A stretch of DNA of 34,394 bases, from NCBI GenBank assembly GCA_016288755.1, contig JAEELE010000018.1:1-34394 (forward strand), in the 5' to 3' direction. Source of the DNA: Oscillospiraceae bacterium. GTDB lineage: Bacteria > Bacillota > Clostridia > Oscillospirales > Ruminococcaceae. Within the stretch, counting starts at the first letter, position 1; every line of letters begins with the position of its first letter. The notes beneath the pieces were generated by a model, which was not told the origin of the DNA, searched no databases, and saw only the letters and a program-made list of their open reading frames with translations. This document shows positions 1-34,394 of the stretch, piece by piece. The position numbers and the translations under genes are program-made.

Positions 1-60
1 ATACCTTCGCGGCAGAGTGACCTCCACCGCGCTGCTGTCTTTTTTGATACTCTCTTTCAT
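1..60 (-). CDS. N-terminal start of an unidentified mobile-element gene (partial)
   Basis: Only the first 20 codons are in the window, beginning MKESIKKDSSAVEV and running off the left edge. The ATG overlaps the stop of the upstream Toprim gene by 4 nt (ATGA), which implies co-transcription and translational coupling. A weak purine-rich stretch (AGAGGGAAA) lies upstream. The visible residues are charged and give no family. By position it is the next gene of the same integrative-element operon. Function is unknown. Confidence 0.5.
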   Translation of the reverse strand, partial: MKESIKKDSSAVEVTLPRRY

Positions 61-1124
61 GCCCGTTTCCCTCTATGAAATGATATAGTCGGTCTCTGTG
101 TCTGCTGCGGGTTCTCGATCAGAGTGGCGTTCGGATTGTTCCTGCCGAGTGTCAGCAGTTCATTCCAATCCTTGAAGCCGCGACGGTCGAGCTTCTGTTT
201 CACGGACTCCGATCGGACAAAACCGTTCTCGCTTTCAAAGCGTCTGCCTGCGTCGTCGTTGTCAACGCATGAAATAATTTCGATGCCCTGTGCTTGCAAC
301 TGCTTCGGAACAGTCGGTTTGAGTCCAGCCATTGACACGAGTACCGAACCGGTCAGCTTGCTTTTGTTCTCGCAGAAGGTGTAGAAGCTCAACAAGTCGA
401 TTGCACTCTCAAAGATATATGCGCGGCGAATCTTTCCGTCACGCGCTGGGACCGGCGTGAACATAAACGCGCTGGCACCGGTTCCCGGTGCGATGCCTTT
501 ATACCGTCGGTCGCTGTTGCAGCCCTGAATCTCCGCGCCGATGATCGTTCCTTTTGCGTCACGGTGAACGAACACGGCGTTTGCATTGCGATAGGTTTTC
601 GGTTGACCGTTCACAATCGTATCAGTCCGGTGCTCGCTCTGATACAGCAGACCGGAGTGCGCAAGCTCCTGCACGATCACGCCGGGGATGCCGCGCGTCT
701 TGCACAGGTACGCAAAAACCTGCCGCATGGTTTCGGCGCGCGCCGGCATTTGCAGTTCCTTTTTCGTCGGTTCCGGTTTCGCCGGACGCGGCGGTGATGT
801 GTACTGCGGACGGAATGTCTTTGGAAATTCCTCTGCTCTGGAAAAGGAAATGTCTCTGCCGGTCAGTTCAAAGACCGCTTGCCCAAAGCTCTTATCCAGA
901 ACCTGAATCAGACACTCGACTGCATTGTTCGATGCGCCTGTTCCCGTATAATGATCGTACCACTGGTTCGTTGCCGAGTTGATGCACAGCTGATGACCGG
1001 GCAAGCCGTCCACATATACCTCGTGTCCGTGTTGTCTGAGTTTGTATCCGCTCGCCCGGAAGTATTCTGTCAGTGAAGTCTCCTTTGCTTCCTGGATCAG
1101 CCGCTGGCGTTCTTCCTTTTGCAT
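57..1124 (-). CDS. DUF3991/Toprim domain protein of an integrative element
   Basis: A 355-residue protein starting at the ATG at 1124, chosen because AAGGAGG lies just upstream; the ORF is open further but lacks a good ribosome site. Residues ~10-90 resemble the primase-like zinc-binding/DUF3991 region, with LTEYF, LPGHQLCIN and the QWYDHYTGTGASNNAVEC stretch. The C-terminal half looks like a Toprim_2 fold: an acidic motif in YIFESAIDLLSFY and the later CVDNDDAGRRF motif, which match the E...DxD metal-binding pattern. Such proteins are encoded by Tn916/ICE-like elements of gut Firmicutes and are thought to act in element DNA replication as stand-alone primase-like factors; that role is inferred from family. 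Its neighbours are the stump of a large helicase/methylase upstream and another element gene overlapping its stop. Confidence 0.75.
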   Translation of the reverse strand: MQKEERQRLIQEAKETSLTEYFRASGYKLRQHGHEVYVDGLPGHQLCINSATNQWYDHYTGTGASNNAVECLIQVLDKSFGQAVFELTGRDISFSRAEEFPKTFRPQYTSPPRPAKPEPTKKELQMPARAETMRQVFAYLCKTRGIPGVIVQELAHSGLLYQSEHRTDTIVNGQPKTYRNANAVFVHRDAKGTIIGAEIQGCNSDRRYKGIAPGTGASAFMFTPVPARDGKIRRAYIFESAIDLLSFYTFCENKSKLTGSVLVSMAGLKPTVPKQLQAQGIEIISCVDNDDAGRRFESENGFVRSESVKQKLDRRGFKDWNELLTLGRNNPNATLIENPQQTQRPTISFHRGKRA

Positions 1125-1144
1125 ATCGTCCTCCTTGCAGCAAT

Positions 1145-1178
1145 GGAAAGCTCCCACATTTTTTTGCGGGAGCTTTCA
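1145..1178 (-). promoter_or_regulatory. Strong hairpin between two element genes, just upstream of a ribosome site
   Basis: GAAAGCTCCC and GGGAGCTTTC form a perfect 10-bp stem, extendable to about 13 bp including one G-T pair, around an A6 loop on the minus strand. It lies 9 nt past the stop of the helicase stump and ends about 10 nt before the AAGGAGG of the Toprim gene. No T-run follows on the minus strand, so it is not a standard intrinsic terminator. It may be an RNA-processing or translation-modulating hairpin; this is inference. Confidence 0.45.
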
Positions 1179-1187
1179 TCTATCGTA

Positions 1188-1980
1188 TTATCTTCTGCGC
1201 GGCGCTGACTGTGCAGGCGGATCGAAGTCCGGTGCAATGTCATCATCGTCACGCTGTTCAAATGCTTCACGCTCTCTGCGTTCGCCTTCGGTTTCCTCCA
1301 CTTCATCGGGATCAATAATATCCTCCTGCTGTTCCGACAAACCGGAGAGCTTCTGTTCCAGTTCCGCGAACCGTTTTTGTGTATCGACCAGCTCTGCTTC
1401 CATCGGGAAGGGTTCTCCGACTCTCGCCTTTGCCTGTTCCAGATCGGTCTCATGCTTTGCAATCTCCTGCTCGGTTCTGGTGATCTCTTTTGCAATTCCG
1501 CTGTCAAGGAAATTCGCAATGCGCTGCCAGTTGTCAGCATGATCGCCGCTGCCGACCGGGATGTAGTACACGGAATCCCGCACACCTTTGACCGTCAGCA
1601 CCGCTTCATCGAGATGCCCCGGTCTGGTTTGCACGGCAAGTGTGAAGTCACCGATCTTGAACGACGGCATTTCGTCAAAGGGTCTCTCCAGACGTTTGGT
1701 GATCTGCGTATGCAGGAAAGCGTTGATGTCCTCATGCTTGCGGATCGGTGAACCCATCGGTTTCACCAGCGCAAACTCCTTGACCTTTCCGCTTTGCGGA
1801 TCACGCAGCTTGTCCGCAGATTGCTTGTCAGCCGCCATCTGTGAAAGCATTTCTTTTTTCCGCTCGATCGTTTTCGGAAGCTCCGAAATGCTGTGCTGCA
1901 TCTTTCCAAGCTCATGCTGATGTTCTTGTCGGGATCTGCGTAGGTAAAATAGGTATAGGTATCGTCCTTTGTGCTGGGAT
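1188..1980 (-). pseudogene. C-terminal stump of a giant ICE helicase/N6-methylase, with a frameshift
   Basis: The continuous frame (1188-1901 from its first Met) gives a 237-residue tail typical of the very large SNF2-like helicase plus N-6 DNA methylase proteins of gut integrative elements. It has a coiled-coil entry, then IRKHEDINAFL, IGDFTLAVQT, YYIPVGSGDHADNWQRI, then EQAKARVGEPFPMEAELVDTQKRF and an acidic end. Family members run to about 2000-3000 residues, so nearly everything is missing. Upstream the same frame turns unnatural, but the neighbouring frame reads TYFTYADPDKNISM. Joining it to ELGKMQHSISELP across about 1920-1925 needs a single base, so a 1-nt deletion is likely. The protein-like signal fades by about 1980, where plus-strand coding begins; the upper boundary is approximate. 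Likely non-functional. Confidence 0.6.
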
Positions 1981-1984
1981 AGGA

Positions 1985-2161
1985 GAGGGGCTTGACTGCA
2001 CCGTGCATATCAGGAGAGACGGCAGCAAAATTGTCATGAAGACGGAAAATGCAGGCGTCGCGATCACAAGCACCACAACGGTACCGGACGGTACAGAGCA
2101 GCTCTATCTCGCACTGACCGGTGACCAGTGTGCGATCACCAAAATCCGGATCAGGCACTGA
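1985..2161 (+). pseudogene. 3' stump of an unidentified plus-strand gene
   Basis: The plus frame ending at the TGA at 2159-2161 reads like the end of a folded domain of alternating beta strands (CTVHIRRDGSKIVMKTENAG, then STTTVPDGTEQLYLALTGDQ and a basic end). No start codon or ribosome site exists on the left, where the sequence changes to minus-strand mobile-element coding. A hairpin at 2190-2229 sits where its terminator should be. The simplest reading is that the helicase fragment replaced the 5' part of this gene. The family is not recognised. Confidence 0.4.
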
Positions 2162-2189
2162 TTCTGACGATCACAGCCGATTGAAACCG

Positions 2190-2229
2190 AACGCTCTCAG
2201 AAATGCTTTCATGCATTTCCGGGAGCGTT
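2190..2229 (+). terminator. Hairpin terminator after the 3' gene stump
   Basis: A 17-bp stem, AACGCTCTCAGAAATGC with GCATTTCCGGGAGCGTT, has one G-T pair and one mismatch around a 6-nt loop. It sits 29 nt beyond the stop of the stump. The tail (TTCGTTCC) is only moderately T-rich. Confidence 0.55.
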
Positions 2230-2281
2230 TCGTTCCGGCTTTGCCGATTGTTCGTGTCCCCCCTGACAATCCGCGGGAATA

Positions 2282-2602
2282 TTGCATAATCAAGAAAGGG
2301 ATGTCTGTGCCGAAAAGCCGGATGCCTGTTTTCAGAAACTGTCAACGGAGCTGCATCCCATGAAACGCTTTTTCGCCGCAGCGATTCCGCACATGTCGGT
2401 CTTCGCGCTCGATCAGGACAGCCATTGCAGCTACGAATTTGATCAGGAGCAGCAGGCTGTGACCGACGAGATGTGCAGCCGGATCGGCTGCAGTTTCACC
2501 GTGACCCCGGCGGCGCGGTACGGAAACAGACTCCGAAATGCGCGCGCAGTCACCGGAATTCTGCTCCGGTTATGTTCACAGAAAGTTCTCAAAATTTTCT
2601 GA
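2282..2602 (+). CDS. Doubtful short reading frame, possible gene relic
   Basis: An open frame from a TTG at 2282, or from an ATG at 2361, to 2602. The stretch MKRFFAAAIPHMSVFALDQD onward has protein-like composition and codon use similar to the neighbours, but no ribosome site precedes either start and no family is recognised. The last residues run straight into the promoter region of the structured RNA unit. It could be debris from the same rearrangement that created the stumps to its left. Confidence 0.2.
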   Translation: MHNQERDVCAEKPDACFQKLSTELHPMKRFFAAAIPHMSVFALDQDSHCSYEFDQEQQAVTDEMCSRIGCSFTVTPAARYGNRLRNARAVTGILLRLCSQKVLKIF

Positions 2603-2621
2603 AAAAGTTGGTAAAAACCCC

Positions 2622-2650
2622 TTGACAAATCGCGGATCATGTGATATAAT
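2622..2650 (+). promoter_or_regulatory. Perfect sigma-A promoter of the structured RNA unit
   Basis: TTGACA (2622-2627), a 17-bp spacer and TATAAT (2645-2650): both boxes match consensus exactly. Transcription should start near 2657, exactly where the first long RNA helix begins. No normal-length gene follows before the terminator at 3258-3288. Confidence 0.9.
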
Positions 2651-2656
2651 AAGATC

Positions 2657-3288
2657 ATAAGAACAAAGCATACATGCAAACGACAAAGCAGCAGGGGTTC
2701 TTCCCCCGATGTTCTTATCAGGATCACGCAGCGGTTCCCCGTTCGGGATGTCTCCCCGAATGTCCGACCTTCAGGGTTCCGGTGCAAATCTCCGATCCGG
2801 AAAGGCGCTGATACCAATGGATATGGACGAGTTCTTCTCAGCCATTGACGTTGGCTTCTGCAGAGCGCGCACGGTGTGACATTTCCAGCCCTTTGCTTCC
2901 GGCTTGCGGTCACGGATACCGCATGAGATGCCGGTCATGCAGGCTGATTTCCGATATGGAAGCTGACACCGTGCCCCACCCGTCGACGGACAGGTGCAGC
3001 TGCAGAGCCGCAATCCTACCTCGTTCGACAGGGGTGACGCGGATCACTTCTGCGGCGGAGCGGTTCCGCCGGGCGTAATCGCCAAATCAGTGCAGCAGTC
3101 AATGGTTTGAAGAAACATCAAACACCGCATACCCGCCGACCGAATCGGCGCTGTATGCTGGGAGTGTTGACTCCCGCACAATGCCGCACGGCATTTACAT
3201 AGATTGCCGCTGCACCTCGCACGGGATTTGCAGCAAAAAAATTGAATAACAATAAGGGGGGACTTCGGCATGGAAGTCCCCTTTATTT
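2657..3288 (+). ncRNA. Candidate large structured non-coding RNA, about 630 nt
   Basis: The segment lies between a perfect promoter and an intrinsic terminator, has no normal-length gene, and is packed with nested helices. The 5' end ATAAGAACA (2657-2665) pairs with TGTTCTTAT (2710-2718), enclosing GGGG/CCCC (2694-2697/2703-2706). CAGCG/CGCTG (2729-2733/2806-2810) encloses TTCGGG/CCCGAA (2742-2747/2755-2760) and TTCCGG/CCGGAA (2777-2782/2797-2802). GCACGGTGT/ACACCGTGC (2869-2877/2966-2974) encloses TGCGGT/ACCGCA (2905-2910/2918-2923). CAAATC/GATTTG (3083-3088/3225-3230) with GTGCAGC/GCTGCAC (3090-3096/3209-3215) encloses hairpins at 3127-3158, 3160-3175 and 3181-3194. It lacks the hallmark motifs of RNase P RNA, tmRNA and SRP RNA. 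Length and design recall the ornate large RNAs (ROOL, GOLLD, OLE), but I cannot assign a class. A 20-codon frame at 2824-2886 or nearby is the only peptide-like alternative. Confidence 0.65.
3258..3288 (+). terminator. Intrinsic terminator of the structured RNA unit
   Basis: GGGGACTTC (3258-3266) and GAAGTCCCC (3273-3281) form a perfect 9-bp stem with a 6-nt loop, followed by TTTATTT. It lies between the structured RNA and the ribosome site of the metallophosphoesterase, so it could also attenuate read-through into that gene. Confidence 0.8.
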
Positions 3289-3304
3289 GTCGGAGGTGTG
3301 TACT

Positions 3305-3994
3305 GTGATTTTTGTGACCGGTGATCTGCACGGCGAAAACGACGCCTGGAAGCTGAGCGGGAAGAATCCCGATGCACAGAAGCTCAAAGGTCTGTCGAAG
3401 CAGGATTATCTGATCATCTGCGGCGATTTCGGCATGATCTGGGACGGCAGCGCAAGCGACCGCTGGTGGCTCGACTGGCTCGAAAAAAAGCCCTATACCA
3501 CGCTGTTTATCGACGGCAATCACGAGAACTTCGATCTGCTCGCACAGTATCCGGTCAAAGAGTGGAACGGCGGACTGGTGCAGGAGATCCGACCGGGCAT
3601 TCTGCACCTGATGCGCGGGCAGATGTTCACGATCGGCGGGCTGCGCTTCTTTGCGATGGGCGGCGCCGAAAGTCATGACAGGGAATTCCGGCGCGAGGGC
3701 GTCTCGTGGTGGAGTCAGGAGCTGCCCTCGCCCGGAGAGATCGACGCGGCGCGGAAAACGCTCGACGCATGCGGCTGGGAGACCGATTTCGTGATCACGC
3801 ACTCGCTGCCGGGCTCTGTGCAGACGGCGCTGTTCCGCGGGTACGGCGCGAACCGCCTGACCGATTTCTTCAACGAGCTCTCGGCACGCCTGCAATACCG
3901 CCAGTGGTTCAGCGGGCACTACCACATTGATCAGAATATCTGGTTTGCGCGAGGCATGCGCGCGATCTACAACGATATCCTGCAGATCGGGTGA
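3305..3994 (+). CDS. Calcineurin-like metallophosphoesterase
   Basis: A 229-residue cytoplasmic protein starting at GTG 3305, chosen because CGGAGG lies 8 nt upstream and the product then begins directly with the first beta strand (VIFVTGDLHG). Metallophosphoesterase motifs are in order: GDLHG, then YLIICGDFGMIWD (GDxxx), then FIDGNHENFD (GNHE), then FVITHSLPGS, then FSGHYHID (GHxH). Together these form the dinuclear metal site. Substrate cannot be read from sequence; relatives act on phosphomono- or diesters, including nucleotides. No signal peptide is present. The gene has no obvious promoter of its own and follows the terminator of the structured RNA, so its expression may depend on read-through. 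A mobile-element relic follows its stop. Confidence 0.9.
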   Translation: MIFVTGDLHGENDAWKLSGKNPDAQKLKGLSKQDYLIICGDFGMIWDGSASDRWWLDWLEKKPYTTLFIDGNHENFDLLAQYPVKEWNGGLVQEIRPGILHLMRGQMFTIGGLRFFAMGGAESHDREFRREGVSWWSQELPSPGEIDAARKTLDACGWETDFVITHSLPGSVQTALFRGYGANRLTDFFNELSARLQYRQWFSGHYHIDQNIWFARGMRAIYNDILQIG

Positions 3995-4034
3995 TGGCGT
4001 TTACCGCGTGAACGTGTTCCGCTTTGTTATTCTT

Positions 4035-4129
4035 GGGAATCACTGATTCAATCCGATTCGCAAGATGGCAAAGAAGATGCAAGCTGATTGCGTTCCAAGC
4101 CGTCAGACGGGATTTCATCAGTGATTCCC
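4035..4129. mobile_element. 95-bp MITE-like element with 20-bp inverted ends
   Basis: The left end GGGAATCACTGATTCAATCC and the reverse complement of the right end GGGAATCACTGATGAAATCC match at 18 of 20 positions; the outer 13 bp are identical. The 55-bp interior has no coding capacity. It sits in the gap between the convergent phosphoesterase and anti-sigma genes. Flanking bases share only short T-rich matches, so a target duplication cannot be claimed. The parent transposon family is unknown. Confidence 0.55.
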
Positions 4130-4145
4130 TTGTTGAACATGTCAA

Positions 4146-4907
4146 TCAGAAAAACGCGAGGTACGGGTCACGCGGCTTGTCTGTCGGTTCCGGTCTGTAA
4201 TCCCAGGTACAAAAATAAATGCAAATTCCATTCTCTTTCATTGCAAACAGTACTTCACCCGTCTCTTTGACGGTATAGACACTGTCATCCGGTGAAACCA
4301 ACGGGAGCGCCGCCTCACGGGTTTTGACGGTCTCAAAATCACTGATCTTTCCAAGATAACAGTCAAGCGTGAAATCAGACGCAAACGCCTCAAACGGACA
4401 CTGCGCGTCACCATGATACTCTTTGCCGTTCCAATTCAGTTGAATATAGTCCCAACATTCAGGTAAAAAACAACCAGTGTCAGCATCGGAGATACCGGAT
4501 TCCGCTGAATCTGTGTGATCCGACGCCTCTGTCTGAACCGTTGTAACAGTTGTCTGCACGGGTGCACCGGTGTTGTCCGGTGTGCCCGGTTTTGTTGTCT
4601 GCGCAGGGGTATCCGCTGTGCTTTCGCCGGTCACCGTCGTGACGATCGCCTGCGCTTCGGTCGTATCCGCCTGACTTTGCACCGCGGAAGAGACAGGATC
4701 CCCGCGCAGCGCATCCGTCGGCTGCTTTGCGTGCTGCACGGCAGCCGCTCCGACCGCGATGACCGCGGCAGCGGCGACCGTTCCGAGCGTGAAAACTCTG
4801 CTGCGGTGCATGACCGGCTTTGCGTCCGGCTGCATCGCCTCGCGCACAAGTCCGTCGTCGATGCGGTGCACCGCCTCCAACAGCCTGAGCTCGTTCTTCT
4901 CATTCAT
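4146..4907 (-). CDS. Putative membrane anti-sigma factor paired with the ECF sigma gene
   Basis: A 253-residue protein starting at ATG 4907 (MNEKNELRLLEAV), chosen because AAGGAGG lies 9 nt upstream, inside the end of the sigma gene; the two frames overlap by 8 nt. An N-terminal cytoplasmic helix (~1-35) is followed by one membrane segment (VFTLGTVAAAAVIAVGAAAV, ~38-58). A long Thr/Ser/Pro-rich extracytoplasmic linker (~65-140) leads to a small C-terminal domain with WDYIQLNWNGKEYHG and ICIYFCTWDYRPEP. There is no clear zinc-binding ZAS motif, so the anti-sigma role is inferred from gene pairing and topology. The C-terminal domain may sense an envelope signal. Its stop lies close to the MITE-like element. 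Confidence 0.65.
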   Translation of the reverse strand: MNEKNELRLLEAVHRIDDGLVREAMQPDAKPVMHRSRVFTLGTVAAAAVIAVGAAAVQHAKQPTDALRGDPVSSAVQSQADTTEAQAIVTTVTGESTADTPAQTTKPGTPDNTGAPVQTTVTTVQTEASDHTDSAESGISDADTGCFLPECWDYIQLNWNGKEYHGDAQCPFEAFASDFTLDCYLGKISDFETVKTREAALPLVSPDDSVYTVKETGEVLFAMKENGICIYFCTWDYRPEPTDKPRDPYLAFF

Positions 4908-5454
4908 AATCAAAGCCCTCCTTCTGCAAAAATGCCTTCAGCTTTTTCCGTGTCCGGAACAGATAGGTCGCGCAGGTGCGCTCCTTGAGCCCGCATGCGG
5001 CTGCGATCTCCGCGACCGATTCGCCGTACCAGTACCGCCGGATGAACACCCTTCGGTGCAGAGCGTCCTGTGCGCGCAGAAATCGGCTGATCGCCTCGCC
5101 GAGTGCTTCGGTGTCCGCAGTGTCCGTCTGCGGCGCGGCAATGCATTCGGAGAGCTCGTCGAGCGAGACAGTCAGCGCCGGGCTGCGCTTTTCGGCGTTG
5201 TTGTATTTCAGCCGGTCGATCGCGATATTCTTGACAATGCGGAGCAGATAGGTCTGCAGGCACGGCGGGTCGTCGGGCGGAATCTGATTCCACACCGCAA
5301 AATACGCCGAATTGACGCATTCCTCGACATCCTCGCGCGAACGCAGAAAATTGCCCGCGATCCGCTCGCATAATCTGCCGTAGACGGACTGGAGCGCTGC
5401 GACCGCGCGCTCGTCCCTGTTCCGGAGCAGCTCTGTGATCTGCGCATCATCCAT
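4900..5454 (-). CDS. ECF-family RNA polymerase sigma factor
   Basis: A 184-residue sigma factor with only regions 2 and 4, as usual for the ECF group. Region 2 (~25-90) includes REDVEECVNSAYFAVWNQIP (core binding) and TYLLRIVKNIAIDRLKYNN (-10 recognition). Region 4 (~125-178) includes HRRVFIRRYWYGESVAEIAA and the recognition helix segment LKERTCATYLFRTRKKLK. AAAGGAGG precedes the ATG by 6 nt. The overlapping downstream membrane protein is its probable anti-sigma factor. Such pairs usually autoregulate and respond to envelope stress; the target promoters cannot be told from this window. No convincing sigma-A promoter is seen in the short upstream region, which fits self-transcription. Confidence 0.9.
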   Translation of the reverse strand: MDDAQITELLRNRDERAVAALQSVYGRLCERIAGNFLRSREDVEECVNSAYFAVWNQIPPDDPPCLQTYLLRIVKNIAIDRLKYNNAEKRSPALTVSLDELSECIAAPQTDTADTEALGEAISRFLRAQDALHRRVFIRRYWYGESVAEIAAACGLKERTCATYLFRTRKKLKAFLQKEGFDYE

Positions 5455-5534
5455 ATGGACAGCCTCCTTTCGTGAGGCATGAGGTCCTCTGCCTATATAT
5501 TCGATTTCTCAGGGCAAAATATTTCACTTTGCAG

Positions 5535-5568
5535 AAAAAACAGCACCGTACATTTCTGCACGGTGCTG
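5535..5568 (-). terminator. Intrinsic terminator of the Ig-repeat LRR gene
   Basis: CAGCACCGT (5541-5549) and ACGGTGCTG (5560-5568) form a 9-bp stem with a 10-nt loop. On the minus strand it is followed by a T6 run (5535-5540). It lies about 20 nt beyond the stop of the 1115-residue LRR protein. Confidence 0.85.
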
Positions 5569-5588
5569 CGGAGTCTTATGAGCGAAGA

Positions 5589-8500
5589 TCATTTCACGGT
5601 GAGCGTTGCCTCGCCGGAGGTGGTGGGAACGCCGTTGGCATCGGTGATGATGCAGCGGTACTTCCAGCCGTTGTAGTTCGTTCTGCCGTAGATCGTCAGC
5701 TCTGCGGTCGTCGCGCCGGTCGAGCCGGAATCCTTCCAGCCGGAGCCGGAGTTGTACTGCCACTGATAGGTCAGACCCACACCGGTCGCCGCGACCGTGA
5801 ACTTCGCGTTCGTGTTTGCCGTGACGGTCGTATTGGCGGGCTGCGTCGTGATCTTGGTCTTGATCTTCAGCGTTGCCTCAGAGGAGGGCGTCTCGGGCGT
5901 GGTGTCGTCCTTGACAAGGCAGCGGTACTTCCAGTTGTTGTAGGTCGCCTTCGCGGTGATGCTGAGGGTCGCGGTCTTTGCGCCGGTGCCGTTGGAGTTG
6001 ACCCAGCCGTCGCCCTTGTTATACTGCCACTGATAGGTGACGTTCGTACCGGTTGCCTGCACCGTGAATTTCGCGGTCGCGCCGATGACAGCGCTGGTGT
6101 CGGCGGGCTGACCGGTGATCAGGGTCTTGACGGTGAGCGTCGCTGCGGAGGAGATGGTCTTGGTACCGTTTGCGTCGGTGATGACGCAGCGGTACTGATA
6201 GCCGTTGTAGCCTGCGCTGCTGTTGATGCTGAGGGTCTTGGTCGTCGCGCCGCTGGCGTTGGACTTCTTCCAGCCCTCGCCCTTGTTGTACTGCCACTGA
6301 TAGGTCAGACCTGCGCCTGTGGCGGTCACGGTGAACTTTGCGGCGGTGCCTGCATTGGCGGTGAGGCTCTCAGGCTGCTTGGTGATGACGGTCTTGACCT
6401 TGAGCGTGACCGGAGTCGTGACGGTCTCCTGCCCGCTGCGGTTGGTGATGATGCACTGATACTGCCAGCCGTTGTAGCCTGCGCTGATGTTGATGCTCAG
6501 GGTGTCGGTCTGGGCGCCGGTGCCGTTGGAATTGACCCAGCCGGCGCCCTTGTTGTACTGCCACTGATAGGTGAGGTTCTCGCCCTTTGCGGTGACGGTG
6601 AATTTCGCGGTCTTGCCGACCTGACCGGTGACGGACGCGGGCTGCACAATGATCTCGGGTGCTTCCTCGATCGGTGCGAAGCGGTAGCCGGTGCCGCCGT
6701 CTGCCTGTGCGTTTTCACAGAAGGTCTGTGCGGTGGAGCCGTAATAGCCGTGGATATAGCCCATGTAAACATAGCCGGAGGCATAACGGGAAGAGATCGT
6801 ACCCATGCCGCCTGCGAACGTCACATCCGGGTTGAGAATATAGAGATCGCGGAGCGCGTAGCAGCACTCGAATGCGTAGTAGCCGATGCGTGTGACAGAA
6901 GCCGGAAGCGTCACTGCCGTAAAGTTTTCGCAGTAAGCGAATGCATAAACTCCGATGCTCGTAACGGTGTCGGACAGCACGATGTGTTCAATTTCCTCAT
7001 TGTATGCATACCACGGAACGACCGTCCAGTCTTCAAAGTCATACATATCGCCCTCGCCGACGATGTACAGGGTCTTGTTGTTTTTGTTGTAGATCCAGTT
7101 GAGCGAATCGCCGCAGGTGTTGCCGTAGTACGGGGCAAACTCATAGCCGTAGCTGTCTGCATGATCCTCGGCGGTCGAATTGGGATAGCCGTGCAGCGTG
7201 CGTGTGATGCTGCCGAAGGTGTTCACGAAGACCGTGCTGGTATCGGCGAATTCGCAGTCCGGGTTCATCACATAGCAGTCTGTCAGCTTGGTTTCACTGA
7301 ATGCGTAAGCGCCGACGCTTGTCACGGTCTCGGGCAGCGTGATCTCGCTGAAGCCCTTGCAGTACCGGAATGCGCCTTCCGGAATTGCCGTCAGACCGGC
7401 GGGGATATTCGCAACATTCAGATCAAAATTGAAGGCGAACGCATATATGCCGAGCGTCGTCAGCTTCTGCGGCAGGACGACAGACGTCAGTGCATTGTTG
7501 GCAAACGCATAGTCACCGATGCGGGTGAGCGTGTTCGGAATCTGAGCGTAATACAGATTGAGGTTGTAGAACGCATAGTCGCCGATCTCGGTAATGGCAG
7601 GGTCGATCAACACCTTGTCAAACGTGCACTGGCTCTTGAGCGCCTTCCACGGCGCGGGATCGGAGTAGGTATAATCATACATCGCACCGGAGCCGGTGAT
7701 CGAGAGGGTTCTTGTCGCCTGATCGTAGCTCCAGCTGGCGTTGTTGCCGCAGCTGCCGGAGGTCGGCGTCTCGGCGATCTCCTCGAAGGTGCGGCCTGCG
7801 GTGCTCGCGTAGGTCTGCGCGGTCGAGTTCTTGTAGCCGACGATCTTGCCGGTGTAGTCATAGATGCCGTTGTATACGCGGTTATAGATAAACCGGTCTT
7901 CCTGGCCTTCGGTCACGAAGATCGTGCAGTCCTTGTTCAGCACAGTGAGCGATTCCATGCGGAGACAGTCGCTGAACGCCTGCGATCCGATTCTGCTCAC
8001 GCTCGCAGGAACAGTGACTGCAGTCAGCTTGTCGCAGTTAAAGAATGCATTTGACTCGATTGTCTGCAGACCCTCCTTGAGCGTGACCGCGGACAGCGAT
8101 TCGCAGTTTCTGAAGCAATACGAGCCGATTTTCTGCACGCCCTCAGGAATCGTGATCGAGGACAGTGATGTGCACTGATTGAAGGCATACTCACCGATTG
8201 TCAGCGAACTCCCATTGAGCGTGACCGAGGACAGCGATGCGCAGCTGTTGAAGCAGTTCGCGCCGATTACCAGCAGACCCGCATTGAGCGTGACTCTGGA
8301 CAGCGATGCGCAGTTGCTGAAGCAATACGAGCCGAGACCGCACAGATATTTGTTGGCTGTGAAAGCGGTCAGTCCGCTTTTATAGAACGCATAGTTCCCG
8401 ATCGACTCCAGAGCTTCAGGGAGCGAGATGCTTTTGAGTGCCGAGCAGGTGTAGAAGCAGTAATTGCCGATCGTTTTCAGATTGGCAGGAAAATTGATCG

Positions 8501-8936
8501 TCGCCAGCTTTTGGCAGTCATAAAACGAACGCTGGTCCAGCGTCTGCATTGTGGAGGGCAGCGTGACCGAGGTCAGATTCGTACAGTCCATGAAGGCGAA
8601 TTTTTCAAAGTACGAGCTATTGCTGGATTCATAGACGATGCGTGTAAAGCCTTCGCCGATCACCAGAGACTTGACATCCGTTTTTTTGATGCCGTAATAG
8701 GTTCCGTCGCCGTAATCCCAGTAGGGATCGAGCTCGCCGCTGCCGGTGACGGTCAGCTTACCGCTGCTGTCAAGGGTCCAGCTTGCATTGCTGCCCCATT
8801 TGCCCGAGCTGTTTGCCGCGCTTGCGGTGACCGGTGCGCTGAACAGCCCGCCGAACGCCTCGGACGCGGGCACGGCGGCGAGCGCCATCGCCGCTGAGAG
8901 CGCAAAGCTGAACAGGCGCTTTGTAGTTCGCTTCAT
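5589..8936 (-). CDS. Secreted BspA-like LRR_5 protein with four C-terminal Ig-like repeats
   Basis: A 1115-residue exported protein with a signal peptide (MKRTTKRLFSFALSAAMALA, likely cut near residue 41 at ASA). Three LRR_5/BspA-type blocks follow (~45-380, ~395-600, ~608-750). Each opens with a beta-strand cap of the type CGNNASWSYDQATRTLSITG and a 'VPWYAY' motif, then repeats of the ITSIGxYAFxxCxxLxxVTLP kind. Residues ~758-1115 are four ~88-residue Ig-like domains sharing AKFTVTAxGxxLTYQWQYNKG...GWxYRCIIT. No LPXTG motif, SLH domain, dockerin or C-terminal membrane segment is seen, so how it stays on the cell is unclear. BspA-like LRRs usually bind host or polysaccharide ligands; that is family knowledge. 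AGGAGG precedes the ATG by 6 nt. It is transcribed divergently from a related dockerin-bearing protein. Confidence 0.9.
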   Translation of the reverse strand: MKRTTKRLFSFALSAAMALAAVPASEAFGGLFSAPVTASAANSSGKWGSNASWTLDSSGKLTVTGSGELDPYWDYGDGTYYGIKKTDVKSLVIGEGFTRIVYESSNSSYFEKFAFMDCTNLTSVTLPSTMQTLDQRSFYDCQKLATINFPANLKTIGNYCFYTCSALKSISLPEALESIGNYAFYKSGLTAFTANKYLCGLGSYCFSNCASLSRVTLNAGLLVIGANCFNSCASLSSVTLNGSSLTIGEYAFNQCTSLSSITIPEGVQKIGSYCFRNCESLSAVTLKEGLQTIESNAFFNCDKLTAVTVPASVSRIGSQAFSDCLRMESLTVLNKDCTIFVTEGQEDRFIYNRVYNGIYDYTGKIVGYKNSTAQTYASTAGRTFEEIAETPTSGSCGNNASWSYDQATRTLSITGSGAMYDYTYSDPAPWKALKSQCTFDKVLIDPAITEIGDYAFYNLNLYYAQIPNTLTRIGDYAFANNALTSVVLPQKLTTLGIYAFAFNFDLNVANIPAGLTAIPEGAFRYCKGFSEITLPETVTSVGAYAFSETKLTDCYVMNPDCEFADTSTVFVNTFGSITRTLHGYPNSTAEDHADSYGYEFAPYYGNTCGDSLNWIYNKNNKTLYIVGEGDMYDFEDWTVVPWYAYNEEIEHIVLSDTVTSIGVYAFAYCENFTAVTLPASVTRIGYYAFECCYALRDLYILNPDVTFAGGMGTISSRYASGYVYMGYIHGYYGSTAQTFCENAQADGGTGYRFAPIEEAPEIIVQPASVTGQVGKTAKFTVTAKGENLTYQWQYNKGAGWVNSNGTGAQTDTLSINISAGYNGWQYQCIITNRSGQETVTTPVTLKVKTVITKQPESLTANAGTAAKFTVTATGAGLTYQWQYNKGEGWKKSNASGATTKTLSINSSAGYNGYQYRCVITDANGTKTISSAATLTVKTLITGQPADTSAVIGATAKFTVQATGTNVTYQWQYNKGDGWVNSNGTGAKTATLSITAKATYNNWKYRCLVKDDTTPETPSSEATLKIKTKITTQPANTTVTANTNAKFTVAATGVGLTYQWQYNSGSGWKDSGSTGATTAELTIYGRTNYNGWKYRCIITDANGVPTTSGEATLTVK
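5592..6650 (-). repeat. Four tandem Ig-domain coding repeats of about 264 bp
   Basis: Four successive ~88-codon units encode the Ig-like domains of the LRR protein. They share near-identical DNA around the segment for LTYQWQYNKG and GWKYRC. Conservation is high enough for recombination to change copy number. Confidence 0.8.
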
Positions 8937-9014
8937 AAAATACCTCCTGATTCTGTTGGTCTGATGTGTTCCTCCGCCCTGCGGCGGATGCCGGGAGCCT
9001 GTTCCGGCAGTTTT

Positions 9015-9043
9015 ATTATAACATATCGGGCAGCAGAAGACAA
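9015..9043 (-). promoter_or_regulatory. Sigma-A promoter of the Ig-repeat LRR gene
   Basis: On the minus strand TTGTCT (9043-9038), a 17-bp spacer and a perfect TATAAT (9020-9015). This predicts a start near 9008 and a 5' leader of about 70 nt. Confidence 0.8.
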
Positions 9044-9278
9044 TCCAAAAATCACCAAAAATTGCGCAATGCCATCATGAAAATTGCAAACAAATCACTT
9101 TCCTTTTGTGTATTGTCAACAGAAGCGGCGGCACAGCCCGGAATGATCCGCACAAAAACAGACAGCGGCAGACCGCGCTGCCGATGCTGTAAGCTGTTAC
9201 GATGCTTCGTGTTTCAGGTCGGGGGAGCAGCTGTCCGCTCTGACGGTTGAACGGTCGGCGGCTTTTTGCGCTCCCCCA
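9044..9278. other. Intergenic region between the divergent LRR genes
   Basis: No credible gene is seen. The only clear structure besides the two promoters is the inverted repeat GGGGGAGC (9221-9228) / GCTCCCCC (9270-9277). Its right arm ends one base before the -35 box of the plus-strand gene. Confidence 0.5.
9221..9277. promoter_or_regulatory. Inverted repeat abutting the dockerin-LRR promoter
   Basis: Perfect 8-bp arms, GGGGGAGC and GCTCCCCC, are 41 bp apart; the second arm ends immediately before the TTGCGT -35 box at 9279. It could be a paired operator for a dimeric regulator or the end of an upstream transcript. No regulator is identified. Confidence 0.3.
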
Positions 9279-9307
9279 TTGCGTTTTCGGCAGTAATGTG
9301 TTATAAT
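9279..9307 (+). promoter_or_regulatory. Sigma-A promoter of the dockerin-LRR gene
   Basis: TTGCGT (9279-9284), a 17-bp spacer and perfect TATAAT (9302-9307). Predicted transcription start near 9313, about 46 nt before the TTG start codon. Confidence 0.8.
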
Positions 9308-9358
9308 AGGCAGAGAAACGGCTCCCGCAAAATACTGCAAAAAACGGAGGAATCCAAA

Positions 9359-10960
9359 TTGAACACGAAACACAATCGAATCAGGCTGTTTTCCGCGGCG
9401 GCGGCATCTGCGCTGACCGCCTGCACGCTGCTCGCAGCGCCCGCTCCGACTGCGCTGGCTGCCATGCGCCCCGCCGGATGCGGCAATTCGCTCACATGGG
9501 TCTTTGATCGGGACACCGGCGTGCTCACGCTCTCGGGCTCCGGCAATATGTACGACTGGAGCGACTGGAAGGAAGTCCCGTGGTATCCCTATGCAGACGC
9601 GATCACAGAGATCGTGCTGCCGGAGCACCTGACCGCGATCGGCGAGAATGCCTTCCGCGGCACTGCCGTCACGGAGGTCACCGTGCCCGAAAGCGTCAGC
9701 CGCATCGGGGCTTATGCCTTCGGCTACTGCGGCGATCTCAAACGCTTCACAGTGCTCTGCCCGGAATGCACGCTGGACGCATCGCTCAGCATTTTCAACG
9801 CGGCGCTGGCGGACGGCACAACAGAAATCTTTGTGCAGAACAAGCTCTGCGGGTGGTCGGGCTCGACGCTGCAGGATGCGGCGTCCGGGTTTCAGGCGTC
9901 GTTCACGTCGTTCAGGGTCACGCTGACCGACGGCAGCGGCTTACAGCAGACCGCCGCGCTCCGTTCGCCCGAATACACCGCCCCGGAGTGCACCTTTGAC
10001 GCGCCGGAGGGCAAGGTCTTTGCGGGCTGGACGGCAGACAGCGGATCGGGGCTCTTTCAGCCGGGCGAGACCGTCCGGGCGGGCGGCGACCTCACGCTGA
10101 CGGCTGTCTTTGTCGATGAAGCACACAGCGGCACATGCGGCGAATCGCTGAATTGGGTCTTTGACGGCGAAGAAACGCTCTACATCACCGGTTCCGGCGA
10201 TATGGAGGACTGGGAGGAGCCCGCGCTCGTTCCGTGGTATGCGTTCCGCAAGAGCATCCGCAGCATCGTGCTCCCCGAACTGATCACGAAGATCGGCGCA
10301 TGTGCCTTCTACGGCACGGAGATCAAATCGGTCACCGTGCCCGAGAGCGTTGCGGAGATCGGGCAGAAGGCGTTCGGCTATTGCTTCAGCCTCACGGAGA
10401 TCACAGTGCTGAACCCGCAGTGCAGCATGGATGAGACGATGACCTTCTACAACGGCTTCAACAAGGATGACGTCCCGGCGCTCAATGTGCAGGACAGAAT
10501 TTACTGCTACTACAACTCGACGCTGTATCACGCCGTGCAGAAGATGAACGCCGCATCGCAGCGCCGGATCATTTCCGTCACGCTCCTCGCGGACGGCGCA
10601 TCCGGCGAAATGAGCTGGGATATGCCGCATTCTGCGCAGTACACGCTGCCGCAGTACGGCTTCACGGCACCCGAGGGGAAGACCTTTGCGGGCTGGGAGA
10701 TCGGCGGACAGATCAAACAGCCGGGCGATACCGTGCGCGTCACCGAATCGGTCACTGCCGCGCCGGTCTGGCAGATTCTCGCGGGCGATATCAACGCCGA
10801 CGGCGAGTGCACGGTCGCCGATGCGGTCATGCTGACGCAGTATATCAGTGAGTCGGCGCTCTCCGGCACCGCGCTGACCGATGCCTGCGACGTCAACCGC
10901 GATTCTGCGGTCGACCTGCTCGATGTGCAGTCGCTGCTGGATGCGCTGGCAAAGCAGTGA
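9359..10960 (+). CDS. Secreted LRR_5 protein with InlB-type repeats and a C-terminal type I dockerin
   Basis: A 533-residue protein from TTG 9359, chosen because CGGAGG lies 7 nt upstream and the product then starts with a signal peptide (LNTKHNRIRLFSAAAASALT...ALA). The open frame extends further but begins upstream of the promoter's -10 box. It holds two copies of a unit made of a beta cap (CGNSLTWVFD), short LRR_5 repeats (LTAIGENAFRGTAVTEVTVP) and an InlB B-repeat-like segment (FDAPEGKVFAGW). A type I dockerin fills ~475-533, with calcium loops DINADGECTVAD and DVNRDSAVDLLD. Dockerins plug proteins into cohesins of scaffoldins, so this is a non-catalytic, probably adhesive or scaffold-bound component. 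No cohesin gene is in the window. Confidence 0.88.
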   Translation: MNTKHNRIRLFSAAAASALTACTLLAAPAPTALAAMRPAGCGNSLTWVFDRDTGVLTLSGSGNMYDWSDWKEVPWYPYADAITEIVLPEHLTAIGENAFRGTAVTEVTVPESVSRIGAYAFGYCGDLKRFTVLCPECTLDASLSIFNAALADGTTEIFVQNKLCGWSGSTLQDAASGFQASFTSFRVTLTDGSGLQQTAALRSPEYTAPECTFDAPEGKVFAGWTADSGSGLFQPGETVRAGGDLTLTAVFVDEAHSGTCGESLNWVFDGEETLYITGSGDMEDWEEPALVPWYAFRKSIRSIVLPELITKIGACAFYGTEIKSVTVPESVAEIGQKAFGYCFSLTEITVLNPQCSMDETMTFYNGFNKDDVPALNVQDRIYCYYNSTLYHAVQKMNAASQRRIISVTLLADGASGEMSWDMPHSAQYTLPQYGFTAPEGKTFAGWEIGGQIKQPGDTVRVTESVTAAPVWQILAGDINADGECTVADAVMLTQYISESALSGTALTDACDVNRDSAVDLLDVQSLLDALAKQ

Positions 10961-11088
10961 TGCACAATTTCCGCCGCGCCTGCATATACTGGAAGCAGCC
11001 GCGGGCAGACGCATATCCGCGATTCTTTCATACAGACTGATCAGGCGGTGACAATCGTCACAAAGCCGGGCTTTCGGGCAGCAGAGCG
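10961..11088 (+). promoter_or_regulatory. Possible structured leader upstream of the cation-efflux gene
   Basis: Between the dockerin gene stop and the terminator there are several short helices: CGCGG...CCGCG near 10994, GTGAC/GTCAC with an AATC loop near 11047, and GCAG/CTGC near 11080. The motif GGGCAG occurs twice. No clear promoter separates the terminator at 11089 from the CDF gene 54 nt later. The arrangement resembles an attenuator, but it may just be the 3' UTR of the preceding gene. Confidence 0.25.
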
Positions 11089-11131
11089 ATCTGCGGGACA
11101 GCATCAAAAACGCCGTCCCGCAGATTTTTTA
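11089..11131 (+). terminator. Strong intrinsic terminator before the CDF gene
   Basis: ATCTGCGGGAC (11089-11099) and GTCCCGCAGAT (11115-11125) form an 11-bp stem with a 15-nt loop followed by a T-run. It ends either the dockerin-LRR transcript 130 nt downstream of its stop or a leader of the following efflux gene. Confidence 0.85.
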
Positions 11132-11184
11132 TACCGCTGCATGAAAGAACCGAACCGCCGAAATCCGGACAGGAAGGTGATACC

Positions 11185-12117
11185 ATGCACACCGAACACA
11201 AAACCAACGAGGATATCTTCCTCAGAACTGCGATGCGGGTCTCCGCGGTCAGCATTGCGGTCAATGCGCTGCTGTCGCTGCTCAAGCTGGCAGCGGGCAT
11301 CTTTGCAAGATCCGGCGCGATGATCTCGGACGCGGTGCATTCCGCCTCCGATGTGTTCAGCACGGTCGTTGTCATGATCGGTGTCACGCTCTCCGGCAGA
11401 AAGCCCGACAAGGAGCATCCCTACGGGCACGAGCGCCTCGAATGCGTCGCGTCGGTGCTGCTCGCGGTCGTGCTCGCGGCGACCGGCATCGGCATCGGCT
11501 GGAAGGGCATCCGCACGATCATGCACGCGGAGGAACAGCCGCTGACCGTGCCGGGTCTGCCTGCGCTGATCGCCGCGGTCGTGTCGGTCGCGGTCAAGGA
11601 GCTGATGTTCCGCTATACGGCTGCGGCGTCGCGGCGCATCAATTCGGGCGCGCTGATGGCGGACGCATGGCATCACCGCTCCGACGCGCTCTCGTCGGTC
11701 GGCTCGTTCGCGGGCATTCTCGGGGCAAGGCTCGGTGCACCCGTGCTCGACCCGGTCGCAAGCGTCATCATCTGTGTGTTTATCGAAAAGGCTGCCATTG
11801 AGATTTTCCGCGATGCCGTCGACAAAATGATCGACAAGGCATGCCCGGATGAGCTGGTCGACAATATGCGCGCGGCGATCCTCAGCGTGCCGGGCGTCAC
11901 CGGCATCGACGAAATGCGCACGCGGCTCTTCGGCGCGAAGGTCTACGTCGACGTGGAGATTCGCATGGACGCCGAAAAAACACTGATCGAGGCGCACAAT
12001 ACCGCGGAATGCGTGCACGATACGATCGAGCGCGATTTCCCGAATGTCAAGCACTGCATGGTGCATGTCAATCCCGACTGCGGTGGGGAAAAGGCGCAGT
12101 TAGAAGTTAGAAGTTAG
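11185..12117 (+). CDS. Cation diffusion facilitator (heavy-metal efflux) protein
   Basis: A 310-residue integral membrane protein of the CDF family, exporting divalent metal ions in exchange for protons. About six membrane segments are visible. The transport-site motifs are SDAVHSASD in TM2 (H52, D56) and DAWHHRSDALSS in TM5 (H163, D167), an HD-HD arrangement typical of zinc/cadmium-type members, plus the conserved HPYGHERLE after TM2. The C-terminal cytoplasmic ferredoxin-like domain (~215-303) contains VPGVTGIDEMRTRLFG and KHCMVHVNPD. AGGAAGGTG precedes the ATG. The last codons and stop lie inside a 7-bp repeat array, so the QLEVRS tail was created by that array. Exact metal specificity cannot be fixed from sequence. 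Confidence 0.92.
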   Translation: MHTEHKTNEDIFLRTAMRVSAVSIAVNALLSLLKLAAGIFARSGAMISDAVHSASDVFSTVVVMIGVTLSGRKPDKEHPYGHERLECVASVLLAVVLAATGIGIGWKGIRTIMHAEEQPLTVPGLPALIAAVVSVAVKELMFRYTAAASRRINSGALMADAWHHRSDALSSVGSFAGILGARLGAPVLDPVASVIICVFIEKAAIEIFRDAVDKMIDKACPDELVDNMRAAILSVPGVTGIDEMRTRLFGAKVYVDVEIRMDAEKTLIEAHNTAECVHDTIERDFPNVKHCMVHVNPDCGGEKAQLEVRS

Positions 12118-12153
12118 AAGTGAGGAGTCAGGAGTGAGAAGTTAGAAGTCAGA
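12098..12153. repeat. Period-7 repeat array, 8 units of AGTNAGR
   Basis: Eight consecutive heptamers run AGTTAGA x3, AGTGAGG, AGTCAGG, AGTGAGA, AGTTAGA, AGTCAGA. The CDF stop codon (12115-12117) lies in the third unit. The same heptamer family recurs at 13552-13597 and, on the opposite strand, at 13643-13712. Confidence 0.85.
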
Positions 12154-12187
12154 GAGGAGTGTCTTGCGCGAACAGAGTATAAAGGAA

Positions 12188-12216
12188 TTGACATATCCGC
12201 GGATTTATGGTACAAT
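12188..12216 (+). promoter_or_regulatory. Sigma-A promoter of the DUF4129 gene
   Basis: Perfect TTGACA (12188-12193), a 17-bp spacer and TACAAT (12211-12216). It lies right after the heptamer array and about 32 nt before the TTG start codon. Confidence 0.85.
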
Positions 12217-12248
12217 ATAGACAATTCTGATGAAAGGCGGTGAACATC

Positions 12249-13550
12249 TTGTCCCAGATCAAACAACTGACAGCCCTTGCGCTGCTTTGCCGGGCACTGG
12301 CGTGGTTTCCGCTGTGGATGCCCGTGCTGGCGGTCTCGCAGCCGGAGCCGACGCTCCTTGCGGCAAGCGGGATTCTGCTGGCGGGCGGGCTGCTCTGTCA
12401 GCTCTGGCACCGCTTCCTCGCAGAGAAGATCTACTCGGATTCCGGGCGGGTGTTCCGGCTCAATCTGCTCGGGCTTCTGCTCCTGACCGGCGGCTGCGGC
12501 GTGCTGGTCCGCCTGCTGACACAGCAGACGTTTGCATCGGTGCTGCTCGCCTGTGTCACGCTCCCGGCGCTCTCGCACGGCGCAGACCGCGACCCCGGGC
12601 GGCTCTGGACCGATGCGCACTTTATCGCGCACCTGACCGGCGCAGTCGTCGGCGGGGCGCTGCTCAGTGTGGCCGATCTGCATGTCTCCGCGGCACTGCT
12701 GCCCGTTGTGATGCTCTGCGCCTGCGGATTTCTGCTGCTGCGCAATCAGACCATGCTGATCCGGCTGATCAGCCGCCGCAGCACGGGTCAGACCGATGTC
12801 CCCGCCGATATCCGGCGCAGCAACCTGATGCTCGTGCTCGGGTGTATTCTGCTCTGTGCGGCGGTGCTGCTGCTGCGCGGACCCGTGACCGCTCTCCTCG
12901 GGATGCTCGGGGACGCACTGAAAACGCTGATCCGGCTGATCTTTCTCGGGCTGAGCCGCCTGACCGCATGGCTCGGCGGCAGCACGCCGGAGGAGCCGAC
13001 CGAGACCGAGGAGCCCGGCGGCGCGGCGCAGATTCTGCAGGATGACGGCTCGGCGCTGTGGTCGCTGCTGCTGATCCCGCTGATCCCGTTCGTCATTCAC
13101 ATCTGGAAGCAGTTCATCGGCGACTGGGTCTTCGATATCAGCGAATGGCTGCGCGATTTTCTCGCAAGGCTGCGCGGCGGACGTGCCGTCAGCGCGGCGG
13201 CACCGGGCGAGGCGTCGGAATTCACCGACACCGAGGCACTCGCAAGACCGCAGCAGAGCACCGACCGTTCCCAGAAAAAGCACTGGCTCCGCGATTACCG
13301 GAAATGGCGCAAAACACCTGATTCTGCTGAAAAATTCTATGAGGGCTATGCGCTGATGTGTCAGGCGCCCGCATGGGGTGATTCGCCGCCTGCACCGTCC
13401 GACACGGCACTGGAGATCGCCGGAAAGCGGGACGGAACGCTCGATGCAGTCACCGAGGCGCTGCACCGGAACCGCTACGCACAGCAGCCCCTGCCCGATT
13501 CCGCCGTGACCGAGATCGGCACAGTGCTCGAGGATATGGCAAGAAGCTGA
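12249..13550 (+). CDS. Multi-pass membrane protein with a C-terminal DUF4129-like domain
   Basis: A 433-residue protein from TTG 12249, preferred over GTG 12240 because AAAGGCGGTG, one base from the ideal Shine-Dalgarno, sits 6 nt upstream. About five to six hydrophobic segments occupy residues ~1-230 (such as LLGLLLLTGGCGVLVRLL and MLVLGCILLCAAVLLLRG). A further segment near ~275-295 (LWSLLLIPLIPFVIHIW) follows an acidic loop. The soluble C-terminus (~340-430, WLRDYRKWRKTPDSAEKFYE...ALHRNRYAQ) resembles DUF4129, usually found fused to or beside transglutaminase-like proteins and DUF58/MoxR operons. None of those partners is here. Function is unknown. Repeat arrays flank the gene on both sides. 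Confidence 0.7.
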   Translation: MSQIKQLTALALLCRALAWFPLWMPVLAVSQPEPTLLAASGILLAGGLLCQLWHRFLAEKIYSDSGRVFRLNLLGLLLLTGGCGVLVRLLTQQTFASVLLACVTLPALSHGADRDPGRLWTDAHFIAHLTGAVVGGALLSVADLHVSAALLPVVMLCACGFLLLRNQTMLIRLISRRSTGQTDVPADIRRSNLMLVLGCILLCAAVLLLRGPVTALLGMLGDALKTLIRLIFLGLSRLTAWLGGSTPEEPTETEEPGGAAQILQDDGSALWSLLLIPLIPFVIHIWKQFIGDWVFDISEWLRDFLARLRGGRAVSAAAPGEASEFTDTEALARPQQSTDRSQKKHWLRDYRKWRKTPDSAEKFYEGYALMCQAPAWGDSPPAPSDTALEIAGKRDGTLDAVTEALHRNRYAQQPLPDSAVTEIGTVLEDMARS

Positions 13551-13551
13551 A

Positions 13552-13597
13552 AGTCAGGTCGGAGTTAGGAGTTCGCAGTGAGGAGTGAGGAGTGAGG
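13552..13597. repeat. Period-7 repeat array, plus-strand orientation
   Basis: AGTCAGG, a 4-nt interruption, then AGTTAGG, AGTTCGC and three AGTGAGG units. It begins 2 nt after the DUF4129 stop codon and belongs to the same AGTNAGR family as the array at 12098-12153. Confidence 0.85.
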
Positions 13598-13642
13598 AGC
13601 TGTTCCTTGCCCCTCACCGGCAGAAGAAAAGGCGGCGGAACA

Positions 13643-13712
13643 CCTCCTACCTCCTACCTCACTTCTCACTTCTCATTTCTCATTTCTAACCTCTAAACCT
13701 CTAACCTCTAAC
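13643..13712. repeat. Period-7 repeat array, reverse orientation
   Basis: Ten heptamers run CCTCCTA x2, CCTCACT, TCTCACT, TCTCATT x2, TCTAACC, TCTAAAC, CTCTAAC x2. This is the reverse complement of the AGTNAGR family. With the array at 13552-13597 it forms a large inverted repeat whose centre is closed by TGTTCC/GGAACA. Confidence 0.85.
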
Positions 13713-13732
13713 CGCGAAAGGAGCCACACACC

Positions 13733-16060
13733 ATGCATCTGACCTCTGACGAACAAATCTACATGGTCAACGGGCAGTCGCTCTTCGGCATGGGCGAAAT
13801 CCCGGAGAAGGACGTGCCGCGCCTCCAGCTGCTCGACGGCGGCACCGGGCTCAACCTCGAACAGCTCTGCGGCGACCTGCTCATTCACGCGGGGCGCCCC
13901 GGCTACGGCTCTGCGGCTTACCGCAGGGTGATCGAATATTTCTATCAGCCGGACATGCTCGAGACCGACGAGGAGCGCGCGCTTTATGACTGGCTCTGTG
14001 AGCAGCTCCGCGCACGCATTCCCGACATGACCGCGCCCGGCTGCTATCCGCCCGGCATGCTGCTCGGCGCGACATGGGACCCCGAAACGGTCTATGCGGT
14101 CGGCAAGGCGCTCGGGCATGAGGCGCGCGCCTACGGCGTGCATGTGCTGCTCGGGACGCCGAATGTCAATCTGCACCGCGACCCGCGCAACGGGCGGCTC
14201 TTCGAGGGCTACTCAGAGGACCCGTATCTCATCACGAAGCTCGCGCCCGCGCTGGTCCGCGGCGTGCAGTCCGAGGGCGTCGCGGCAAATGTCAAGCACT
14301 TCGCCGCGAACAATCAGGAGACGAACCGCGTCGGCATCAACGAATACATCCCCGAGCGCGCGCTGCACGAGCTCTATCTGCCGGGCTTTGAAGCCTGCGT
14401 CAGGTCGGGCTGCGCGACCGTCATGGCGGCGTACAATCAGATCAACGGCGTGCCCTGCACGGAAAACCAGTGGCTGCTGACCGGTCTGCTGCGCAATGAA
14501 TGGGGCTTTGACGGGCTTGTCATGAGCGACTGGGGCGCGATCTTCCGCCCGGCGGAGGCGGTCAGCGCGGGCTGCGATCTCAATATGCCCGGACCCGTTT
14601 CCTCCGAGCCGCTCAGAAAATCGCTTGCAGCCGGACTGCTTGACCCGGAACGGCTCGCCGAATCGGCAGAGCGCGCCGTCACACTCGCGCGCAGATATGC
14701 GCTGCCGCCGACGGGACACATCGACACGGAAATGACCGGCCGCGCCGCATACAACGCCGCCGCGGAGGGCATTGTCATGCTCGAGAATTACCCGCGCGAT
14801 CAGCAGAAAACGGAATACTGCTGCCCGCTGCCGAAGGAATCCAAGATTGCGCTGATGGGCACGCTCAACGGCGATCTGCTCTTCTGCGGCGAGGGCAGCG
14901 CGTGCATCCGCACCAACCGCAATTCGCGTCTGTGCGCCGAGCTGCGAAAGCGGTTTGCAGCCGCGCAGACCGGGCTCTATGACGGCGCTGACGTGCTGAT
15001 CTATGTCCTCAACGTGTCCGGGCAGGAGGGCAACGACAAAAAAACGATCCGCATCCCGCAGCAGGAGCAGGAGAAGCTCAGCAAGCTCGGCGGCTACGCG
15101 AGACGCCGCGACATGCGCTCTGTGCTGCTCATCAATGCATCGGGACCGGTCACGGGCTGGGCGCTCAACAGCTTTGACGCGATGTTCTTCGTGTCGCTGC
15201 CGGGCATGCAGGGTGCCGCCGCGATCGCGGATATCCTCTGCGGCAAGATCAACCCCTCGGGGCGTCTGCCGCTGACCTTCCCCTACTCCGAGTATGATCT
15301 GCCGACCTGTCTGAACTTCCCCGGCGACGGTCTGACCGCGTATTACGGCGAGGGCATTTTCGTCGGCTACCGCTATTTTGTCACGTGGCATCACCGCGAT
15401 ATCGACGATGATTATGCCATGTACAATTTCGGCTACGGGTTGTCCTATTCGACCTTCGAGGTGAAGAATCTGCGCGTCACTGGCGGCGATATCGCGCACG
15501 GGCTCGATCTGGCAGCCGAGGTCGAAAACACCGGCAAGGCAGCGGGAAAGACCGTGGTGCAGGTCTATCTGCACGACCCGGTCTCAGCGCTGACAAAGCC
15601 GGTCTGCACACTGTGCGCGTTCCGCAAGGTATTCGTGGAGCCCGGGCAGACCGTCACCGTGCAGATGCATGTCGACCGCCGCGCCTTCGAGAGCTGGGAC
15701 CCGAATCTCCGCGCATGGACGCTCGAGGACGGGCAATATATTCTCAATGCAACTGTCGGGGACGCCGACGCGATCGACTGGCGGAGCCGCTTTGACGCCG
15801 TGCTGCGCTATGACGGCGAATCGCCCTACAGCTGGGGCGAGGGCACGAGCATCCGCGAGATCATCGAAAATCCCGACCTCAAGGCGGCGCTGCAGAGCTT
15901 CATGCAGGTGCACGGGCTCCCGTGGGAAAAGGTGCTCTGGACCTATGAATACATCCCGCAGGAGCGCGTCGGCAAGACGCTGCGGAACGCCGGATGCTCC
16001 GCCGAAGCCCTCGCGGAATGGCTGCAGACGCTGCGGAGTATGCGGCATCTGAAGAGGTGA
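13733..16060 (+). CDS. Glycoside hydrolase family 3 (beta-glucosidase/beta-xylosidase type)
   Basis: A 775-residue enzyme without a signal peptide, so it likely acts in the cytoplasm on imported oligosaccharides. The N-terminal TIM-barrel domain contains PPGMLLGATWDPE, GTPNVNLHRDPRNGRLFEGY, the substrate-binding KHFAANNQETNR and the nucleophile motif GFDGLVMSDWGA (Asp ~266). An alpha/beta sandwich domain (~370-540) and a C-terminal fibronectin III-like domain (~600-690, VENTGKAAGKTVVQVYLHDP) complete the usual three-domain layout. AAAGGAG lies 9 nt before the ATG. A beta-glucosidase is the most common activity; xylosidase or other beta-glycosidase activity is possible. The GH3 enzyme and the TfoX-N gene 4 nt downstream probably share a transcript. 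Confidence 0.93.
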   Translation: MHLTSDEQIYMVNGQSLFGMGEIPEKDVPRLQLLDGGTGLNLEQLCGDLLIHAGRPGYGSAAYRRVIEYFYQPDMLETDEERALYDWLCEQLRARIPDMTAPGCYPPGMLLGATWDPETVYAVGKALGHEARAYGVHVLLGTPNVNLHRDPRNGRLFEGYSEDPYLITKLAPALVRGVQSEGVAANVKHFAANNQETNRVGINEYIPERALHELYLPGFEACVRSGCATVMAAYNQINGVPCTENQWLLTGLLRNEWGFDGLVMSDWGAIFRPAEAVSAGCDLNMPGPVSSEPLRKSLAAGLLDPERLAESAERAVTLARRYALPPTGHIDTEMTGRAAYNAAAEGIVMLENYPRDQQKTEYCCPLPKESKIALMGTLNGDLLFCGEGSACIRTNRNSRLCAELRKRFAAAQTGLYDGADVLIYVLNVSGQEGNDKKTIRIPQQEQEKLSKLGGYARRRDMRSVLLINASGPVTGWALNSFDAMFFVSLPGMQGAAAIADILCGKINPSGRLPLTFPYSEYDLPTCLNFPGDGLTAYYGEGIFVGYRYFVTWHHRDIDDDYAMYNFGYGLSYSTFEVKNLRVTGGDIAHGLDLAAEVENTGKAAGKTVVQVYLHDPVSALTKPVCTLCAFRKVFVEPGQTVTVQMHVDRRAFESWDPNLRAWTLEDGQYILNATVGDADAIDWRSRFDAVLRYDGESPYSWGEGTSIREIIENPDLKAALQSFMQVHGLPWEKVLWTYEYIPQERVGKTLRNAGCSAEALAEWLQTLRSMRHLKR

Positions 16061-16064
16061 CGGT

Positions 16065-16373
16065 ATGGCATCCGACAAAGGCTATCTTGAATATATTCTC
16101 GAGCAGCTCAGCGGGGTCGGCGGCATCACGCACCGCAAAATGATGGGCGAATTTCTGCTCTATTCGGACGGGCGGCTGTTCGGCGGCATCTACGACAACC
16201 GCCTGCTCGTCAAGCCGACCCAATCTGCGCGCCGCATGATGCCCGACGCGCCGCAGGAGCTCCCCTATCCGGGCGCAAAGCCGATGCTTCTGGTCGAGCA
16301 GGTCGACGACAGCGCTTTTCTCGCAGCGCTCGTCAGCGCGATGACAGATGAGCTCCCGCCGCCGAAGAAATAG
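16065..16373 (+). CDS. TfoX N-terminal domain protein
   Basis: A 102-residue protein that is essentially one TfoX_N domain: YLEYILEQLSGVGGITHRKM, MGEFLLYSDGRLFGGIYDNR, LLVKPTQSARRM and the GAKPMLLVEQVDD strand. In Gammaproteobacteria TfoX/Sxy activates competence genes, but stand-alone N-domains in Firmicutes have no known competence role, so no function is transferred. GAGGTGA lies just before the ATG and the stop of the GH3 gene is 4 nt upstream. Confidence 0.88.
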   Translation: MASDKGYLEYILEQLSGVGGITHRKMMGEFLLYSDGRLFGGIYDNRLLVKPTQSARRMMPDAPQELPYPGAKPMLLVEQVDDSAFLAALVSAMTDELPPPKK

Positions 16374-16403
16374 CAAGATCGTCATATTTCTGAGGCGCAC
16401 ACG

Positions 16404-16619
16404 ATGACAGATCATCTCGCAAAAACCGGCAGAATCATCTCCGGCGAGATGGCGGGCTATGCGCTCCGCGCCGAATACAGTCCCGACACAGGCGGGTATG
16501 TCCTGTATTTTTCGCACGATTTCGCACAGCATTCCGCCGACGGTTTCGATGAATGGTATCCCGATCTGCATTCGCTGACGCTTCGGGTCAGCGGGCTTTC
16601 GGTCGCTTGGGACGCATGA
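16404..16619 (+). CDS. Small protein of unknown function
   Basis: A 71-residue frame with a weak ribosome site (GAGGCG) 6 nt before the ATG. The sequence alternates polar and hydrophobic residues (GYALRAEYSPDTGGYVLYFS, then FDEWYPDLHSLTLRVSGLSV), consistent with a small beta-rich fold. It follows the TfoX-N gene by 30 nt on the same strand. Its last 32 nt overlap the end of the convergent membrane-protein gene, which slightly lowers confidence that both ends are correct. Confidence 0.5.
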   Translation: MTDHLAKTGRIISGEMAGYALRAEYSPDTGGYVLYFSHDFAQHSADGFDEWYPDLHSLTLRVSGLSVAWDA

Positions 16620-17040
16620 AAACAGCGTGCCTGCATGCAAACCGGAGCTTTGCACGCTCGCGCAGATGCATGAGCCCATGCGCTCGCCGACGGATCGCGG
16701 GCGCCTCCATGCTGACGCCGCGCACGCCGCCGAGCATCCCGCAGAGGACTGCCGCGGGCAGCAGCGTCGGGAAACCGACCCGCCCGACGGCGAACCACCC
16801 CGCCAGATACCACAGCGCCGACAGGCAAAGCCCCGCGGCTGCGCCGTTCTGCCAGCCGTGCGACCGCATCCGCCGCGCCGTGCTGCGTCCCGCCGCATAG
16901 CATCCGAGAAGCACCGGCAGCGCTGCGATCCACGGCAGGAGCCGCAGCGGCAGATCGACGTATGTGAAAATCAACGCAGATACGAGAAATCCGGTGCTCG
17001 ACACCGGAAGCCCGACCAGCAAAATGCCGCGTCTGCGCAT
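16588..17040 (-). CDS. Small four-helix membrane protein (TIGR04086-like)
   Basis: A 150-residue protein from ATG 17040 (MRRRGILLVG), chosen because GAGGGGGTGA lies upstream. Four hydrophobic helices are visible in residues ~5-115: GILLVGLPVSSTGFLVSALI, LLPWIAALPVLLGCYAAG, AAAGLCLSALWYLAGWF and TLLPAAVLCGMLGGV. This matches the size and topology of the TIGR04086 membrane family from Clostridia, which is often near housekeeping genes and has no assigned function. The basic tail of about 35 residues beyond the last helix overlaps a convergent gene. Confidence 0.6.
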   Translation of the reverse strand: MRRRGILLVGLPVSSTGFLVSALIFTYVDLPLRLLPWIAALPVLLGCYAAGRSTARRMRSHGWQNGAAAGLCLSALWYLAGWFAVGRVGFPTLLPAAVLCGMLGGVRGVSMEAPAIRRRAHGLMHLRERAKLRFACRHAVFMRPKRPKAR

Positions 17041-17091
17041 GACGGTCACCCCCTCAGGGGAGCATATGCACCGGTCCCGGACAATAGAACG

Positions 17092-17126
17092 CCCCGCACC
17101 TGTTTTCACGCAGATGCGGGGTTTTT
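17092..17126. terminator. Intergenic hairpin, probable terminator
   Basis: CCCCGCA (17092-17098) and TGCGGGG (17115-17121) form a 7-bp stem followed on the plus strand by T5. On the minus strand the tail is CGTTCTATT. By position it should end the larC transcript on the minus strand, although the better T-run is on the plus strand; it may act in both directions. Confidence 0.5.
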
Positions 17127-17167
17127 GGTGATAATGCACGCGAGATCAACGCGGGAGCATGCCCGGC

Positions 17168-18379
17168 TCATGAATCCTCCGCGGATTCGCTCAGGGAAAC
17201 CTCCGAAAGCGCACAGCCCTTCGCCCGCGCGATTGCAGCAATATCGTCATATTCCGGCTTCGCGCGTGAAACGCCGAACCCGGACGAATGTTTGATCCGG
17301 ACATCGCCGTCAGCCGTGTGCAGGGTCTCAGATTCGCGGTTCAGCATATACCGGCTGCAAACCGTTTCGCGGACACCGAGGGTTGTCGTGTGCCGGAAAA
17401 TCAGCCGCAGCATTGTGTCACGGTCGGTCAGCTCGCAGAGCACTGTGAGCAGAATGCCCGGGCGCCCCTTCTTCATCATGACCGGCGACGTGAACACATC
17501 CCGCGCACCGGCAGCGAGCAAAGCCTCCTGTGCAAAGCCGACCGCCTCGCCTGTCATGTCGTCGAGATTGCAGCGAAGCTCGCAGATCTGTGCAGGCTGA
17601 AATTCGGTCTCGCCGAGAAATGCACGCACGGCATTCATTCTCGGAAACACTTTTTTTCCGAGTCCATACGCGATTTTTTCAGTGCACATGACAGGCATCG
17701 AAACAAATTCATCAACGTAATATTTCAGCAGCGCCGCGCCGGTCGGGGTGCAGAGCTCGCCCTCGATCGCGCCGCCATAGCACGGGATTCCGCGCAGCAA
17801 ATAGGCGGTCGCAGGTGCCGGAACCGGCAGGATCCCGTGGGCACAGTGCACATGCCCGCTGCCGACATGCACCGGCGACGCGAGCACGCGGTCGGGTCTG
17901 AGCCATTCCATCAGCAGGCAGACCCCGACGATATCGGCGACCGCATCGGCAGTGCCGACCTCGTGAAAATGGACCGCACCGACCGGTTTTCCGTGCACCT
18001 CGCTCTCCGCCTCCGCCAGAAGCGTATAGACCGCAACTGACTTTTCCCGCACAGCTTCCGGGAGGTTCAGCCCGCGGATCATCGCCGCAATATCCTCCAA
18101 TTTTGCGTGATGATGCGGGTGATCGTGGCGGTGCTCGCCGTCGTGGCGGTGCCCGTGCGCGTCGTGACTATGCTCCTCTGCGCCGTCAACCGTCACGCGC
18201 ATTTGCAGTCCGCGTATGCCCGCCTGCTCCGCCTCGGTCAGCGCGACCGCGACCCCGGGAATCCCGGCGGAATTGACCGCATCGAGAAACGGCTGCGGGT
18301 CGTCGAGCAGCCCGAGCAGCGCCGCGGTGAGCATATCACCCGCCGCGCCCATGCTGCATTCCAGATAGATGGTCTTCAT
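17168..18379 (-). CDS. larC: Nickel insertion protein of nickel-pincer cofactor synthesis
   Basis: A 403-residue protein starting MKTIYLECSMGAAGDM, the conserved LarC opening. LarC uses CTP to insert nickel into pyridinium-3,5-bisthiocarboxylic acid mononucleotide, the last step in making the nickel-pincer cofactor of lactate racemase and related enzymes. Conserved segments include VHFHEVGTADAVADIVG, SPVHVGSGHVHCAHGILPVP, CTPTGAALLKYY and LRCNLDDMTGEAVGFA. A His-rich linker at ~68-92 (HSHDAHGHRHDGEHRHDHPH) probably holds nickel. It is a single uninterrupted frame, unlike Lactobacillus plantarum, where LarC is made by programmed frameshift. GGAG precedes the ATG by 5 nt and the larB stop is 18 nt upstream, so it is the last gene of the operon. 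Confidence 0.93.
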   Translation of the reverse strand: MKTIYLECSMGAAGDMLTAALLGLLDDPQPFLDAVNSAGIPGVAVALTEAEQAGIRGLQMRVTVDGAEEHSHDAHGHRHDGEHRHDHPHHHAKLEDIAAMIRGLNLPEAVREKSVAVYTLLAEAESEVHGKPVGAVHFHEVGTADAVADIVGVCLLMEWLRPDRVLASPVHVGSGHVHCAHGILPVPAPATAYLLRGIPCYGGAIEGELCTPTGAALLKYYVDEFVSMPVMCTEKIAYGLGKKVFPRMNAVRAFLGETEFQPAQICELRCNLDDMTGEAVGFAQEALLAAGARDVFTSPVMMKKGRPGILLTVLCELTDRDTMLRLIFRHTTTLGVRETVCSRYMLNRESETLHTADGDVRIKHSSGFGVSRAKPEYDDIAAIARAKGCALSEVSLSESAEDS

Positions 18380-18397
18380 ATTTTCTCCGTATTTCCG

Positions 18398-19153
18398 TTA
18401 TTTTTGCGATATGTGCGCGATCATGGACGCCTGATACGCCGCACCGAAGCCGTTGTCGATGTTGACGACGCTGACCCCGCTCGCGCAGGAATTCAGCATC
18501 GAAAGCAGCGCCGACAGCCCGCTGAACGATGCGCCGTAGCCGACGCTCGTGGGCACAGCGATCACCGGGCAGTCCGCGAGCCCGCCGATCACGCTCGCCA
18601 GCGCGCCCTCCATCCCCGCGATCGCAATGATGACGCGCGCCGACTGAATGACCCCGAGGTGCGCGAGCAGCCGGTGCAGCCCCGAAACGCCGACGTCGTA
18701 AAGGCGCACGACCCGGCAGCCGAGCGTCTCCGCGGTGAACGCTGCCTCCTCCGCGACCGGCAAGTCGCTCGTGCCGCCCGTCGCGACGACGATGCTGCCC
18801 GGCGCGCTGATCTCCGGCTCCGCGCCGATGCGCCCGATGTGCCCGGGTTCGTGATAGAGGAACGACAGCTTTTCCGCGATGATACGCGCTTTTTCAGCGT
18901 CAACGCGCGTGACGAGAACGGTTTTCTGACCGCCCTCCAGCAGCGCGTTCGCGATGCCGACGATCTGTTCGGCGGACTTGCCCGCGCCGTAGATCACCTC
19001 CGCCGCGCCCTGCCGCAGACTGCGGTGCAGGTCGGGCTTTGCGTATCCAAGCTCTGCAAACGGCTGCTGCTTCAGCATCAAAAACGCCGTATCTACGTCG
19101 GTTTCGCCGTTTGCGACCGCGTGCAGAAGCGCGCGGATATCTCCCGCGTCCAT
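18398..19153 (-). CDS. larB: Nickel-pincer cofactor synthesis carboxylase/hydrolase
   Basis: A 251-residue protein with an N-terminal helical region (~1-40, [20 protein letters not shown]) and a C-terminal PurE-like AIRC domain (~100-245). LarB carboxylates nicotinic acid adenine dinucleotide at C5 and releases AMP, giving the dicarboxylated pyridinium mononucleotide that LarE then thiolates. Recognisable segments are [66 protein letters not shown] and [16 protein letters not shown]. Its ATG overlaps the stop of the upstream small membrane gene by 1 nt (TAATG) and no good ribosome site is seen, so translation is probably coupled. Confidence 0.93.
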
Positions 19154-19464
19154 TACAGGCGGCGAACCGCTGCGCGCACCGTGCCGAGCGGGTCCTTCAC
19201 GATCAGCACAACGAGCCAGATCACCAGCCCGAGCACGACGACGCTGCCGCCGAGAAATGCGTCATTGCGCATGTCCTCGACCGCCGGCGTGAAATACTCC
19301 GCGCCCAGCTCGAGTAATTCGGAAGCCGCGTCGACCAGCCACATCAGCGACGCGCCCCAGTAGATCAGCGCGAGCGTGCCGACGTACATTTTGCGCGCGC
19401 GGTCGCTCAGATACCAGACGACGGTCGCAGCGATTGCGGCGAATGTGGAGAGCAATAAAGTCAT
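19153..19464 (-). CDS. Small membrane protein in the lar operon (103 aa)
   Basis: A 103-residue protein with three hydrophobic segments: [17 protein letters not shown] (~3-19), [20 protein letters not shown] (~29-48) and [17 protein letters not shown] (~72-88). Acidic residues lie in and after the second helix (D44, E49, E52) and within the loop before the third. Its start overlaps the upstream small membrane gene by 4 nt and its stop touches larB, so it is built into the operon. It does not resemble the known LarM/N/Q/O nickel transporter components as I recall them. A role in nickel supply, or as partner of a membrane enzyme that uses the cofactor, is only inference. Confidence 0.75.
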
Positions 19465-19829
19465 ACCCGTTCCTCCTCATGCACCGAAAGCACCGTATCT
19501 GTGTGTGTTTCGCGGCGGAAATGCTTCATGACCGCCAGCATCCCGCCCCAGACGGCAGTCACCAGCAGCGCCATCGCGACGCCATTGGTCGCCATTTCGC
19601 CGAGCACGTTTTCACCCGTTAGGAACGGGAAAACCGGCGACAGCTCGCCGTGCCAGACATGCTCGAACGCGAGCAGCGCCGAGCCGCCCCAAAGCAGCTT
19701 ATTCAGCAGACCGAGCTTCTCCGAGAGCCGCATTTCGCCCTCCTTTGCGGGCTGCTCCCGCTTTGCAATGACCTTCTGCGCGACGGTCGTGACGATCGCC
19801 TCCGCAGTCGGAACCAGAAAACATGCCAT
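19461..19829 (-). CDS. Small membrane protein in the lar operon (122 aa)
   Basis: A 122-residue protein lying 28 nt after larE. An N-terminal segment rich in small residues (MACFLVPTAEAIVTTVAQKV) is followed by a charged stretch (~22-40), a second segment around LLNKLLWGGSALLAFEHVWH and a third, NGVAMALLVTAVWGGMLAVM. A basic/His tail (KHFRRETHTDT...HEEERV) ends it. The HVWHGE motif after the second helix could bind metal. It overlaps the next small membrane gene by 4 nt, so the two are probably made in equal amounts and may form a complex. The family is not recognised. Confidence 0.75.
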   Translation of the reverse strand: MACFLVPTAEAIVTTVAQKVIAKREQPAKEGEMRLSEKLGLLNKLLWGGSALLAFEHVWHGELSPVFPFLTGENVLGEMATNGVAMALLVTAVWGGMLAVMKHFRRETHTDTVLSVHEEERV

Positions 19830-19857
19830 GATATATCCTCCTATTCAGACCCGTGGG

Positions 19858-20670
19858 TCATTGATGCAGGGATTCGTTCAGGCTGCCCATGCGGTAGCCC
19901 TGCAGGTCGAGCGCGGTATAGCGAATGCCGAGCGCGCGGAAATCGCGTAGGATCGCATCGCGATTTTCCAGCACCAGCAACATTTCCGCGGGGTCGACCT
20001 CGATGCGTGCGAGGTCGCCGCCGTGCAGCCGGACGCGCAGCCGGTGCACACCCAGAGCAGACAGAATCTGCTCGGCGCGGTCGATGCGCTCGAGCTTCTC
20101 CGGCGTGATCTTTTCTCCATACGGCACACGCGATGCCAGACATGCCGCGGCGGGGCGGTTCCATGTCGGGAGCCCCATTTCCTTCGAGAGCGCGCGGATC
20201 TCCTGCTTGGTCAGCGCCGCCTCCTGCAGCGGACTGCGCACGCCGCGCTCCCGCAGCGCGCGGCCGCCCGGTCGGTAGTCCGCAAGATCGTCATAATTTG
20301 AGCCGTCAAAGACATGTGCCAGCCCGAGGCGCTCCGCCTCCTCACGCACAATCGCAAAGACCGCACGCTTGCAGTAATAGCAGCGGTCGGGCGGATTCTC
20401 GCGCACGCCGTCAATCGAGCAGGCTGCCATCTCCCGGAGAATGAGCTCCGCACCGAGCTCACGGCACAGCACCGTGACCTGTTCGCAGTCGCGTGCCGGA
20501 ACGGTCTCTGACAGCACCGTCACAGGTATTGCCCGGACGCCCTCTGTTTTCAGCGCAGCTGCGAGCAGAAACGTCGAATCCACGCCGCCGGAAAATGCAA
20601 TCGCAGCGCTCCCGGCATCGCGCAGAATAAGTTGTAAATCCGCATATTTGCTGTATAAATCGCGCTCCAT
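19858..20670 (-). CDS. larE: Sulfur transferase of nickel-pincer cofactor synthesis
   Basis: A 270-residue protein from the ATG at 20670, chosen because GGGAGG is 7 nt upstream; the ATG at 20676 would be only 1 nt from it. LarE adenylates the pyridinium carboxylates and converts each to a thiocarboxylate. The PP-loop SGGVDSTFLLAA (~27-38) binds ATP, and the segments GVRSPLQEA, NRPAAACLASRVPYG, LGVHRLRVRLH and LDLQGYRMGSLN are typical. Besides the conserved Cys (~177 in ACLASR) there is CYYC (~97 and 100). The L. plantarum protein, which sacrifices its single Cys, lacks that pair as I recall. Three cysteines fit the [4Fe-4S] LarE type, which would be catalytic rather than single-use. First gene of the operon. 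Confidence 0.92.
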   Translation of the reverse strand: MERDLYSKYADLQLILRDAGSAAIAFSGGVDSTFLLAAALKTEGVRAIPVTVLSETVPARDCEQVTVLCRELGAELILREMAACSIDGVRENPPDRCYYCKRAVFAIVREEAERLGLAHVFDGSNYDDLADYRPGGRALRERGVRSPLQEAALTKQEIRALSKEMGLPTWNRPAAACLASRVPYGEKITPEKLERIDRAEQILSALGVHRLRVRLHGGDLARIEVDPAEMLLVLENRDAILRDFRALGIRYTALDLQGYRMGSLNESLHQ

Positions 20671-20696
20671 ACACATGCCTCCCGTATACTATAAAC

Positions 20697-20725
20697 ATTA
20701 TATCATATCGTCCGCGCCGTGTCAA
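20697..20725 (-). promoter_or_regulatory. Perfect sigma-A promoter of the lar operon
   Basis: On the minus strand TTGACA (20725-20720), a 17-bp spacer and TATAAT (20702-20697), both boxes perfect. The leader before the larE start is about 20 nt. Such a strong promoter suggests high basal expression unless an unseen repressor acts here. Confidence 0.9.
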
Positions 20726-20780
20726 TCATTTTATTCAGTTTTACCCTGTGCCGCGCCCGCAAAAAATTTCATTTTTCCTC

Positions 20781-20809
20781 TTTACTTTTACGCGATAATG
20801 TGCTAAAAT
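20781..20809 (+). promoter_or_regulatory. Sigma-A promoter of the yerC operon
   Basis: TTTACT (20781-20786), a 17-bp spacer and TAAAAT (20804-20809), about 33 nt before the yerC ATG. It is divergent from the lar promoter. Confidence 0.7.
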
Positions 20810-20841
20810 ATAAATATCAGCATTTGAAGGAGGGTCCAGCC

Positions 20842-21162
20842 ATGTTTAAGCCGCAGGATCAAGCCAATCTTCAGGATCTTTACGAGGGCTTTTCCGTCCT
20901 CGAAACGCCCGATGAGGTCGCAAAATTCATGCAGGACCTGTGCACGCCGCAGGAGCTTGTTGCCATCGCACAGCGCTACCAGATCGCCAAGCTGCTCGCC
21001 GAGGACTGCCGCTACGCCGAGATTGTTGCGAAAACCGGCACGAGCACAGCGACCATCAGCCGCGTCAACCGCTCGCTCAGCATGGTCAGTTACGGCGGAT
21101 ATGCGATCGTCTTTGACCGGCTGAAGGAGAAAAAGGGCGAATCCGGAGACGATAAAAAGTGA
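20842..21162 (+). CDS. YerC/YecD-type TrpR-like DNA-binding protein
   Basis: A 106-residue protein from ATG 20842 (MFKPQDQANLQDLYEGF), chosen because AAGGAGG lies 9 nt upstream. It is an all-helical TrpR-fold repressor. LCTPQELVAIAQRYQIAKLL and AEIVAKTGTSTATISRVNRS form the helix-turn-helix region, and SMVSYGGYAIVFDRLK ends the domain. The family is widespread in Firmicutes, with no confirmed effector. Its stop overlaps the GTG of the methyltransferase gene by 4 nt. It could regulate its own operon or the divergent lar operon; that is speculation from position. Confidence 0.88.
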   Translation: MFKPQDQANLQDLYEGFSVLETPDEVAKFMQDLCTPQELVAIAQRYQIAKLLAEDCRYAEIVAKTGTSTATISRVNRSLSMVSYGGYAIVFDRLKEKKGESGDDKK

Positions 21163-21956
21163 GCAGCTACGGCGTTTTCGCGCAGTATTACGACGAGCTC
21201 ACAAAAAATGTCTGCTATCGCGAGCGCGCCGCGCGCATGCAGGTGCTGATCGAAAAGTGGCAGAATCCCGACTGCCCCGAGCACATTCTGCTCGACCTCG
21301 CATGCGGCACGGGCACGCTCTCGGAGCAGTTTGCGCGGCTCGGCTGGGATGTGATCGGCGCGGACAGCTCGGCAGAAATGCTCAGCGAGGCACTGGACAA
21401 AAAATATGAAAGCGGACTTCCCGTGCAGTATCTGCAGCAGGACATGCGCGCACTCGATCTGTTCGGCACGGTTGCCGTAACGGTCTGCGCGCTCGACAGT
21501 CTCAATCACCTGCCCGATGCCGCGGATGTCCGCCGCGTTTTTTCGCGCGTCAATCTGTTCTCGGAGCCGGGCGCGCTGTTTCTGTTCGACGTCAACACCG
21601 CGTACAAGCACCGGCAGATGCTCGCAGAAAATGCGTTTGTCTACGAGCTTTCCGAGGCAGTGTGCGTCTGGCAGAACAGCCTTGACGACTTGGCGCCCGA
21701 GTATCCCGTCACCGTCCATCTCGACTTTTTCGAGCATCTCGAGGGCGACCGGTACCGCCGCAGCGAGGAGGAATTCACCGAGCGCGTGTGGAGCCCGGGG
21801 CTGATCGAGGAAATGCTCGCTGATACGGGCTTTTCGGTCTGCGAGGTGCTTGACGGCGACAGCTTTGCGCCGCCTGCCGACACGACGCAGCGCCTGCTCT
21901 ATATCGCGCGGGCAAGCGGCGGGCAGCAGATGACAAGAGCAGACATTGCGCAATGA
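21159..21956 (+). CDS. Class I SAM-dependent methyltransferase
   Basis: A 265-residue protein with GTG start overlapping yerC by 4 nt. Motif I is LLDLACGTGTLSEQFARLG (~44-62), followed by the acidic end of strand 2 (VIGADSSAEML), LQQDMRALDLFG and VTVCALDSLNHLPD, then LFLFDVNTAYKH. This is the typical Rossmann-like SAM-binding layout of small-molecule methyltransferases (Methyltransf_25 type). The substrate is not evident. The C-terminal part (~170-255) is a beta-rich cap seen in related Clostridial proteins. It overlaps the next gene by 4 nt. Confidence 0.85.
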   Translation: MSSYGVFAQYYDELTKNVCYRERAARMQVLIEKWQNPDCPEHILLDLACGTGTLSEQFARLGWDVIGADSSAEMLSEALDKKYESGLPVQYLQQDMRALDLFGTVAVTVCALDSLNHLPDAADVRRVFSRVNLFSEPGALFLFDVNTAYKHRQMLAENAFVYELSEAVCVWQNSLDDLAPEYPVTVHLDFFEHLEGDRYRRSEEEFTERVWSPGLIEEMLADTGFSVCEVLDGDSFAPPADTTQRLLYIARASGGQQMTRADIAQ

Positions 21957-22504
21957 AGGCGCTGCTGGTAAACTGCGGTCCGGTGCGCGACGGTGCGACT
22001 GCGGAGATCATCCGCATGATCGCAGCGTCGGTTTCGGCGAAGTATACGGTGAAATCGGTCTGCATCGGCGATTACGCGATCCGCTTCTGCACGGGCTGCC
22101 GCAGCTGTCACGAGACCGCCGAATGCGCGCTCCCGCCCGACGGCGTCACAGCGCTGATGGCGGAGATCGCCGCCGCAGACGCGGTCATCTGCGTATCGCC
22201 CTCCTACTGGGCGGAGATTCCCGCGCAGTTCAAGGCGTTCATCGACCGGTGTACGCCGTGGAGCAACACGCACGAGCCGCACAGAACCGTTCCCGGCGGC
22301 AAGCGCGGATATGCTGCCGCACTGCGCACGGGTCTGAATCCCGCCGAATGTGAACGCATCACCGGCAGCCTTGCCCATTTTTACGGGCACCTCGGGATTC
22401 CGTGCTGCGGACGGCTCTGCCTGACCGGCGTCGAAAACAAGGCGGACGTCAGCGGCAAAACAGATGAAATTCTGCGCTTTTGCGAGAAAATCAATGGGGA
22501 GTGA
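21953..22504 (+). CDS. Flavodoxin-fold NAD(P)H-dependent oxidoreductase
   Basis: A 183-residue protein of the NADPH-dependent FMN reductase/iron-sulfur flavoprotein type. Strand 1 and the FMN phosphate loop are MKALLVNCGPVRDGATAEII. Next is FCTGCRSCHETAECALPPDG, a CxxCxxC-like cluster usual in this group, then ADAVICVSPSYWAEIPAQFKAFIDR, which positions the flavin ring. Additional Cys pairs near the end (IPCCGRLC) may be redox-active. Its ATG overlaps the methyltransferase stop by 4 nt and hslO starts 7 nt after its stop. Neighbouring Hsp33 suggests a link to redox stress. Confidence 0.85.
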   Translation: MKALLVNCGPVRDGATAEIIRMIAASVSAKYTVKSVCIGDYAIRFCTGCRSCHETAECALPPDGVTALMAEIAAADAVICVSPSYWAEIPAQFKAFIDRCTPWSNTHEPHRTVPGGKRGYAAALRTGLNPAECERITGSLAHFYGHLGIPCCGRLCLTGVENKADVSGKTDEILRFCEKINGE

Positions 22505-22510
22505 CAACAG

Positions 22511-23392
22511 ATGAAGGGCGTGCTGAAACGCTATCTCTCCGCGGACGGCTCGGTCGTCTGCGCAGTGCTCGAGGGCACGGAAATGTGCCGTGAAATGGAG
22601 CGCATCCACAAGACCTCTGCGGTCTGCACGGCGGCGCTCGGACGGCTCTCGATGGCGGCATCGCTGATCGGCTACGGGCTCAAGAACCCCGACGATTCGG
22701 TCACGGTGCGCATCGACGGCGGCGGACCTGCGGGCGTGCTGCTCGCGGTCGCTGACTATCACGGAAATGTCAAGAGCTACGTCGAAAACACGGTGGTCGA
22801 GCTGCCGCTGAACAGCAAGGGCAAGCTCGATGTGGCAGGCGCTGTCGGCACGGACGGCACGCTGTTCGTCATCAAGGACCTCGGTCTGAAGGAGCCCTAT
22901 TCGGGGCAGACCGCGCTCGTTTCCGGTGAGATCGCCGAGGATATCACGCAGTATTTTGCGGACAGCGAGCAGATTCCGTCGGCGTGCGGGCTCGGCGTTC
23001 TGGTCGATACCGACCTCACCGTCAAAGTCGCTGGCGGCTATCTGATCCAGCTGCTGCCCTTTGCGCCGGAATCGGCGATCACGACGCTGGAGCACAATCT
23101 CGAATCGGTCACCAGCGTGACGGCGCTGCTCGAGCAGGGGCTGACCGCGGACGACATTGCGAACCGGCTGATGGCGGGGCTTGATGCTTCGCTGCTCGAC
23201 GAATCGCAGCCGGCGTATCGCTGCGACTGCTCGCGGGAGCGCACCGAGCGCATGCTGCGGTCGCTCGACGACAAAACCCTGCGCGAAATGGCGGAGGAGA
23301 TGCCCGAGATCGAGGTCTGCTGCCACTTCTGCAACCGGAAATATGTGTTCACGCCTGCGGAGATTCAGGCGATGCGGAAGCCCGCCGAATAA
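22511..23392 (+). CDS. hslO: Redox-regulated chaperone Hsp33
   Basis: A 293-residue cytoplasmic holdase chaperone activated by oxidative unfolding. The N-terminal substrate-binding domain includes LSMAASLIGYGLKN, VRIDGGGPAGVLLAVADYHG and GTDGTLFVIKDLGLKEPYSG. The C-terminal zinc switch has the cysteines YRCDCSRERTERML (~236-240) and VCCHFCNRKYVF (~268-272), giving the CxC and CxxC pairs. GGGGAGTG precedes the ATG. It is the last gene of the yerC operon; a weak CCGAA/TTCGG hairpin after the stop may end the transcript before the tRNA promoter. Confidence 0.95.
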   Translation: MKGVLKRYLSADGSVVCAVLEGTEMCREMERIHKTSAVCTAALGRLSMAASLIGYGLKNPDDSVTVRIDGGGPAGVLLAVADYHGNVKSYVENTVVELPLNSKGKLDVAGAVGTDGTLFVIKDLGLKEPYSGQTALVSGEIAEDITQYFADSEQIPSACGLGVLVDTDLTVKVAGGYLIQLLPFAPESAITTLEHNLESVTSVTALLEQGLTADDIANRLMAGLDASLLDESQPAYRCDCSRERTERMLRSLDDKTLREMAEEMPEIEVCCHFCNRKYVFTPAEIQAMRKPAE

Positions 23393-23417
23393 TTTTTCGG
23401 GAATTTTCAAAAAGGGC

Positions 23418-23446
23418 TTGACAAAGCAGCGATTTTGTAGTATAAT
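23418..23446 (+). promoter_or_regulatory. Perfect sigma-A promoter of the tRNA cluster
   Basis: TTGACA (23418-23423), a 17-bp spacer and TATAAT (23441-23446), 31 nt before the first tRNA. Confidence 0.9.
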
Positions 23447-23477
23447 AAATAGGCACTGCAAAGGCAGCTGCTTCAAC

Positions 23478-23550
23478 GGGAGCATAGCTCAGCTGGGAGA
23501 GCATCTGCCTTACAAGCAGAGGGTCACAGGTTCGAGCCCTGTTGTTCCCA
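23478..23550 (+). tRNA. tRNA-Val (TAC)
   Basis: Acceptor arms GGGAGCA/TGTTCCC (one G-T pair), D-arm with AGCTCAGCTGGGAGAGC, anticodon stem CTGC/GCAG with loop containing TAC at 23511-23513, and T-arm ACAGGTTCGAGCCCTGT. 3' CCA is not encoded. Confidence 0.97.
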
Positions 23551-23554
23551 TCAT

Positions 23555-23629
23555 GGCCTGGTAGTTCAGTTGGTTTAGAACGCCGCCCTGTCACGGCGGA
23601 GGTCGTGGGTTCGAGCCCCATCCAGGTCG
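23555..23629 (+). tRNA. tRNA-Asp (GTC)
   Basis: Acceptor arms GGCCTGG/CCAGGTC, anticodon stem CCGCC/GGCGG with loop CTGTCAC (GTC at 23590-23592), and T-arm GTGGGTTCGAGCCCCAT. CCA is not encoded. Confidence 0.97.
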
Positions 23630-23636
23630 TACATCT

Positions 23637-23709
23637 GCGGATTTAGCTCATCTGGTAGAGCGCCACCTTGCCAAGGTGGAGGTAGCGGGTTCGAGCCCCG
23701 TAATCCGCT
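23637..23709 (+). tRNA. tRNA-Gly (GCC)
   Basis: Acceptor arms GCGGATT/AATCCGC, anticodon stem CCACC/GGTGG with loop TTGCCAA (GCC at 23670-23672), and T-arm GCGGGTTCGAGCCCCGT. CCA is not encoded. Confidence 0.97.
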
Positions 23710-23714
23710 CTCAT

Positions 23715-23785
23715 GGCGTGGTAGCCAAGTGGTAAGGCAATGGTCTGCAACACCGTGATCACCGGTTCAAATCCGGTCCGCGCCT
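23715..23785 (+). tRNA. tRNA-Cys (GCA)
   Basis: Acceptor arms GGCGTGG/CCGCGCC, short D-arm, anticodon stem ATGGT/ACCGT with loop CTGCAAC (GCA at 23747-23749), and T-arm ACCGGTTCAAATCCGGT. CCA is not encoded. Confidence 0.97.
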
Positions 23786-23791
23786 CTTCGG

Positions 23792-23825
23792 AATGCCGAT
23801 GCGAAAGCATCGGCATTTTTCTTTT
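23792..23825 (+). terminator. Intrinsic terminator of the tRNA cluster
   Basis: AATGCCGATGC (23792-23802), a GAAA tetraloop and GCATCGGCATT (23807-23817), followed by TTTCTTTT. Confidence 0.95.
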
Positions 23826-23849
23826 GTGCGGCAGACCGTACGCCGGGCG

Positions 23850-23878
23850 TTGCATTTCAGGCGAAACTGTGGTATAAT
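23850..23878 (+). promoter_or_regulatory. Sigma-A promoter of polA-rimI
   Basis: TTGCAT (23850-23855), a 17-bp spacer and perfect TATAAT (23873-23878), about 34 nt before the polA ATG. Confidence 0.8.
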
Positions 23879-23911
23879 AGTAGCATCATATCCGATTCGG
23901 AGGTATTTCCC

Positions 23912-26455
23912 ATGAAACTGCTCCTTGTCGACGGAAACAGCATCCTCAACCGCGCCTTCTACGGCGTCAAACCGCTCTCCAACAGCCGCGGCATCTTCAC
24001 CAATGCCGTCTATGGCTTCTTCAATATCCTGCTGCGCGCGATCGGCGACGTGCAGCCCGACGACGTCGTCATCGCCTTTGACCGCCGCGAGCCGACCTTC
24101 CGGCACAAGGCGGTCGCGAGCTACAAGGCAAACCGCAAGGGCATGCCCGAGGAGCTCGCCCAGCAGCTCCCCTACACAAAGGATATCCTCACGGCAATGG
24201 GCTATGCCGTTGTGACCTGTGCGGGCTGGGAGGCGGACGACATCCTCGGGACGCTCTCTGCCGCCTGCGAAGCTGCCGGCTCCGACTGCGTCATCCTGAC
24301 CGGCGACCGCGACAATCTGCAGCTCATCACCGGGCATGTGACCGTCCGCCTTGCGACAAACAAGGAGCCGATCAGTTATACCCGTGAACGCTTTGAGGCG
24401 GACTACGGCTTTCCGCCGCGCGGTCTGATCGACCTCAAGGCGCTGATGGGCGATTCCTCCGACAATATCTCCGGCGTCGCGGGCATCGGCGAAAAGACTG
24501 CCTCGCAGCTCATTCAGCAGTACGGCAGCATCGAGGCGCTGTTTGCGGCGCTGGAGCAGGGCGGCGATTTCAAGCCCGCCGTGCGCAAAAAGCTCGAAGC
24601 GGGCAAATCGGACGCCGAACAGAGCAAATGGCTCGCGACGATCGTCACCGATGCGCCGATTCCGACCGATCTGACGCAGTACGCGCGCAAACCGCAGAAC
24701 ACCGGGCAGCTCTCGGCACTGCTGACCGCGCTCGAGCTCTACAAGCTGATGGAGCGCCTGCACGTCGAGCCCGCTGCCGCGCCTGCCGCTCCGCAGGCGG
24801 ATGCCCCCGCCGTCACGCTGCCCGAGGTCGTGCCGTATACCGACGAACGCCTTGACGCCGCGTGCAGCTCTGCCGAGCCGGTCGATTTTCTGCTGCGGGA
24901 CAATCTGCTGTATCTCGCACATGCGGGCGCGGTCTTCCGCGTGACCGATGCGGCGCAGATCATCCGCTTTCTGACCTCGGAGACGCCCAAGCGCAGCTTC
25001 GACGCAAAGCCCGTCTACCGCAAAATGATGGAGCACGGCGACAGCGTTCACGCACTCGCGCTCGACTGCGCGATCTGCGGCTATCTGCTCAACCCGTCGA
25101 TTCCCGAATACACTGTTGAGCGGCTCTGCGCGGGCGCGTCCCTCCCCTACCCTGCCGATCTCGGCGAATTTGCCGATATTGCGGCGCTCCCGGCGCTCTC
25201 TGCGGCGCTCGAGCAGCAGGTCATCGCGGAGGGCATGGAATCGCTGCTGCGCGAGATCGAGATGCCGCTGATTGAGGTGCTCGCCGACATGGAGCACACG
25301 GGCGTCCGTGTCGATGCGGAAGGCGTGCGCGCATTCGGCGACCGGCTCTCTCAGGAGATCGCGCTGCTCGAACAGGCGATCTACGCGCAGGCGGGGCGGC
25401 AGTTCACGATTCTCAGCCCCAAGCAGCTCGGCACGCTGCTCTTTGAGGAGCTCGGGCTGCCCGCGGGCAAGAAGACCAAGACCGGCTGGTCGACCAATGC
25501 CGAGGTACTCGAGGCGATTCAGGACAAGCACCCGATCATCGGGATGGTGCTGCAGTACCGGCAGCTGACCAAGCTCAACTCGACCTATGTCGAGGGGCTG
25601 CTCAGAGCGGTCGCGCCGGACGGCAGGATCCACACCTGCTACCGCCAGACCGAGACGCGCACCGGGCGCATTTCCTCGACCGAGCCCAATTTGCAGAATA
25701 TCCCCGTGCGCACGCCGCTGGGGCGCGAAATGCGCAAATTCTTCATCGCGGAGGAGGGGCAGCTCCTGCTCGACGCCGACTACAGCCAGATCGAGCTGCG
25801 GCTGGTCGCACACCTCTGCGGCGACGAGAACATGCGCCGCACCTTCGCCGAAAACCGCGACATTCACCGCACGACCGCCGCGCAGGTCTTCAACATGCCC
25901 GAGGAAATGGTCACGAAGGAGATGCGCTCCGCCGCAAAAGCCGTCAATTTCGGCATCCTCTACGGCATCGGCGCCTATTCGCTCTCGCGCGATCTCGGCA
26001 TCAGCGTCGCGAAGGCAGACCGCTATATCAAGGACTATCTGCGCTCCTTCCCGCGGGTCGAGAAATTCATGACCGACACGGTCGAGCACGCGAAGGCGAC
26101 CGGCTGTGTCACAACGCTCTTCGGGCGCAAGCGCTTCGTGCCCGAGCTGAAAATGTCGAACAAGAACGTGCAGGCGGCGGGGCGGCGCATCGCGATGAAC
26201 ACCCCGGTGCAGGGCACGGCTGCCGATATCATCAAGCTCGCGATGGTGCGCGTCTGGCGGCGGCTGCGCGACGAGGTGCCGCAGGCAAAGCTGATTCTGC
26301 AGATTCACGACGAGCTGATCGTCGAATCGCCGCTGGACTGCGCCGACCGCGCCGCAGAGATTCTGCACACGGAAATGGAGGGCGCCTGCACGCTCTCCGT
26401 GCCGCTGACCGCCGAAGTGGAGAAGGGGCGGAGCTGGTATGAAGCAAAGGGCTGA
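23912..26455 (+). CDS. polA: DNA polymerase I
   Basis: An 847-residue repair and Okazaki-fragment polymerase. The N-terminal 5' nuclease (~1-290) shows LLLVDGNSILNRAFYGVKPL, VIAFDRREPTFRHK, GWEADDILGTL, ILTGDRDNLQLI and the helix-hairpin-helix GDSSDNISGVAGIGEKTA. The middle region (~300-440) keeps the fold of the 3'-5' exonuclease but lacks its acidic metal ligands, so proofreading is expected to be absent, as in many Firmicutes. Polymerase motif A is LLLDADYSQIELRL (~618), motif B RSAAKAVNFGILYGIGAYSL (~670) and motif C LQIHDELIVE (~796). The stop overlaps the rimI start by 17 nt. Confidence 0.97.
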   Translation: MKLLLVDGNSILNRAFYGVKPLSNSRGIFTNAVYGFFNILLRAIGDVQPDDVVIAFDRREPTFRHKAVASYKANRKGMPEELAQQLPYTKDILTAMGYAVVTCAGWEADDILGTLSAACEAAGSDCVILTGDRDNLQLITGHVTVRLATNKEPISYTRERFEADYGFPPRGLIDLKALMGDSSDNISGVAGIGEKTASQLIQQYGSIEALFAALEQGGDFKPAVRKKLEAGKSDAEQSKWLATIVTDAPIPTDLTQYARKPQNTGQLSALLTALELYKLMERLHVEPAAAPAAPQADAPAVTLPEVVPYTDERLDAACSSAEPVDFLLRDNLLYLAHAGAVFRVTDAAQIIRFLTSETPKRSFDAKPVYRKMMEHGDSVHALALDCAICGYLLNPSIPEYTVERLCAGASLPYPADLGEFADIAALPALSAALEQQVIAEGMESLLREIEMPLIEVLADMEHTGVRVDAEGVRAFGDRLSQEIALLEQAIYAQAGRQFTILSPKQLGTLLFEELGLPAGKKTKTGWSTNAEVLEAIQDKHPIIGMVLQYRQLTKLNSTYVEGLLRAVAPDGRIHTCYRQTETRTGRISSTEPNLQNIPVRTPLGREMRKFFIAEEGQLLLDADYSQIELRLVAHLCGDENMRRTFAENRDIHRTTAAQVFNMPEEMVTKEMRSAAKAVNFGILYGIGAYSLSRDLGISVAKADRYIKDYLRSFPRVEKFMTDTVEHAKATGCVTTLFGRKRFVPELKMSNKNVQAAGRRIAMNTPVQGTAADIIKLAMVRVWRRLRDEVPQAKLILQIHDELIVESPLDCADRAAEILHTEMEGACTLSVPLTAEVEKGRSWYEAKG

Positions 26456-26927
26456 GCTGCCGATCGAGCTGTTCTCCGCGGACAGCATTCACGGGGTCGC
26501 GGAGCTCGCAAAGATCTGCTTCTCGACGCCGTGGTCGGAGCAGATCTACCGCAGAGAGCTGGAAAATCCGCAGTCGGTCGGGTTTGTCTGTCTCGACGGG
26601 CAGCAGGTCGTCGGGTTCATCCACTGTGATTTTGTGCTCGACGAGCTGACGCTGAATACGCTTGCGGTCGCGCCGGAATACCGCCGGTGCGGCATCGCGA
26701 GAAGGCTGTGGGCGGCAGTGCGCGGCATGATGCAGGGCGTGTGCACGGTCTGCTATCTCGAGGTGCGCGAATCGAATCTGCCGGCGCGCACGCTCTATGA
26801 ATCGCTCGGCTTTGTGCAGAACGGCTACCGCCCGCGGTATTATTCCGACCCCGACGAGGCTGCGGTGCTCATGGCTGCGGATTTAGGGTGTGTTGACACT
26901 AAGCCTAACGCACGTCTTTTTGGCTGA
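26439..26927 (+). CDS. rimI: Ribosomal protein S18 alanine N-acetyltransferase-like GNAT protein with MITE-altered C-terminus
   Basis: A 162-residue GNAT acetyltransferase with LNTLAVAPEYRRCGIARRL (acetyl-CoA-binding motif A, ~75-93), VCYLEVRESNLPARTLYESL (motif B, ~107-126) and GFVQNGYRPRYYSDPDEAAV, the standard RimI layout. It acetylates the N-terminal alanine of ribosomal protein S18 in family members. It begins inside the end of polA behind GGGGCGGAG. The last 13 residues (GCVDTKPNARLFG) are encoded by a MITE that starts at 26884. Removing the element while keeping one TA target restores MAADLEVPAAD followed by TGA, which is probably the original end. The catalytic core is untouched, so activity is likely kept. 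Confidence 0.85.
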   Translation: MKQRAELPIELFSADSIHGVAELAKICFSTPWSEQIYRRELENPQSVGFVCLDGQQVVGFIHCDFVLDELTLNTLAVAPEYRRCGIARRLWAAVRGMMQGVCTVCYLEVRESNLPARTLYESLGFVQNGYRPRYYSDPDEAAVLMAADLGCVDTKPNARLFG

Positions 26928-27047
26928 TTTTGCCCCGTTCGTCGTTAAAAATCCTTGCCGGGCGACAGCCCGCCTGCGGATTTTTGCCTAGAACGGAACA
27001 AAATCATCTCAAAAATCCGCACATTATTATAGTGTCAACACACCCTA
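26884..27047. mobile_element. 164-bp palindromic MITE inserted at the 3' end of rimI
   Basis: Perfect 18-bp terminal inverted repeats, TAGGGTGTGTTGACACTA (26884-26901) and TAGTGTCAACACACCCTA (27030-27047), begin and end with TA, consistent with a TA target duplication as made by IS630/Tc1-mariner-type elements. The interior is also palindromic: GATTTTG...CAAAATC, CCGTTC...GAACGG, and AAAAATCC...GGATTTTT around a GCCGGGCGACAGCCCGCC tip. No transposase is encoded. Joining the flanks at a single TA restores an open rimI end. Confidence 0.85.
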
Positions 27048-27102
27048 GAGGTGCCTGCGGCGGATTGAACCCTGTGACGGATTCCCCTTTTCATTCAGCA
27101 AC

Positions 27103-27136
27103 AAAGACCCCCCTGTGCTTTTTCACAGGGGGGGTC
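27103..27136 (-). terminator. Intrinsic terminator of the second anti-sigma gene
   Basis: GACCCCCCTGTG (27106-27117) pairs with CACAGGGGGGTC (27124-27136, one extra G) around a 6-nt loop. On the minus strand it is followed by TTTGTTG. It lies about 12 nt beyond the stop of the minus-strand gene. Confidence 0.7.
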
Positions 27137-27147
27137 GCTGTATCTGC

Positions 27148-28143
27148 TTACTGCTTTTCATAGACCGTGCCGTTGATCTCGACCGCCGCGACCTGACTGA
27201 CATCCGCGAGGAACCCGAAGACGTCTCCGTGCCAATCGGCGTCCGAAAGTGTACGGCGGCTGCCGTCATTCAGGATCAGTGCTGCGTTTCTGATATTCAT
27301 GAAGTCGGCTGCGATCTGCCCGGTGAGCTCAAAGCAGGAAAGGCGGACCGTATCGCCGTTTTCTGCGCGGTAATCTGCATAGGGCGTGTCCGTGTCGGGA
27401 TTCAGCCTGAGTTTGATGCCCGCAAAATCATTCTGTGTCGGATCGTCTATCAAGCACGGCTCCTCGAAGAGCTGCGTGAGCAAACGGTCGGGGATCAGGC
27501 TCAGCACCATATCGCCGTAATTCAGAATATCGCTCCGGACCACGAGAGACTGATATTTGCCCCGCAGGTTCTCCGGTGTCGGGACGAAGGCTTCAGCATC
27601 GATGCCCGGCTCATTCCAGACATGACCGAATTCTGTGATATCGCCGATCCAGCTCGTCCACCCGTTCTTCGGGTTTTTTCCCCATGTGCACAAAACATCA
27701 TGGCTGGTGATCTCCTCACCGTCCACTGTGGTGTGCGTGATCAGCGGAAGCTGATAGGGTTCGCCGTCCGGGGTCTCGACCGAGAACAGCAGCAGATGAT
27801 TGACGCCGTCATCGAACTCCGCCTCGACCGTGACGCGCACCTGACCGTTCTCATAGACCTGCGGCTCGGGCAGCGCGGTGAGTGAGCTCTCGGCGCCCTT
27901 GCCGAACCATTTTTCAAGCAGGTCGGAATTGCGGTTTGCGGCTGCGGAAACGCCCGCCGCCATGCACGCGGCCGCAGCCGCCGCAGAGATCGCCAGCGCG
28001 ATCCGCAGTGAACGCCGGACGCGCGGCTTCTTCTGCGGCTGCACGGCGCGCAGCACAGCCCTTGTGCAAGCCTGCTTCTCCCTGCGGCTGCCCTCCTCCG
28101 AGAGCGGCGCAAGACCTGTCATATACTCATACATTTCCTTCAT
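27148..28143 (-). CDS. Putative membrane anti-sigma factor (DUF4179-like) paired with an ECF sigma gene
   Basis: A 331-residue protein. A cytoplasmic N-terminus (~1-43) ends in the basic stretch QKKPRVRRS, followed by one membrane helix (LRIALAISAAAAAACMAAGV, ~45-65). A large extracytoplasmic part is beta-rich (VYENGQVRVTVEAEFDDGVN, LLLFSVETPDGEPYQLPLIT, GDTVRLSCFELTGQIAADFM). Topology and its position 18 nt after an ECF sigma gene support an anti-sigma or signal-sensing role; similarity to DUF4179 proteins is a motif-level impression. It ends with EINGTVYEKQ before an intrinsic terminator. Confidence 0.65.
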   Translation of the reverse strand: MKEMYEYMTGLAPLSEEGSRREKQACTRAVLRAVQPQKKPRVRRSLRIALAISAAAAAACMAAGVSAAANRNSDLLEKWFGKGAESSLTALPEPQVYENGQVRVTVEAEFDDGVNHLLLFSVETPDGEPYQLPLITHTTVDGEEITSHDVLCTWGKNPKNGWTSWIGDITEFGHVWNEPGIDAEAFVPTPENLRGKYQSLVVRSDILNYGDMVLSLIPDRLLTQLFEEPCLIDDPTQNDFAGIKLRLNPDTDTPYADYRAENGDTVRLSCFELTGQIAADFMNIRNAALILNDGSRRTLSDADWHGDVFGFLADVSQVAAVEINGTVYEKQ

Positions 28144-28161
28144 GGTGATACCTCCTTTTCT

Positions 28162-28713
28162 TCACTGCTCCTCCAGCATCCTCCGCAGACGCTTGCGGGA
28201 GCGGTACAGAATGCCCTCGACGGCGCGCTCGGAGACTTCAAAATGCGCCGCGATCGCACGAACGGACTCCATGTAATAATACTTTCGGACGAACATTTCC
28301 CGGTCGGGCTCCTTGAGCGACAGCACCGCTTTCTGCAACGCCTCGGCATCCGCGTGCGCCTCCATCGCAAGGAGCACGTCGGCGTCCTCGGCGGCTGCGT
28401 CCTCCGGCAGCGCATCCCACGGCATTTCAGCGGTGTGCCTGCCCGCCGCTGCCAGCGCGCGGTACCGCGAGAGCGCCAGATTCCGCGCGATGCAGCAGAG
28501 ATAGGCGCGGAGCTGCTGCGGCTCCTGCAGCGAACCGACCGTGCGCCAGAGCTGCAAAAAGCTGTCGTTGATGCATTCCTCCGCATCCTGCGGGCAGCGC
28601 CGCAGAATGGATGCGCAGACCGTGCGCACCGCCGGATAATACCGGTCGATGCAGAGACGCAGCCCCGTCTCCGGGTCGTCGATGAGCAGCTGATACAGCG
28701 CCGCATCGTCCAT
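28162..28713 (-). CDS. ECF-family RNA polymerase sigma factor
   Basis: A 183-residue sigma factor from ATG 28713 (MDDAALYQLLIDDPE), chosen because GGGAGGG lies 7 nt upstream; an ATG 24 nt earlier has no such site. Region 2 covers ~15-90, with CPQDAEECINDSFLQLWRTV and LRAYLCCIARNLALSRYRAL. Region 4 covers ~125-180, with KEPDREMFVRKYYYMESVRA and FEVSERAVEGILYRSRKRLR. A perfect 14-bp palindrome just upstream may be a control site. It is co-transcribed with the membrane protein 18 nt downstream. It is a different lineage from the sigma factor at 4900-5454; the recognition helices differ. Confidence 0.9.
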   Translation of the reverse strand: MDDAALYQLLIDDPETGLRLCIDRYYPAVRTVCASILRRCPQDAEECINDSFLQLWRTVGSLQEPQQLRAYLCCIARNLALSRYRALAAAGRHTAEMPWDALPEDAAAEDADVLLAMEAHADAEALQKAVLSLKEPDREMFVRKYYYMESVRAIAAHFEVSERAVEGILYRSRKRLRRMLEEQ

Positions 28714-28736
28714 GCCGTTCCCTCCCTTCCGTTTCA

Positions 28737-28750
28737 TTGAACGCGTTCAA
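28737..28750. promoter_or_regulatory. Perfect 14-bp palindrome upstream of the ECF sigma gene
   Basis: TTGAACGCGTTCAA is self-complementary. It sits 24 nt before the sigma gene ATG, just beyond its ribosome site, where a dimeric repressor could block transcription. No regulator gene with an obvious match is adjacent. Confidence 0.4.
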
Positions 28751-28804
28751 TAATACAGACGCAGCAAAACCGGAAATCACACGCGCGAAATGAAAATTTC
28801 CTGC

Positions 28805-28838
28805 AAAAAAAGAGAAACGGGCGAAATACCCGTTTCTC
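28805..28838 (-). terminator. Intrinsic terminator of cdaA-cdaR
   Basis: GAGAAACGGG (28812-28821) and CCCGTTTCTC (28829-28838) form a 10-bp stem with a 7-nt loop. On the minus strand it is followed by T7 (28811-28805). It lies 17 nt after the cdaR stop. Confidence 0.92.
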
Positions 28839-28854
28839 CTGTCATGTGTTCGCA

Positions 28855-30267
28855 CTATTCCCCTGTCGGCATCGCAGTGATATTGACCTTCGGGAGCGGG
28901 CTGACCCACACGCCGCTGACGGTCTCCGGCAGCACGACGGTCACCGCCTGCGTGAAGGTGCCCTCGTCCGGCATGGTCGCGTTGAACAGGTTGACATACG
29001 CCTTGATATCGGCGGCGCTGACCTTCGCGACCTCCGCGGCAGTGCCGATGATCGTAATGCGCGTGCGCCCTGCCTGCACCGTGCAGTCATAGCCCGCGGG
29101 GCTGTTGATCGCCACGATGTCGCTGTTGGCGATCCAGCGCGTCTCCGCGATCAGGTCGGTCTCGTCGAGGGAGACATAGACCGTGCCGAGATTGGAGCTG
29201 TCCTCGTAGCCGTATTCGGCGAGCTTCGAGCTGACGTCAATCTTATAGGGCGTGCCGCCGAGCGAGAAGGAGCTCACCGGGATCGTGTCGTCCAGCTCCC
29301 ACACGTCGTAGCGGTCGAGCTTCGCCTTTGCCTGCGGGTCGTCGGTCTTGATCGAGATATAGAGGTTGTTCTCGCCGTAGCCGGGCAGCTCGTATGCCTG
29401 ATCGGTGTTGAGCCGCAGCCGCGCCAGCAGCGACGCGGTATCAAAATTCGACGCCGACGGCACCGAGATATTGACCGTCACCGGCAGGCGGCGGATATAG
29501 TAGACCGGGATCTTCACAGAAAACTGCACATTCTGCATGCTGAAGGGCGTTGCCGAAACGGTGCTGCCGTCTGCAGAAATCAGCGTCACGTCGGAGAGAT
29601 TGGTGAAGGTCTTGGTCTGCTCGATCGACTCGCTCTCGGTCAGGTTGACCCGCAGATGATCGACCTGAGACAGCGAGGTCGAGGGACCGTAGAGCACAAC
29701 GCTCGAGGGCTCGCAGGTGATGTTGTCCTCGTCGATCACGACCTCCTCGTCGGAGCCGGACAGATTCGGGTGCAGCACCTCGGTGACCGGAATCTCCTTG
29801 GTCTGGAACTTGTCCAGCGTCACATCGACCGTCGTGACCGACAGCGTGACATTGCCGAGCGTCGCGCCGTTCTTTGCGCGCACGCGGACCGGCAGGGTCT
29901 GCCGCCCGATCGCATCGGTGACGGCGTTGCTGTTGAAATCGACATACGCCTCCAGATCGCTGCGGTTCAGACCGCCGATGTTGGCACGTCCGCCCGAGAC
30001 CGTCACGTCGACGCTGAGCGAATCGGTCTCCGGCGAGAGCACGCTCAGCCCGTAGGCGGCAGCGCGCGAATTGGAGATATCGACCGCGATCGGCAGCCCG
30101 CTGAACGAAACGGAATAGTTGCCGCTGACGATCGTCGCGATATAGACCCAGATGAAGAACGCCATCACGAAGGAGAGGATCATCAGCAGCAGGTCCGAGC
30201 GCGTCGGCTTGTGCAGCCAGTGCGGCTTCTTGAGGAACTCGTGCGTTTTCTTTGAAATGTCAGCCAC
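28855..30267 (-). CDS. cdaR: CdaA regulatory protein, YbbR repeat protein
   Basis: A 470-residue membrane-anchored protein: a short cytoplasmic N-terminus, one membrane helix (DLLLMILSFVMAFFIWVYIA, ~25-44), then about four YbbR repeats outside the cell. Typical strands are ISNSRAAAYGLSVLSPETDS, LEAYVDFNSNAVTDAIGRQT, CEPSSVVLYGPSTSLSQVDH, LNTDQAYELPGYGENNLYIS and DIKAYVNLFNATMPDEGTFT. CdaR binds and modulates the diadenylate cyclase CdaA. It starts 2 nt after the cdaA stop, the usual gene order. In many Firmicutes glmM follows; here an intrinsic terminator does. Confidence 0.92.
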   Translation of the reverse strand: MADISKKTHEFLKKPHWLHKPTRSDLLLMILSFVMAFFIWVYIATIVSGNYSVSFSGLPIAVDISNSRAAAYGLSVLSPETDSLSVDVTVSGGRANIGGLNRSDLEAYVDFNSNAVTDAIGRQTLPVRVRAKNGATLGNVTLSVTTVDVTLDKFQTKEIPVTEVLHPNLSGSDEEVVIDEDNITCEPSSVVLYGPSTSLSQVDHLRVNLTESESIEQTKTFTNLSDVTLISADGSTVSATPFSMQNVQFSVKIPVYYIRRLPVTVNISVPSASNFDTASLLARLRLNTDQAYELPGYGENNLYISIKTDDPQAKAKLDRYDVWELDDTIPVSSFSLGGTPYKIDVSSKLAEYGYEDSSNLGTVYVSLDETDLIAETRWIANSDIVAINSPAGYDCTVQAGRTRITIIGTAAEVAKVSAADIKAYVNLFNATMPDEGTFTQAVTVVLPETVSGVWVSPLPKVNITAMPTGE

Positions 30268-30269
30268 CG

Positions 30270-31196
30270 TCAGACCTCCTTTCCGCTGTCAGCGGTCTGC
30301 TTGGCAGGCTCTGACTTCTCCGCAGGTCTGTGCTTTCTGCGGAAGGGCAGCAGGTCTCTGGCGTGCCAGCCCGATTCACTTTCCGGCGGGATCAGCGTCT
30401 TCCGCAGGAGCTCCTCGAGCATCCGCTTGGTATAATCGCGGGTGAGCACGCCGTTCTGTGCGACCGAAATCTGCCCGGTCTCCTCGGAGACGACGATGAT
30501 CAGCGCGTCGGAATTCTCGCTCATGCCGATGGCGGCGCGGTGCCGGGAACCCAGATGCTTGTCGATCAGCTCCTCCTTCTGGGGCTTGGGCAGAAAGCAT
30601 GCCGCCGCCCAGATGATGCCGTCGCGCATGATGACCGCGCCGTCGTGCAGCGGGGTCTTGGGATAGAAGATATTGCCGAAGAGCTCGACGGTCGGCTCCG
30701 CCTTCATCACGGTGCCGTTGAGGATCTGCTCGCCGAGCTTGGTCGAGCGTTCAATGACGATCAGCGCGCCGGTGCAGGTTCTGGCAAGCTGCGCCGCCGA
30801 CTCACAGATCGCGGGAATCGCCTTTTCCCAGCGCTCCACGGTCGAGGCATCGGAGCCGAAGGTGAACCGCGACAGGCGGAAGGTCGTCTGTCCGAATTTT
30901 TCGAGTGCTCTGCGCAGCTCTGGCTGGAAGAGCACGATGATCGCAATCAGACCGGTGTTGAGCACCATATAGGAGATAAAGCGCATCGCCTTCAGGCCGA
31001 TGAAATCGCTGACAATATAGGCGACGACGACAAATGCGATGCCCTTCATCAGCTGGGCGGCGCGGGTCTCGCGCACGAGCTTCAGCACAGCGTAGAGCAG
31101 ATAGGACAGCAGGAGAATATCGACGATATCGACGATGCTGATCGACTGCACGACGTTAAACAGCGCATTCCAAGCGTTCCGGAACCAGTCAAACAA
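30270..31196 (-). CDS. cdaA: Diadenylate cyclase CdaA
   Basis: A 308-residue membrane enzyme making c-di-AMP from two ATP. TTG 31196 is preferred as start because AAAGGGGG lies 9 nt upstream and the protein then begins at the usual place (FDWFRNAWNALFNVVQSI); the frame stays open to 31250. Three membrane helices cover ~15-95 (IVDIVDILLLSYLLYAVLKL, GIAFVVVAYIVSDFIGLKAM, LNTGLIAIIVLFQPEL). The DAC domain follows, with TGALIVIERSTKLGE, the catalytic LHDGAVIM (DGA, ~182) and GSRHRAAIGMSE (RHR, ~218). The basic tail (~285-308) is not conserved. c-di-AMP controls potassium and osmotic balance. Confidence 0.94.
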   Translation of the reverse strand: MFDWFRNAWNALFNVVQSISIVDIVDILLLSYLLYAVLKLVRETRAAQLMKGIAFVVVAYIVSDFIGLKAMRFISYMVLNTGLIAIIVLFQPELRRALEKFGQTTFRLSRFTFGSDASTVERWEKAIPAICESAAQLARTCTGALIVIERSTKLGEQILNGTVMKAEPTVELFGNIFYPKTPLHDGAVIMRDGIIWAAACFLPKPQKEELIDKHLGSRHRAAIGMSENSDALIIVVSEETGQISVAQNGVLTRDYTKRMLEELLRKTLIPPESESGWHARDLLPFRRKHRPAEKSEPAKQTADSGKEV

Positions 31197-31410
31197 TTCC
31201 TGCCGCCCCCTTTCTGTAAATCTGTTTTCCGCATTGTGTTCCGACGGCAAATCGGTATTTACCGTTCCGGAACGAACCGGGCTACCCTCACGTTTCCGTC
31301 CGTTTCATGGGACTGAATGACGAACCTGACAGCAGATGTTCCGATGCCTTTTCCCTGATACGCCGGGAATACGGTTCCGGACAGGGCGCTCCGTAAAAAT
31401 CAGCGGTCCA
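31197..31410 (-). promoter_or_regulatory. Long untranslated leader of cdaA
   Basis: The predicted transcript starts near 31410, giving about 210 nt before the cdaA start. Local pairings exist (CCGGAACCG/CGGTTC-type segments, GGGAA/TTCCC), but I find none of the conserved blocks of the ydaO c-di-AMP riboswitch and no other class I recognise. No gene is seen. Confidence 0.35.
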
Positions 31411-31416
31411 TCTTAT

Positions 31417-31445
31417 AGTATAACACATTCGGGCAAAGAATGCAA
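31417..31445 (-). promoter_or_regulatory. Sigma-A promoter of cdaA-cdaR
   Basis: On the minus strand TTGCAT (31445-31440), a 17-bp spacer and TATACT (31422-31417). Confidence 0.75.
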
Positions 31446-31510
31446 CCGCTCACAGAAATTTCGGCATTTTTTCCGATAGCCCCTCCGACTTTTTGGCAAT
31501 GATGCCCACA

Positions 31511-31548
31511 CAAAGAAAACGGCTCCGCTTTTCGGGGCGAAGCCGTTT
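31511..31548 (-). terminator. Intrinsic terminator of the zinc-ribbon gene
   Basis: AAACGGCTCCGC pairs with GCGAAGCCGTTT, with a 1-2 nt mismatch in the middle, around a TTTTCGGG loop. On the minus strand it is followed by TTTTCTTTGTG. It lies about 16 nt after the gene stop. Confidence 0.8.
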
Positions 31549-31563
31549 CGGGAATGCTTTGGC

Positions 31564-32004
31564 TCAGACAGGGATATTGCCGGTGCTGTCCGCATTGAAG
31601 AACTGATTGCTGGTCTCGGTGTAGTAATCGTTCTCGTCGAGGGAGGTGAAGTCCTCGTCATCCGGGTCGGGCAGGCGTGCGCCGCAGACACCGCAGAAAA
31701 TGTTCTTCTCGCTGTTTTCCGCATCGCACTTCGGGCACATCTTGTAGCCGCGCAGGGTGTTGAGCTCGAACTTCATCTTCTTGATGCGGCGGCGTCTCGC
31801 GTCGATGTCGTCGCACAGTGCACGGAAGACCGCCGGGTCCTCGTCCGGGTTCTTGTAGTAGCGCTTGCCGAGGTCGGCGAAGATCTCCACGATACGCTCC
31901 TCCTCATAGAGGATCTTGCGCTTGAGATTCTGAACCTCGGAGATGCTGCCCATCTTCTCGGAGACACCTCTGCCGGCGTCGCTGATCTTGTCAAATATGC
32001 TCAT
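31564..32004 (-). CDS. Zinc-ribbon protein with an N-terminal coiled coil
   Basis: A 146-residue protein from ATG 32004 (MSIFDKISDAGRGVSEKM), chosen because GGGGAG is 8 nt upstream and the promoter at 32089-32117 fits it; longer frames would start before the promoter. Residues ~1-80 are helical and charged (LKRKILYEEERIVEIFADLG, DIDARRRRIKKMKFELNTLR). A double-Cys zinc ribbon follows (MCPKCDAENSEKNIFCGVCG, ~90-112), and the tail is acidic. Such proteins are common in Clostridia, beside various operons. The molecular role is unknown; a scaffold or protein-interaction role is a guess from the architecture. Confidence 0.8.
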   Translation of the reverse strand: MSIFDKISDAGRGVSEKMGSISEVQNLKRKILYEEERIVEIFADLGKRYYKNPDEDPAVFRALCDDIDARRRRIKKMKFELNTLRGYKMCPKCDAENSEKNIFCGVCGARLPDPDDEDFTSLDENDYYTETSNQFFNADSTGNIPV

Positions 32005-32088
32005 GTGAAACACTCCCCATATGCGGAGGGCAACCCCCCGCTGTCTGTTTTTCCCGCAGAAGCATCCGGCGCTCCTGCTCCTGATATT

Positions 32089-32117
32089 ATTATACACTGT
32101 CTGCACAGAAATGTCAA
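32089..32117 (-). promoter_or_regulatory. Perfect sigma-A promoter of the zinc-ribbon gene
   Basis: On the minus strand TTGACA (32117-32112), a 17-bp spacer and TATAAT (32094-32089). Both boxes are perfect; the leader is about 80 nt. Confidence 0.9.
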
Positions 32118-32375
32118 GTGTCCGGCACGATATTTCCGCCGTGCCGGTGTCTTTTCGTGCATTTTGCCGAATGGAGCGGCGGCGGTACAGCGTCACGCGG
32201 CGCAGCAAAGATGATTGGTTTCGGGAGAAAACTCCTCCCTCCTGCCTGCTGCCTGCTGCCCGATGTTTAGAGCACATTACGCCCCAAGAAGGCGCGCCGG
32301 CGCCGTGTATGACGCGATATTGGGTGAAGGTGCCAAACGGCTCGCGGAGCCGACTCGCCAGCCCGGGCTCCGGGC
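32118..32375. other. Gene-free interval with a heptamer repeat and GC-rich hairpins
   Basis: No credible gene is seen between the zinc-ribbon promoter and the ACT-domain gene. It contains the period-7 array at 32231-32260. Near the ACT stop lie GCCCGG/CCGGGC and GGCTC/GAGCC hairpins, one of which may end the paaK-ACT transcript. Confidence 0.5.
32231..32260. repeat. Short period-7 array of CCTGCTG type
   Basis: CTCCTCC-like, CCTCCTG, CCTGCTG, CCTGCTG, CC: about four heptamers. The sequence differs from the AGTNAGR arrays, but the 7-bp period and strong purine/pyrimidine strand bias are shared. Confidence 0.6.
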
Positions 32376-32810
32376 TTATGCGCCGTAAGCCTCCTCGACG
32401 GAGAGCAGCTCGATGCCGCCTGCGGTCAGCGCACCGATCGCCGCGAAGTCATTGTCCACGCGCACCACCGTCACTGCCGTGCCGGGCACGCGGTTCACAA
32501 AGGCATACATGTATTCCACGTTGACATTTGCCCTGTCGAGCATCTCGAGCATCGTTGCGACACCGCCCGGGATATCCGGCACCTTGACCGCGATGACCGA
32601 GGTCACCTTGTAGGTCCAGCCGTTCGCCGAGAGGAGCGCTTCGGTCTCCTCGGGCTTGTTGACAATGACGCGGAGAATGCCGAAATCGCGGGTGTCCGCA
32701 AGGCTCAGTGAGCGCAGGTCGATGCCCGCGTCGGCGATCAGGCGGGTCACCTCCGCCATCTTGCCCTGCTGATTTTCCACAAAAATCGAAAACTGCTTGA
32801 TCGTGTCCAT
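32376..32810 (-). CDS. Tandem ACT-domain protein
   Basis: A 144-residue protein made of two ACT domains (~1-70 and ~71-140): IKQFSIFVENQQGKMAEVTR, AGIDLRSLSLADTRDFGILR, VTSVIAVKVPDIPGGVATML and ANVNVEYMYAFVNRVPGTAV. ACT pairs bind amino acids or similar ligands. It starts 21 nt after the paaK-type ligase, behind GGGGG. This pairing is common in Clostridia and Archaea, where the protein is thought to sense aromatic amino acids or acyl-CoA metabolism; the ligand is inferred, not shown. Confidence 0.9.
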   Translation of the reverse strand: MDTIKQFSIFVENQQGKMAEVTRLIADAGIDLRSLSLADTRDFGILRVIVNKPEETEALLSANGWTYKVTSVIAVKVPDIPGGVATMLEMLDRANVNVEYMYAFVNRVPGTAVTVVRVDNDFAAIGALTAGGIELLSVEEAYGA

Positions 32811-32831
32811 GATGATTCCCCCTTTTCCGGT

Positions 32832-34139
32832 TCAGTCATGCAGCTTGCGGCGGTCGATGACGCGCACAGCCTTGCCCTCGCTGCGGGTGATGGACTTCGG
32901 CGAGACAAGGTGCACCTTCGGGCTGATGCCCAGCATCGTCTTGATCGCGGATGCAAGCGCACGCTCCTTGTCCTGCACGTCCTTCATCTTGTCGGAGAAC
33001 TGCTCGGCAGTCATCTCGACGCTGATATCGAGCGTATCGGAGTTGTTTTTGCGGTCGACCTCGATCAGATAATTCGGCGAGTAGCCCTGCTCGATCAGCA
33101 CGGTCTCGATCTGCGACGGGAACACATTGACGCCGCGGATGATGAGCATGTCGTCCGATCTGCCCATCGGCTTGCACATCTTGATGAGCGTTCTGCCGCA
33201 GGAGCACTTGCCGCGGGTCAGCTTGCAGAGGTCGCGGGTGCGGTATCTGAGCAGCGGGAATGCCTCCTTGTCGATCGCGGTGAACACCAGCTCGCCGACA
33301 GAGCCCTCGGGGAGCACCTCGCCGGTGTCGGGGTCGATGATCTCCGGGATGAAGTGGTCCTCGTTGATGTGCATGCCGGTCTGCTCCCCGCACTCGAATG
33401 CCACGCCCGGACCGGAGGTCTCGGTCAGACCGTAAATGTCGAATGCCTTGATGCCGAGCGATGCCTCGATTGAGCGGCGCATCTCCTCGGTCCACGGCTC
33501 TGCACCGAAGATGCCGGCTTTCAGCTTGATGTCGTCCGGCGTCAGACCCATCTCGTGCAGCGTCTCGCCGATGTAGGCGGCGTAGGACGGGGTGCAGCAG
33601 AGAATGGTCGAGCCGAGATCGCACATGAACTGGATCTGGCGCTCGGTGTTGCCCGAGGACATGGGCAGCGTCAGGCAGCCGACCTTGTGCGAGCCGCCGT
33701 GCAGACCCGCGCCGCCGGTGAAGAGCCCATAGCCGTAAGCGACCTGAACCACGTCGTCTGCGGTGCCGCCTGCCGCGACGATCGCTCTTGCGGTGCAGTC
33801 CTCCCAGAGATCGACGTCATGCTGCGTGTAGAACGCAACGACGCGCTTGCCGGTCGTGCCGGAGGTCGACTGGATGCGCACGCAGTCCGTCAGCGGGACG
33901 GCGAGCAGCCCGTAGGGGTATGCGTCGCGGAGGTCCGCCTTCGAGAGGAAGGGCAGCTTGTGCAGGTCGTCGACCGACTGGATATCGTCGGGGGTCACGC
34001 CCTTTTCCTCCATCTTTGCGCGGTAGTAGGGGACATTGTCCCAGACGTGCTGCACCTGCTTTTTCAGCTTTTCTGTCTGGAGTCTGCGCATGTCCTCGAG
34101 GGGCATGCATTCAATGTCCTCGTGCCAGTAGTTTGCCAT
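32832..34139 (-). CDS. paaK: Phenylacetate-CoA ligase family enzyme
   Basis: A 435-residue AMP-forming acyl-CoA ligase from ATG 34139 (MANYWHEDIECMP), chosen because AAAGGA lies 9 nt upstream; an ATG 9 nt earlier abuts that site. Motifs include IQSTSGTTGKRVVAFY (P-loop), YGYGLFTGGAGLHGGSHKVG, FDIYGLTETSGPGVAFEC (A5), LLRYRTRDLCKLTRGKCSCG (A7/A8, with Cys residues typical of this clade) and GRSDDMLIIRGVNVFPSQIE. It activates aryl acids such as phenylacetate or indoleacetate to CoA thioesters. In gut anaerobes it usually accompanies indolepyruvate oxidoreductase (ior) genes, which are not seen here. The true substrate is uncertain. Confidence 0.9.
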   Translation of the reverse strand: MANYWHEDIECMPLEDMRRLQTEKLKKQVQHVWDNVPYYRAKMEEKGVTPDDIQSVDDLHKLPFLSKADLRDAYPYGLLAVPLTDCVRIQSTSGTTGKRVVAFYTQHDVDLWEDCTARAIVAAGGTADDVVQVAYGYGLFTGGAGLHGGSHKVGCLTLPMSSGNTERQIQFMCDLGSTILCCTPSYAAYIGETLHEMGLTPDDIKLKAGIFGAEPWTEEMRRSIEASLGIKAFDIYGLTETSGPGVAFECGEQTGMHINEDHFIPEIIDPDTGEVLPEGSVGELVFTAIDKEAFPLLRYRTRDLCKLTRGKCSCGRTLIKMCKPMGRSDDMLIIRGVNVFPSQIETVLIEQGYSPNYLIEVDRKNNSDTLDISVEMTAEQFSDKMKDVQDKERALASAIKTMLGISPKVHLVSPKSITRSEGKAVRVIDRRKLHD

Positions 34140-34192
34140 TGGAATCATTCCTTTCGGTTTAAGTATATCAACAGTCAGACTGTATTGTCCTG

Positions 34193-34394
34193 TTATTCGG
34201 CGAGCAGGCGTGCCCGCAGCGCGCCGATCGACGAGCAAAATTCGCTCCTGCGGTCGGCATGCAGATCGGCAGCTTCGGAATCACATTCCTCGCCGCTGAT
34301 CCAGCGGAGCGCCTCGGCTGCTCTTTGGCGGAGCCCGGGCACATCGTATTTCGGATGCTTGCTGAACAGCTTGGTTTCTGCCAGTGCTTTGGCG
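34193..34394 (-). CDS. C-terminal end of an unidentified protein (partial)
   Basis: An open frame enters from the right edge and stops at TAA (34195-34193). It gives 66 visible residues including AETKLFSKHPKYDVPGLRQR, AAEALRWISGEECDSEAADL and SEFCSSIGALRARLLAE. The sequence is helical and charged; no family is recognised. It lies 53 nt upstream of the paaK-type gene on the same strand with no clear terminator between, so both may share a transcript. Confidence 0.6.
   Translation of the reverse strand, partial: AKALAETKLFSKHPKYDVPGLRQRAAEALRWISGEECDSEAADLHADRRSEFCSSIGALRARLLAE

Follow-up and report, generated by a model that had tools for sequence, protein, structure and literature searches.

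A conserved structured RNA with a short open reading frame in one genus of the Oscillospirales, and apparent relatives carrying arrays of start-stop frames

Bacterial 6S RNA mimics a promoter and holds RNA polymerase, CsrB, CsrC and RsmZ are CsrA sponges built as arrays of short GGA-bearing units, and the dual-function RNAIII of Staphylococcus aureus is a long structured RNA with one Shine-Dalgarno (SD)-led short ORF. Lambda bar is a two-codon minigene. Further two-codon minigenes, consisting of an SD, an AUG, one sense codon and a stop, are mg2 of axe-txe and that in the LEE1 leader of EHEC; one such minigene was shown to undergo translation and to increase expression in cis, perhaps via mRNA protection, and peptidyl-tRNA recycling can be exhausted by very short ORFs (PMC8708949). 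Highly expressed genes favour alanine (GCN) as second codon, and it was suggested that such codons keep dipeptidyl-tRNA bound to the ribosome (PMC1397820). ROOL and GOLLD RNAs are described as carried by phages or prophages, frequently close to tRNA islands (PMC12286853).

Here we analyse an RNA encoded in a stretch of 34,394 nucleotides (the window) from an Oscillospiraceae bacterium. It resembles ROOL, GOLLD and OLE in length class and in its extensive covarying structure (PMC12286853), but has no Rfam match and carries a conserved short ORF (sORF); most copies have yrzB/6S neighbours, in contrast to the phage or prophage setting given there for ROOL and GOLLD. Like 6S RNA (RF00013), which is encoded nearby in many relatives, it is structured, and its logic would be analogous if it acts as a decoy; however, the two are unrelated in sequence, the RNA described here is much longer, and its proposed target is the ribosome. 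With RNAIII and other dual-function RNAs it has in common that a long structured RNA bears one SD-led short ORF, but homology to them is not shown and the peptide is not conserved across genera. Its apparent relatives carry array units made, like the two-codon minigenes of PMC8708949, of an SD, an AUG, one sense codon and a stop, with GCA and GCT as the commonest second codons; yet those minigenes act singly and in cis within mRNA leaders, whereas several units are found here in one free-standing RNA, and the ORF of the window, with its 20 codons, is itself unlike a two-codon minigene. Arrays of short GGA-bearing units also recall CsrB, CsrC and RsmZ, but many of the units seen here are start-stop ORFs, and CsrA is missing from about half of the genomes inspected (see below).

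Transcription unit, consensus fold and known RNA classes

The original prediction of a perfect promoter, of more than 600 nt without a normal gene and of an intrinsic terminator was borne out in all three respects (Table 1). In a promoter scan of 4 kb, four sites with at least 9/12 consensus matches were found versus 1.9 in shuffles, and the promoter of the RNA matched at all 12 positions. The first ~53 bases of our BLAST query matched other promoters within the order. tRNA genes lie directly 3' of the similar promoter in two of 16 such loci scanned (L021 and L022); rRNA was seen at none of the similar-promoter loci, though several of them lie near contig ends, where rRNA operons often end up in assemblies. 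From the promoter type we infer that the RNA is highly expressed. Six ORFs of at least 60 aa overlap the ~630 nt of the predicted transcript. Five of them, all but 3195-3377, were covered by a Pfam scan, and the sole match was to a calcineurin-like phosphoesterase (3242-3994, + strand), whose listed start overlaps the terminator; for these five ORFs, a protein gene within the transcript was rejected. The phosphoesterase gene directly past the terminator has a counterpart in just the near-identical stretch among the 15 homologues. Judged from the retrieved stretches, transcripts of the homologues would measure ~620-840 nt.

Table 1. Features of the RNA locus (positions in the window)
Feature	Position	Strand	Basis or remark
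Promoter TTGACA-17-TATAAT (-35 box 2622-2627, 17-nt spacer, -10 box 2645-2650), TG before the -10 box	2622-2650	+	12/12 matches
Predicted transcript, ~633 nt	2657-3289	+	start deduced from the -10 box; homologues
5' domain, closed by helix 2657-2665/2710-2718 at the predicted transcription start	2657-2718	+	exact inverted repeat
SD-like GGAAAGG of the sORF	2799-2805	+	homologue alignment
Alternative start-codon hairpins 2814-2819/2849-2854 and 2815-2819/2843-2847	2814-2854	+	energy folding; homologues
Conserved sORF, 20 codons + TGA (MDMDEFFSAIDVGFCRARTV)	2817-2879	+	homologue comparison
Long-range helix, 5' arm, inside the sORF	2842-2849	+	partner 3098-3105; covariation
Stop-codon helix, 5' arm, covering the sORF end up to the first base of the stop codon	2869-2877	+	partner 2966-2974
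Conserved hairpin TTCCGATATGGAA (helix 6)	2949-2961	+	homologue alignment; no pairs with double changes
Stop-codon helix, 3' arm	2966-2974	+	partner 2869-2877
Long-range helix, 3' arm	3098-3105	+	partner 2842-2849; covariation
Terminator hairpin 3258-3266/3273-3281, then T-rich stretch	3258-3289	+	inverted repeat; covariation helix 9

The folding energy of the window RNA is clearly below that of 20 dinucleotide shuffles (z -5.7). Since the reverse strand is nearly as stable (z -5.4), folding energy alone is no proof of a structured RNA. We therefore rely on covariation, examined for nine consensus helices in an alignment of 15 sequences (A1), in which 94.5% of the helix cells are paired. Changes on both sides were counted in 37 of 61 pairs, versus 17.5 in shuffles (none of 500 as high) and 8-15 when the helix partners were slid; the covariation score was 0.393, compared with 0.200 for shuffled and at most 0.118 for slid partners. 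The consensus structure was derived from A1 itself, so this test favours that structure; furthermore, the sequences in the covariation, sORF and array tests are related, and P values are to be taken as indicative.

Among the helices tested, the one spanning the longest range (the long-range helix of Table 1) changed on both sides in 8 of 10 aligned pairs; it was absent from the list of helices first proposed, and the conserved sORF had likewise gone unnoticed there. The stop-codon helix, which was on that list as an exact inverted repeat, is indeed one and covaries as well (6/8 aligned pairs), and the terminator stem shows double changes in 5 of 12 pairs. The proposed 5' helix is likewise an exact inverted repeat; for 10 of the 15 homologues, the best 5' helix begins 5-6 nt past the -10 box (an uncontrolled count). 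A further proposed helix, 3090-3096/3209-3215, is an exact inverted repeat in the window, but lies outside the tested consensus and, by eye, is kept only in the nearest copies (L005 and L006).

The suggestion that the RNA might belong to a known ornate class did not hold: at gathering score, Rfam models including ROOL, GOLLD and OLE left the RNA unmatched in the window, and so did a search at E up to 10 of window positions 2300-3700 and 14 homologue loci. Altogether, the Rfam searches of window, homologues and array loci yielded only neighbouring genes and matches at chance level. No tRNA matches were obtained in the 14 homologue loci of 2.2-3.3 kb. A check for RNase P RNA and tmRNA, proposed at the outset, located both genes elsewhere in the genome of the window (G000), at contigs C126 (RF00010, 276.9 bits) and C69 (RF00023, 163 bits), so that a displaced copy of either was rejected; identity with 6S RNA was likewise discarded, as RF00013 is unmatched in the window and a separate 6S gene resides on C25 (62.7 bits). 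A large structured RNA outside the known ornate classes is thus supported. The initial view of a large non-coding RNA stands with respect to structure, and is incomplete with respect to "non-coding": a conserved reading frame and compensatory helix changes had been set against each other as alternatives, and we found both (37/61 pairs; sORF open in 24/24 genus copies). The RNA is therefore not simply non-coding.

The RNA and its short ORF within the genus

A BLAST search of 150 relatives returned one copy (L004) identical across the 701-base query, on a contig 99.85% identical to window positions 1145-5782, together with diverged copies from the same genus that are collinear from promoter through terminator. 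A covariance model of the RNA core built on 15 sequences (R1) gave matches at E <= 0.001 in 26 of 30 genus genomes. One of them (L112 in G016, 21 bits) sits in apparent coding DNA and was dropped, so that the RNA is counted in 25 of 30 genomes. The R1 search found no copy in G011, G012, G027, G015 and G016. The first three are at most 82% complete; G015 (99%) and G016 (96%) are near-complete, and there the RNA must have been lost or changed beyond recognition, hence it cannot be strictly essential. Across 396 genomes of the family, R1 exceeded 130 bits in five genus members, and all remaining matches scored 27.6 bits or less. Of the weak matches beyond the genus, L071, L088 and L089 look unrelated on reading, and L068 was judged real, sharing start motif, promoter and yrzB neighbour. 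The RNA family is well supported. In G009 we noted a second, diverged copy (L113, G009:C96:11147-11316, 93.6 bits); two RNA copies can thus be binned into one genome.

In all 15 aligned copies an ATG is present at the same place, followed by a frame open for 20-26 codons. The same holds for the 24 distinct sORFs from 26 genus loci, all of them SD-led and open for 20-26 codons behind GAAAGG; the pattern that picked these 24 demanded GAAAGG and CCNATGGA, so these letters are not independent evidence in that set, whereas the 15 aligned copies were chosen independently of it. Two length variants in A1 result from insertions of 9 nt, and L013 has CGG in place of the TGA, with a TAG directly next to it. 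Two further copies, L109 (G013) and L110 (G006), have frames extending beyond the usual SV-stop to 26 codons. Certain residues recur within the genus (M[DE], P, I/V, GS and SV). Averaged over differing codons, BLOSUM62 is 0.34 in frame versus -0.44 and -0.77 for the two alternative frames; the in-frame value was reached in 88 of 1000 column permutations and is hence not significant, and the synonymous fraction is at its null (488/1000). Peptide identity thus seems to be only weakly kept, and with the frame always open we read this as stronger conservation of the frame than of the peptide. The sORF overlaps the 5' arms of the long-range and the stop-codon helix, by which, on the alignment, part of the ORF conservation is explained; translation must then open both helices.

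The minimum-energy fold of the window RNA selects the first of the two start-codon hairpins in Table 1, hides the start codon and omits the long-range helix. A slightly different CAATG/CATTG hairpin (the second one), with five contiguous pairs hiding the AUG, could form in 14 of 15 homologues. It is mutually exclusive with the long-range helix, of which at least 8 of 10 pairs are kept in all 15 homologues. Both hairpins may be incidental.

A DUF1292 (yrzB) gene is encoded within 1 kb of the RNA in 21 of 25 genus genomes (exceptions: G000, G004, G009 and G018), a count obtained by comparing match positions, with one such protein checked. 6S RNA was detected in 9 of 14 homologue loci, in seven of them above gathering score. 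The window copy adjoins neither of the two: in its genome the yrzB/6S pair is located on C25, without the RNA, and in G009 yrzB/6S is found on C66 and the RNA copies on C90 and C96. Since the RNA persists apart from these neighbours, it most likely acts in trans. Given this neighbourhood, the presumed association with mobile elements is not supported; the nearby integrative-element fragment exists, as a DUF3991/Toprim_2 gene (57-1157), but ~1.5 kb rather than 0.6 kb from the RNA. When viral contigs were scanned for the start motif, three matches turned up, all with ORFs of at least 50 codons, which is weak evidence against phage carriage because the pattern misses the variant of the window itself. 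Apart from this, the near-identical G009 contig, which matches window positions 1145-5782, diverges upstream beside the DUF3991/Toprim_2 gene, and a mobile-element boundary at ~1145 is likely.

Arrays of short reading frames in other genera

The start-motif pattern was found in 43 of 396 family genomes, compared with 10 for the reversed control. The loci judged true share the promoter type, contain GAAAGG...GAGTCCNATGGA and have a first ORF beginning with M[DE]. 6S RNA is near 6 of 10 such loci beyond the genus (three above gathering score), and near two of three Ruminococcus records (L248 and L219, but not L265). A scan of named genomes returned at least 120 stretches with the motif. Among the matches listed together with the viral loci (L191-L313), a promoter-like element lies within 480 nt upstream of 73 of 124 pattern sites, versus 5/124 with the upstream sequence reversed; 72 sites among these matches (L270 was dropped), including one in Ruminococcus albus AR67, combine such an element with an ORF of less than 40 codons. 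The count leaves out pattern matches whose ORFs reach 40 codons (in Agathobaculum, Paenibacillus, viral contigs and others). In R. flavefaciens XPD3002 the motif and 6S RNA are present, and the promoter is visible but was missed by the regular expression. An order-level sample showed the motif in 14 of 394 genomes, six of them outside the family; three of these six (L314-L316), all from one second family, have promoter and short ORF.

Twelve or more further genera have the array form, and its named carriers include R. albus. For counting, 72 + 16 loci among the matches listed were reduced to 75 distinct ones by leaving out L191, L239, L241, L252, L290 (which ends before the stop) and loci that share their first 60 nt with another. 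The first ORF comprises 12-26 codons in 74 of these 75 loci, where 31% would be expected, or 34% when the exclusion of ORFs >40 codons is allowed for. Behind it, 69 of the 75 loci listed carry further SD-CCN-ATG units, 173 in total. Units of at most three codons make up 123 of the 173, in contrast to 18 of 105 in the background, for which both strands of these loci beyond the RNA, and the reverse strand of the RNA itself, were taken (Fisher 4e-19, relatedness ignored); genuine units past 1,800 nt may be included in this background and would make the contrast smaller. In 54 of the 75 loci listed, one or more units of at most three codons are present. Among the two-codon ORFs of the same matches, 40 of 71 have GCA or GCT as second codon. 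A second type of unit, 7-16 codons long, has an LNI-like end in 37 of 130 cases versus 6/300 in the background, this ending having been defined post hoc. The first-ORF peptides differ widely between genera; an acidic residue at positions 4-6 is found in 72 of 78, and the M[DE] start is imposed by the search pattern.

In R. albus a looser repeat finder resolved the array into four modules of ~215 nt, spaced 211-221 nt apart; Tandem Repeats Finder detected no array there. In strain AR67 (L265, 3303-4118) the four modules carry short ORFs and ATG-GCN-stop ORFs, and some of the short ORFs, by eye, seem to start with GTG or TTG. In another record, L238 (CAMWVV010000117.1), the start motif occurs twice, 3.8 kb apart, with identical first-ORF peptides.

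In the genus of the window, only the first ORF of 20-26 codons is seen, longer than the few codons at most that define a minigene. The RNA of the window seems to be one form of a wider family that includes the arrays; the two are linked by the type of promoter, the locus and a ~40-nt motif (R1 scores 5.6-28 bits) rather than by a full alignment. The form of the genus may be either condensed or ancestral relative to the arrays.

Possible engagement of ribosomes and alternative explanations

What the sequence comparisons establish is an RNA family with its helices, the position of its ORF, the related arrays and the locus. Beyond this, we propose, at a probability of roughly 0.4, a new class of trans-acting structured RNA that works by capturing or counting initiating ribosomes, either as a translated decoy or as a sensor of translation capacity. 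Transcription would proceed from a strong promoter of the stable-RNA type, and a translation start built into the RNA would be its central feature: ribosomes would bind GGAAAGG, initiate with the AUG at position 2817 and terminate 20 codons later, and while translating would open the arms of the two conserved helices, so that occupancy would be coupled to the fold. Expression, translation, ribosome capture and regulatory purpose are all steps that we infer. The rows of mini-genes in relatives suggest an RNA built for ribosome engagement rather than protein making: since related genera carry arrays of start-stop mini-ORFs, it would be this engagement, and not the making of a peptide, that is conserved. 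The GCN second codons, suggested to stabilise dipeptidyl-tRNA, fit capture rather than tRNA depletion. With a single start site instead of an array, the genus of the window fits the capture model less well than the array carriers do. A family-wide ribosome decoy, strongly transcribed and in many relatives encoded beside 6S, whose start-stop arrays hold or meter initiating ribosomes and which in the window's genus was reduced to one site within a rigid, covarying fold, is conceivable but doubtful.

It seems unlikely to us that the RNA is purely structural, acting like ROOL, GOLLD or OLE via its fold or a self-assembled particle, with the short ORF as a by-product. Strong covariation across the whole molecule would be in line with this, as would the share of ORF conservation owed to the two helices and the non-significant codon-level signal. 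Such an RNA would nevertheless have little reason to maintain 24 of 24 open frames with the stop at nearly the same place, despite 9-nt indels and the shifted stop of L013, or to show its start motif in other genera ahead of short ORFs of tight length and together with mini-ORF arrays. For a dual-function RNA like RNAIII or SgrS, in which the 20-residue peptide would act and the remainder would be a base-pairing regulator, the peptides of other genera share too little past the pattern-imposed M[DE] and the acidic residue at 4-6, and many of the later ORFs, with 1-3 codons, are too short for a functional peptide; this makes the explanation improbable, even though one conserved SD-led ORF within a terminated, structured RNA and the residues recurring in the genus speak for it.

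The competing pairings around the start codon, held in a local hairpin or set free once CAUUG pairs 250 nt away in the long-range helix, could also constitute a self-contained, translation-responsive switch. The conservation of the long-range pairs in all homologues, the possibility of the AUG-hiding pairing in 14 of 15 and the energy fold of the window, which hides the AUG and omits the long-range helix, are as such a switch would require; on the other hand, the hairpin of the energy fold differs from the one shared by the homologues, the recurrence of CCNATG in other genera means that the shared hairpin may be incidental, the RNA ends in a terminator, and a controlled downstream gene would be hypothetical. 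We regard a switch as quite improbable. Repeated GGA-containing units in the arrays would be expected if the RNA served as a sponge that sequesters CsrA or another protein binding GGA. CsrA (PF02599) is absent, however, from 10 of 19 RNA-bearing genomes, among them the array carriers G245, G064 and G396, and therefore the RNA is not a general CsrA sponge; for the genus of the window this function was rejected, as 3/3 tested genomes are without CsrA. A GGA-binding protein other than CsrA is a possible partner, but start and stop codons would be left unexplained, and a sponge of either kind is highly improbable.

The RNA, conserved in most genomes of its genus and present as arrays in other genera, is without an Rfam family, and in the open-licence literature we found no description of such an RNA. 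If the RNA does engage ribosomes, it would be a natural RNA made of translation start sites, of a kind not found in that literature, and a translation-side counterpart of 6S RNA. The family has cultured hosts and is therefore directly testable. Elsewhere in the window, we noticed a NiCo riboswitch at 11027-11103 (+ strand, 44 bits) and a tRNA cluster Val-Asp-Gly-Cys at 23478-23786 (+ strand).
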